Source of the DNA: Isoetes taiwanensis
Lineage: Eukaryota > Streptophyta > Lycopodiopsida > Isoetales > Isoetaceae
Reading direction: 5' to 3'
Assembly: GCA_021234155.1 (NCBI GenBank)
Contig: JAJEKV010000013.1
Coordinates: 3,275,735 to 3,339,734 of the forward strand
Length of the DNA stretch: 64,000 nucleotides
The number at the start of each line of letters is the position of its first letter. Within the stretch, counting starts at the first letter, position 1. The notes under the pieces were generated by a model that was not told the origin of the DNA, made no database searches, and saw only the letters and a program-made list of their open reading frames with translations. Below are positions 1 to 64,000 of the stretch, in pieces. The translations under genes and the position numbers were made by a program.

Positions 1-1027
1 CGGTATTGCTTCGTTCCAGTTTACGTATTGCGCCATAGCCATGGCACCACATTATTCCACTCAAAAAAGCAATAACCAAAACCCGCGACACTACGATAGA
101 AGCGGCTTTCAGCCATCCGCAGAGCACTGAGGCAACTCCGCGATTCCGATAGCAGAACATCGAGCTGAGATGCAGCCCAATATTCTAGGGTTTAAAATCC
201 ACGCATACTTGGTCGATAAAATACCATTCCACATACGAAACACCATTTACCAAACCTTATGTTATACGATATAACATTTTCACATTTCGGCCACATTATT
301 ACTTTGTTTGCTCCTTTGGAGATGGAACAGCGTGCAAAAAATGTCAAAGACTCAATGTCATTAAAGTGTAAAATAAATCCACCCCTCACACGACATGTTT
401 CAAACATATTTGTTATCGTTCAAACTAAGAGCACTCCTTCAAAATCCGTGAACAAAGGCCTTGTCATTGATTTTACAAACTGATGTTCAACCATTTTGGA
501 AGCTGACACAACAAAATGATGCATGAAATATAGGCTTAATATGGATCAAGAAATGAGAACGATGCTCTAGAAAACCAAGTTTAAGAGCTGTTTGCATCAT
601 TTTTGTCAAACAAAAAATGCCTAAGATTTTTAATGCACATATAGACCTGAATTTTCTCTTATCTGCTAAGGATTTGATAAAAACATGTATGTTGAGTGGG
701 CATTTTCTGTTAAGTTTTGGCCTATATCTAAGACTTTGGGACTTGCTTATATAGTTATCTGATTGCTCAAGAAGATTTTCAGCCTGATGGAAAAAACTTT
801 TCTAATTAATTCAGAACTTTCTTTGAACTGCAAATCATGGCCATTCTTAACGGTGTTAGTCTATAAAAGTGGCCTTCCAAATTATATCATATGCATGAAT
901 CGGCTCAACAAATTGGAATTCCTGAAAGAGCATACTGTGATACATGAAGTGATCACCCAATTTTAAGGTCATCAAGGTACAATATGTACAATGCAGAAGG
1001 CAGCAGTGCAACGATGGCAAAATGAAT
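1..1027. other. Gene-free left flank
   Basis: I find no convincing coding frame, RNA gene or repeat here. The short frames present have no recognisable motif and AT-rich composition. The last part is probably the 3' untranslated and downstream region of the minus-strand centrin gene that ends at 1028. Confidence 0.5.
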
Positions 1028-2695
<1,668 letters not shown>

Positions 2696-3624
2696 CCTTT
2701 CATTTTGAAAGAACATTGTGAACGTTGCAATGGGACCCTGTCCATGCCCCATACTTAATACTGGGCATGGGCATTGAGCATAATGAATTCAATCCTCAAA
2801 CGGCCAAGATATGACATCCATGGTATTGATCAAAATGTTATTGAACCTTGGTTTTGAGGGTAAGATTTACATATGAAATGAACACCGGTCTCGAATTACT
2901 TCAAAATTTCGCCCTAAATTAAGAGCATAATTTCACGTCCACCAGCACTTTTTGGGTTGCCTGCTAAAGAATCAACTCGTAGGTGGAGGTGGGTTTGGAT
3001 ATCCGTAACTTTGCTCTATCTAATTTTGCAACCATTGGGTTCAAACCATTGAAACATAACCACTGAATAATACATTAAAAAAAATGGGAACAACAATCTT
3101 TGCGACTTAACCAAGTAGCATGGTAAGAAAAGAGAATACATTATCGTGTCAAGCTTTACATTGAGGGGAGAAGGATGTGAGCTTGACATGCTTGCCACCA
3201 CAAGGATAAACTTTGTGACAGAAGCCAACAAAGCACATTTCTAGAACACCAAAACTGAAACTTGTAACATAAGCCAACATAACCATGCTTTTACAACATC
3301 ACAACCCGGTGTTTGTATCCAGTACGAATGCGGGCGCTCAAGTGCTTAGCGATTACCGTACTAGGCGGTGCGTCTGGATAAAAATGCATTGTTTTGTGTC
3401 AGAATTTTGGTAGTTTTTCAACACAAGTCACGGTAAGTATTTTATAGGTGCGCGGTCTGTGTTTTATTGCTTGTAAGTATTTTATAGATGCGATCATTAT
3501 TTTATAGGTCTGATGCTTGACACCTTTTAGCGTCTTTTTTTTTAGTGCGTAAATGCTTCGGAGATGCGTTCACGGGGTGATGTCGATAAAATACTTACGA
3601 TCACCCAGGTACAAGTATGGTAAA
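2696..3624. other. Intergenic, upstream of centrin
   Basis: This stretch contains the presumed promoter and 5' leader of centrin. I see no gene and no clear TATA-box placement. Short frames on the minus strand near 3.0-3.2 kb have no family features. Confidence 0.4.
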
Positions 3625-4330
3625 TTACAACACTTGAACTACACCTCCATAAGCTTCTATGCCTCCATAGTTCCCGATGCACCGCTTTCGCATACGATCC
3701 AAGGCATTAAGATGGCGCACAAGAACTCCTTTCAGCAAGTTAACACGTCCACGAAAATATCGTCTTTGCCTCAGTAATATCTTCAGGTCCTCCATCTCAA
3801 GGCATTCCAAGGCATCCTGCATCCTCTGCAAACTGTTGCATAAACTATCCTTTGCATCTCTAATTGCTTGTCGAACTTCCTTGGATAGCAAGTCAACATC
3901 AACATGCACATGGAAGCACTCTGATTTCTTGGCAGCAACAACATTTACATTACAACTATGCACATCCTTTGTCAGTTATGCCTCTGAATCACTGTATATG
4001 TTGATTATCATCCACAGCTTGAGCAACCTGATCCACTACGACGCCTACAAAAACAACAATATCTACATGTCAAGAAACGAAGAACAGCACCACACGAGAC
4101 TAATCAACATGAAGGCTCACGGTCGCCTATATCAGCGGAATGAATTAGCCAAGGCTCATAGGGGGTGTCCGCCGGGGGCAATAGTTTCCTCAAAGGCCGT
4201 GCAAGTGCTCCTCATCATTTGTTTCTTCATCGAGTTTTTGTACTTCATCCCAAATATCGTCCTCCCCTTTTCCCCACCTTCTCCATAGGGACAATTCAAG
4301 AGGTGTGCCAAAGATAGCCCGTAGGTACAT
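3625..4330 (-). pseudogene. Unidentified coding-like remnant with a charged helical segment
   Basis: A minus-strand frame at 3625-3963 encodes 112 residues rich in Leu, Arg, Glu and Asp with a helical, coiled-coil-like pattern (for example EVRQAIRDAKDSL and ALECLEMEDLKILLRQRR). Farther upstream, at about 4.2-4.3 kb on the same strand, other frames contain protein-like stretches such as DDIWDEVQKLDEE and YLRAIFGTPLELSLW. I do not recognise the family. It could be part of a decayed transposon gene or of a host gene. No introns could be placed with confidence. Confidence 0.3.
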
Positions 4331-7300
4331 CTCGAATAGAAGCACTTCCCAGTTTAGTGTCCTCAAGCCGTCTCCACTGTTCTTTGCGATATGAAGGCGT
4401 AATTCATGAACAGCGTTGTTGTTTCACGTCTGGCGTATTTTACCTATGGATGCGATATAATACCTCTTCCATGGTACTATCGTTACTATACCTTAAAAGA
4501 TTGCTTTGCCAAATTTCCAATCATTTTGTTTAATACCCGTTACTTAGCATTATTGGTCAGAAAAATCATTATGATGCATTATTTAACAAAAAAACCTCAA
4601 ATGCCTTAAATACAAAAATGGGCCAAAATGACATTTTAGATTAAAAAAAAAAAAAAAAACAGGGGGGAAAAACAAAACCCTACGTCACAATTTTTCCCTC
4701 TCTCTGTTTTTCCTCTTTCCTTTACCTAAAGGAATAGAGTTTGCCGGTTTCGGTAGTTTGCTTTCGTTGTCTGCTGTGTTGGCTCCATTGGTTTCTCGGA
4801 AGAAAGGCTAGTAACTTCAACCCTACTCTTGGTAAGCACACCGTTTCTTAGTTCCGGCAATTCTTATAAAGTTCTTCCACAAAATTGTAGCTCACTTACC
4901 ATTTCGTATTTTGACTTGCTTTGGAGTGCGGGGCGGATCGAAGAGAGTTTTGGAGGGTTTACCTAGTGGTGTAAGTATTTTAAAAGTATTCATTTCGTTT
5001 ATATAGGTCCGCTCAAGTTTTTTGATCTGAAACATCTGCAGTGGTGGGGCTAAGCATTTGACCAAATAGAGACCACGTCTCCAAAGTCGGTAAGGCTTCT
5101 AAATATTGCATCTATTTTTTCCAACTACGAGGAAGCCTTTGTAAGTCCTTTCATTTTGGCGGGTTCTTGATGTGATCACTCAAGTGCAGCGAGGGTTTAG
5201 TTTCTTGCCTTACTCAAAGTTCATGGTGCACCTTACCTTTTGGTAAGATAATTTGGCATCATCTCTAAGTTTTGTTTGGATTTAGATTTGGAACACACAT
5301 GAAGCTTGGCTGAAAAGATCGAGGAGGGACATGTCCATCTTTTTGTTGAAGCAGTACGCCTCTAGCGAAAATTTATTGGTCCTATCCTTGTGCGGTACAA
5401 CCCATGGCTTCAAAGTGGTATTTTTATGTGGGAATAATAGAATACACAAACAAAGTTTAAGTTTAATTTACTTTTTTATGAATGATAATGAAAGCTCACG
5501 AAGCATGGTATTTTGTTTTCGCGGGTAGTTTTTCAAACAAAGTGAAGTGAAGTCACGGAGCACAAACACTTGTCAAGGCACTATGGCTGCTCATGGGTTA
5601 GTCGATTCTTTATCACGAGGTAAATCACGGACTTTTGCTTCAAAGCGCTATACATACTATCTTATTGTGGGGGCCATGCGGTATGCAATTACATAAAGCA
5701 TGCAATAACTTGCCTCTGTTTTAATTAGGGCAGGAGATTAAGCACCCTTTGTTGCCTTAATTGATTGCCATAGATATTATGAATTAGATTGCCAATATGT
5801 GGCACATGGAAGGCAGAAATCTAGCGCCATGGCTTGGGGATGCTATTGAATGTCTGTGGCAATAGCCCTATTGCTATCTTGCATAGGAACAGCTATGAAA
5901 TGGTTGATCTGATTTCAAACTCCACGGGCCTTATGGAGGCAATTGGCGAGAAAAAGTGTCTTTGCCATGTGTGTTTCAATTATTGCCTACATTTTGAGTG
6001 CTTGTTGCCTCAACTTTGATAGCGAATGACATATTCTTTGGCAGCAAAATGCTATTCCGTTTAATGCGGCCTTTACATCTAAAGCTAGGCGGTGGCCATT
6101 CAGTTTAATTTGCGTCTTTGACATGTGGAGTTGAGCGAGCATAGGCGTGTGGAGATTGAGAGTGTTACATTACTACGGTATGATTTTATATTTACGTTAA
6201 GCAAAGGCAGGATACATCCATTAGCCACAGCCAGGCTGCCTTGAATAGAAAATTTGACCGGCTAGAGAGGCTCTCTTGTTATTTGTACTTCTTGTAGATC
6301 AAATGGTTGACCTAAGGCATTTGCATAAAGCCTACAAGATCACATACCGAGGCAGTTACCTTGTTCCTTTCTGCGTTAACTAAGAGCCAGAGATATGACG
6401 TGTGTAAGCCTTCGTCTTCTTCTAATGGTTAGCTGCTTTTTTACACATTGTACTTGAATTTTACATGGAATCTAGAACAGCAGACCTGGTTTCCTATTTT
6501 AGAATAAGTGGAGCTAGGCGGTGGCTACTCGGTTTAACGTCGTCTTTCGACAAGTGCAAGTGAGCAAGTAGATACGTGTACATGATTGAAAGCACTATGT
6601 TACGCCTTTGTATGTTTCCTATACCTTGCTTTATGAAGGGCACGAATGACTAGAAAGGCTCTTGTTATTTGTGCTTCACTGTATTTGTGTTGCTACTTTA
6701 TGAAATAACCCGGGTAAAGGATTGATTAATACGATAGGCTACTTTTATGTAATAACCAAGTAATTATTGCTACACAAATTATTGTACATCAATTCTGATT
6801 TTACAAGTTCGATTTTGTACATCAATTTTGATTTTATATTTCAAGTCGATTTTTTTATATTTCCAAGTCTGGTTTTCCTTCAATATTAGGTTTTGATCAA
6901 GTAGAGAACAATGCCACAATGCTTGAGAGCAAATATTGGGATCTTTGTACCAAAATATTCTGAAGAATGTCTCTCGGAAATAGGAGTTGGAAATAATTAG
7001 AGGGATGAAGATGGCCGAGGAGGAAGGGGATGATGGACTTTGTCGATTCTCTTTTTTCTTATTATTTTAAGCATATTTTGTTTAAGCTTTCAAACTTAAG
7101 TTTCATTAAATATAGCTTTTCTTTAAATATATAGCTACTCTTAGCTAAAGTTTTTGAGAAAACAATTATTTATGGAGACTATAGTATGATCTATTGCTTG
7201 AAAGCTGAAAATCCATTGTAATTGCGACTATTTTGGAATTTAGAGCTGTTTTTAAAATTGGCATGAAGTACTTAGCGTGCTATCGTTAAGTGCATTATTT

Positions 7301-7352
7301 TCGTATTTTACAAGTATTTAACAAATACGAAGAAACATATTTAAAAGTACTT
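4331..7352. other. Long gene-free stretch
   Basis: AT-rich, with many stops in all frames and a poly(A) run near 4645-4660. Short frames (for example 5834-6019) carry no recognisable motif. Two related segments near 6.08 and 6.51 kb share the phrases GCTAGGCGGTGGC and CGGTTTAA-type sequence, hinting at an old local duplication. Nothing else can be supported. Confidence 0.35.
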
Positions 7353-8517
7353 TTAAACTAGGAGGTATGGAATCACGTGTATTAGTATGTTAAATACATC
7401 ACCGTACGTGCTTATCGTGCTGGCGTGCGGCGTGCTTACGATGGGCAACACCCATGACACGCTCAAAACAAACTTATGTGTTCTTAGCATGGCGATCCGC
7501 GACTTGCTCCAGCGAAGCGATTTGCCATGAGAACATAAAAGTGGAAACTCTAGCCCAATAGATTCGGTTATCAATACCACACATGACTTGATGCTTCCGG
7601 TAGCCATATAATGCATACAACTTTCTCCTCCCTTTCCATTTTGCTCTGCGGTGACATTCTTCACATCTTTGCCTAAAATGCATCTTCCTCAAGTCTTTCA
7701 TGCAATAGCCAATCATACTCTCGTAGCGATTGCAACTTCATGTCCTTCAAAGCCTTGCATATAATAATTTGGCGGGGCTTGTTGTCCCAACCAAGGTATT
7801 TCTTGACTTCCGTTCATTGTGGCGGGATTGCTAAGTTTGCTCACATCAACTTTCGAAGAAGAACACATTGGATGTGCCGTGATCTAACTCAAGAGCCGTT
7901 CTGGCTCACCATACCAGAGATGCATTCTTCATCTAGGAATTTGCACACATACACATACAATGCTTTCCTAACATCTAAATCGCCTATACTTACTGTCACA
8001 CTAACGTCAAGAGAACAAGGCTCATCTACTGCCCGCCACAGCTCATCCTTGGCCTCTTGTTCTTCCCACCCTCTTGGCTTCAAAGGGTTTCTTCCCTCAA
8101 AATCGCTTCACGACCCTCTATCCTCGAACAAACATAATGGCTCTACAAATCGCCATCCCTTATCGACATGCCTCCTTTCCACTCCCTCCACACTTTCTTC
8201 CTTTGGCTCGCATCTGGCACAAGAGGTTCTGGCTGCTCCATGAACGTGCTACCATGAAAGTTGTCATTCTCAACAAGCCTGAAACCCCCCCCCAGAGGGC
8301 CTTGCATTATGCAATAGCAGTACTTTCAGGAGGGTGCCCGCTGCATCCGCGCTACCCACGGCGACAACTCCCTTGGCCAGCCTCCTTAGAACATGATAAA
8401 GGTTTGCACTTTCGGATAGAATCAAATGCACACGTGGGAGGCCCAAAGGTCCTTTGCCATATGAGGTTGGAGAATGGTGCGCATGGAAATTTATACACTA
8501 CGAGGGGCATCGATTGA
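7353..8517. pseudogene. Coding-like remnant of unknown family
   Basis: Longer-than-expected frames occur on both strands. The minus-strand frames at 7353-7664, 7474-7716 and 7889-8083 look more protein-like (for example RRAKWKGRRKLYALYGYR and YVYVCKFLDEECISGMV). The plus-strand frames 7740-8243 and 8074-8517 are Ser, His and Pro rich and are probably antisense shadows. G+C is higher than in the flanks. I cannot name a family; a decayed transposon gene is the most likely source. Confidence 0.25.
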
Positions 8518-11500
8518 TCTAACAAATAAAGCGAGGATCGATCTTAGAGAAGCATGTGGGGGTTTGCCACTCTCATGGGGCTCCGCCAATCTCTAATTGG
8601 CCACATCTTGGCGACCCACGGCGGGGATCCACGACTTCTACATCTAGGCCGAGTCCGGATGCATGAATAGGGAGCTTCGGTCTGTGAAAAGAAAGAAGCG
8701 AGGCCAACTAAATGCGGACAACAACCCTACTAGCAATTCTAGCTTACATCAATCAATCCAGCGGTAGCCTTATCATTCCATACATTTAACAGGAGCTCGT
8801 TAAAAGATGGGGCATTAAACAATGGCGGAAGTACCAAAACTTTTTTTTTAAACCATATTATGATCTCAACTTTATGAACAAGTGAATTGAATCAATGGCT
8901 GAGAATACAAGCCTTGCATATAAATCTTTTAAGCGCAATGCATGTTTCCATGCATGTTTGTAAGCGTGTCCACTTTAACAAATTTTCCCACTTCATGTCT
9001 TTGTGGATCACTATTCTTATATCACGGCCTTACCAATGATCACTTATCCCTTACTTTAACCACTTATTTTAAACCTGAGAAATGCTTTCATCTGTAAGTG
9101 CATATGCAATGCACTTAATCTTTCAATATTTGCTACAAGACCATTAATAAGACATCTTTCCCTTTTCGGTGGACATTAAAGTTTCTTCCTTCCTTCCTTT
9201 ATTTTGCTTATTCTTTCCAAAATACCTTTTTTTTTATAAATTTCAGCATGTGAACACTTTCATTAAGCAAATATCTAGCATAATCGGGGGTTACTTTTTG
9301 TGTTTTATACCTTTACCGACATGGTTTTACTATGATTTCATTCTTTTGTATTAGATGCGGATGTACTAAGCGGTATATCTAGAGTGCACTCTTCGGGCGT
9401 TGATTTTGAATAAATGCAATCCCTATGGTCATGGAGTTTTGGAGCCATGCGGATGTCGATAAAATTGTTTTAGGATTTCAAAAGTGAGACTTTATTCATG
9501 GCTGATTCTTTTCTTAACAAAAATATTGTTCTCGATTGTTGGCCTAAATTGTTGTGCTTGAGGCACACCAGGTACGCTTGGTAGCAGAGCTAGGGTTATT
9601 GAGGAACCCTATGCACGGCTACTACTTTTAGATTTCACATATAGGAAGAAGTGCAAGACTCGGATGAGGAAGAAGTGCAAGATTCGGACAAATATTTTTA
9701 GAGTAATTGTTCTTTTTAGGCGGGGGCTAGAGTCGCCCTCGGGGAAGATCAAAGCGGGCTCCGCGTTTCATCAAGCCAAAAGGGGTTTTCGTAGCCAAGG
9801 GAACATGTAATCGTTACAATTAAACCACTTAATCTCGCCAAGAAAGCTTCAAGCCGCCTTCCTAGATATCATTTAGAAAAACTTGGCCAGGTCGTGGGAC
9901 AATCGAATATGGGATATTTCTAGCCTTTCTTCGATTACGAAGCTCCACAAAAGGTCTGCTTTGTTGAGAATTTTTTTCCCATTTAAGATTCAAAGTATTT
10001 TTTCTTCTAGATCAGCATGTATCCTTTCTATTTAGAAAACTATATGCAACCACAGCTTTCCTAGTGGTGATTCTGTCTTGTTTTACGTGATTCTGGTCCA
10101 ACAAATGTAGTTGTAAAAAGCGGTCACTAAGATTCTACTAATATCCTGCCGGACAAGACCATATTGTAAAACTCGTCCCACCTTTGATTGGATTTGTAGC
10201 GTTGTGGCTTTTTAAAGAACCTCTAGATATTATGCTAGATATTCAAGCGTTTGGCGCATCGACAGTAGTCCGAATCGATTTGCCACGGGGAATGCTTTTC
10301 GATGGAGATGTGTTCTTTGGCTTATTCAATAGAATAAAAAACCACTCTTAGAAAGTCATGGTGAGGCCGATGGGCCCATTTTCTACAAATGCATGTGTGG
10401 ACAGAACGGATAGAACAAATCTTGAGAATGATAAATTTTGGGTCGGTAGGAAATAGAAGTTGAAAACCCTTTTGCCTCCTATGTATTATATCTTTATGCT
10501 TTACTTGGAATGCTTATCCATTTCGGATAAATAAGCGTATTTGGCTATGCATGCAAATTATGTCTCATTCTTCCAAAGCTTGTATTATTCCCTATACAAT
10601 GCAATTATAATGAAACATCCTTTTGTAAGCTTATAATAATGGATTGGTGAGCATGTATTGGCACCTTTGATGCGGAATCTTCGTTTTAAGAATGGTGGTT
10701 TTGTATATGTGTGCATCTTCTACGAAAGTGCGTATACTTTTATTCTCTAAATCAGAGATACTTTTATCATCCGGAGACCGGTTTTACTCTAGGTGTTTAC
10801 GTGCAGGTCTTGAGGAAGTAAATGTAAACTACGGATCTTGAGAACCTTTAAGCTGCTACAACATGAACAACGATTGGGAGCCATGCCAATACCGGTGACT
10901 ATACCAATTCTTGAGCTTCTGGCCGTAGGAGCAACACCTTCTGCATTAGCACCGATAGCAAATGCACCAACATATAATTCTAGATCATTGTTGACTCCAT
11001 CGGCTCTTGGCTATGTAGTTCATAAGTCTGGGGCCAAATCACAAGAACACTTGGTGTATGTTCATCTTCCAAGTATTCAATTCCATATACTTGTTTGTTA
11101 CTCTAACAATGCCTTAAGTTGTGCCTGTGGGACAAACTCCTATATAAGTAAGAAGGATCTTTTGTTTTTCTTTTGCGGATTTAGTATGTAGTTAATTCGG
11201 GACTGCGGTTTGTTTTGGTCCAAATGGGCCAAATCTGTCATGGTACAAGTTGTTATATGCTTGTCATAGTGCGGGGTTGTCATGATTGTCATGGTGAAGC
11301 CATTCGGAAGCTAGGAGGTTGGAAGTATACGCATGGGTGGACCCACTATGCACACATGTGGAAAGTATGTATTAATCTTGCTTGAGCATAGCAAGATCCA
11401 TGTGCATAAAAAACCCGAGCATTGACTGCAGTGCGAAAAAATATCAATCAATATTGTTGTTGATAGATTTCCACTTGTTCAATAAAGCGTGTACTTGTCC

Positions 11501-11639
11501 TAATGATTACACAAAATATACTCATGGTTGTTTTGCGATAGAAATAATTTGTTTGTCTTGATATTATTGTGCTTCTTAGTAATTAGTATTTAAACCCATA
11601 AAGTTTAGCTATGTTTGCTTTAGTTATGGCGAAGGAACA
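8518..11639. other. Gene-poor stretch with one weak frame
   Basis: No recognisable gene. The only longer frame is 10838-11191 on the plus strand (117 residues). It has no domain I recognise and its composition resembles translated noncoding DNA. Direct repeats such as GAGGAAGAAGTGCAAGA near 9.65-9.69 kb are short local duplications. Confidence 0.3.
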
Positions 11640-12000
11640 ATTTTCAATATGACAACCAACACACAACAACTACCATTAACATTATTAACACAAACTATTG
11701 CATGCAACACATTTAAATTAAAATCCCTTTGAAACCCCCTTTGGTTTGGGTGCATATTCTGCGGGGGGTTACAACAACTACCATTAACATTATTAACACA
11801 AACTATTGCATGCAACGCATTTAAATTAAAATCCCCCTGAAACCCCCTTTGGTTTGGGTGCATATTCACACGGGGGGTTACTCCGAGCATCGAGAGCTAT
11901 CGGATGGGCATATAACCCCTTTATTCCTCGATTTGGACCATACATAGCGATCCTCGTTTGTGGGGTATGCCTGTACAGGACCTATTTTACCACAGCATAA
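11640..12000. repeat. Two tandem copies of a dispersed repeat; related pair at 31.2-31.7 kb
   Basis: Two units, about 11647-11770 and 11771-11885, lie head to tail. Each contains ACTACCATTAACATTATTAA, a stretch of runs of C (the ACCCCCTTTGGTTTGGGTGC core) and ends in CGGGGGGTTA. After the second unit comes a tail with GAGCATCGAGAGCT and TTTGTGGGGTATGC. The same unit and the same tail recur at 31.2-31.45 kb, so this is a repeat family in this genome. It encodes nothing recognisable and is probably a non-autonomous element whose ends are not resolved here. Confidence 0.7.
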
Positions 12001-13149
12001 CTTAACTGTAAATTATTCCACCTTGTATTTCTAGAATGAGGTTATTGTATATTATCATAACAGTGGTACAAAATGAGCATGGAAACTCCCGTTTCCGCAT
12101 ACAATTTAGGCACATAGCATTTGCAACTTAAATGCATCTTCACAACTACAGTATCCAGAAGCCTAGTTCTTGCTATTTCATATTATACCGTGCCACCAAT
12201 AGAAACAATTGCAAAAAACTTTCAATATCATAGTAGAGGGAAATAAAAGGCATATGGGACTCAGCCACAGTAGCTTGTTAAACAAGGTTTCAGCGTAAAA
12301 GTAAAGTTCAGTGGTAAATGCAAGTTGCTTCAGTCATGTCCTTTTGTTTGATCCATGTTCTCTTTTAGCTAACACCTCCCATAACAACACAAAAGCCACG
12401 ATGGGGAAGAATACCATGTACTGCGACTAACCAATATTGAATTAGCATGGTAATGGTAAAGCACCAAGGATTAAAAGGTACATTGGGTATTCTTGGCTTT
12501 TAGACCTTCATCAATGTGCATTTTGCTCTTGTTGATAAAAGCTTGCTAGAAAAAAAAAAACAAAAATCACTTAAAGACTTTTGTCGATACATTTTACACT
12601 CATATTACCATTTGAGCGCAAGCTTTGGGCGACATAAGATAAAACTAATAACAACCATGTAACTAGACTTGTTTTAATGGTTTTCTTTGAGAACTAATAC
12701 AACCATATTACTTAGATTTGGTGGAAAGATAACCTTCAATCCTCTGTGACTTTATACATAGAAATGTCAAAGTTAACACATTCTATGTCCATACTAAATC
12801 CATATATGAATGGCAATCGAGGGGTAGAATCTTCAGTTTTCAAACGAGAACTAGTCATTATGTTTTACAAACTAGAACTAAGCATCCTGCTACCTATTCA
12901 TGCATAAAATTAATGCATAATTTTAAAGATTGGTTAAAGGAACTAGGCCACTGCCAGCAAGGCTCAAACAATCCTTATAAAGATTTAGCTTCTTTCTAAT
13001 TTTCTCTCAATGGGAGACCAAAGACATTTTGAATTGGGATCAAGAGAGACCTTTGATATTGAGTTTAGAAGCAACATTAGTTTTAAGCACCTCAATGCCA
13101 ACAATGAAATTTAAATCGAGAATCCTCAATAATGATAGTTTTTTGATTT
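12001..13149. other. Gene-free, AT-rich
   Basis: No gene seen. The right part may contain the 3' end of the minus-strand LINE that follows, but no tail could be identified. Confidence 0.3.
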
Positions 13150-15300
13150 AGAAAAATCCACGAGGCATCAAAAAATTAGCCCAGAATATCCAAGAAAGAA
13201 AGAGATATTATGATCATTAACCTTTAGGAAGCAGAAAGTGTCATCAGCATACTGAAGGATAGAAAGACTATTGCCACTATTAGGTAGATTCAAGCATTCA
13301 GCGTTTTGATCCTTAAGGTAAAGCACGACTTTGGTCAATACTGTCGACTCCTCTTTGAAGTAGGGGCTTGAAGTAAGGGGGTAGGGCAACTACAATGGAA
13401 GCTCTCTTTGAAGAGGAAAAGAAATTTGGAAGGGAGCTATTAATGAGAACAACAAAGCTAGCCACAGGTTAAGGCCCATCATGAGGCTGCCTAAAGCTTA
13501 GCGAGGAAGCCAAACTTAGTTATAGCACAATCAATAAAATCTAAGAGATAGTATCAAAGGCTCTTTTAAAATCAATTTAAAGAGCACACAATTCCCGACC
13601 ACTAACTTTATTCAATCACGGACCCTTCATAGCACAGATACAATTGTCTAAAATGTATCTATGAGAGAGGAAAGCGGTGATTAGGGCTAATATTTGGTTT
13701 GAAAGATGAGGCTTGATTCTCAAAGCAATAATTACAGCACAAATTTTGTAGAAATCATTACAAAGAGATAGGCTTGCTGTCGAGGAAAAAATGAGAGGGG
13801 AAAATCCACTTTTGGAATGAGGGAAATTAGACCACTAGAGATGGAGGTATGTAAATGATTGTGGCCCATAATCCAGTTGATAAATTTCATGAAGTCACCC
13901 TTCATGATCTCCTAGAAATGAAGGTAAAATTAGGGAGGAAGACCATCGGCCTAGGGGTTTACCATTTGCAAAGCTTCTAATAACCTTTAAGACTTCATCT
14001 GAGGAGGGAATAGCCATAATATTATCATCTAAAGAGAGTGGAGTCATCCATATTATTGATAAAGGAAATAAACCTTTCGGCATTGACCATAGAAGAGGTG
14101 GAATTAGGGTGAGAGAGAACAAATCTTTAAATCGGAATGGAAGAAGGAGAGATTTGATCTGGGAGGAAATAGGAATATCATTATCATTTTTGGATCTGCG
14201 AAATACTCTTCTTAAGAATTCTATTCTTTGCTACCACGAAAAAAAATTTCAAATTTTCATGATAAGATCTTTAATATAAATCTTCTGTGAGATGGCATCA
14301 GTTGGCTTCAATTTCTTCAATGTTTTAATAGTTTTCTCAAAGTACATCCTCATCAAGATGCAAATTGACATTAAATGGATCGATTGGAGGGGCAGATCGA
14401 TTGACTTCATCTAATTAGAAGCTCTTTATTTTTCATTCATCTTTGCTTGATTCTTAGGTTTTGACCAACCTTTAATCCAATGTTTGATAGCTTTAATGTT
14501 TGCATAAAATCCTTTCATTGAGTTCCTAATTTGAACTCTGGGAAGATCCATTAGAACTTTTGAAGTCTTCCGAGAAAAGAAAATTTGAACTAAGAGAACA
14601 ATTAAATTTGAAAGTCTTGGCGGATCTAGGTGAGTTGACGATAGTTGCAAAATTAAAGGCGATTTGGTGATCGAAAGTGAGGGTTGATTCATCACTTGAG
14701 ACATAACAATTGTCCCAAAAGGCATAAATAGAATCTATCAAGGGTACAAAGACTCTATCTTGATCAGGTCTCTTGTTTGACCAGGTAAACTTGGCCGTAG
14801 AAGAAGGAACCAACGAAGGGATTGATGTGAAAGGAGAGAGAATCCGGGTTTGATCTCTACGAAAAATTCATGTTCAACTTGTTACCAAGCTTTTTGATCC
14901 CAATTGGTGTATTATTGAAGTCTCCACCAATGATCCATTAAGTAAATATTTTGCAAGGTTAATCATCCTTGAATTTCAGCCCAAAGAGCACTGGCCCGAG
15001 TAATAGAAGCATAGATATTTGATTAACCCAAAGGAGACATTATTAAGCTCAAAAATATTTGCTTGCCACGATGCGCTGGGACTGTTATAAAGATACTTGT
15101 GACAGATAAATTTCGGATAATGCAAAAGACCACGGAGGTTGCATTAGCCTCAATCCCTACCGAGGATAAATCCAATCCATGATTACCACTTTTCAAAAGG
15201 AAGGCAATCTAAGTTCTTGAAGCATAATAATATCCATTATAAATTTTTTATCGAGAGATTGTCCTTCTTTCTTTTAGGGTACCTTTGATACCCTGAGATT
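13150..15300 (-). mobile_element. Decayed L1-like LINE (endonuclease and reverse transcriptase)
   Basis: Minus-strand fragments appear in LINE order. The endonuclease N-terminus is at about 15214-15222, with DIIMLQE including the catalytic Glu. The GGDFN motif is at 14914-14928. FTWSNKRPDQDR, the end of the endonuclease domain, lies within 14526-14813. The start of the reverse transcriptase, with VLKVIRSFANGKPLG (the usual APGPDG-type block), is within 13895-14122. The active-site YADD is at 13240-13251. The frames are interrupted repeatedly by stops and shifts, so the copy is dead and old. The order and spacing fit an APE-type non-LTR retrotransposon of the plant L1 kind. The 5' ORF1 is not recognised. 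A minus-strand frame at 15499-15738 could belong to it, but this is weak. Confidence 0.85.
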
Positions 15301-17143
15301 CAAGAGAATCTTCATTAAGGAGGAGGAAAGAAATCAAGAGAAAGAGAGGGACTCAGGATAAATTTTTGCTTTTTATTTTTAAACTTCTATATTAGGAGTA
15401 TTCTCTTTTGAAGAACACTTGCAATCTTTCTTTTACGCCTCTACCTTTTTACTTTATTATCAAGTCCTAGCGGAGGGAGGTTTAAGAAGATGAGATCATT
15501 ATCCCAATTTTCTTTGTCGAGAAAAAAAGAAGAATTTGGGATGGAGGATGAAGACATTGAGAATGCCTTCATCATCGGAAAAAGTCATGTCCCAGGGGAC
15601 AAACTCAAATAACTTATTAACCCTTAACTCATTATTGACCATTATAGTGTTTATTAGAAAGTTTATTCTATGAGAGTTGGGTGTGAGAACTTCGTCTTGC
15701 GGAGGTGAAGATTCCACATTTGCAATGTCCTTAAGCACATCATTATTACGGGTTCTCTCGGGGGTATCAAGATAAATTCACAATCCAATTACGTTAATTC
15801 ATTCATTTGTTACTATCCTTCCTCATGTGAAAGCGTGATCAATACGACTTCCACCACGGAATGCAAGCATATAGATAATCCTTGGATCATAACAACTCCT
15901 TGAAACATGGAAAATTATGACCAAGCATGTCAAGCTCTATCAAGCTCTGTTTTGGGTATCAAAATCCTTGGGTTGTCTTTCTTTAGTGCTAGTACCGGCC
16001 AAAATCACGAACCTTTTTCTTTTTGGATTAAGGAAAAGATGATGACTCCTTATAAACTTGAAATCTACCCAATGGACTTGATGGAGCCACCCGTCCTTAA
16101 AAGCTGGGATTACAAACTATGATGTTACATTTTTTGGAAATATTATCAAAAGCATAACCAAGCTTTAAAGTATCAATATGGAAGCAAAGCGGTAATATTG
16201 AGAGAATGAAAAAGGTATTAGAAGTTAAAAGAAATCTTTGATGACATATTTAACAAAATTTGGACTTATTTAAATCTAATAGATATGTTTCAAAGGGTGG
16301 CATTATAAGATTATATGTATTTTTAACTTTATTGATTTTAGTAATTTATTTTTATCTTTAGATCAAAAGTATGATGGTTATTAAAGTATAAAATTGCTTT
16401 TTAAACTAATATTCACTTTACTCTATTTAGAATTAAATTTTCATCTAAGATAAACTCTGTATGAATAAAATGTTATTTTCTCAAAATATTTGAAGAAGGT
16501 AATTTTAGATTGAAATTCATTCGTTTATATATTAATAATAACTATTGAATACTTTATTATTGATGAAATAAAATATATTGAAAATTAATCAATAATAAAC
16601 TCATCTAAAACTTTTCTTGAAGTATTTTTAAAAGTGTAAAAGCTTGTAGATTGTAGAATTCTCATAATAGTTTTAAGTCAATCGCTTATCAAGCCAGCGA
16701 ATTTCATTTGGAAATTATCATGAATGCCAAATGTTAAATCACCAAAAATTGAAATTTTATATTCTTCAAATGTCTAATTCTAAATAGATTCAAATGGAAA
16801 TTAGTTTGGAAAGCAATTTTATTCTTTGATAACTATTATACTTTTAATTTAATGATATATAATTAAAACTTATAAATATTATAACAATACATATATTCTT
16901 ATAATGGCATCCTTGAAGTGTTATCTATTCTAATAGTAGAATGAACTTGCTTTTAGCTTAGATATTTGGCTTAGTTTAAATGTTTCTTATAGATAAGTAG
17001 AAATGCTTGGTGGTTACATCTGGAAGACGTTACACGATGTATCTTTGCCTAGAATTATACCTTATTTTTGACACAAATATAGAGAGTAATCTGCTCTCAT
17101 TCTGTTGAGTTGTGGGCACGCCAACCATAGAGATACTCAATAT
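15301..17143. other. AT-rich intergenic stretch
   Basis: No gene recognised. From about 16.1 to 17.0 kb the sequence is strongly AT-rich with many runs of A and T. The frame at 15907-16122 has no family features. Confidence 0.4.
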
Positions 17144-17144
17144 T

Positions 17145-17211
<67 letters not shown>
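17144..17211. repeat. (ATG)n microsatellite
   Basis: About 22 uninterrupted ATG units. It reads as poly-Met on the plus strand and poly-Ile on the minus strand; neither is a gene. Confidence 0.98.
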
Positions 17212-17849
17212 GAAAAAAATGGATCCAAGACATTTTCGCTAATCAAACCCGTGATATAACAATCGTGGTTCTAACTTCGTTATATATGATCTCTCAATCT
17301 CTCACTAATATACATAGCAATGCGATTATATGGACAAATTCTGACTCTTAGTGACCATCCATGAGGTCCTATACTGTTTCAACCATGGTTTTGAAAGGAG
17401 ACATAAGTAAGATTTCGTTCTTATAACTTGTTCTTTGGTAAAGTAAGGTTAATGTCCCTCTTGTTTTAACTTTCGGAAAAGAATAAGACCGCATGTATGA
17501 AGTTACTGCATTTCCTTTTTATTAATCCTTTGTGAGTGATTAGTAACCCATTTTTTTTCTTGAGGGGTGAGCAAAATAACTAATTACTTATTGTGCTATA
17601 TATAAAGGGGGCAAAGATGCATCATAGTAAACACAAACAAAAATACAAGTATTAATAGGGGACATGACATTATACTTGATTCAAAGGGGTTGCATTAGCT
17701 CATTATTATTTTACTCTGAGAAAAAATTGGTTTACCTTGGTTCTCAATGCTTTTCAAGATCCGCCTCTACTTGATGACAAAATTTGAATTTTTGAGGACA
17801 CTGCGTGGTTTTGTCAACAATGCAGCCCAGTATGTTTGTCCGGAAACAT

Positions 17850-18357
17850 AGTCCTAATGCGTTCCAACAGGTTCCCAGGCTAAGGGGGTACAATACCACT
17901 TGAACTTGGTCTACTAGGTGAAGAAACTTATATAGATCTATGGGATAACCAATTTGTTGGTGATGTGCTAGTCACGGTTTAGCAATTACCTGAAACTTGT
18001 CGCTTGGCCTTGGTAGAAATTACTTCACTGGCACTATTCCTTCTGAATATGGGAAGCTCAAGCACCTGATCTTACTCTGTCTTTGGGGTAACAAAGTGAC
18101 AGGACAAATGCCAGCATCTCTTGGCAACTGCTCAGTCTTAGGGAGTTTCAATGTTGGATCTAACCAGCTTTCAGGACCTTTACATGAGCTCCCTCCACTA
18201 CTATACCTAATCAGTTTCAATTATCCTTCAACTTCAAAATCACAAGCCCTATACATCGCTTTTTGACCAATTGTACTTCCCTCAATGAGCTTAACTTGGA
18301 ATCAAACCTGATAACAGGGACTATTTTGCCTAAACTAGCACAACTTAAAAATATGAC
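17850..18357 (+). pseudogene. LRR receptor-like kinase fragment (leucine-rich repeats only)
   Basis: The plus strand encodes several plant-type leucine-rich repeats: GGTIPLELGLLGEETYIDLW, then LGRNYFTGTIPSEYGKLKHL, LWGNKVTGQMPASLGNCSVL, VGSNQLSGPLHEL and later LNELNLESNLITGTI. These match the 24-residue extracellular repeat (LxxLxLxxNxLxGxIPxx) of LRR receptor kinases. Frames are interrupted by stops and shifts. There is no signal peptide, membrane segment or kinase domain. The fragment stops abruptly at about 18357, where a copy of a repeat element begins, so the element may have cut it. Confidence 0.8.
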
Positions 18358-19215
18358 TGGGGACTTGGAGCGAGCTAGGCTTATAGCCAGTCACTTCAAG
18401 AGGGCCGAGTATGAGTCCAACACTTCTTAGGTTGATGGTGTCCCCCTGACCCTCAGGAGTTGCAGGTGTTGGCCTGGCTCTTGTTTTGAGGAGTTCGGTC
18501 GGGTAAGGATGTGTGTGGCCACGATTCTCTAGTAAGCCCTATCGAGCCTTTGTCTTACGGAAAGGGAGGTTGCAGCCCTCCCTACCTCATCCGAACAATA
18601 GATGCAACCTAGAGTAGCCTCGTTGGGTGACACTAAGAGGTTACATCTGCGGTGACTTACGGTCATGACAAAGCCTAATTTAGCCCATCTGCATAGTATG
18701 CACAGGAGAGGCAGATGGAGTGGTCAACCCTAGCTATTGGTTATTGCCAGCCCAGCCATGGTTATATCTCGATCTGCTCTATCTTGAGACCCTTGCCGTC
18801 AATCTACTCTTCCCCATAAGTCGTAACCTGGGTAGGAGCTCATGTAATGATGATGTATCGATATCTATGATGGATCTATTGTTGGATGGATGGCACTACT
18901 CTTTCTAGGTGATGCCGAATGTATTGTATTGTATTGTATTATATTGTATTGTATTGTATTGTATTGTATTGTATTGTATTGTAGTGTATTGTATTGTATT
19001 GTATTGTATTGTATTGCCAGTGCCGATGCTATACTTATGCTTGTACGGTTATAGGAGCCCATAGGAGACAGGCGCGCATCCTTCTCGTCCCCTGGCCATT
19101 CTATGAATGGGATAGATGGAGGGCCCATGTAGCTGATGTTGCTGGATGGGGGAACTTCCTGTGGGGTATACGGCGAGGCATCGTATACTTTTTGGGGAGC
19201 ATCACAATAGCATCA
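18357..19215 (+). repeat. Truncated copy of the 19.6-20.9 kb inverted-repeat element
   Basis: About 850 bases are similar in the same order and direction to 19773-20610: GGGGACTTGG at the start, GAGCTAGGCTTATAG, GGAGTTGCAGGTGTTGG, ATGATGGATCTATTGTTGGA, a TTGTA microsatellite and GAGCATCACAA at the end. The outer end sequences present in the second copy are missing, so this is an internal or truncated copy. Confidence 0.85.
18920..19017. repeat. (TTGTA)n pentanucleotide microsatellite
   Basis: About 19 GTATT units with a few interruptions, inside the repeat copy. The sister copy carries the same array at the same place, so the array is part of the element. Confidence 0.95.
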
Positions 19216-19632
19216 GAGCGATGTTTTTGGTGGACCACAATCTAGCACTGGCCATAACCCTGAATAGGTAAATTAACTGGCCTAGTTAAGGCATGGAATG
19301 AGAATTTCAACCTTAAACCTTGATAGTCGTAAATATAGGCTAAGTTATAGACTTCAAGAAAAAATAATGACGGAACATTCTAGTAAATTTGGAGTGGACA
19401 TTATGCGTTGAAACAAGGGTTCCACATTAAAAGGGTCAAAGAATCGTCTGAATCGGAGACCCCAGTGAAATATGGTGTACATTCGTAATTAGCCACCCAA
19501 GAACCATTGAAAATTCAAAAAATTAAAGGGGGTTACCATTAATAAGTGTGGCTCATTAAAAATAGTAATAATGGCAACGAAATATTCTTTCACACATCTT
19601 CCCTTTTTTAAACCTCATTTTACACTCTTTTT

Positions 19633-20930
19633 TCTAATTTCGCCCTTTAGTTCCTATTATCATTGGCACTGTGCATAGAGCCCACGGGCTATAGAGGCTA
19701 TAGAGTGCCCGGAGCACCACATAGCGAGGGTTAGTGGCAAGATAGAGGGAGTCCACCACATTGTATTGTCTTGGGGACTTGGGCGAGCTAGGCTTATAGC
19801 CCGGGTGCTTTTGTATTGGGCGAATATGGTATTGCACTTTATTGGGTCGATGATGTCACCACGACCCTCGGGAGTTGCAGGTGTTGGCTTGGTTCTTGTT
19901 TGAGGAGTTCAATTGTGTCCATGATCCTCCTCTTGTCTTCGAGCCATTGTCTTGGGGGAAGGGGAAGTGCAACCCTTTCTACCTCATCGGGACGGGGAGA
20001 TGCAACCGAGTAGTCTCGTTGGATGATACCAAGAGATTATGTCTTGGGGGAGATTGTATTGATCATGAGAGAAACCCTAATTTAACCCATCACACATAGT
20101 ATACACAATAGGGGCAAATGGAATGGTCAACTCTAGCCATTGTTTATTCCGGCCAGTCATCATTGTTATATCTTGGTTTGCTCTACCTTGAGACCCATTA
20201 TATTTTATGGTCTACTTTCCCCCGCAGTGCAGTGCGAGCCTAGGTAGGAGCTCATGTGGTGATGATGTATTGATATCTATGATGGATCTATTGTTGGATG
20301 GATGGCACTACCCTCAAGGTAGCCAATTGTATTGTATTCTATTGTATTGTATTGTATTGTATTGTATTGTATTGTATTGTATTGTATTGTATTGTATTGT
20401 ATTGTATTGTATTGGTCGTGCTGACATTGTGTACTTATGTTTAGTTGTTATATGATCTCATAGGAGACGGGCGTGCAAGACACTTTTATGTCTCCTTGCT
20501 CTAGCCATCCCGAGGCGGAGACGGATGGAGGGCCCATGCAGCTGATGTTGCTGGATGGGGGATTTCCCGTGAGGTATATGACAGGGCATTGTATACTTTG
20601 TGAGGAGCATCACAACTAGAGGGTTGTGGCGACCACCGCGTCCTTATCGACTGAACTCCCCAAAACAAGAGTCGGACCAACACTTGCAACTCTTGAGGAG
20701 GGGTGACACCATCGACCCGAAAGTGTAGGACTCATATCCCTTCCCCTCTCGAAGTGGTGACTATAAGCCTAGCTCACTCCGGGTCCCCGATCAACCCACG
20801 CTCAGCGGGGACCCCTCTATCTTCTGCATGACTCCTTTATGTGGTATGCTCGGTCCTCCATAGCCTCCATAGCTTTGGTGGGCTCTATGCAAAGCCCTAT
20901 ATAATAAGAACTAAGGGGTCTAAACTAGGA
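19633..20930. mobile_element. Non-autonomous DNA element with long (about 300 bp) terminal inverted repeats
   Basis: The left arm, about 19633-19945, recurs in reverse complement at about 20620-20930. Matching blocks in the same order include CCCTTTAGTTC, GCATAGAGCCCAC, GGCTATAGAG, GAGCTAGGCTTATAG, GTCGATG(A/G)TGTCAC and GAGTTGCA(G/A)GTGTTGG. Between the arms are a TTGTA microsatellite and no coding frame. Long terminal inverted repeats without a transposase suggest a foldback or MULE-type non-autonomous element. The outermost bases and target-site duplication could not be fixed by eye. Confidence 0.75.
20326..20414. repeat. (TTGTA)n pentanucleotide microsatellite inside the inverted-repeat element
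   Basis: About 17 units of the same pentamer as at 18920-19017, at the homologous position in the second copy. Confidence 0.95.
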
Positions 20931-21689
20931 GCATCATCTAAAGAATGGCTTTGGTCTCTATCCCCTTTCAATACAAGAGGTGCAAACATGAGGTCAACCA
21001 ATATCATATATCAACATAACATGATAATCATAAGAATAACATCTAATGCTAATCACATGCATCTAACTTACAACTAAGGTTCATTGATTAGGGTTCATGA
21101 GCCGCATTGAGCTAGAATGGCTCTACTAGAGATGAAATGCTAACTCATCACGGAGTGCTAACTTTTGGATGATCTATCAAGGAATTTACTCAAAATACCT
21201 TGGAGGAACTTCCAAAGCACCTTGAATCTCTCATACCTTGTCAAGAAGCGGTAAGTTATCTCCCACAAAAATGAGCTCATGCTAGCCTTGCCATCGGCAT
21301 ATTCAATCCACGATGCTTTCAATCCACGATGCTTTCCCTCTCAATCGAGGCTTGAACACAACAAGTATGTCTTAATCTCCCCATCATTCACACAATCACT
21401 ATTGGTTATCTAGAGTATTTTGACATCTTCCTTTCACTAAGAAAGAATGATATTAGAAAATTTCCATAAAAATGATGATAGCAAGAATGATGTTAGAAAT
21501 TCTGGGACAAATTTAATAAGCAATGTTTTTACAAAATTATTTGCTTCCATCTTTGGAAAATAAATTGGTAGCGTGGTATGGATGAACATGATGAGAGGGC
21601 ATATGGGCAAGCGGAATTTAAGAACCAGGCATTCTACATTAGATCATCTTGTGAGTTATATTAAAAGGAGCAAAAGGATGAGGAAGCAA
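20931..21689. other. Gene-free spacer
   Basis: No gene seen. A short tandem duplication (CAATCCACGATGCTTT, twice) lies near 21305-21340. The right end may contain the 5' part of the LINE that follows, but it is too decayed to read. Confidence 0.4.
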
Positions 21690-22750
21690 AAGCTATTTTG
21701 CATTTGTTGATTTAAGGAAAGCATTTGATCGACTAAAAGAAAAGACATAACGACTTCGACTTGAAATGCTACAGGTTTTTGTTGAGTTAAGAAATGATGT
21801 TTACGCTTGTATAAACAAGTATTAGTTGAGTTGTCATTTCCCTTTAAGGGACTATGCTAAGTTGCAAACATTATAGGTGCTAAACAAAGGGTCTACGTGT
21901 TAGCCTACACTTTTTTGGGTTGTATATAGATGAACTAGACAATTGGATGACCAAATTAGGTGGCTTGGGGCAGAATAGGGAGATTGGTCGTTACAACCAC
22001 GGTTGTTCATAGATGATATTGTCATAATATCTAGAGATTGGTCGTACAATTACGGTTGTTCACCGATGATATTGTCATAATATCTAGATTAGCAAAAGGT
22101 CTACATCAGCATTTGGATGTCCTGAAGGAGTTCTGTTATAGCAAACTGATGGAGGTTAATGTGGAGAAATCCAAAATTGTGGTGTTTGTAGGAAAAGATG
22201 AAACTGCTTTTAATATTGGTAATATGACCCTAGAAAAATAGATACTTAGGGCTTGAATTCTGATATAATTAAAAATGGAAAGCTGCAGCAATAAAAAGAG
22301 CATTTGGTGGATTAAGATCTCTATATAGCATACTAAACATGTGTCGAACCAATAATTTCCTGCATTGGAAATTGAGGAGAATGCTCTAGGGAGTAAAAAA
22401 TCAGATTTCTTGGTGTTATATGGCAGCCCAATGTAGGACTGGTTTGTCACAAAAAGCTAGGAAAAAAAAGAAAAGTGCAAAAAGCGATTTTTATTGTAAA
22501 GCAACGTTTTCTTAAAAGCAGGTTTATTTTCTCTAGAATTTGAGGCCTTATGTCCACGATAATGTATGTGAATAGGATTAGGGCCATGCCAAAGGATAGA
22601 CTTCCTCACCAAGCGCTCCCCCAATCTCAACATAGTGATTGGTTTGTAGATGTGGCGAAATGGACAAAAAGTGGATGGGCGATCTTGGGATGGACAATCA
22701 TAACCAAGTATCGGGGAGGAGGTAATGCGTAAATACATCACAAAAATAGG
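21690..22750 (+). mobile_element. Decayed RTE/L2-like LINE, reverse transcriptase part
   Basis: Plus-strand pieces occur in order. At about 21696-21735 is FAFVDLRKAFDRLKE (the conserved DxxKAFD block). At about 21915-21950 is FGLYIDELDNW (the block after QGxxLSP). The active-site block around TDDIVIIS is followed by GLHQHLDVLKEFCYSKLMEV and NVEKSKIVVF at 22038-22241. NRIRAMPKDRLPHQAL is near 22568-22620, from the C-terminal region of plant LINE polymerases. Frames shift often and the active-site block is duplicated in tandem (21981-22087). The element is dead. No endonuclease is recognised upstream. Confidence 0.8.
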
Positions 22751-22956
22751 CTGTCAAAGGTTTGTGGAGGCCCGATGAGTGTGATTAAAAAAATGCATTA
22801 TTATATGATGCATATAAATCAATGCACACTAGTATAAGGAAGGAAGCTATTTACTTTCACAAATTAACAGACTAAATAGGATTCATTGAAACGTAGATGG
22901 GATGGGACATTAACACATAGAGATTTTGTCATAGTTGTTTGGAGCTAGAAGTTGAA

Positions 22957-23106
22957 ACGGAGGCATCAGAGGCATCATAACCTACTAGAGGCATCATAAC
23001 CTACTGACAAATAACTACGAATTAAATCCTCCTATGGAGGCAAGGCGTCAGAGGCATCATAACCTACTGATAAATAACTATGAATTTAATCCTCCTATGG
23101 AGGCAA
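22957..23106. repeat. Short tandem repeats
   Basis: GAGGCATCATAACCTACT occurs three times and a longer unit ending ATCCTCCTATGGAGGCAA occurs twice (about 22990-23043 and 23052-23106). CCTCCTATGGAGG is itself a near-palindrome. Confidence 0.85.
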
Positions 23107-23717
23107 TCATTTGCTCCATCTCAAAAGCATCAGAAACGTGAAGAATGATGTCAAGAAGTTGATCTGAAGCTAACTTTGTTGGCCAATCAACATAGGCGTT
23201 TGTCATCGCAGCAAATCTCCAATTGTGCAGGGATGCAATGGTTGGCAGAAAAAGAGGGAGGCAAACTTAGATGGATAAAGTTTATTGAAGAAAATTACCA
23301 CAGTGGCTGGAGAACAGTTCTATAAAAACTACATTTTCCTCCTCTTTTTCCGTGTAACTCCTTAAGTTAAAACATGCTAGACTAAAAAGATATTGTAGAA
23401 ACTGTTTATCTATGCAAATTTATAATGTCTTTTACATTTCAATCATAGATATGACGGATTTGATCTTGTAGTATAATCAGAGAAAATATCAAGATGTCTA
23501 AGCCTGCAAGCTCTTGGTTCTTACCAATATGTATTTAGATTGTTAATTATAAAGAATGATACATCATATCCCCCTTCATCCACACGCCCGAGAAATCAAC
23601 CAATATGCCACAAGAAAATCCACCAGGTCTCACTAAGAATAAAATGATGCATTTGTTCTTGATTATCTGCTCCTGACACTCCCATCACAGGCGGCATGAA
23701 GCACATCTCGACACTAG
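23107..23717. other. Spacer downstream of NTR
   Basis: No gene seen. The right part is probably the 3' untranslated region and terminator region of the minus-strand NTR gene. Confidence 0.4.
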
Positions 23718-25131
23718 TCAATCAGATTTACCGTGTTGAACTCCATGTTCTTGAAGAAAATGTTCTGCCTCTAATGCGGCCATACACCCTACAAAGTAGC
23801 AGCAAGATTCTTGTAAGAAAGAAATGGAATGGTAATATTATATTATCTTTAAACTCAAGTTATAGAAAAGCAACAAGAACAGGAGCTCATCCAGAACATA
23901 AATCCAAGGATACCATAACAGCAAAAGTCTAAAAGATCTCTTGAATCAGATAACAAGAATGGTAGTCGAATAAGAAAAAATCCATGATTATCCATATGAA
24001 GAAAACTGCATGATCCCAGTAAAAAATTAAGAAAACATAAGAATGCCAAGGCATACCTGTGCCAGCCGCGGTGATGGCTTGCCTATATTTTTTATCTTGA
24101 ACATCTCCAGCTGCAAACACTCCAGGTATGCTAGTCTGAGTCGTGCCGGGCTTAGTAACAACATATCCTTCAGCATCAGTGAGCAATTGCCCTTCCAGAA
24201 ACTTGGTTGCTGGCTCATGACCAATGGCAAAGAATAAACCAGAGACTTCCAGATCAGTTAATTTTCCAGTCACAACATTTTTCACTTTCAGCCCTCCCAA
24301 GAGCCCCTTTTCATTTCCAACTGCTTCAACAACTAGACTATTCCAAAGAACCTCAATTTTGGGATTGTCAAGAGCCCTTTTCTGCATAATTTTGCTTGCC
24401 CTAAACTGATCCCTTCTATGAATAATGAACACCTTGCTACCATACCTGGTTAAAAATGTAGCCTCCTCCATCGCCGAGTCTCCACCACCAATCACTGCCA
24501 ATGGTTTATTCCTAAAAATTGGAGCTGCACCATCACATACTGCACATGCTGAAATGCCCTTGTTCCAGAAACCATCGACTTCACCAGACCCTGGAAACTC
24601 TAGTCTTTTAGCCACAGCTCCAGTTGCCACAATCACAGTCTCAGCTTCAACTTCGCTAGACTCAGACAACACCTTAAAAGGCCTGACACTAAGATCTACC
24701 TTCTCAACAGTTTCAGTAATAATTTTAGTCCCAAACCTTATGCTCTGCTCTCTAAACTTGTCAGTAAGCTCGCCGCCAAGGATACCTTGAGGAAAACCGG
24801 GAAAATTCTCCACATCAGTGGTAGTAGTAAGCTGGCCACCAGGAGCAACTCCATTAGCCATCCATCCTTCAAAAAGGATAGGACCCAGTTCGGCTCTGGA
24901 GGTATAGATTGCTGCAGTATGGGCAGCTGGGCCGGAACCAATGATGCAGACGGTGGTTTTTAGCTTCTCAAGGGATTCGCCCATTGCCGGAGTTGAGGAG
25001 ATATGGCGAGGAAGTGCAGGAACAATCCCCAGGAAGTTTGAGCGCTTGGCAGAAATGCGCCGAAATAAATACATACAGCAGAAAAGGGTCACGAAGGTGG
25101 GAAATAACATAGGAAAATACACGTCCTCCAT
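23718..25131 (-). CDS. NADPH-dependent thioredoxin reductase (NTRA/NTRB type), 2 exons
   Basis: This flavoenzyme passes electrons from NADPH via FAD and a Cys pair to thioredoxin h/o in cytosol and mitochondria. Exon 1 is 24057-25131 and exon 2 is 23718-23788 (GT-AG, phase 1), giving 381 residues. The FAD-binding GSGPAA is at 65-70, the redox pair CAVC at 196-199, the NADPH-binding GGGDSA at 215-220 with HRR at 238-240, and the second FAD motif AGDVQD at 341-346. Exon 2 supplies the conserved tail [18 protein letters not shown] frame running through the intron to 23929 lacks this tail and is not the product. The first Met gives a hydrophobic then Arg/Ser-rich leader ([18 protein letters not shown]), which fits an organelle presequence. 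Met50 (MGESLEKLK) matches the cytosolic start of the family. Two starts from one gene would give dual targeting, as known for plant NTRA/NTRB. No break seen. Confidence 0.96.
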
Positions 25132-25789
25132 GCCCCTTTGCCGCCCATTTCTTGCAAAATGTTCGGACCATAAATAAACGAGTTTTTTATGCCATCCTTA
25201 GATTTGTGGCATTTCACCATTGTAGATGCTCTATATACAATACAATATATTAACAAATAATATTCGATCCCTGAAGCATTTTCATAGCTCCCACATGTCT
25301 TGAGCAGTAATAGAGAATATCAATTGCCCCTATAGATGCTAGTTGGCCTTTACGCATACAACATGGAAGTTCAGACAATGTTGTCTTCTGGTGTGCATTC
25401 CTATTCGGCTACGTCTCCTCCCTCTACATCACGGAATGGAAGTTGGGTTCGTGATTCCGCTTAGCTGGTAAAAAACAAGCATTCAACAAATAACAGCGAG
25501 TGAAGTGTCTTTAAGCTTGCTGGAATGAGTTAGAAACAGAAGAAATCTTCAAGATATATGCTGGACCTATGCCCTAAGTTGCAAAATCTTCAAGATCTGC
25601 AAGAACAATGCAAAATGGCTTGTTCTCCAACCGCGTCGATCTATGCTTTCTTCAATATGTAGGTCCTTAAATCATTTAAAAGGAGAAAGTTCAACAAAAA
25701 AGTTCAAAAAAAGGGCTGTGGAGGAACACCACCGGGGAAGGGAATAGGTGTGTTAGGGCTCCAAGAGAAATATGAAATACTAGATATAA
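25132..25789. other. Spacer between NTR and retroelement pieces
   Basis: Contains the presumed NTR promoter. No gene or clear element was seen. Confidence 0.4.
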
Positions 25790-26900
25790 ATGAATAGCTA
25801 GAGGTACCTCGATTTTGGAATGATACGCTTGTTGATCCGAGCCATTGATCCGGTAAGGGCCAAGGCGACAATAGTCAAGCTTATCCCGGGGACGTGAAGT
25901 ACGAAGATCTCTATGTAGAAGCCAGAAAAGGTCACCAACATGAAACGTAGAAACTTCTTGCCGATATAAATCAACATAATGCCGATAGCATTTATGCGCT
26001 CAAATAAGATGGTATTGAAGATCTGATTAAATAGCTTGGAGTTTCTCAAATCAAAAATTGGTAGTAGGAAGATAGAGTCACTTCCAACAGCACTAAGGGA
26101 CCAACGAGGATGCTGGCAAGATTAAAAAAGAATGGAGTCTGCCCAATGGAAGCATGTACTTAATTATTATAGGTAAACTCAGCTAATGGAAGATGATTGA
26201 CCCAATCATCCTGCTAGTAACTGATAAAGCACATCAAATACTCTTTTAGAGTCCCGATTAGTGTCGATGCTTGCCCATACATCAAATACTCTTTTTAGAG
26301 TCTCGATTAGTCTTGTGGCTTGCCCATTACTGTTTGGATGATGACCAGAGATTAGTGGGTGATCAATATACAATAACTCTAAAAGCTATTTCCAAAAAAC
26401 TAAGGGTAACGATCATTGGCAATAGTATCTAATAATCTATGAAGTCTGACTACTTCAATTTAAGAAGAAGATCGAGTTATTCCTCTGTTGGTGATAGTAA
26501 AATGAGCCATCTTAGAGAAGCGACCAACAACGCCATGATGATGACCCTCTGAGAGTGGCAACTCCTAATAAAATCTACATGTAAAATACTCATCCAAGGT
26601 TCATCTCGAGCAAAGGGTCAAGAAGACCGCTGAGGAAGATATCTCTAACCTTTGCTCGATAACGAATATCACAGATTGGGTGAAAGCTTTAATGAGAGTA
26701 CAGAGCCAAAGCCACCAATACTCTCAACTAATAAGTTCAAAGGTTTTGGCCGCTCTAAAGTCTCTGGCTATAGGTGAGTCATGGCAAACTTGGACAACCT
26801 GAAGCCTAAAAGCACCATCTGGAACGTATAGAAGTCCATCGCAAAACAACAGTCCATCTCGAATCTCAAAACGATCATAGCCCGACTGCATTTGCCAAGA
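25790..26900 (-). mobile_element. Fossil Ty3/Gypsy LTR retrotransposon fragment (integrase region)
   Basis: Minus-strand translation shows the typical C-terminal half of a Ty3/Gypsy integrase, with blocks of the type YQQDDWVNHLPLAEFTYNN and IGQTPFF, followed by a region in the place of the post-integrase chromatin-binding segment. The copy is broken in many places and clearly old. Neither LTR was identified next to it. Confidence 0.75.
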
Positions 26901-27279
26901 AAATTATGTTGAACCCAGATAAAAATACATCTTGAGCCGATGGATTACAGGGGAGAGATGCACAAGCAAACTCCAACAATGATGTATCATAAGGCCTCTC
27001 GAATAAAGTGATGGCTATAAGCTAGAACTGTAATAACCTTTCTATTAGTAGCTCACAAAAATGAGACGATCGGAGATTGGAAGAAGCATTGGGAAGATAA
27101 ATTCCAAGTATGCTTCGAGAAATGAAAGAAACATTGATGATGGTTCCCGTTCTCTCCTTGCCAGATCAAAGAAGGACAAGATCAGGGAGGACAAACTCGT
27201 AGCAACGAACACTAGTAAGATTGCAACTCGAGAAGTCCTAATGCAAGAAGGAAAAGTAGATTCGACTATGATTCTAAAA

Positions 27280-27560
27280 TGATGAACGATGCGGAGACGT
27301 GCTACTCCACCCATGACCATGAGCTCTTGGTTGTGGTAAGAGCATTGAAGATTTCGAAACAACTTTTTACCGAGAAAGAGATTTCAATTAGATACCGATG
27401 ACCAAAACCTCTAAGCACATTTTCACGCAATAAAACTTTAGTTTGATGCAAAGAAGGTGGATGGAGTTTTTGGAGGAATATGACTTTGCAATCACCTACA
27501 AGCCAGATAAGCATAACGTGGTCGTAGATGCTTTGTCTTGTCATTCATTGACAATTAAAT
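27280..27560 (+). mobile_element. Fossil Ty3/Gypsy fragment (RNase H region)
   Basis: The plus strand shows the RNase H end of a Ty3/Gypsy polymerase (the YSTHDHELLVVVRALK block and the block before ADALS). It lies opposite in orientation to the integrase piece at 25.8-26.9 kb, so the two come from different copies or from a rearranged one. It is broken and old. Confidence 0.75.
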
Positions 27561-28258
27561 TGCAAAGCAATTTTTATCCTTGCTAGTGATTTCGGAAAGA
27601 AGATTATGGAATCTTTAGTAGGAGATAAGGGCTTTCAAGAAGTGTGGGCAAGTCTTTGCAAGGGAGCAAGGACAAACAAGGAGTGGGAAACCTTCAAACA
27701 TTTTAGAAAGTCTATTTCAAGGACAAATTATGTGTACTCAAGTCTTTAGAAGGGAGCCTTCTCTGCCTTTGGTGTAGTGACATGGCAAAGGCCTGTAAAC
27801 CAAGCTATGCCTCTAAGCGTATGTTCATTAATAATGATAGAATTTTAACGCCCATGGGAAGCCATAGCTTATGAAACATATAAAGTGTAGTGGTTGGGTG
27901 CACTACCATGTGTCATGAACCTACGTGAAAACAAAGAAAATAATCGCGGAAAATACGCAAGAAATATGGAAGAAATATGCCAAGATCGGCAAAGAACTCG
28001 ATATATGAACAGGAATCAAGAATACAATAGCTCGAAGGCAAGCAGGAACACGAGACAGATGCCTAGAAGGCTCAAGACTGGCGTTGAACCGGAATGGTTC
28101 GACAAGAAGGAGGTGCCTCCTTATATATCTAGGCCAATGGTCAGGATCGCGCCACTCCAATGGATGGGATCGCGCCATTTAGGTTCTAGAATATTCTAGA
28201 ACCTCCTGGAGATAGTCCCACATATGAGGAAGACATGACGAAATGTCTTTAACAAATA
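27561..28258. other. Unassigned, possibly retroelement-derived
   Basis: No gene. The region contains CCTTATATATCTAGGCC, a repeated GGATCGCGCCA (about 28144 and 28167) and a perfect 22-bp palindrome at 28182-28203 (GGTTCTAGAAT and its complement). It could be long-terminal-repeat or leader sequence of the neighbouring Ty3/Gypsy fragment, but no partner repeat was found. Confidence 0.3.
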
Positions 28259-28592
28259 TTGGTAGCGACTTGGCAAGGGTGTGTGACTCAAACCGAAGGT
28301 TGACAGTTCAAATCTTGTCTTGTGTAACTACCTTTTACATCCGCGGTGATTTTACTCATCTTTTTGTACATACGAAGTATAATATTCGTGATGATTTAAT
28401 ATCCGTGATGGTCGCCACACCATCCCTCCTACAACGGCGCACGAGTCCTCGAGTGGGGCTGCGCAAAATGGAAGGTTCGAAGTTCAAACCCCAGATTGCG
28501 GCAACTACCCTTTGCATCCGTGGTGACGACCATCTTTTGTACATAATGGTATAATGTTCATTATGATACGAATATCCGTATGGTCGCCACAC
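28259..28592 (+). mobile_element. Dimeric tRNA-derived SINE-like repeat
   Basis: Two monomers of about 160-170 bases (28259-28420 and 28421-28592) share AACTACC, TTTGCATCCGTGGTGA, TTTTGTACATA, TATAATGTTC and end in GGTCGCCACACC. Each head carries a polymerase III B-box-like segment: GACAGTTCAAATC at about 28302-28314 and GGTTCGAAGTTCAAACC at 28474-28490. This is the structure of a tandem dimer of a tRNA-headed SINE. No A-rich or T-rich tail is clear. Confidence 0.65.
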
Positions 28593-31205
28593 CGTGGCTT
28601 TCAGGGTATGGATAGGTTCCCAGACGCATTTAATTATTTTTCCGACGATAAAGTCTACAAATAATGTATTTTGGGTTAAAATCAGATTTCTCGTATTTTC
28701 CCTTGCCGTAGGAAAAAAAAATTTTGCGAAGGAAACAGGGTTCGGCTTTATGCGAAAAATAAAAAATAAAAAAAATTTTGGTTTAAATATTGTTTTCGGC
28801 TACCTTGAAAGTCGTTTCACGTAAAAGTGAAACCTCGGCTCGCCGCTTTAGCTAAGAAAGAGAAAAAGGGGGGTTAAAATCGGACGAACACACTTTTACC
28901 TTCCTTGGACTTTTGCAAAGACCACTTTAGGTTATTAACGCCCCAAAAGAAAACAGTGCCATTTTCTTTTAGGCCTAGACTTGACCACAAGTTAAATAAT
29001 TAATTATCTTTTAACAAAACATTGGAGACAAATCATCCTATTTGCAGTCTTGCTTCCAATCTGATTTCAATAAACATGTTGCTCAAAGGATATGGATTTA
29101 GGGTCAGAATAACACAAAATAATATTGAATTCGAATCCTCAAACCTTGCAAAAGATGAGATATTCCTAAACATGGCTAAAAAAACTCAATTCAACATGTC
29201 TCAAGATAAAAAGCGAATGCTTATTACCTCAATTTAAATTTATAATCTTCCTATTGTATAAAATCAACTATGAATCATAGTAAGTTACATGCTTACATAA
29301 AATAGTTATACCAAGAGGACCTTGATGAAGAGTTTTCTCATGTCTAATATGTTACAAAAAGCATATGATCTTATCTTCCCAACAATTGTAGAGCTAGAAA
29401 AGAGCTACAAAAGCAATTTCTACATTTAGAAAATGATGTATTGAATTTAATTCTTGCTACTTTGGCAAGAAACAATATGTCTAGAAAGTTTGTATAACTT
29501 ATCTGTATGTTCTGAAATAATGCCCAAAATTTGGACCATTGAACGATATTTACACCTCCTAATAGAACAAAAATAGAGGAGGTGGATTCCCAGTTACACA
29601 AGGTCAAACCGGACAAATGTTAGCTTTGAAAAAGGGTAACAATGAAAGGACTAACATGTAAGCTATGGGACACCATGATTTATAACCCTTCACCGTGTCT
29701 GTTCAAAAATAAATGTTTTGAAGACAATGCCCAAAAGAGTTGATCATGCCGGTCTATCAATTTGAATGTGTTAGTCAAAAGATAAGACTACAAGCCCGCA
29801 CATGTAAGTTTTTGTAGTGCAACAATATAAGCTTCTAGATTGTTTGCCAAAGGTAAACAATACAATAATAACCTTTAATTCAATGTCCGGGTTTTGCAAC
29901 TAAAGATCCGCTACTTTCCATATGTATAATATACCATTTATTTGAATGCATTTATGTTACAACAAAACTCAGATCCAAGCCTGCAGAAATAATAAAGGGA
30001 ATGCTACAAGACAAAATCTTTGCATTAGGAAGAAAGAGCTCAGGGACTACTATACTTAAGTCTTTGCATCAATGCCATTGGTGTAACATCATATCTCTCA
30101 GAGCCAAGATAGTTCCTCGATTTCCAAAGATTCACAAAAGTTACAAAGCGTCTATAAATCAAAGCTATAACAGATCCCGAATTGAAGCCTTCGATTTGTA
30201 ATATATGTGCACAAATTGAGATGGAAATCGCTCCATGTTAGCCACCATAGCTTGCTTGATATTAGTGCCGAAGCCAATGCTTTATTGCAAGAAAATTCAT
30301 TCAATATCCATCGTTGTCATTGTAGAATTAAATGGCAGAGATTGATGTGCCAAAGAATCAAAGATGTACAACAAAGGCCTAAGGCCTAGTACATCTTCCA
30401 AACGGATCTGTAATGGCAAAAATAAAAGTAAGCTTGATGCCCACGACAATCTTGACGTGAGGGTAGTAATAGGGCCTGAATATTGGAAAAGATCAGAGGT
30501 AAAAAGCTTTTCCGAGCATATAACAGATAGAATGAGGAGCGAGCATATAACAGATAGAATGGAGAGCAACGAAATGTGGCAGCCACTGCTGTTTATGTAG
30601 AATGCCAGGAACCCTAAACCTACTTTTAGGGCCACAATTTCTATCACAACAAACATATGGGTGATATAGTTTCATGTAATCAGCCAGGGATTAAAAATAC
30701 ATAAAGGTAGAAAATTATTTCCCATACCTGCTTAAACGTGCCAATCATCGATTGTAAAGACCACTTGTGGTAAAAAGATGTGGGGATAAAGACCCCATTA
30801 TTTGTCTAAAAATACGAAGAGATGGAAGGAGAGGCTAAATCGAAAAAGAGAAGCAATCATAAAAAGCATGCAAACCAATTATTCAAGAATGTGCCAAGTG
30901 GCAATATGCATGCACATGCAACTTTTAATTTGAAAAAAAGGTGAGAGATATAAGGTCTGCAAAATGCTAGGATAGTGGGACTTATTAACGTGATGAAAAA
31001 ATGTTGCAATGTGGAAAGGGAAAAGTCTAGAAACCTTTCAAACAAGGTTTTTGTCGTATGACCCATTACGTATCACATGTTCAAATTCAAGGTCCAACAT
31101 TTGGTAAAATCCATATGTAAATTTTGCAAATGTGCATAATAGCATATGTGAAAATATGTACCTTGTGAGAATTTGGTGTTGAATTATTGGCATTATTCCA
31201 TTGTT
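28593..31205. other. Gene-free stretch
   Basis: No gene recognised. A small inverted repeat GTTTCAC-GTAAAA-GTGAAAC lies at about 28814-28833, and a 27-28-base tandem duplication (GAGCATATAACAGATAGAAT twice) lies at 30514-30567. Frames such as 30297-30656 on the minus strand have no motif. Confidence 0.4.
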
Positions 31206-31680
31206 GCATGCTTGCACCTCCTAGAACCAACACATAACTACCATTGACATTAATTAATATAACCATTGAATCCAACACAATTAAGTTAAAACCCCCCTTA
31301 AACCCCCTTTGGTTTGGGTGCATATTCACACGGGGGGTGACTCTGGGCATCGAGAGCTGTCGGATTGGCATATTCGCCCCTTATTCCTTAATCTACACCA
31401 TACGTAAAGTTCCTCATTTGTGGGGTATGCAAGTACAAGATTTGCTATACTGTATAACAAGATTTGCAAAATACTATAAGATTTCAACCGGAATACTATA
31501 TGGTGTTGATTTGCATGCGTGCAAAATACAATTATGAGGGGCTCGCCGCCTTTTACGCCACCCCCGTGTGAATATGCACCCAAACCAAAGGGGTTTAACT
31601 TAATTGTGTTGGATTCAATGGTTATATTAATTAATGTCAATGGTGAATATTATGTGTTGGTTATTATAAAAAAAATTTTG
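31206..31680. repeat. Inverted pair of the 11.6 kb repeat family
   Basis: The arm at about 31220-31340 (ACTACCATTGACATTAATTA, AATCCAACACAATTAAGTT, GGTTTGGGTGCATATTCACA, CGGGGGGTGA) recurs in reverse complement at about 31545-31665. The arms are nearly identical over roughly 110 bases and flank about 205 bases. The left arm and its tail (GGCATCGAGAGCT, TTTGTGGGGTATGC) match 11.77-11.97 kb. The right arm ends near a GGCCCTTCGGGCC hairpin followed by a poly(A) run at about 31680-31707. Confidence 0.8.
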
Positions 31681-31707
31681 GCCCTTCGGGCCATAAAAAA
31701 AAAAAAA

Positions 31708-32551
31708 CGGACGTGAGAATATAAAAGACATCTAAAACATGTAGCAATATGTGTTATGTAATATCAAAAGATTAAGAAAAAAAAGGGAATATAGTAAAAT
31801 GAAACATGACTAACTATAATATCAAAGCATAATGTAATATAATTATATATGCTACAAAAGCATTTTATTTAGAAATTTATTGAGTTATTGAAAATAGCCA
31901 AGGTATTATAACAGTTTTGGAGCACTTAAAGTGGATAGTGGCTTAAGATACGATACAAATCTTGGTTGATTTGCCTATCAAATAGTCTTGGTTTATCTAC
32001 GACGTGATGCCTTCTCGCTTGTATAACTCCCATTCGTGATGTTGAGGTTGAGCCTCGTCTCCTTTTCGTGCCATTCGCCTCATTGTAATAGTCTGCGACC
32101 ATTAAAAAAAAACAACACAAGGTTAAAAGTTTTATATAGCATTATAATAAGAATAACACAAGCTTGTAATTGTAATTGGATATTAACCTAAGCAATGGTC
32201 AGCATGCACAAAAGGTCAATGCAGAGGTCGCATTATGCAACTCTTACCTTTCCCTAGCCCTACTAACTTAGTTCTTAACTTTAACAATTGCTAATGGTTA
32301 CCAATATTTCTTATCCTAATTATATTATTTCGTTTCAAACTATTGGCTTTTTGTTAACGTTCATCTACAGAAACGGGCTTCAACTGCGGTTCCGGACCAG
32401 ACTTCCAAGCCATCGATTCAGCATGAAGACCCACCCAAGCTTCCGGATTTTGCTAGCAAGGAGGTTTTCTGGCCATGCCATGGATTGCAGTTGCGTTTGT
32501 CAGCAGGGTATCATCCAAGTTTCTGTTGTTAGGGTTTCGGTTCTTGCATGA
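31708..32551. other. Gene-free, with a weak minus-strand frame
   Basis: A minus-strand frame at 31926-32120 (64 residues, basic) is not recognised. From 32.38 kb the G+C rises and tandem repeats follow. Confidence 0.3.
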
Positions 32552-32629
32552 TGAATCGTGCAGGAGTCTCGGTTTCAAGAGTAACACAGTTGAATCGTGC
32601 AGGAGTCTCGGTTTCAAGAGTAACACAGT
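32552..32629. repeat. 39-base tandem duplication
   Basis: Two perfect copies (32552-32590 and 32591-32629) of a unit starting TGAATCGTGCAGGAGTCTCG and ending AGTAACACAGT. Confidence 0.95.
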
Positions 32630-32760
32630 GGATTGCAGCTTCGGATTCACGCTGCCATGCAGGTTTATGCAGGGTTTGGATTCAAGAAAATAATGCAAGG
32701 TCCCGGTTTTGGCTCTGCCATGCAGACTTTCGCTCTCCCGGATTGAACTGTGCAACAAGA

Positions 32761-33178
32761 TTGGGTCTGGCATGCAGATTCTGGGCTGCAGATCCGTACT
32801 AAGGCACAAATGGTAAGCAGAGGGGGAGTTGTGGATGTTTTAGCGGATCTTTTTTCCATCTCCATTTTACCATTTTAGAAATCTCCCGACGTTTGAATCC
32901 TCGCGGAACCAAGAGCAAATAACACAAGACTTTCGTAAAATGTTTAAAGAAGATGAATCTGATTACAAGCGGGTTTGGGTTTGGCATGCAGATTCTCGGG
33001 CTTTAGTTACGCACTAAGGCAATGATGATGCTAAGAGAGGGAAGATTCGCGGTTGTTATAGCCCGATCTTTTTCCATCTCCACTTCACCATGCTAGAAAT
33101 CTCCCCGCTTGACGTTTCAATCTTGTGAACCAAAACCAAATAACACAACACTTTCTCGCGGAATGTTTAAAAAGATGA
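32761..33178. repeat. About 205-base tandem duplication
   Basis: Copies at about 32761-32956 and 32969-33178 share GGCATGCAGATTCT, CTAAGGCA, TTTTTCCATCTCCA, TAGAAATCTCC, CAAATAACACAA and AAGATGAAT in order, with moderate divergence and small indels. Confidence 0.85.
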
Positions 33179-34500
33179 ATGCAATATGTAGCATTATAAC
33201 AACCAAAAACACAATAACACCGTATCATGCATTGTTCCAATCTCATCATGGAAGATTGTCCATCATGAAAAGCACAAACTTCCATACCACAAGCGTTGGA
33301 TGAGGATAGAGGACGGATCGGACGGATGACGGGCACGACGCGACGGATAAAACCACCACAAGAGCTTGTGAGAGAGAACGAGCTTTCTTTGGGTTCATGC
33401 ATATGAATAAGGAGCTCGGCATAAGAACCGTTAGATTGTTAAAGCTAATCCACATCAACGCTCCAGAAAAGCTGCACTCTAGAAATACTATTTAGTATGG
33501 CCCAATGAATACAGCACCGAAATCATAGGAAAACCATGCCAAAAAGCGTACAAAAACACAAAAAAAACCCCCTGTTATAATGCTACATATTGATGCTAGC
33601 GGTTTAGAGCAGCAATCATATTTGGCCAAAAAAGAATCATAGTTCAAGAGAGAATTTCGTGATTTCCCTTGTAGCCAACATGCAGAATATTTTTGTGCCT
33701 TACATGCTATGTCAAAAAAGAATCAAACAATGCACCTTATATGTGAGCTTTATGCTAATCTTCCAATTGCTCCCAGCACATTAAAGTTTGCATAAAGCAT
33801 CCATATGGTAATCAACCGATTCTTCTATCTCAACCTGCTATTTTTTATCAAATTGAATACCCTCTTTGTTTTTAAATTGGTGCTCTTCACAATAGCCTGG
33901 CCAGTGCCCAAAGTAATGTCCCAATAAAATTAATAATAAAAAAAAAAAGATTTAAAAAAAAAAGGAGGCCAAATTTTGTTAGATTTTGTTTGTTGTTTCT
34001 TTATTCTAGGTCTAGGTAGAGTCTATAGTCATGCCATTGCCTGTTGCCCCCCTCCATCAGGGGCGTGACGATGGCGAGCGTCTTGTTCTATGGACAAAGC
34101 CAGACTTATTTTCGTAGATAGATGAAGTTATACAAAAAGCAAAAAAGAAATAAATAAACAAATGCGAAAATTTATCTAAAAAAAAAAAACGAATTTTCTT
34201 TCCTGCGCGAAAATTAAAAAAAAAAATCGCATAAGCGAACCTCTATTTCGCTTACGTGAAGGGAAACAGAGGTTTCTTTTTTTTTTCTTTTCGACTTTTT
34301 CGCGTAAGCGAAACCTCTGTTTCCCTTACGTGAAAGAGATTTCGCTTACGTGAAAAGTTTTCGATGTCGAAATCTTTTTTTGTCGTATTTTTGACGTAAT
34401 ATACTTCAAATTTGTGCCGATTATTCGAATAATACCTATTAAGTATAAAACGTATACAGTATTGAACCTATCCCTGTTTCCAGGAGATCACCTGTCTAAA
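33179..34500. other. Gene-free stretch with a hairpin cluster at 34.23-34.36 kb
   Basis: No gene. At 34226-34350 the words TTTCGCTTACGTGAA and GGAAACAGAGGTTTC recur in both orientations. AAGGGAAACAGAGGTTTC near 34259-34276 pairs with GAAACCTCTGTTTCCCTT at about 34308-34326, giving a stem of about 18 bases. This may be the end of an unrecognised element. Confidence 0.5.
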
Positions 34501-34888
34501 GGGTCGTTCGCATGAGACCAAATTTGGTCAGCCAATTAAACAGCAGCTTATTCAGCCACGTGGGCTGATTCCAAAAATCTCCCCCGGTTGATCCAAATTT
34601 GGATCAACGCTGATTCAGCCGTAAAGCATTCACATTAAAAAATATACCATTTTTCCCTTTCAATCAAAAAAGGGGACGATTCTCCTTTCGAATAGACCTC
34701 ACCTTGCCGGATTCATCATCCTATCCTTCTGATCATCATTCATCATTCCCATCTATCCTTCTGATCTATCCTTTTCCTTGCCTATTTTATCCTTCCTTCC
34801 CGTGCCATTCAAAATCGTCCTTGATCTATTGAAATTTTTTCTTAATCCTTTGTTCTCTTCCTTCCTCTGTTCAAATTCATTCTTCTCA

Positions 34889-35880
34889 TGGATCTGAACT
34901 CTTTTCCAGAAGATGGGTTTGCTGATGAGGAAATTCCATCCATTCATATTGCACCTAAGCAATCCAGCCCTGCTGTGAATCCAGCAGCTACTTCTGTCAA
35001 AGGAAAGGCACTTTGACCTAATCATGTCATTGATCATCTCTTAATAGAGTTTGCAGATGTTAAATTCAATGTGGTTAAGAAAGGGAATCTAGGAAGCAAG
35101 CATCACGATTTGATTGCCACCTGCCTGAACAGGGAGTTTAATACGAAGTATGAGGGAAAGCAAGTGAAGAATCGTCTTGAGTTCATGATCAGGCAGTATA
35201 AGAAGGAAAGAGATCAAGAAAACGGAACAGGGAGCACTCCAAGCACATGGCAGTATTTTGATCAGATAGATGCCATCCTGGGTAGCTCGGCCAAGTGCGG
35301 TGGATTGCCAGGAGGCACAACAGACATTGGGTTTAGATCCCAGTCAAATTCTGACTCCAATGCAAGTGGCAGTAGGAAGCATTCTTGATGTGATCGGCAA
35401 GAGATCCAAGAGGTTCTTGGGAAGAGGCATAAGGGATCATGCTAAAATGAGCAACCAGACAACCCTCCAGTAATCAATTTAGAAGCTTAAGACTCGCGAG
35501 TGACAGTGATTGATGATGAGAGCGAGGAGATTCCTGATGATTGTCAACACACACCCAAGAAGGATGGGAAGGAGAAGCAAGTTGTTGCTAAGAAAGGGAG
35601 CCCCAGTCTTCGGGGAAAGAAGACTAAATCAAAGCGCAACGATGAAGCAGTTCGAGGTGCAGCATCTATTCTGGCTGATGCTCTTACGAGCATCACCCTC
35701 ATACAAAAAGATTTGAAGGTAATGGAGTTGCAACAAAAGAGAGAAGTAGCTAAGCATGCTGAGCAATTGCAACTATAAATTGCAGATAAAAAGGAGCAAT
35801 TGCAACTACTTCTTGCTGAGATGCAAATGAGACTACAACTTGATATGCATTCACGCGCATCTGCCTCTAGAAATTACATA
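34889..35880 (+). pseudogene. Harbinger Myb/SANT-like accessory protein, broken
   Basis: PIF/Harbinger elements need a second protein with a Myb/SANT-like trihelix domain that helps the transposase bind DNA. Here the frame starts at 34889 (MDLNSFPEDGFADEE). It contains the trihelix pattern: IDHLLIEFADVKF, GSKHHDLIATCLNREF, QVKNRLEFMIRQYKK and TWQYFDQIDAIL. A TGA at 35014-35016 stands where Trp is usual at the domain start, and the frame changes near 35385. The C-terminal part at 35500-35778 is charged and coiled-coil-like (LIQKDLKVMELQQKREVAKH) and continues with LAEMQMRLQLDMHSRA, typical of the family's C-terminus. It is non-functional as it stands. Confidence 0.8.
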
Positions 35881-36040
35881 ACATAATTATTCTCATTACT
35901 CGTTACTCATGCTTTGAAGATCACACCTAGTTTTGGATTAAAGAAAATAAACTGAACATGCTTTAAGAGCCAACACAATTAAAACACACAAACTTAAAAC
36001 TTTGGATTCTTAAGGTTTCAGAAGGCCCTTGTCCTGCATA

Positions 36041-36041
<1 letters not shown>

Positions 36042-36119
<78 letters not shown>

Positions 36120-36990
36120 GCTCACTTGGGCCTCGAGAGGCCATAGAGCACATGAACAACTGTTTACAATTTTAGCATCAAGGCACGGTGTGCATCCACT
36201 GCCCTTATATAAGGACCTAATGCCATTGGTGGTAACAATAACAAAGAATAAACGTCTACTACCTGTATCCCAAAGTTTTGTCTAATATGTGCATATTCAG
36301 AGCATACTAAGAAAACATGGCGCTCATCTTCAACCTATCCCGCTCTTGCACAATTTACATAAAACGATCTTCCACCGGAATTTTTGCCCATCTGCCAATT
36401 TCAATTTCCAGCCTGTGTGACCCTGTCCTGTACCTGGCAATAAGTCTCCAACATGATCATATGGTTAACATTTGTCTGATATTTCAACATCCTTTTCCCC
36501 GGAATAGCTCATAGCTCATCCACTGCTGCCTTTTCGAGCATGGCCCTGACCTCTTATTTTTCAAGTGGCTATGTACTGCCAACGCCCCATCTGATTGCCC
36601 ACGCCTGCAGGCCTCTACACCAATCCGATGTTACCATTGCTTGATGGGATAGCCGTCTAGTGTCTTGTGCCATGACCCTATTATAGAAATTGATTGCCTG
36701 GTATAATCCTTCAAGTGGAAACATTCCTACTTCTGCCAGCATTATAGCATATAGGATCTGTGATCTGATTCCTAGTTCTTCTTTCAAGAATAGCTTTTGT
36801 ACTGCTTCGATTTGTCTCCACATCCTAGATGAGATACCTGCTCCCCAGATGGGGACACCATACAACACTATAGTTTGGACCAGGGATTTGAATAAAATTT
36901 TCTTCAAGCTCCAATCAGTAAGAGAAGCTTTGCTACACTTCGCCAACATGCTGTATATGGTGCGACGCAAGCAATTACCTTCTCTTCGTC
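36042..36990 (-). mobile_element. LINE 3' end nested in the Harbinger element, with (AAT)n tail
   Basis: The minus strand encodes the C-terminal part of a non-LTR reverse transcriptase (LFKSLVQTIVLYGVPIWGAG, IEAVQKLFLKEELGIRSQIL, MLAEVGMFPLEGLYQAINFY; within 36569-36990). Downstream at about 36.34-36.42 kb is the zinc-knuckle region (EIGRWAKIPVEDRF then a Cys-rich stretch). Directly beyond lies (AAT)n on the same strand, seen as (ATT)n at 36042-36119 on the plus strand. LINEs of the RTE and L2 groups end in such short tandem repeats rather than poly(A), so this is read as the element's own 3' tail. The copy is 5'-truncated. It lies just 3' of the transposase coding end, between the two Harbinger genes. 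Confidence 0.75.
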
Positions 36991-37990
36991 TCCTGCTCTC
37001 CCCTTGATTAATAGCACCACCACCGTAGATTGTGACATTACCTTCTACACCTTCTTCCTCGCCATTCAATTGCAGAAAGTTGTGCAACACACAACATGCA
37101 ATTACAACATGTGGAGCAATTAATGGCATACTACCACAAGTTCTTCTAATTGGTGAAGCAAGAATTTGTCTAGTTTGCAGCTTACCGTACAAAGGAGAAG
37201 TATGGAAGTGGCGAGTGTCGTGTGATCACAGCATATGCCCCAGAATATCTTACCAGCATCACACACTGCCTATAACAAAATAGAATAGAAGTGATGACGA
37301 CACCAATAATCTGTTGGAGTATACCTTGCTGCTGACTTGTGACGGAATGGAATGTGTGAGCCATTTATGACACCAGCCACATGTGGTACTCCAGATATGG
37401 ACTCAAATTCTTCCATGATAGACTGCAGCCTGGCACCGTCAGGAGGTCTAATGAACTCATTCCTCAAATTTGTGGCCAGTATCTCCACAATAATTCTAGT
37501 ATACTTATGCACAGTCGAGACACCAAGGGCGAACAATTGGGAACAGACAAAAGTTTTTGAGTTATGACCAAGACAGAAAATCACACAAGCTAGAGCTTGC
37601 TCTTTGTAAACAGGTTCCCTTACCCATTCTTGAGGATCCGCTTCTGGAATATGTGGAGCCACTAATTTGAGCAAAGCGTCAAAGTTCCATGCAGACATTC
37701 GATAGAAGCGCCTGAAATTGTAATTGCCTGCAAGACCGGATTCATGCCACAAGGAAGAGCTCACCTCTTCCTAGAAGGCGGTCTGCCTCGGATAGACCCA
37801 ATATTCCCTGCTTGTGTTGGAGAGCACAGAGAACAAAACTATGATCCAACTCAACAAAATTTGAATCACAACACTTACAAATTGGTCGAAATCATCATGA
37901 TTAGAAGATAGATCACTGCGTAGGAGGTAGATGACCCTCTGCCATATGAATTCGACTGTGAAAAAGGAAGGCTCCGGCTGTGAAAAAGAA
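36991..37990 (-). pseudogene. PIF/Harbinger transposase (DDE), broken
   Basis: The minus-strand frame 37270-37764 begins in the typical N-terminal region (NFRRFYRMSAWNFDALLKLV) and continues with a helix-turn-helix-like segment (LFALGVSTVHKYTRIIVEIL). It reaches the first catalytic block, which reads GVINGSHIPF where the family has G.IDGTHI, so the first catalytic Asp is Asn here. After a stop at about 37268 another frame carries the end of the domain (PHVVIACCVLHNFL, about 37080-37120). It is likely inactive, both by the stop and by the missing Asp. A frame upstream at 37771-38166 may include the true N-terminus. LINE sequence abuts the C-terminal end. Confidence 0.8.
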
Positions 37991-38447
37991 AGGCAGGTGA
38001 TGAATTGGACGGAGTTTGCTAACAGCTGATGGCCGATTTTATGCTGATGATGGATTTTCAGCAATAAGGCACCTGGCAGTGGAGGAGCCCATGTGAACGC
38101 GTTGCTGATGCTCTGGGTCAGCGCTGACCCAGCCAGCTGGAAAATCCCCGTTCCAAAATGGGTCATGTGACCCCAACATAAGTACTATTCCCGCTAGGCA
38201 CGCTTAACTTCAGTCAAGGATTCTATGCGGTAGCGATGGTACGACGACCGCACCACCAAACCTTGACTTCAAAAATTCTGGTCTCGGTCAGGTCCAGCGA
38301 GTTCCCCCTGCTTTCAATTTTGCAGTCGCGCATGGGAGCGTAGGCTGGAAAATTTTCTCAGCCATTTCCCGGCGGTCGGAGATAGTCGACTTCGGAACTT
38401 AGATCGAGAGTGAGGACAGGAGGTTCGACCCGACCTAATCGATCGAA

Positions 38448-41400
38448 ATGGCAGTAAGGCTAGCATTAGGAAAATGCCCAGCAAATTCAGAGATGCAAGA
38501 AGCATCAGGTTTGCCATGGGGAGTTTCCGTTACTCCTCTTGCAGCTTTGGACGAAAGGGGTAATCCAGCTCTTCAAGGTAAAGGTGGGCACCTTCTTCCC
38601 CGTTGTGAGAGCTGCTGGGCTTACATTAATGGTCTTTGCGACTTCGATCGATGGGCATGGACTTGTGTTCTTTGTGGGTCTGTCAATACCTTCTCCGACA
38701 TAGAAGCAGCACGTTATGATTCCCCTGTAAAGTTTGCCGAGCTGTCGTCTTCTTTTGTGGATCTCGAATTTTCAGGTGGAATGCCTTTCTGGGTAGCGTG
38801 ATCTTATGTTCAGCTGGACTTTTATCTCATCCCCTTCTGATTGCAGAACATGCACAAGATAATGCTGATGAATTCTACGCAAGGCCTGTGTATGTTGCTG
38901 CCGTTGATTTCTCAGGTACAATTCGCGACGGATTATGCTCTTTGATTCCTAAGTAGGTTTTAGACCAAAGTTTCACTACTGGTTATAAATCATACGGGTT
39001 TAGACTGTCTAGGAATACGATGCATCATGCAAATAATTGATTTTATTATTGATGTTTTTGGCACTACAGCTTCAGAAGAATTTTTGGAACTTGTGAAGAG
39101 TTCTCTCCTAGCAGCGCTTGAAGGTCTGATATCCACTTGTCTTTATAGTGTTCTTGCTTATCAGTGATGAACTGGGGAATGCCATGGCAAGTTATGATTC
39201 ACATGCATATGCATTTTTTAGTTTTATTTTTGAACCCTGACTATGCTGGGAAGGCTCATTTCAAGCTCACTTCAAGTTTGGATAGCAGACCTGGATAATC
39301 AAGAAAAATAACTTGTCTTAGTTGCATTTTAATATTGTGTGTAGATCCGATTTCTTCACATGATTATGAAAACATTGTGTATTCCTTATCACAAGAAGGT
39401 TTCAATGAAAAATCTTGTCAGGACATGCAGATTGAAATTTTATTAGACAACCAATGAATTTGATATGTGTACCCATACCCCTGACTTTCATGAGTGTTTG
39501 TCTTAGATATAACCTGATTTTGCCTACGTCATGTCCGTGTTTTTCATAATAACATGCAAGGTGTGCTAAAATTTCAGTTTTTGTACTGTTATCGGCATTG
39601 TCTTGTTGCAGCCATTGGCCCGGGATCATTATTTGGACTGCTTACTTTCAGCCATAAGATTGGGGTGTATGATATCCAGGGTCCAATTCCTGTTGTAAAA
39701 CATGTTATCATTCGGCGGACATGGATGGGAAACTTCCTGTGGAGCTGGAGGATGTCATGCCTCTAAAGTCATTTCTTGCCCCAGTCAGTGTCATTATCTT
39801 TTCTTCTTTTGTTATGCCAAACAATCAAGTTTCTTGTTTAGCCACTTATTTATTTGTTGCTGACCTAACAGGTTGAAAATAATAAGGAGCATATTGCTGC
39901 AGCATTAGAGACCCTAAAACCAACAAGCTCATGGGAAAGGAGTACAGCAGCAGGACAAGGTGTTGATGGTGTAACAATGGGAGGTCGTGGCTTCGGGGTG
40001 GCTATAGATGCCCTTATCAATTATTTGAGCATTGAGCATGGCTCCACCTTTGCTTTTGGTACAAATTCTAGTTTTATCTTTAGTGCTACATGGGCCACCT
40101 TATGTGATGTGTGATGAAACACGTCAATGAGGATAAGGTGAAAGTTTTTCTTTGGTGCATGTTGCAGCACGAGTGTTCTCGTTCCTGTCAGGCGCTCCTG
40201 ACTATGGATCTGGCCAATTAGATACCAGAAGATATGGTGAACAATATGCGAGTAAGGGAGAAGATGCAGATAAAGCACTTCTTTGCGAGCAGACTCCTTT
40301 CTACAGAGATTTGGTGAGTCATCTAGTACTATGCATTTACACTCCCAGATGCAACTTAAATCAATCTAGAGTCTCTCTTTTACTATGTACACATGATAAC
40401 CAGAAATGCACATCGTTATTTGTTCGTGAACTTGTTCAAAAATGAAGGGGCGGCCTTAAATCAAGAGATATTATCAGCCCAAAAGGGTTAAACCAAGCAG
40501 AGATAACGTCATTTGTCTCTGATAGTAAAGAGTTGAGGAAGATGTAATGAGGGGGGCTTGCTAAAGGGAAGAAAATTTCCAGGTATTAAGGGAGTCACAT
40601 TAGCAACTTCCAAAAAACGATTCTTTCAAAAGAGAAAACTGGACAGAAAATAAAAAGGGCAAAATGTATTTTTTGAAGCAGTAAGATGCGAAGCAGCATT
40701 TTTTGGGTTCCTTTTGCTCCTAAAGGCTGCCCTCTCTTGCGCCAACTGGCTGGTAAGAGGACTCCGGAAATCCCCACAGAATTCATGAGTGGATGTTTTT
40801 TAGCATTAGTTATCTTAATTGGCTAGGATGCCCGTGTCCTCCTTGCAGGTTTATAGTCTCATGTATTTTGTTGTAAACGAGCATAGGCGAGCATATCCCA
40901 AACTCAGGTCTAGATTTCTGGTATGCCGGGCACTGCAAGATATAGATGGGTGTCATCTTCTAGCTCATACGCATTGCATAATTTACAAACTCTCAGTTCC
41001 TGTGGTACATTTTCCCATCTGCCCACTTCTTCAGCAAGCCTATGAGAGCTCAATCTTTTCTGTGAACACCCAGCCGGGAAGTATTTAGGTGAAACTATGC
41101 AGTCTAGTTTTGGGTGTATGAATTGAACATCTTCTAGAGCTGCTCCCATAGATGTAATCACTAGACGTTTCATGATTCCTCCCTCCCAATTTCAATGGCA
41201 GACATTGATTGATTTTACCTGTCATCCATAGACATAATGAATAGACATTTCATTTCATCTGTGATGCTTTTGAATGGCAGGCAGAAGTGGCAGTGGAGGC
41301 GGGAATTTGTGTGGATCTGTTTGCTATAACAAATGAATACACAGATTTGGCATCACTTAAATTTCTAAGTATTGAGAGTGGAGGATCCTTATTTCTCTAC

Positions 41401-43143
41401 TCGAACACGGAGGAAGCAACACTACCACAAGACCTGTATGTGATCTTGCAAGAAAAGAAATAAGTTGGCAGTAAGCAAATATTAAATTATGGTTGGTAAA
41501 AAGATTCAGGCAATTCATTAGCATCTACACAAAAATTTTCAACACCTGGAACTGAAATATGTTAAATATTTGCTTGATGCGTAAAGGTATCGGATGCTTA
41601 GTCGCCCATGTGCATTCAGTGGCATATTACGACTCAGAACATCCCCTGATCTGAAGCCCGCAAGAGCTGTGAGTTTTACAATACTAAGGCTTGTTTATGA
41701 TTGATATCGAAATATTCATTTTTGTATACTTGTCAACAGTATGGACATTTTTTCCCTGATCCTCAGTATGACAATGTTCAACACATTATTTGCTGCGATG
41801 CATTCACAACATATGGCTATGATTTTGAGTTTACAAATTCAACTGGTTTTCCCAGGTAGAATTTCCAAATTATGCCCAAAACATATTTCAGTTCTAATAT
41901 ATTTTGATTTTATTATCAGGCCGATTGAGATTCTTCCTGCTTTGCAAATTGCTTTTCAGTATACAGCAATGGTACCCATAGAGAATGGAAATTTGCCTGG
42001 GTAATGAGGATACTTCTTTGTAATGCATATCAATTTTTATCCCCTGGCATGGCTTGCATGCATCTGAAATGGTGTGCTACTACAGGCAGAGATATCTGGC
42101 TAAACGTCGCATAAGGATTCGAACATTGCAAATGGGTGTTGCAAAGAATCACAAGGAGCTTTATGAAAGTGCTGATTCAGAAGTTATACTTTCCATCTTG
42201 ACACACAAGGCAAGCTTGATGTCTCTCTATCAATGTTGTGATTTATTGCATAATCGTGAAAGCATTACCGTGGTTCCTTACGATGATCTTTCCTTGTCAG
42301 ATCATTCATGCATCAGTTGAAGAAGGCATAAGGGAGGGCCGGCTTCTTTTACATGATTGGCTAGTTATTCTGACTGCACAATACAATGACTTGTACAAAT
42401 TAGCACAATTTGGGCAACCAACAACAACAGTTCGCCTTGATATCAACTTTTCAAAATGCCCACAGCTACAATTGTTGCCACGATTAATTTTTGCCATGTT
42501 AAGAAATCCTATTCTTCGGGTGCACGAAGAGGGAGTCCATCCAGATGTGCGTGTTTACTTGCAATGTCTTTTCAGGTAATATATTGCCATTTTCTGCATT
42601 ATAAGATCAAGCCTTGCTATGCTCCTGTGCTAACATTGCTGCCTTAATTTTAGTACTTTTGAACCAAGTAGTCTGGTGCGGGTGATTTATCCTTTACTAT
42701 CTTCTTATGTAACTCCGGACAAACAAGCATATCCTAGGCACTCTCTGAGTCGGGCTGCTCTTATAACTAGTGCAAGTCCCATTTTTTTTCTCGATGCATA
42801 TACGACACTGATTGTTTATTATGCACCCACTGCTGATCCATCGTTGCCTTGCCCACCTCCACAACATTGTAAGACAAAGCTCATGCATGTTAATTGTTTT
42901 CATTGGTGATAATTTTTACTAACATCATGAACTGCAGGTTTGTTACGTGATACAATAAATAAACTGAAACAGGAAAGAAATGTAACTCCTAAACTGTTGA
43001 TAATAAGAGGAGGACATGATACTACTGAACCTTTTGATCGGTTTCTGATAGAAGAACAGGATGTAGAAGGGGCACCAACTGGAATGGGCTTTGTATCATT
43101 TCTAGATCAAATAGCTCGAGATGTTTTGGAGCACATGAAATAA
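38448..43143 (+). CDS. SEC23/SEC24-family transport protein (plant SEC23-like), 14 exons
   Basis: SEC23/SEC24 proteins form the inner COPII coat at ER exit sites. Exons are 38448-38775, 38847-38915, 39070-39123, 39612-39783, 39872-40058, 40168-40313, 41281-41435, 41587-41668, 41740-41855, 41920-42000, 42086-42209, 42301-42575, 42654-42868 and 42938-43143, predicting about 736 residues. The zinc finger is CESC at 53-56 and CVLC at 73-76. The trunk (vWA-like) domain follows with FGLLTFSHKIGVYDIQGPIP. Later come the beta-sandwich (QIAFQYTAMVP), helical region and gelsolin-like end (KLLIIRGGHD, GFVSFLDQIARDVLEHMK). It best resembles the divergent plant SEC23-like branch (such as Arabidopsis At2g27460, from memory). 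Oddities: exon 4 lacks one base at about 39711-39714 (one C short before GGCGGAC), shifting the frame before SADMDGKLPVELEDVMPL; intron 11 has a GC donor; intron 6 holds a LINE scrap. An assembly error is likelier than a dead gene because all other exons are clean. Confidence 0.94.
40800..41180 (-). mobile_element. LINE C-terminal fragment in intron 6 of the SEC23-like gene
   Basis: The minus-strand frame 40910-41173 encodes the end of a LINE polymerase: EEVGRWENVPQELRVCKLC followed by a His/Cys-containing stretch (EDDTHLYLAVP), the CCHC-type motif at the C-terminus of these proteins. It resembles the fragment at 36.3-36.4 kb, so the same LINE lineage is likely. It lies antisense to the host gene within the longest intron. 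Confidence 0.75.
42210..42300 (+). other. GC-AG intron in the SEC23-like gene
   Basis: Exon 11 ends CACAAG and the intron begins GCAAGC and ends CTTGTCAG. Codons join cleanly as LTHK then IIHASVEEG, in phase 0. Splitting at any nearby GT would break the conserved protein. The strong AAG before the GC is what natural GC donors show. Confidence 0.85.
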
Positions 43144-43263
43144 AGACTAAAGGGCTTGTATTTTATGTCAAAAGCTAGTTACTGAAGGCATGGTCTACGG
43201 ATATTTTTTTGGGAGGGACAATTTTTGTTATTATACTCGATTTTTTGAATGACTGTCTGAATT

Positions 43264-43532
43264 GAGCATTGTTTTGTTACAAATTCTGCCTTCATGGTGT
43301 TCAAATAAATTATGTTCAGTAGGAGCCCAATGTTCTCTCCACATCATTCCTAAGAAATATTGGAGCTATGCTGATTATCAGCATCCTGCAAATTGGGCCG
43401 TTGAGCACTGTTTTGTTACAAATTCTGCTTCAAATAAATTATGTTCACTAGGAGCCCAATGTTCTCTCCACATCATTCCTAAGAAATATTGGAGCTATGC
43501 TGATTATCACCATCCTGCAAATTGGGCCGTTG
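43264..43532. repeat. Tandem duplication just downstream of the SEC23-like gene
   Basis: A unit of about 130-140 bases, starting GAGCA(T/C)TGTTTTGTTACAA and ending CCTGCAAATTGGGCCGTTG, occurs twice (about 43264-43402 and 43403-43532). The copies are nearly identical apart from one internal gap of roughly 12 bases, so the duplication is young. It overlaps the expected 3' untranslated region. Confidence 0.92.
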
Positions 43533-44209
43533 GGATCTCAGCATGTTTTTTCAAGACAACTATAAAGTAGCTACTTAAGGGCAACAACCTTCACTTGTGA
43601 ATGGTGTAATCTGGCTCATTACTAGCTTTGCAAGGCCAAGCCCGTTTAGCTGGCATAATCTTTTAACCCATCGATCATTCAATTATGGTGTTTAATTTCA
43701 GAGCTGTTCTTTTAATAAAAAAGACGTATAATTTCAACAAAAATCTATGACTCGTAGTACAGTACTTTTCTGATAACTAAGTGCATAATTTTTTCGAAGT
43801 CTACAACAAAAGCCTGAAGCACACGCTAAGAGGCATTGGTTCACATGGGGTCCATGTCGATTCTTGAGGACAGAACTAGGAATTATTAACAAAATATCCT
43901 GGCTCAATCATGTGCAAGCCCATTTTATTTTATTTTTGTGGGTTATACGCAGTTAAGGCCATGCTGGGGTGTCAATTGCCTTATTAAATCTTGTCCTGTC
44001 AAACGCATTGATATGAATCATTCTTTTGATTTATAACCTTAGATCTGGACTCCTTTTACGGCGATGCATTCGCAAAGATATAAATAATATCTTGATTAAT
44101 TACAAATTACCCCCAAAGTAATTGATTTGAAGCAGGAACCGTATATGTATCTAAACACAAAGAATCTATACAAATCCAGAGGCCGCTCCTCTTCTTAAGT
44201 TGCGTGTGT
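43533..44209. other. Spacer between two convergent genes
   Basis: No gene seen. It holds the 3' ends of the SEC23-like gene (plus) and the CBL gene (minus). No terminator signal can be fixed by eye. Confidence 0.4.
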
Positions 44210-45976
44210 TCATGATATATCTTCAACTTGTGAGTAAAATATAAAACTTGGAAAAGACGTCGTGATGTCCCTGCATGGAAAATCAATGAATCAAGTAAGA
44301 AAGCATTGTTATCATGGATGTAGTATCAGCAATTACTTGAGGTATGGAAGGCTCATGTTCTTTAGTAGTTGGGGATGATGTTGGACAAGGCTCCGCCACT
44401 CCTCAATGTCAATCTTTCCATCATGCTTTGTATCAGCTTCCTCAAATGTCTAAATGCCAGAAGGCAGATGGAGTAAGATACAGAACGCTTGACATGTTCT
44501 GACAGTAAATCTACAACCTATCCCTTAAACCCACCAAAACATACCTTATCTATGATGCCCTCAATAATGTCATCTGAGAGGTTAACACCAGATTCTGCAA
44601 GAGTTGCAACTACCATGCGTTTCACCTGCATTTTGAACTCGTGTTTCAGAAGACTCCAAATATTAACCTAACCCAAACATCATATTCAAGTAGTGCACCT
44701 CAGATCGTCGGATAAAGCCTTCTTGCTTAAAATCGTAAAGCTGAAAAGCAACTGTGCATAAAAATTCATACTAAAATCAGAGTTTCAAAACATCTAATGT
44801 AATGCTATGCAGTGCTGGAACTAAGAAACTAAAACTGTATTTGCTGGAAATCAAACTTAGTAGTGAGAAATTTTACAATTCATCTTATCTTCAATCGAGG
44901 CATTAGGATGAAATATTGACAATGCCCTTGCAAACTCTCCAAAGTCGAGATGATTGTTGTGTTTGACATCAAACAACTCGAAAACCTGCTTTATGCAGAG
45001 GAACACTAGTTAGTACATTTCTTTCCAAATGAACCCATACATTGACACGTATGTAATGTGAAATCAAGTCAACAACTTTCATTAAACAAAGCAGACATAA
45101 GACTGCAGAACAAGGCAAAACATGTCTCTGCCACATACCCGATCTGCAAAAATACTTTGTTTCTTACTATTTTTGAATAAAGCCAGCTTAAATTCCTCCT
45201 GAAAACGAAGATTGGAGACTATTTAGCATGAAAATAGCAATCCAAGAGATTGGCAATATTTTAGAAAAACATGAACTAAAAAATTGTTTATTGCAAAAAA
45301 TAGTGATTTTTACCTTATTGATAAGTCCATCATCTACTACAGCGCTACTGATTTTCTTGAACAATTCATAAAGAGCTTCAACCTCGCTGACACTAACTGC
45401 AATAATGTAAACAGAAAGCACGGTTTATTGCATGGATTTCAAACTAGCAGCCAAACTCTAAAACCATGAAATTAAGGCATGAATTAACCAGGAAATCAGG
45501 AGAAAGACAGCAAGAAGAAGAGTATTGTATATTGTTAAGAAACATGATGAAGAATAGTGAGGGAGCCATACAGATACACCAGAATTGTGCATAGTGAAAC
45601 TAATTAATGGTCACACGCAGCCCAAACATGAAAAAAACATAGCAAGACCTTGAGAAAAACATTCTTTATTTTGGTTTGTAGGCTCATCAAACCTCGTGGG
45701 TGCTAATTTGGCAGTTAAAATCGAAACCCCTAGATTTACGTCATAACTACACAACGGCAGGTTGGGCTGATGTATATTGAAAGAATTATGCCTGTACTAT
45801 ACAAAACGATACAAACAATTATAGCAGGTGAAAGACTTACAAGTCGTGTCTCGTGCAATGCTTTCAAAATCTTCCACAACAAAGAGCTCTTTCCAGCATC
45901 TTGAACCACAGCAGTTCACAACACAAGCTGCTAGATGATAAACTATAGACAAGGCGTGCTCAAAGCAGCGCCACAT
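44210..45976 (-). CDS. Calcineurin B-like calcium sensor (CBL2/CBL3 group), 8 exons, intact
   Basis: CBL proteins bind Ca2+ and recruit CIPK kinases to membranes; the CBL2/CBL3 group acts at the tonoplast. Exons on the minus strand are 45841-45976, 45314-45396, 45139-45198, 44877-44985, 44699-44751, 44545-44625, 44337-44449 and 44210-44270; the total of 696 bases gives 231 residues with every junction in phase. The EF-hand region runs [20 protein letters not shown] (first hand, non-canonical), [24 protein letters not shown] and [12 protein letters not shown]. The C-terminus [17 protein letters not shown] contains the FPSF motif phosphorylated by CIPKs. The N-terminus ([29 protein letters not shown]) has no N-myristoylation Gly but six Cys, which fits S-acylation as in CBL2/CBL3. 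CBL10 is an alternative because it too has a hydrophobic N-terminus, but the body matches CBL2/3 better. Confidence 0.96.
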
Positions 45977-48900
45977 TCTCTTCTTTAGAACTCAGCATAC
46001 TCCAACCTAACATGAATAATATTAACTCTCCCACTTAATCAAAAAGTAACATCTTTGGAACAAGAAAATGCTCTCGGTATATTGAAGCTTTCGAATCTTG
46101 ATCAATGATACGCTAATCCTAAATACTACTCTTTTTCTTTCTCCATTTCATAATGCAAGTTCTGAATATCCATGTCTTGAATCTGCTGACTAAGTTACAT
46201 CTGAAGCTGCTTCTTTCGAAGTAAAAGGAATGAAATCAACACCCACCATCTGTTTAATAACAGCTGAATCTAGAATCATAGAAGCCACATTCCTCAGACC
46301 CAATAAATATCTGAGTCTGTATTCTTCTTGAAATTAGCAATCCGAATCCAGGTACAAAAAGTTGTGCTTTTCCACTAAGAAACTCCTGTTCAATTATATT
46401 CGCATTATAGAAGCAGCTTTGCAACATCTAACCATCTTGCTTTTGCATCACTATTCCTAGACACAGGGTATAACGACCAACAAAGTGAAAACTAAATTCC
46501 AGTTTCGTCTGCTATAGAACAGCGTGCCCAAAGCAGCAGAAAGGAAATTGAATACACAGGACCCGTTGGTCACGATTCTGCCGGCCCTGGATCGAGCTTG
46601 CAACTACGGTAAAATAAACAAAACACAACGCTGAAATTAATTTTCTAAAACATATATAATAAAAATGCAGATATAAATAGAAGAAAAATAAAAGATTTTT
46701 GCGAAGAAGGTGGCATGAATGGTTTTTATTATTTTTGATTTGTGTATATACATTATTGGAAATTAAAGTGCATACTATATTGCTAGTAATTTATTTAAAG
46801 TATCCTGTTTCTTTCATTGAAAAGTGATTGTACTATTTTTCAAAATGCTATGTAACATACAAGCTCCTAGTTGTAGAAATCCATTGAACTTTAGCTCGTA
46901 GCTAATCTATCCCAATTACAATACCAACTTCCTAGATAAAAGCAGTAGGATAAAAACAGCTTGAGCAGTCTGTATTTACTACGATTGCTCTCGATGATAC
47001 AAACATGTATAGGCATTAGATACTAGATACATTAGCTTGCATGAGCAAATAATAGCCACACATAAGTCTTATTAGTTATTGGCCACATATAGGTCTTTGA
47101 ATCATGGTGATTATCTTTCACCAGATTTCTATCATGACTTTATCATGTTTAAACTTGCAATACCTTCAATCATGCACTTCCAATAAAACACATGTTGACA
47201 AGACAACTTTGGAGGATTTAGCAACCAAACTATGTACCCATGAATTCGCTCTTTCCACGAAGCCCTTAATAGCCTCCACTCAAATGTTGTAATACTGCCT
47301 CCTCCTCGTGCTACACAATGTGGACCAAGGTGGTTGATGATGATAAGAAAAAGCTATATATGATGTATATTCTCGTTGTCGTGTGTGATCATGTAATTTT
47401 TCCTTCTTGCCATTGGACGTCATAGATGATAAGCTCATGGATTACCTAAACAATGGAGGTTCTGATGTTGAAAGGTTTGCCCAATGATGCAGATGGCTCA
47501 TTATGAAGTTTAAGGTTGGTAAGAATGTGCTTTCTCAAGATTTTGGCAGCAAGTTAGCTGGACCTTGCATATTGTTTGAACTTGTATGCATAAGTTAAGA
47601 TTTCTAGCATAAGGTTTTAGAAGTAGATGCTAAGGGTCCCGAATTATCTTTTTATTGTCCAAATTTACCATATCGATACCAAAACATGCAACAAGTGTTG
47701 CAAGAGTAAGGTTTTTGATTTTTCATTTAATATAGAAGTAACACGACAAGTATGTATTCGCATTTTTGTGGTGCCAGGTCACCATATATTTCGGGATTAA
47801 CAACATCTGAGTAGATCAAACCATGTTGATGACACTTAGACATAGTTTGCACACTTATATTGTAATGGTCCTAGGCAGTTAGGGACTAGTATTGTACAAT
47901 ATTTTTATACATAAATACATGGATATGTATGGCATATATGCATATAAGCAAGGGTTTAGAAAAGGAATTTTTGCAGGAGCTTTTTGAAGATGAAGGTTTG
48001 ACGAGGCTAGAGACAGAAGGATTTTAAGATTCGCTAAGAACGCCAGAGCCTACGACTATAGCAATCATGTTCTTAAGGTGGAAAATTTCTATTTCTATTA
48101 AGTTGCATATGCTGGCAGGATTAGATTCTTACATCTCTTGGCAAAGGGCATGAATCTTTGCAATATTATGGCTCGAGGCTTCATTAAGTTGATTAGAGAT
48201 TTATATGGTTATCTATAAGTTGATAAGGATCCCAAACTAAACTATTCTAGAAGCTATCTTGAGTTCATCTAAGGCAAAGCCTGCGCTGAAAATTGTGAAG
48301 GCCAAAGCATACAGAATTTGAACTACAAGTGTGCATAAGCGAATCACTCCAAAGCGCTAGGGAAATAGCGGATTTACAAAAGTGAGCATCGTTTTGGTTG
48401 GATTTGGAATTTGTAGAAATTTCCTGTATATATTGAGAAGCTTTTAAAGTGGCTTAGACTATCGAAATTGGATCAAAATTGGTCTGCATTCATATAGAAA
48501 CAGGTCGAAATAGCTTCTCAAGCACCTATTTAGAGTTTTGAGTGGCATATTTCCATCAAACAACTTAGAAACTGAAGAAGAATGTGAAAGGGAGGTTTTC
48601 TTGTTTTATCCCTTGTCTCTTACATTTTTATGGTTCATTTCTTTTGTTAGCAATTTTATTTTAGGTTGTGAAAAATGTCATGATAGGAAATGGAGGTATG
48701 TGACCATGTGTAGAGCACAAGTGATCCATAGATTAAGTGCAAACCTGCCATAGATTTGACTAGAAACATGGTGGGATCCTAGTAAAAACATATGTTTTTT
48801 TGAGTCGTTGTCGTAAACAAGAAAATATGTAACATAAACTTAGTAATTCTAGAACATCTTGGACACTGGTATCTAGCACTTGGAGATTGAGCATTAGTTC

Positions 48901-49620
48901 ATGATCAAGTGCAAGAAATACATGCAGTTGCGGTCATACTTTATAGATTTTTAAGCCAAAAGTGCAGGGTTTTGAGAATTTACATTAGTTGCATGAATAA
49001 ATCCATTAGCTATGGAAGCGGCTTTTTGACATCTTATATTACAAGAAATTTATCGCGGCGGCGAACATTTCTCTTTCCAACTGACTTACTATTGTTTGAA
49101 TTGTGGTAGTTACTATTGTTTGATTGTGGTAGTTAAGCCTAACATAAATATGGATGTTGAAATCTGTTTTAGTTTGAGCGATTGCAAAAAAGCCATTGAC
49201 ATTAATTAGATACTTTTAAATTAATTGTTTCTTATGTTAGCTAATGTTTTATATGCTAGTTGCTGGGGGCACGAGTTTGGGAGTATGTTGTGCAAGACCA
49301 TAGGTTGCCTCATCCATCATACATAGGTCAAAATGTAATGCCATCAAAAAGTTGTATCTCAAAATTATAGGTTCTATTTATTAGCGCCTCATATGCTCTC
49401 GACTTCTGACCGTCTTTGGAAAATAGCTTTTGAAAAACACGTCTAATTTTATGTTGGACGCGTCTAATTTTATATTATAAAAAGGCTTTGGGTGAGAATA
49501 TGTAGCAAAATAACAGGGGGTTCCAGGGGGATTTGATATAGATATAATTCTTGAAACCATAGACCATATCCCTAAAACAATTCAATGGGTTATTATAAAA
49601 AAAACATAGATTTAAGATAA
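45977..49620. other. Long gene-free stretch
   Basis: The first few hundred bases are the CBL upstream region. Beyond, AT-rich sequence has short frames only (for example 47104-47292 and 48538-48753) and no motif I can defend. A weak resemblance at about 49490-49560 (GAATATGTAGC, GGGGGTTCCAGGGGGATTT) to the 11.6/31.2 kb repeat suggests an old third copy. Confidence 0.35.
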
Positions 49621-49623
49621 AAA

Positions 49624-49720
49624 ATAGTCACATTAGCTCACTGGTTAGATTGGTTAAAGTAGTCTTATTAGGACATTGAGTTATTTTGGTAGAGGTTCGA
49701 ATCCCCGTATTTCATATTCT
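49624..49720 (+). mobile_element. tRNA-derived SINE head
   Basis: An A-box-like TAGCTCACTGGTTAG at 49634-49648 and a good B-box GGTTCGAATCCCC at 49694-49706 are spaced as in a tRNA-like promoter. No acceptor stem pairs across the ends and there is no plausible anticodon arm, so this is not a working tRNA gene. The body continues into unrelated AT-rich sequence, as in plant SINEs. The 3' end was not found. Confidence 0.55.
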
Positions 49721-51299
49721 AAAAGCTTAAGCGAAACCGTATAGAGGCTCGATATACCATCAAAACCTTAGGCAAACTCGTATTCGACATCTTAAAATCA
49801 TAGGCGTCCCCAATCATAATTGAGCATAATCGAAACGAGAGGTGTCCAGAGGCTCCAACATACGATGCAGGCCGTGGGATTGATGAATCCGGACGCGTGG
49901 TAGTCGAGGTGCACCTCGTTTAGAATATGTAGCAAAAGAAAAAGGCTCGATGTCATCGGACTAGATCTGGTAAATATTGTCTAATATGAGCTATAGGAGA
50001 GCAAGAACTGGCCCAGAACCTATCGGAAAAACCCTGAGAAATCAGACAGAATAGAGCCAAATCAACAATCTCAAGAGGAGAGGTCTCAGAAAAATTAAGA
50101 AAGATCCATTCAAATTTGAAATCGACTTACTAGCTAAAAGCGTGACTCTTAGCCACATATCTGATGCCTCATCTTAAGCAAAAAAAGAAATCATAAGAAT
50201 CAAGACATTGAGGCAGATAAAAACCAAAAGATGGAGGCATATGGTACAAATGCGACCCATTTGTGTGAAGATTTAAACATAAACAAACATTAACAAAGAA
50301 AACAAAGAAGGAAGGAAGGAAGGAAGGAATTAGAAAAGAAAAAATGTCGTAACTAGTACCCTAACATACAAAACTAAAAAGAACTAGTACCTAGGTCTTT
50401 TTGAAAATTTCTTTTTTCCATAGCATCTTTTGTTTATGCTCATTCTAGAAAGGAGAACAACATGCAACCCAAATTCTAACAATGCTACCTAAATACAACT
50501 AGGACTCTAACACCATAAACAAGGAATAATCCCAAAGAATATCGAATCAGAACGAAAGTGGAGAGAAGGATCAAAGAGGAAGGTGCTGAATAATTAGGCA
50601 ACAAGTCCAAAAGAAGCGTGCACATGTTAGAATTAAATTCTTCTAAACGTTCTAAACATTTAGTAAAAGAAAAGAAAGAACAAACCTCACCACAAATCTA
50701 AGATGAAAATCCTAGCTTTTCTCAGTGGCATATTAGTCATTGCTGTAGATGCATAGATGGGTTCAAAATGGGATCGCCCCAGGTGTCTTCTGTTTATGTG
50801 TAAAAGCGGACAAAGCCAATCGATTGCTTACCCTGTATGATCTGCCAGATCTTCATGCTTGGATATGTAATGGTGTGTTTGCATGCAAAAAAAACAGTTC
50901 AGAAAAATTAAGTAGAAAGCTAGAAGCACAATAGAGACAAAGCAGGAAATGCTCAAGAAGAAGGTCGATGAAAAGTGCTTGAAACTGAAGCAATATATAG
51001 GCAAAACAAAAGGTGCAAGAAAAAGGTCTAAGCTGTTTTTGTCTTTCCAAGAATGATGGTTTTATGTTGCCATAGAACCATAGAACCATTGCATTACTTT
51101 CAGGACTTCAATCCTCAGATGACACTTGGTCATTTATATCTATAAGTTGAGAATGTCATCTTTTTCTTTTTCTTTTTAATTTGTGAGGAAAATATATACA
51201 CATGTGGAACCATTAGATTTGTCAAATAAAATGGTCCAAGCACGTGTATGCACACTCTAGATGTATGCATTAGTACATCCACTTGAATACACCACTAAA
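49721..51299. other. Gene-free, with a (GAAG)n run
   Basis: No gene. A short (GAAG)n run lies at about 50309-50330. The frame 50749-50934 has no motif. Confidence 0.4.
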
Positions 51300-52315
51300 T
51301 TCTAGAATGGGACTCGCATGAAACCAACAAACCGCCCGAACTTAGACTTGCTTCTCATTCATCTCAGCAGATTTCTACAATGGTGGATAGTGGATAGCCG
51401 CACACATGCGAACTACCCACAAAAATAAAGGGAATATCCAATTATATCATTTGGACCCCAACAAAATACAATGCTAATAGAGATTGGGCTAGTGTACCTT
51501 CCGAAAGCTTATCACCGGGATTAAAAAACCCCGCCCTTTCGGGTTTTCGAGGAAAAACCCTAGTGATAAGCCTTCGGCAAGGGGCTTGGACAAACGCAAG
51601 GCATAAAAATCGCTCCCAAAACCCACGAATGGAAAAGTCAAAAGCAGATGATGCTTCGCTTCTTTTGTACGCACATCACTAACAAAACAACAAGACAAAA
51701 CAAACCTCCCGTGAGTGGAGGGCTGATTCTGTAGCGTGCCACGCGATAAAAACACAAAAACAAAGAAGGGGGGAGGGTGGGTTCAAAGAGAATAAGGTTC
51801 CGAGAGAGAAGAGGAAGCGCCGATGAGATGTTGATGCGCACTGCGCCTAAAATAGCGAACTCCCAACGGAATGGGCATGCATACCAAGATGCATGCAAAA
51901 CATGCATGCTCGTCCCATTCTAGAATGGCGATCCGATGTCTCGGATCGATGGGATTCTAGAATGGGACTCGCATGAAACCAACAAACCGCCCAATACCAA
52001 AGGACTTCCTTACAAACTAGGATCGAGGGACTAAGGTCAGGAAGGCTAAAGGCCGGAAAAGGACAGCAAGAAAGAAACGCCAATTGGCCAAACCAAGCGT
52101 GGAGAAGCCCCTCCCCGCCTCGGGAAACAATTCAAAGAGAATAAAAGGTAATCTGAGAGAGAAAAGGAAGCCGATGAGATGTTGATCTGAGAATAATCGC
52201 TTAAAATAGCGAACTCCCAACCGAATGGGCATGCTACCGCATGCATGCAAAACATGCATGCTACGTCCCATTCTAGAATGGCGATCCGATGTCTCGGATC
52301 GATGGGATCATAATA
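51300..52315. repeat. Duplicated hairpin-rich repeat units
   Basis: Two units share TTCAAAGAGAATAA, GCCGATGAGATGTTGAT, AAAATAGCGAACTCCCAAC, GAATGGGCATGC and then three hairpins in a row: GCATGCATG pairing across a short A-rich loop; CCATTCTAGAATGG (51915-51928 and 52268-52281); and GATCCGA-TGTC-TCGGATC (51930-51947 and 52283-52300). TTCTAGAATGGGACTCGCAT followed by GAAACCAACAAACCGCCC occurs at 51300-51338 and again at 51954-51991, marking the unit border. The element class is unknown; no coding frame fits. Confidence 0.8.
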
Positions 52316-52926
52316 AAAGCATACAAAATATAAATGCAACCTCCTGTTATTATGCTAGATATTATGGTTTGATGAGTTTGCAGGTTTATACGCATGCAAT
52401 TAGAAAAAGTAGAAAGAGCCCATGCTTATATAGATTGCTTATGAGTTTCTTTTGTGATGGAAGCATGCTGGATAATTGGCAGTTTATTTTCTTTTTAATT
52501 CCAAGTTGATGCCTTGTAGTAGTTGAAATTTACTATTTTCTGATGAATCTAACCTTGTAATTCCTGAAAATCATTATTTTTTCGAACACTCTTGAGGTTG
52601 CAGACCTCTTGACAGTGTTTTTTATGAGCCACATGATCCATCTCCCAAGGAATCGTTATCCTTCTTATCGTTAACTTGCATAGGATTTTCTTTTCTAGCC
52701 ATTTTGTTTTTTCCATGAGATGCTGCATTTAAGTCGTATTTAATTAAAGTGGGACAAATCTTGAATTTTGGGACTCGGACTGAAAATGGGACTCACACAC
52801 CATAAAAGAAATTTCTGAATTGATTGCTTGAATAGAATTACACATGACACACATAGAATTGGGTTACTTGTTTTCCTCATAAATTTTACAAACCACTAGT
52901 TGAGAAAGTTTTCAAACTTCTCAATA
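52316..52926. other. Gene-free spacer
   Basis: No gene or repeat recognised. Confidence 0.4.
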
Positions 52927-55664
52927 TTATGCACCCTCATACAATGATATAGCATGGAGGTTGCTCATGGCCTTGTCCATCTCCTTTCTTGGGATCTTGT
53001 GTGTGTTGTCTTTTGCAATGTGAGAACTTGGATATGACCATACCACACATTCCACCAATTCCCTCCTTTGAGGGTCAGCATAATTTGGCCTCCACTTCTT
53101 CTCCCAGCAGTCAGTGTATTGCTCCTTCAAGTTGCCCTTCTTGTGCCTCCCAATGGGCTCCCAATATTGAATTTGGAATCCAGGACGTAACTCCTCTCCA
53201 TCAGGCATAGTGGTGGTCACATCAGAGAGTGCCACCCCTAACCATATTGGGCCAGTCCTCATCATCGGGGCCTTACTAGCACAAAGTATCCTTCCTTGAT
53301 GTCCTCAAAGGGATCCCACTCGGGAAGATCAAACCACTTCCGGCTTTGAGGCCTTACTTCCCACAAACCACTTGGGACCCAAGTGAGCATTCTTAGACGT
53401 GCTTGCACCTTGAGAACCCTCCCATCTTGACTCTGGCAAGAACCCGTCTCTTAGCTCCCTCCCACATGGCTGTTCAGTTTCTAAGCATGTTACAACTTTC
53501 TCCCAGTACTTGATTAGGGAGTCCATTTGATTTTTCTTAAGAGTGGAGGTGTGCTTTCCATTTTGAACATCATCGGTCGTTATGTAATCCTTGATGCCCT
53601 TCACCGGTTGGCTAGAGTCTTGACCTGTCTTGAAGGGAGGTAGTGGTTTTGGCTGCCCTTTAGGAATGAGAACTTCACCAGCAACACCCCTTTGCCACAA
53701 CTCGATACCTTGTACAGGCATCCACAACTTGTCACCTGGTCTCCACTTATATTGCATGATTGGTATTCCATCCCTAACCCAAAACTTGAATTGAAGTGGC
53801 TTTGTGTGTGTGTCATCAACCTGGTCCTTGCCATCTAGCAAGTATCCTTCTACAAATGATTTCCAATCGCAACCTCATCCATCAAGAAAGCCATTGGGTT
53901 GGGGTCAATGCAGCTCTCAAACACATCCATTAGTTCGGGGAGAGTGGTCACGTTTTCTCTCTTGAGCTTGGTGGAGAAAGTTCAAAGAATCCATCAATAT
54001 CATCATCGTATGCCCAACCATCATGAATCCCACTTTCACAACTTTGAATACTCCCCTTGCTGGCGTCAAGTATGACATTGCCCCAAACATCCATCTATTC
54101 TTGTTTTCTTTCCAACAGGTTGTCCAACCCTGAACACATAGCTCCTCGGTGATTTCTCTAGTAAGGGGAAATCATCCCAAGTCCTCCTTGATTCACTAGG
54201 CACCTTGGATGTGAGCTTTTTTATCCGCCTTTGGTAACAAAGCGGTTGATCATCCATCAAAGCCTCAAAATGGGTTTGAAGGGGAATACCTCCTCCCTTC
54301 TATCGATCCTTTCTCTAGTGTTCTCAAGCACTTGAAAATAGAGCTCACATGGAAGTTTGGATCATCTCTCCATAGATCAAGCACAAAATGACCATATGTT
54401 CCAGTTCCATGACCATGTGTTAATACACCCGCCGGACTTACTTTCATCCAAAAGCGTTTTGACAACGCTTGGGTAAAGGATCTAGCTTTGGCAAGAAAGT
54501 CTTGTGTTGGTCCATCTTATCATGAATTATACACAAAAATTTGTCCACTGCATCTCGAGAAAATGTTCTCCTTCGCCAATACAACCTGTCTACATGATAT
54601 TTGGTCTCTTTGGTGATCGCAAATTGCTCCCTAATTGCCATTCTTTCTTTCTCTATTGCAGTTGATGCAAGTGTATCCTTGAGTTGAATGCAAGTGTTGC
54701 ACTTTGAGAATGGCATGTGTTGTAGGACACTCGCGTCCAGAAAGTGAGTGCTCCATAACTTGCTGAAATGTGATTGAGAAAGAGGCCTACCTCCGGTAGT
54801 TTCTAGGATGGAGTTGACCTCCTTAAGGCACTCCTTTTGGATATAGTGTTGTGGCAACACTCTTTGCACCACTCGCACACCGTGCTCGTTCACCTTCGAC
54901 TTGTGGGGCATAGATTGAGACATGTATCTCACAAAGCTCTCAAGGCTGCAATGGCCTTTAGAGTATTTGCTCTAGGTTTCAAAGTGAGTGCATTACCATG
55001 TTGGAACAAAGTGTGCCCTTTTCTAACTGCTCCCGATGTCGTAAAATGAAGACTTGCTCACCCCAAGAATCCATCTCAATGCTCTCATACATACCTTCAT
55101 TCCCCTCAATTGATATAGCGGTAGAGTCTGTGTTTTCATCATATTTGGAATTCCTACACAAGGAGTAAATGAAATTAATCCTATCTTTTGAAGCTGTCCA
55201 ATGTATTGGGACCTTATGCATGCGAGGTCATCCACATTGTAATGCCTTTGTGCAATCTAGGTTGCAACACTCTTGTCCCCTAATTGCCTCGGGTTTTCTT
55301 TGGTTGGTGCCATACTTTCCATCCTTTCTAAATATTTGTCACTTCTAGGCCTCTTGGGCACCTTTGGCTGCCTTTTATGAAAGACATGGCGTCTCTTCCT
55401 TGTGATCAAAGGATGCTCATCGACCACCAAATCTTCCACATGGCCTTGGGTGGGCCTTGGGGTGTGTAGTTCGATGGGGCATTCTAGAGTATCACCATTC
55501 TTGTGTGTAATAAATCTAATTGGCCATCTCAAAGCGAGCTTGGGACTCCGGCAGCCACGAGCACACAATGCAATCACTAGAGCTTCCACGGGACATGATA
55601 GTATCAACCGATAAGAAGCTTCACAATGCCAACTCAAGATGTTCATCTCCCGACCTCTCATCAT
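52927..55664 (-). pseudogene. Broken gene of the DUF7869-like kind, seven minus-strand frames
   Basis: A run of long minus-strand frames (55257-55664, 54979-55221, 54444-54932, 54265-54465, 54066-54260, 53329-53841, 52927-53265) looks like one large decayed protein gene. The middle part carries KCNTCIQLKDTL, then HDKMDQHKTFLPKLDPLPKR and LTHGHGTGTYGHFVLDLW. From memory these resemble the core of DUF7869-type proteins, an RNase H-like family multiplied in seed-free plants and several animals. C-terminal frames have WKPGDKLW-like and PxFGQYWEP-like stretches (for example GFQIQYWEPIGRHKKGN). Function is unknown; a transposon-borne nuclease or a multicopy host gene are both possible. The copy is broken in several places. 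Neighbours give no clue. Confidence 0.6.
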
Positions 55665-55844
55665 TCACACTATCAAATGGATCAACTGCGGTTATTATGC
55701 CCTCTGCCAAATACCATCAGTTTGCAAGGGTGCAACAAAAGGCAACCCATCCTCCTCCATTGGAGCCTAGGGCAATGGCCTCCTTTGGACTTCCACGGCT
55801 CCATTTTACTCATCTCACATGCTCCCACGAATGAAAAAGCTCAC

Positions 55845-56040
55845 ATTAAAACCATATAGCCCCAAACACCACAAATATGACCATATGAACCATATAAAAC
55901 CATACAAACATATTAAATATAACCATATTAAATCATACAACCATATTAACTAAAATCATATAACCATATTAAAGGATACAACCACACTCATTCTAAACCA
56001 TATGTGAACATTGTAACCATATATACCATTGATACTATTC
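55845..56040. repeat. Degenerate AACCATAT array
   Basis: About a dozen variants of AACCATAT(TAAA) occur in 200 bases, with short spacers. It looks like a decayed AT-rich minisatellite just upstream of the point where base composition changes. Confidence 0.7.
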
Positions 56041-57113
56041 AACCATTGAAACCTTATTAAATACATAAGACAACATATATAAACATATAACTAACCCTTT
56101 CATATCTTGGCATGGCCCGCGTGGCCTCTTCGAGGCTGAAACCGTGGCCGCGTCGCTAATCCGCCTTTGCCCGTCATGGAGGGCATGGCCCACACGTGAT
56201 GGTATATTATTGCACTTTTTACGAGGGTTGAGAGGGTGCGGCCAATTAATCGCACCCTCTTCCTCTCCCCGACCATTCTTCCTCCCTGTTTTCTCGATCG
56301 GTCTTGAGCTCCCTGTTTCCTTAAGCCAGCTTTACCGTCGGCGATCGATCAAACCGGCGATTCAGCGCCATCTTATGGCGGCGGCTTGGTCGGTTGTCGG
56401 GGCGCTTCGGTAGCCGAAGTTCTCAGTAGCGGGTTCATTGTTCGGCCAGGCGTTACTGCTTTGAGAAGAAAGTGAGGCCCTTTTTGTCTTTGCTTTTTAG
56501 TTTTACGTAAGTCTTTTAGTGCATTTTTTCTTATATTACGTTGTTAGAGGCTCTTATTAATCCACGATACAATTTACAGCCCGACAAATCCTTATTCACG
56601 CTTTGTCAAGCGACTATACCCACATGGAATCGAAGTCGGAAGCCTCCTCCTCATCCAAACAAATCTTCGGGTATGTTTTTGTAATATCATACCCTTTTTT
56701 TAATCTCATTTTTAAATCTTGTTCTCCACTTTTCTCTGTCTTTGTTCTCCACTTTTCTCTGTTTTTCTCATTAATCTTAATAATCTTTGTATTGTTTTAC
56801 GTTTTTTGTTATCTTTTTCTTGCTTGTGGTTGAATTGAATACATTGTACATGCACAAGTGAGAATAGTGGTTATAGTAGCAAGCAACAGAGAGAAATCAT
56901 CGAGAGGTGGTGTTAGGAAGTAAGATATTGCGAGCATAAACAGAGAAAATAACTAGGAATGTCTTTCTCCCAACCAAGAATTCAGAATAGGAATTGCTTC
57001 CACAGAATCTCCATTTCTAACTCACGGCAAATCCACTGCGGGGAGACATGCGAGAAGGGAGTGGCGAGTTGAGAACACTTGACTTGCCAGCGGTCAAGGA
57101 AGTACAGGCCTTC
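56041..57113. other. Transition into G+C-richer DNA, no gene recognised
   Basis: G+C rises sharply from about 56.1 kb. The plus-strand frame 56144-56413 (89 residues) has no motif. Around 56.69-56.82 kb the sequence is T-rich. Confidence 0.4.
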
Positions 57114-57354
57114 TTCTCGACTTCGCGAGTCGAGAACTTCTCGACTTCGCGAAGGCGAAGAGGGAGTGTACACTCACGGGACTGTTGGCGGGGTTGAGGG
57201 ATTCTCGACTTCGCGATTCGGGATTACCGACTACCCAATGTCTTCACATTCTTTAGAACCTGCTTTGCAGCCTTCTCGACTTCGTGAGTCGAGAATGTGA
57301 TACCCTGCCAATGGCTCTTTGTGCGTCACCCAGGTGCCTCCCACCCAGTCGAGC

Positions 57355-58430
57355 CACTCTCCTTGAACCATGCTCATGAATATTGCGAAGAGGACTGGCT
57401 CCGGGTGGGGGAGGCCTCGGCGACAACCAGCTGAGTCGGGGCGCTTTCTCCGACTTCGTGAGTCGGGCTTGACTCTAGTGAACTCAGCTGGCTGGCAGGC
57501 GGTCTCAACCACTCTCCTTCTATCTTCTCGGACATTCGAGAAGGGAAGTGGTTTTATTTGTCTGGGCCAACTCTAACAACCCAATTCTCACATTATTGTG
57601 AATTGTGGCCTCTACCCAATCAAAGACCCGTCTCCTTGAACCATCTTGCAGAATATTGCGAAGGGGATGGGCTCCGGTGGGTGGAGAACCTCGGCCTGTT
57701 CACAGGACTGGCGGGCTTTCTCGAGCTCGTGAGTCGAAAAAAGCTTGACTCAAAGTGCACTCTAGAGCTGGCTGCTTGAGGCGGTCTTAAACACTCTCCT
57801 TCTATCTTCCGGACATTGCGAAGGGAAGTGTTTTTCTTGTCTGCCGGGCCAACTCTTAGCAACCCAATTCTCGTGTGTGGTGAGATGCATGCATGCATTC
57901 CACGGTGCTTTGAATGCCTTATGCATTCTACGGCTGTTTTCTTGGGGAATGCCTTATTGTGGTCGCGGTGGCCTCTAGGCACTCCATGTGTGAGGGGCTG
58001 AGGGTGGGTGGAGGCCTCTACAACTAACCACCGAAACCGGAGTTACGGATGGCCAAGGCATTCTCGACTTGGGGTGCGGATGGCCAAGGCATTCTGAAGT
58101 CGAGAATGCCAAGCATTCTCGACTTCGCGAGTCGAGAATCCCTTAACCGACCAATTCTCACATTAATGGTAGCGGTGGCCTCGACCCGGTCGAGTCACTC
58201 TCCTTGAACCATCTTCGTCGAATAGTGCGAAGGGAGGGGCTGGGGGCTGGGTGGAGGCCTCTGTGACCCGGGGAAACCCAGGAGGAAGCCAAGGCTTGCA
58301 TTCTTTACAAATCTTGCACTTTCTATTCTCCGTTTTTTTAGTCCCAAGTGCCTCTAGCACATGCGAGCCACTCTCCTTGAACCATCTTCCTCGAATATTG
58401 CGAAGAGGAGTGGTTGGACGAGTGGAGGCC
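57355..58430. repeat. Array of about four degenerate 250-270-base units
   Basis: GAGCCACTCTCCTTGAACCA followed by TCTTCCTCGAATATTGCGAAG-type sequence recurs at about 57351, 57627, 58191 and 58365. The first two units also share GGGCTCCGG, a palindrome copy, GCTTGACTC, GAGGCGGTCT, ACTCTCCTTCTATCTTC, CGGACATT, GGGAAGTG and CCAACTCT. The later units are shorter. No coding frame is conserved across units, so this is a noncoding array. Confidence 0.8.
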
Positions 58431-58783
58431 CCTCAAACTAACTACAAGAGGATGCATTTGAACCGCATCTCACGGGCCTTAGTCCTAGCACGATCTATGT
58501 ACAACATTCAAGTAAGCGGTCCATGGAAAAGCGGACCTAAAGCGGGCTGTTCTTTACCCCCGATCCAATGTTTCCTTGCCGAGCATCTATCAACCTAGAG
58601 AGTAAATCATCTCTCGAAAGAGAAATCTTTGGACAAGGAAAGCTGGGAATCCGTCGAGCTTATCAGCGGTTCCATTATTTAAACACATGCGGCATGTTCT
58701 ACAAAGCGAAATAACATAGGCATCTCGAAACTCACCTCTTCATGGTAATTCCTTGGGCCCTTTGTATCCGCGGATCCATGACC

Positions 58784-59119
58784 TCACCCGAGTCTTTGCT
58801 TCTTAAACGTAGGTCTCTTCAAGAGTGTATTAGCATCTATTACTTTCATTATCCTTGCGATTTCGCGTATCCCCTTTCCATGGCGCCCGCGGTGTAGAGT
58901 TCGATTAATGCGGCGGCTCCTCTCGCTTCCTACCTTAGCTCCGTGCTCATCGATCAATTCAGCTGTTTTGCAATAGGGCCAGCGGTCGGGAAAAACACAC
59001 ATATGCAAAGCTATTAGCGACTTACCGCGTCGCGGCGCCATTAGGAAGTCGCTCACGGTCGATGATCCCCTCCGACCTCGAGTTCCCCAATGCCGCGGGG
59101 AAGATAAACTACGCTCCAC
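58784..59119 (-). other. Unidentified coding-like frame
   Basis: A 111-residue minus-strand frame has protein-like composition in its second half (ELIDEHGAKVGSERSRRI, GKGIREIARIMKVIDANTLL). There is no recognised family. It could be a decayed gene or chance in G+C-rich DNA. Confidence 0.25.
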
Positions 59120-59299
59120 TCACTTAGTCCCTTGATGTGATTCAATTTCGAAATAGTGTTTGCGGGCTAAAGCCGGCCGTCTTTGTACCCTTAGCCAGCT
59201 TTTTTCATAAATGATTGCATGTCCTTAACTTCAAATTAAAGAACACGCCCGATCTTTTTTACATGCAGTCCTAAAAACTCACAACTAGCGGAGGAAACT

Positions 59300-60600
59300 T
59301 AATTTGAGAGTCGTCGAAGGCGGATGAGAGGGCATATAGAAATGACTCCGTCCAAGAAGCTGGCGTGGGAGGGATGCTTACGCCGGCGGCAAGAAGAAGA
59401 AGAAGACAAACACCCGGGTGAGCTCGAGGTTTTTCTTTTGTCGGAATACCTTAAGCGATCCATCCGTTCTTCTTGCGGCATTCACCTCGGACTCGCGGTG
59501 ATCAGCGGCGAACTCCATTCTTTGTCATCAGAGGCTGGAGGCGAGCTTCTTGAAACGGTGGCGATTCTTGGTGGTATGTCGAGGTATCGACAAGTGGGAA
59601 GGAGAAAGATCTGTTTCTACACCAAAGGGACAAGAAGAGCTCAGGAGACAAGTACAAGAAAATCGGTGTTGTGCTCTCTCCGTCTCTGCGCCAGATTGAA
59701 GCATTTGACACTACATGTCGAGGACTGCGGAAGAGTAAGTTCTATCGCACCAAAAATTGGCGGTTTCAAATTATTCTCACTCTTCCATGAGCAAGGCTAA
59801 GGGCTAAAAAAAAGGCGGCCTTTAAATTGTCGAGAACCTTGGGTGGAAGGATCTGGAAGGGATGAAGGAGGGCGGAACCCTAACATCCGAGGGAGCTTGG
59901 TATGGAGATTTTCAGTGAGGGAAAAACATTTCAATACGGGGAGCTTCACATCTCTTGTCTTTGAAGACTCTACAACACTCTGCAGTGGGAATGTTGTGGT
60001 TCATACACAAAAAGTCCACCAAAAAACAAAGATGGGGATGATGACACCACACGGGAGGAGTCGGATGATGAAGGAGGCGAAGATATGGTCGACTCCCCAA
60101 ACCTCGATCGGATGATCGGATCGGGATTTCTCGAGAGAGGGCGCAGAAAATGGGCGTCTAGCTCGGTATTATCCGTTGGGAATATCACACAAGCTTCTTC
60201 TTTGGACATTAGGCGGCTGAAGGTTTGCACGGGAGATGCCGTCTTGTTCAACCATGGGAATTTAATCCGGCACACATCTTTGGAGATTTGAAACGATGGT
60301 GCGACATCTGTTGCAGATCAATGCTGCGGATGTCATACCTTTTAGCAGATCGGCAGGTGAGTTGTTCATTTGGAAGTCGAGGAAGATCTGAAGGAAAAAG
60401 GCGTGGGTTACGGGTTGTAGGCGGTCGGCATTGATTAAGGCGGCTCAAGTATTGCAGAGCGGAGAAGGAGGTGCCGCGCAAAGGATCAAGGATAGATATG
60501 CAAGCGAGAGTCGCGAGTTCTTTCGGCGGAGGCGCCCGAGAACGGCGGCGGCGTATGCTTGCCGAACACAATAGCGGCGGCGAGTGCCCGGCCACGTAAG
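59300..60600 (+). other. Coding-like stretch, family unknown, broken
   Basis: Plus-strand frames 59324-59800, 59843-60115, 60085-60291 and 60225-60434 follow one another with protein-like composition (for example RRQEEEEDKHPGELEVFLL, YLKRSIRSSCGIHLGLAVI and NLDRMIGSGFLERGRRKW). I recognise no domain. The frames are interrupted, so at best this is the relic of a gene. A palindrome-containing array (60626-61008) follows directly. Confidence 0.35.
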
Positions 60601-60625
60601 GTAAATAACTCTCTGAATCTTTCCA

Positions 60626-61008
60626 TTTCGATTTCGCTGAGTCGAAAGCCCTACCATCCTAACATTTGCCGATTATCCTTTGGGGTTTTTCGACTCGCGA
60701 GTCAGAAAGCCGAATAAACTGAGAAAATCAAAGGATGTGGAGCTTTTCGACTTCGCGAGTCGAAAACCCTAGCTTGATAAAAGAAAATTAGACATTGAAT
60801 GGGACTTTCTGTTCGCGAGTCGAAAAGCCCCGCCATCTAACATTTGCCGATTATCTTTGGGGTTTCTCGACTTCGCTGAGTCGAGAAAGCGGTAATGAGA
60901 AAAATCAAAGGATCGCGAGCTTTCTCGACTTCCGCGAAGTCGAGAAAAAGAAGAAAAAAAAGAAAATTAGACATTCAAAGGGACTTTCGACTCGCGAAGT
61001 CGAGAAAA
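60626..61008. repeat. Tandem pair of about 177-base units carrying palindromes
   Basis: Two units (about 60626-60802 and 60803-60982, with a final palindrome to 61008) share, in order: a palindrome, CATCTAACATTTGCCGATTA-like sequence, GGGGTTT, a palindrome, GAGAAAATCAAAGGAT, a palindrome, AAAGAAAATTAGACATT and GGGACTTT. Each unit holds three palindromes, which have therefore been multiplied together with the sequence between them. Confidence 0.88.
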
Positions 61009-62663
61009 CCGAGGCTACATTTTGTTTATTCCGGGTGTTTGTAGATACTTTCATGCTCGACATTGGTACATTATGCGAATCTCTTATATCGACGGATCAT
61101 ACACGCTAGGCAACTTGATGGAAAGCATTGGGTTGTCCTCGATCCTAAAGGAAACAGGGCTCCCTCGGATAAGTGGAAGACCTTTGAGAAACTATGCAGA
61201 TATGTTCGGGCTTTGGAGGACGAGGAAGATGGACGAGGGAGAGGAAGAAGAGGAGAAGAAGAGAACACCAAGGAAAGGCGGGGAGTCTCTCGGACCAATA
61301 CGACCTCATTCTTAGCAATCGGGCGGTGCGGGAGAAATGGACTGAAATATGGGCTCAATGGACAAGAGGCAAGTTGAAGGACAAAGCAATGGAGAATTTC
61401 CAAAGCCCGACCCCAAGTTGTTTGACAAGCAGTTCATGAAGAGGATCTGGGGGCCTCACCGGACAAAGAAACGCTTGACCTACAAGGCAAAATCTTGGAG
61501 GGAACAATCCTGCTGAGGAAGACCAGGAGTTCTAAATTGCAGGACGCAAAGGATTATGCCACAGTCCTAAAGCGACAGCGTGCGTTAGAAGAAGGCATCA
61601 CGGAGTTCTGCAACGTTGCATCTAATGAATACCATGAATTTGATTATTACAAGGAAAAGGCTGCCCTTGATGAGGAAGACATGAAGGAATTGAACCGTCT
61701 ATGTCAACCCTACATCAACACCAAAGCGTAGCGTCAAAACCCTTCCTTTCCCGAGCGTGCGTGCTATGGCAAGTTCGAAAAGGAAGCTTGGATTCGGGGT
61801 GGTCCCATTTAAAGTGACGATAGCTCCCCATTTCTGGTTACTTTGGGACACAAGGGATTTGGTGGAGTGCAGGCGGCTTTTGGACCCGTGGCACTATTTG
61901 CCATCAATATGATCGAAGACCCCACCCTTTTTTATGACAAAGGCGACATAGAGTGGTACAAGGCGTGTGCGGACATGACCGACACGGATACTTTCGGTTT
62001 CCTTGTCTTTTGCATCTTGGGGCAATCAAACAAGCTGCTTTGTCTCCCAATGGGCAGGTGATATTAACTTCACCAACAAGATCATGCACTCCATATACGA
62101 ACTTGATCATGAGTGCGGACTTGGCTTTACCGAAGGCACCAAGCTTTGCCAACATAGTTTTGGTTTTGATTTCAAGATGGTGATCGACACGGATAAGTGG
62201 TGGTCTAGCGAGCATCATTATCTCGACAAGTTCATGATCTCTCAAGAGCGGATGGAACCACGGAAGGGGGCAGGGTTTATGGAGGATGTTCCATCGATGG
62301 ACAAGGTCAGCAAGGATGGTGCGACCGGTCCTATACATAGAATTCCTATCCGGCCAAGAGTTATCAAGTACTTCATAACCCGGCAGTGAGGAAGATCAAA
62401 TTGTATCGAGTGGTACATGAATGGCTTTGTTCTCTCGGGGGCTATCTTTGTTTGGAATGAAACCTATATCCGTGGTTGGAAATAAGGACATGGTTGAAAC
62501 CATTCGGTCATACTTGGATGCGCTTCATGAGCATTTCAAGGGGAGGAAGACAAATGGAAGCGATAAAGGCGGCGAGGCGAGGGGGAGACAAACGGCGGAG
62601 GCGAGGATGTCGAAGGATTGGACCAGAATCTTTGCGAAAACATTATTGAAAACACGAGATTGA
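61009..62663 (+). other. Coding-like stretch, family unknown, broken
   Basis: Several protein-like plus-strand frames lie in a row: 61063-61377 (LDGKHWVVLDPKGNRAPSDK, LCRYVRALEDEE), 61495-61731 (NVASNEYHEFDYYKEKAALD), 61843-62061 (AINMIEDPTLFYDKGDIEWY), 62003-62389 (NKIMHSIYELDHECGLGFTE, FDFKMVIDTDKWWSSEHHYL) and 62421-62663. Acidic and aromatic residues are spread as in real globular proteins and codon use differs from the AT-rich rest of the window. I do not recognise a domain. The stretch is broken several times. A palindrome at 62689 lies just after its last frame. Confidence 0.45.
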
Positions 62664-62686
62664 GGTGAGTTTACTTTGCTCTAGCG

Positions 62687-63645
62687 GTGTTTCTCGACTT
62701 CGCGAGTCGAGAAAACTCGTTCCTTTCAATACCTTTTCTTGTCATTCATTTCGCGAGTCGAGAATACTCGTTCCTTCGGCCGGTTGTCATCATTTGGGAA
62801 TTCGAGCTCAACGAGTCAGGATCATTGTCAATGGATTCCAGCGGTTCCCGTCGGCGAGGAGAATCACGAATGAAAATCCAGCAAAGCAAGACGCTCCGCG
62901 GCCGAAAAGAACACGAAAAGTTAATGATCCGCATTTGGATCCCGATGAACCGGAAATATGGTGAGCCAAACTCAAGCGGGATCCATTTGGTCCCACCAAG
63001 CTTGTAATATTTGGCGTCAATGGAGTATTAGCTGCGGTATACCCACGACAAAGGCGTCCCCAAGATTAACACCTCGCGGATCCCGGTGAAAGCGAGCATA
63101 AAAATAGTGTATCCGAGGCCCGAGCTAAGGAAATTATTGAATGGTGCACGGCGCGGGGATTTGAAGTGGCCATATGGTCTTGTATGGCAAAAGAAAAATA
63201 TTGTCAATGTTCTTGGTGTTCTCGGCATTTCAGTTTTGAAGTTCAAGTTCGTTTGGGGAAGCGAAAGGGTCGAGCATGTGAAGGACCTCGATCCACCATC
63301 ACAAAGGGAAGCCTATAATGGTGAAAAATTTGGGCCGGTGTTTATGAGCAATTCGGGACTTTGGCAAACACAACACGCCCTGATCATAGGCGACTCAGCC
63401 TACAAGTGCTATCATAGCGCCAAAAAATACAATCATTGCTAAGCCATATCGACACGAAGAATATGAGGCAGAGATAGGTGGTTGTCGCCGGACTCTACAT
63501 CTGTCTTGGCGGAATCCCTCTTTGCCATTCTTGTCGCCCGATGTGCTTACTACGAACTATCCGAGCCTCACGGAACCCGATCCAGAGAGCAAGCCGATCA
63601 TGAAAGCTATGGGCGACAAATACTTTGGTGAACAAGAAGAGTGAC
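62687..63645 (+). other. Coding-like stretch, family unknown, broken
   Basis: Frames 62665-62964, 62687-63007 and 63086-63442 are on the plus strand. The last is most protein-like (IKIVYPRPELRKLLNGARRG, DLKWPYGLVWQKKNIVNVLG, FMSNSGLWQTQHALIIGDSA). Beyond it a different frame ends in KPIMKAMGDKYFGEQEE and a TGA at about 63642. No family is recognised. About 100 bases after that stop a strong palindrome stands at 63748-63775. Confidence 0.4.
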
Positions 63646-64000
63646 CCTCGCTTTCGGATAGTCAAATTGTGTGAATATTGTAATCGAACTTGAACACATG
63701 TATTGACCATTTTGTAATGAATATACTTGTATATTGAGTTTTTCGATGCCTTTCGACTCACGAGTCGAGAAAGGCATGCTTGTCAAATGTTGATGAAATG
63801 CTTGTACAATCTATTATGATAATGCTTGTACATTGGGTTTCTGGGACTTTCGACTCGCGAGTCGAGAAAGGCATGCTAATTGTCTCGTTGACAAAAGCAT
63901 TTGTATGCTTCAGGTGTGTGATTGGATGCAACCATATTCTAATGAGAATGGTTGTACTTTTGACTTTACGGGCCTTTCTCGACTCCTTGAGTCGAAGAAA

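Follow-up and report, generated by a model that had tools for sequence, protein, structure and literature searches.

A palindrome repeated in the non-coding parts of a high-copy DNA transposon of Isoetes taiwanensis is a candidate site for a dimeric DNA-binding protein

VANDAL elements are Mutator-like transposons with a target-site duplication (TSD) of 8–9 bp and a MULE transposase. CACTA/En-Spm elements have a terminal inverted repeat (TIR) that begins with CACTA and a 3-bp TSD, and they carry subterminal TnpA sites near their ends in both orientations. Many short palindromes also occur in non-coding DNA as the GC clusters of organelles and the REP palindromes of bacteria. The VANDAL21/VANC21 system of Arabidopsis has a 9-nt motif that forms one-orientation arrays in introns and in intergenic and terminal non-coding parts (PMC5735166). 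Medusavirus has a palindromic promoter motif that lies mostly 40–70 bp upstream of start codons, chiefly those of immediate early genes (PMC8557863).

The stretch of DNA analyzed here (the window) is 64,000 nt of the genome of Isoetes taiwanensis. The initial annotation described one short palindrome present about 20 times in its last 7 kb and absent from the preceding 57 kb. This description was borne out: allowing up to 6 mismatches to models of the arms and center, 19 palindromes were counted at 57,114–63,998 and none in the first 56.8 kb. The consensus is 24 nt long and reads TTTCTCGACT-N4-AGTCGAGAAA. With at most 1 mismatch, the half-site TTTCTCGACT was matched 30 times in the window (3.68 expected; 0 of 100 shuffles reached 30), and 24 of these matches fall after 57.1 kb. 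An assembly-wide search, which the annotation had named as a check, returned 8,451 palindromes, with 0 for the reversed control.

There is very little doubt that the palindrome is a cis-element repeated inside the members of a high-copy clan of TIR DNA transposons in this genome. The window transposon is flanked on both sides by the TSD ATTT, and its TIR begins with AAGTC. The reported start of the island at 57 kb holds for the palindromes but not as an element boundary; the larger element starts at 52,731. When 16 sequences were scanned with a 17-bp TIR core (up to 3 substitutions), seven elements had the TIR at both ends; the 4-bp TSD was identical in six of them, the exception being L051 with TTAA/GTAA. 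Exact 25-mer TIRs number 1102 and 1115 for the two ends genome-wide (2,217 together; control 0). Non-autonomous members of 4 kb have the same ends as the 12-kb element and retain the palindrome, and a diverged relative, L050, whose protein matches are 36–69% identical, has the same core and 4-nt center. A stand-alone mobile palindrome had been considered and was dropped when the 4-kb elements turned out to share the TIRs. Among the first 50 palindromes listed, 35 fall on the inner side of an exact TIR and within 13.5 kb of it, and another 11 belong to elements whose TIR is diverged or was found at one end (L056, L058, L066) or to L050; none of these 46, the ones checked, is a single insertion at an unrelated place. 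The early suggestion of a mobile palindrome stands as far as movement goes but not for independent movement, the sampled palindromes being transposon passengers.

Table 1. Features of the window transposon (positions in the window)
Feature	Position	Strand	Remarks
DNA transposon, 12.18 kb	52731..64000, runs on to 64,907 (= L047:907), past window end	.	TIR + TSD
Left TIR	52731-52755		AAGTCGTATTTAATTAAAGTGGGAC, 25-bp inverted repeat
Putative transposase gene, broken	52927..55664	-	Homologous ORF P0003 of another copy: Pfam PF25273 DUF7869, E 3.7e-29
Palindrome zone 1	57114..58138	.	Spacer between two genes, or first intron of plus-strand gene
Zone 1 palindromes	57114, 57138, 57202, 57273, 57447, 57718, 58116		Plus inverted pair 58096-58126
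Exon region A, plus-strand gene	59303..60600	+	Frame broken here; open 324 aa in L069 = P0004
Likely intron 1	60601..61085	+	Palindromes 60625, 60687, 60744, 60805, 60864, 60922, 60984
Exon region BC	61086..62664	+	Interrupted in this copy; 550-aa open frame in L067 (= P0006)
Intron 2	62665..62795	+	Palindromes 62691, 62742
Exon with NIF/FCP1-type phosphatase domain	62796..63644	+	PF03031, E 1.2e-10 in L055, 2.1e-8 in L072; broken here
Palindrome zone 4	63750..63998	+	Palindromes 63750, 63847, 63976; behind NIF exon stop codon

Judged from its sequence, the product of the DUF7869 gene is a putative transposase; neither P0002 nor P0003 has a PDB relative by sequence. The plus-strand gene ends in the NIF phosphatase domain, and the window's own NIF exon pieces gave no Pfam match. 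Substitutions among copies of the BC exon are strongly 3-periodic, and the region matches no Pfam family above its own cut-off. More generally, the window's protein pieces had no Pfam or PDB match of weight, PHROGs and NCBIfam added nothing useful except that the NIF exon weakly matched HAD, and Rfam and tRNA searches of the window each returned 0. Among 16 copies in which both splice sites were identified, the frame is open in 13 once intron 2 is excised and in 1 before excision. The window's intron 2 has the donor GTGAGT and lacks the acceptor CAG; the acceptor of its intron 1 is not clean, so that the end of this intron is approximate. GC and CpG in the window transposon exceed those of its surroundings. 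CpG richness was dropped as a sign of absent methylation, as CpG enrichment in the window copy accompanies high GCGG and many indels, and by its CpG o/e the palindrome half of the element does not stand out as unmethylated (BC exon, 0.23–0.67).

The initial annotation had correctly placed the palindromes between coding-like frames. Rather than being evenly scattered and found in exons as often as outside them, they are clustered, and all 87 in nine copies (three complete) lie in non-coding zones. The complete copies hold 10, 11 and 14 palindromes. The first 4.4 kb of the 12-kb copies is palindrome-free in the five copies with this left part, and the 4-kb members L064 and L065 have one about 0.5 kb from an end. 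The same core occurs within unrelated flanks, and some palindromes are carried by tandem units: a duplication of ~179 bp in the window's intron 1, units of ~126 bp in the 3' zone and of 65–70 bp in the L051 array.

The arms had also been described as constant while the center changes length. Such change is seen in the window, but varying center length accompanies mostly damaged copies, the window copy among them. Genome-wide, 6,767 of the 8,451 palindromes have a 4-nt center. It is found in 53 of 56 palindromes from six loci whose BC frame is open, in 11 of 12 from ten further short pieces (7 of which derive from matches containing 1–3 stops), in 3 of 5 in L060, where the BC frame is mostly open, and in 23 of 32 from non-autonomous or diverged loci. 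Where the BC frame is broken (six loci), the corresponding count is 11 of 40 (window, 2 of 11).

Arms vary less than adjacent non-coding DNA in three of the four zones when better-preserved copies are compared, a difference that is lost once damaged copies are added. These counts left out copies W and c22. In intron 2 (15 copies), pi was 0.036 for the arms vs 0.156 for neighboring non-coding columns, and 0.091 vs 0.203 in a version that kept c1042 and L082; the centers were as variable as the rest (0.160 vs 0.156). For better-preserved copies the arms also scored lower in intron 1 (0.062 vs 0.129) and the spacer (0.096 vs 0.180). The arms of the 3' zone were not significantly less variable with broken copies left out (0.056 vs 0.074, p 0.25); the values were 0.010 vs 0.067 without L067 and 0.230 vs 0.114, the arms being more variable, with broken copies included. 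A whole-element alignment that included c13 gave no significant arm difference in either intron or in the 3' zone.

Several observations bear on whether the palindromes act as RNA, as part of the plus-strand gene's pre-mRNA, with intron copies pairing to draw splice sites together and 3' copies folding singly into stem-loops. We regard this as somewhat unlikely. Any two copies are mutually complementary, and intron 2 RNA folds far more stably than its shuffles in L068, L069 and L077 (z -6.7, -6.3 and -3.8), the palindromes of the first two joining in one duplex of ~23 bp; for the window intron z is -2.6, equaled by 4 of 200 shuffles, and a 3' piece with one palindrome gives -5.1. Co-variation of paired bases, which the initial annotation had named as a check, was found at flank positions -1, -2 and -4 (z 5.6, 4.3 and 5.8, uncorrected for relatedness and orientation) but not in the core arms, where, across 22 loci of the 12-kb type with 91 sites, none of 25 changed pairs was compensated; three of nine were in non-autonomous members. 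Further points against an RNA role are that strand bias is not clear (C>T 8 vs G>A 6; A>G 6 vs T>C 1), that the BC frames of c1019 and c1064 are open despite loss of most of one intron palindrome, and that a loop needs no mostly fixed 4-nt center. L081 also has a single palindrome, but its match contains 2 stops. A lack of any function is a rather unlikely explanation in our assessment: the palindromes would multiply within the transposon through slippage, unequal exchange and inter-copy conversion, and would seem conserved for being young or homogenized. The tandem units, the varying number per complete copy, the scrambled palindromes of several, mostly damaged, copies and the disappearance of arm conservation when such copies are included all fit this explanation, but it does not account well for the lower variation of arms in three zones, the identical core amid unrelated flanks, the palindrome-free exon regions or the presence of the palindrome in L050.

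The initial annotation had also raised the hairpin marks of transcript ends known from large DNA viruses. Mimiviridae use hairpin polyadenylation signals (PMC4402537), and the raised GC and CpG and the position of palindromes near frame ends would suit a giant-virus insertion. This origin is exceedingly improbable, and the element boundaries refute it: the TIR, the TSD and over 1000 copies of each end identify the island as a transposon in a plant genome, with introns, and most palindromes lie in introns and spacer. Only one of the four zones (63.75–64.0 kb) comes after the last exon's stop codon, and mimivirus hairpins are not conserved in sequence (PMC4402537). Searches of viral contigs with three queries (two window fragments and P0002) confirmed no relative. 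Exact motifs matched 2 and 42 stretches of viral contigs; all contain a single palindrome apart from L037, which contains two (41 and 1 of the 42), and we read these as chance. An NCLDV capsid search gave 0 matches, but its 14 controls were equally silent, so that this result carries no weight. For genome scans the locus is a warning that a high-GC, frame-dense and hairpin-rich plant island may prove to be a transposon in poorly polished sequence and not a virus.

The explanation we prefer as a whole, a transposon cis-element read by a dimeric DNA-binding protein, has in our estimate about an even chance of being right. Its functional part, that each palindrome is a candidate site for a homodimeric, sequence-specific protein that recognizes and regulates copies of the element, we place slightly below that. 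A dimer site was among the three ideas raised at the outset, and on inference from the mostly fixed 4-nt spacing, conserved half-sites and non-coding clusters it would fit best. Each palindrome would be bound by a homodimeric protein of element or host origin, and the many sites could let this protein find the element's own copies and control them, for instance by de-silencing, in the way VANC proteins act in VANDAL transposons. The sites would lie in introns because these and the spacer offer the non-coding space within the element. In weighing this dimer-site model we counted in its favor the absence of compensated pairs, as the core of the 12-kb kind is kept without pair-preserving drift, together with the lower arm variation in intron 2, intron 1 and spacer and the shared core and 4-nt center of L050; we counted against it that no DNA-binding domain was recognized in the A, BC and NIF products, that the 3' zone and the alignment with c13 gave no significant arm difference, that intron 2 centers vary no more than the rest, that CpG o/e gives no sign of an unmethylated palindrome half, that the copies share descent and conversion among them could make their arms similar with no function involved, and that the compensated pairs of non-autonomous members favor pairing.

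Lycophytes are an old lineage of vascular plants. If a protein of the element reads the sites, motif-guided self-recognition by DNA transposons also arose outside the Arabidopsis VANDALs, in lycophytes. A more specific version is unlikely in our judgment: a lycophyte transposon group with DUF7869, a 4-bp TSD and a recognition code of its own, in which a dimeric regulator or anti-silencing factor encoded by the element would read the 24-nt palindromic operator repeated in introns and spacers, and a NIF-type (RNA-polymerase-CTD-like) phosphatase would belong to the same gene. A VANC-like strategy would then have arisen independently for a second time. No description of a transposon group with a DUF7869 gene and 4-bp TSD was found in the literature covered. 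Searches found nothing on DUF7869 and nothing for CGACTTCGCGAGTCG, the form with an extra T (the commoner form was outside this search); those on Isoetes, palindrome and TIR and on NIF and transposase found no such element in a coverage that excludes most subscription papers. Bacterial and archaeal genomes gave 0 matches to the window variant of the motif.

Among known systems, CACTA/En-Spm elements resemble the Isoetes element in having repeated short sites, there for an element protein and in both orientations. They differ in that the 12-kb Isoetes copies have no sites near their left end, although L064 and L065 have one close to an end, and in TIR start and TSD length. Organelle GC clusters and REP sequences are unlike the Isoetes palindromes, which as far as sampled are not free-standing but carried within a TIR element. 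With the polyadenylation hairpins of mimivirus (PMC4402537) they share palindromy and, for some, a position behind a stop codon; the Isoetes palindrome is conserved in sequence, lies mostly in introns and spacer, and is inside a plant transposon. The medusavirus motif is likewise a sequence-conserved palindrome of ~24 nt in a gene-rich stretch (PMC8557863), whereas the Isoetes arrays occupy transposon introns and 3' regions. Compared with VANDAL21, the Isoetes element has a 24-nt palindrome in place of the 9-nt one-orientation motif, a 4-bp TSD instead of 8–9 bp, a DUF7869 gene with no MULE match to Pfam among ten ORFs scanned, and no recognized VANC relative. It shares with the VANDAL/VANC system motif arrays that occupy non-coding parts and are absent from exons and, more closely, a short motif that recurs in non-coding regions of a DNA transposon, is spread by tandem repeats, is gained and lost between copies, and is concentrated in one family (PMC5735166).

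A repeated palindrome of mostly fixed spacing occupies the non-coding parts of a terminal inverted repeat (TIR) DNA transposon that extends past the window end. Its restriction to the last ~7 kb of the window, as described in the initial annotation, was borne out. With up to one mismatch allowed, the half-site TTTCTCGACT matched 30 times in the whole window (3.68 expected), and 24 of these matches lie beyond 57.1 kb. This terminal part holds 19 palindromes (two half-site arms around a variable centre) and the first 56.8 kb hold none; that observation therefore stands. Genome-wide (1,658,258,908 bases, 1,110 contigs), TCTCGACT-N(3-10)-AGTCGAGA occurred 8,451 times, 6,767 of these with a centre of exactly 4 bases, and the reversed control 0 times.

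Copies of the carrier on other contigs were 77-93% identical to the window across stretches of more than 700 bases and had common ends. The 25-bp inverted repeat of the window copy, AAGTCGTATTTAATTAAAGTGGGAC, is flanked on both sides by ATTT. A scan of 16 sequences for element ends placed both ends within reach in seven elements, six with a perfect 4-bp target duplication (ATTT, CTTT, GGGT, AATG, TTAA, AATT) and the seventh, L051, with an imperfect one (TTAA/GTAA). These seven fell into two size classes, 12.2-12.4 kb (n=3) and 4.0-4.6 kb (n=4), and within the 11 loci compared the 4-kb members had no match at E 0.01 to P0001-P0008, a set of ORF products. Genome-wide, the exact TIR had 1,102 forward and 1,115 reverse occurrences, against 0 for the control.

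Features of the window and of locus L055
Location	Feature	Details
52,731-64,907	Window copy of the element	25-bp inverted repeat at both ends; last 907 bases in adjoining stretch L047
57,114-63,998	Palindromes	19
57,350-58,410	Second imperfect hairpin repeat, CTCTCCTTGAACCAT...GAATATTGCGAAG	at least 4 occurrences amid the palindromes of zone 1
58,500-64,000	GCGG-rich, frames broken by indels	GCGG 4.7-17.5 per kb vs 0.8-2.8 in the first 56.5 kb
35,017-38,166	Minus-strand frame, weak HTH_Tnp_4; Myb/SANT-like plus-strand frame nearby	E 0.006, below cut-off; Myb_DNA-bind_4, 4e-9
L055:2-1399 (-)	Kinase-like ORF adjoining an element copy	466 aa; Pkinase E 1.6e-5, below cut-off

The left part of the element carries a minus-strand ORF with a DUF7869 domain (PF25273, 3.7e-29 in P0003, the homologous ORF of another copy), a putative transposase. 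PF25273 has 9,902 first-look candidates genome-wide, of which 150 were scored and all passed; 14 control genomes gave no match. The DUF7869 group is thus large and probably one of transposons, and a literature search on the name did not find it. The right part is a plus-strand gene comprising region A, region BC and a NIF phosphatase exon (PF03031, E 1.2e-10 and 2.1e-8). With P0002 as query for BC, 96 of 3,443 candidates were scored and yielded 97 matches, 70-92% identical with the self-match set aside; BC had nothing in Pfam above cut-off (DUF7135, E 0.0031, falls below). Because substitutions among copies are strongly three-periodic, BC is, or once was, a coding exon under selection. Between BC and NIF, GTGAG is present in 19/19 copies. 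When intron 2 was cut out up to CAG, the frame was open in 13 of the 16 copies with both splice sites found, and unspliced in 1/16; a clear acceptor was missing in three copies (window, L082, c22). The stretch 5' of BC, which in most copies contains GTAAAT, GTAAAA or GTAAAG and, further on, TGCAG, is likely intron 1.

Palindromes were placed in nine copies of the 12-kb kind, three of them complete (window, c968, c919) and six partly fetched. All 87 lie in four zones, namely the inter-gene spacer, intron 1, intron 2 and 3' of the NIF stop; none is in the exon regions, and none in the DUF7869 part of the five copies covering it. Of the first 50 palindromes listed genome-wide, in contig order and hence not a random sample, 46 were examined: 35 lie inward of an exact TIR at a distance of up to 13.5 kb, and 11 of the other 15 sit in L056 (TIR with 1 change), L058 (a single end found, with 3 changes), L066 (4 and 5 changes at its two ends; the surroundings of its palindrome resemble L064) or L050. 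A TIR was looked for in L050 and not found; there, protein matches to the DUF7869 gene and A (36-69% identical) lie on either side of the palindromes. In L051 and L053, which share these TIRs in whole or in part, palindromes form tandem units of ~65-70 bases directly before a splice-acceptor-like TTGCAG; related arrays occur in L052, L062, L064 and L065.

According to PMC8566536, the published Isoetes taiwanensis assembly (1,658.30 Mb; 204 scaffolds and 909 contigs, 1,113 in all) was built from nanopore reads with short-read polishing and gap-filling. With the majority of better copies as reference, insertion and deletion events number 13 and 16 per kb in the window copy, whose GCGG density is 8.9 per kb; c968, c919, c1042 and c1056 have 1-5 insertions, 2-7 deletions and GCGG at 2.5-2.8, c22 and c13 9-10 insertions and 15-22 deletions, and c1019 and c1064 44-58 deletion events, put down to missing stretches. 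Since the better copies lack the GCGG excess and frame breaks, these suggest base-calling errors in a repeat left unpolished, and the window copy resembles nanopore sequence before polishing rather than plain decay. Elsewhere in the window, Sec23/24 and pyridine-nucleotide oxidoreductase domains occur in exons that we read as plant-type, and the HTH_Tnp_4 and Myb/SANT-like frames are in our reading a Harbinger-like remnant.

Amplification of the palindrome without function is a live rival to the favoured reading, in which a dimeric protein would recognise the half-sites. Arms were compared with neighbouring non-coding columns. In intron 2 (15 copies) the pairwise difference was 0.036 in arms vs 0.156 in neighbours, with 7/36 vs 36/79 columns variable; retaining L082 and c1042 brought the set to 17 copies, with values of 0.091 vs 0.203 and 16/36 vs 52/79. 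Among loci with an open BC frame, arms differed less in intron 1 (0.062 vs 0.129, p 0.0098) and the spacer (0.096 vs 0.180, p 0.0032), and in the 3' zone the values were 0.056 vs 0.074 (p 0.25), or 0.010 vs 0.067 without L067, these p values treating columns as independent and ignoring relatedness. On the other side, a whole-element alignment including the broken copy c13 gave no significant arm difference in the intron 1, intron 2 and 3' zones, and with more broken copies the 3' arms were more different (0.230 vs 0.114). Centres were more variable than the rest in most tests and about equal in intron 2.

The other live rival, that the palindromes act as RNA hairpins, is favoured by the strong fold of intron 2 RNA, whose two palindromes pair mutually in L068 and L069, and by pairing outside the core: among 132 distinct flank pairs, positions -1, -2 and -4 paired above shuffled partners (z 5.6, 4.3 and 5.8, uncorrected for relatedness or orientation, and at -1 partly inflated by arm indels), with no excess from -7 outward. 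At sites with up to two arm changes, 3/9 changed core-arm pairs were compensated in non-autonomous loci (14 sites, 5 loci) and, against the hairpin reading, 0/25 in the 12-kb kind (91 sites, 22 loci), so sequence seems to be kept more than pairing alone.

The best-fitting mechanism is an inferred one, the reading of the two half-sites by a dimeric protein. Its closest model is VANC21, whose binding sites in VANDAL21 are copies of a short motif that lies in introns as well as in intergenic and terminal parts (PMC5735166).
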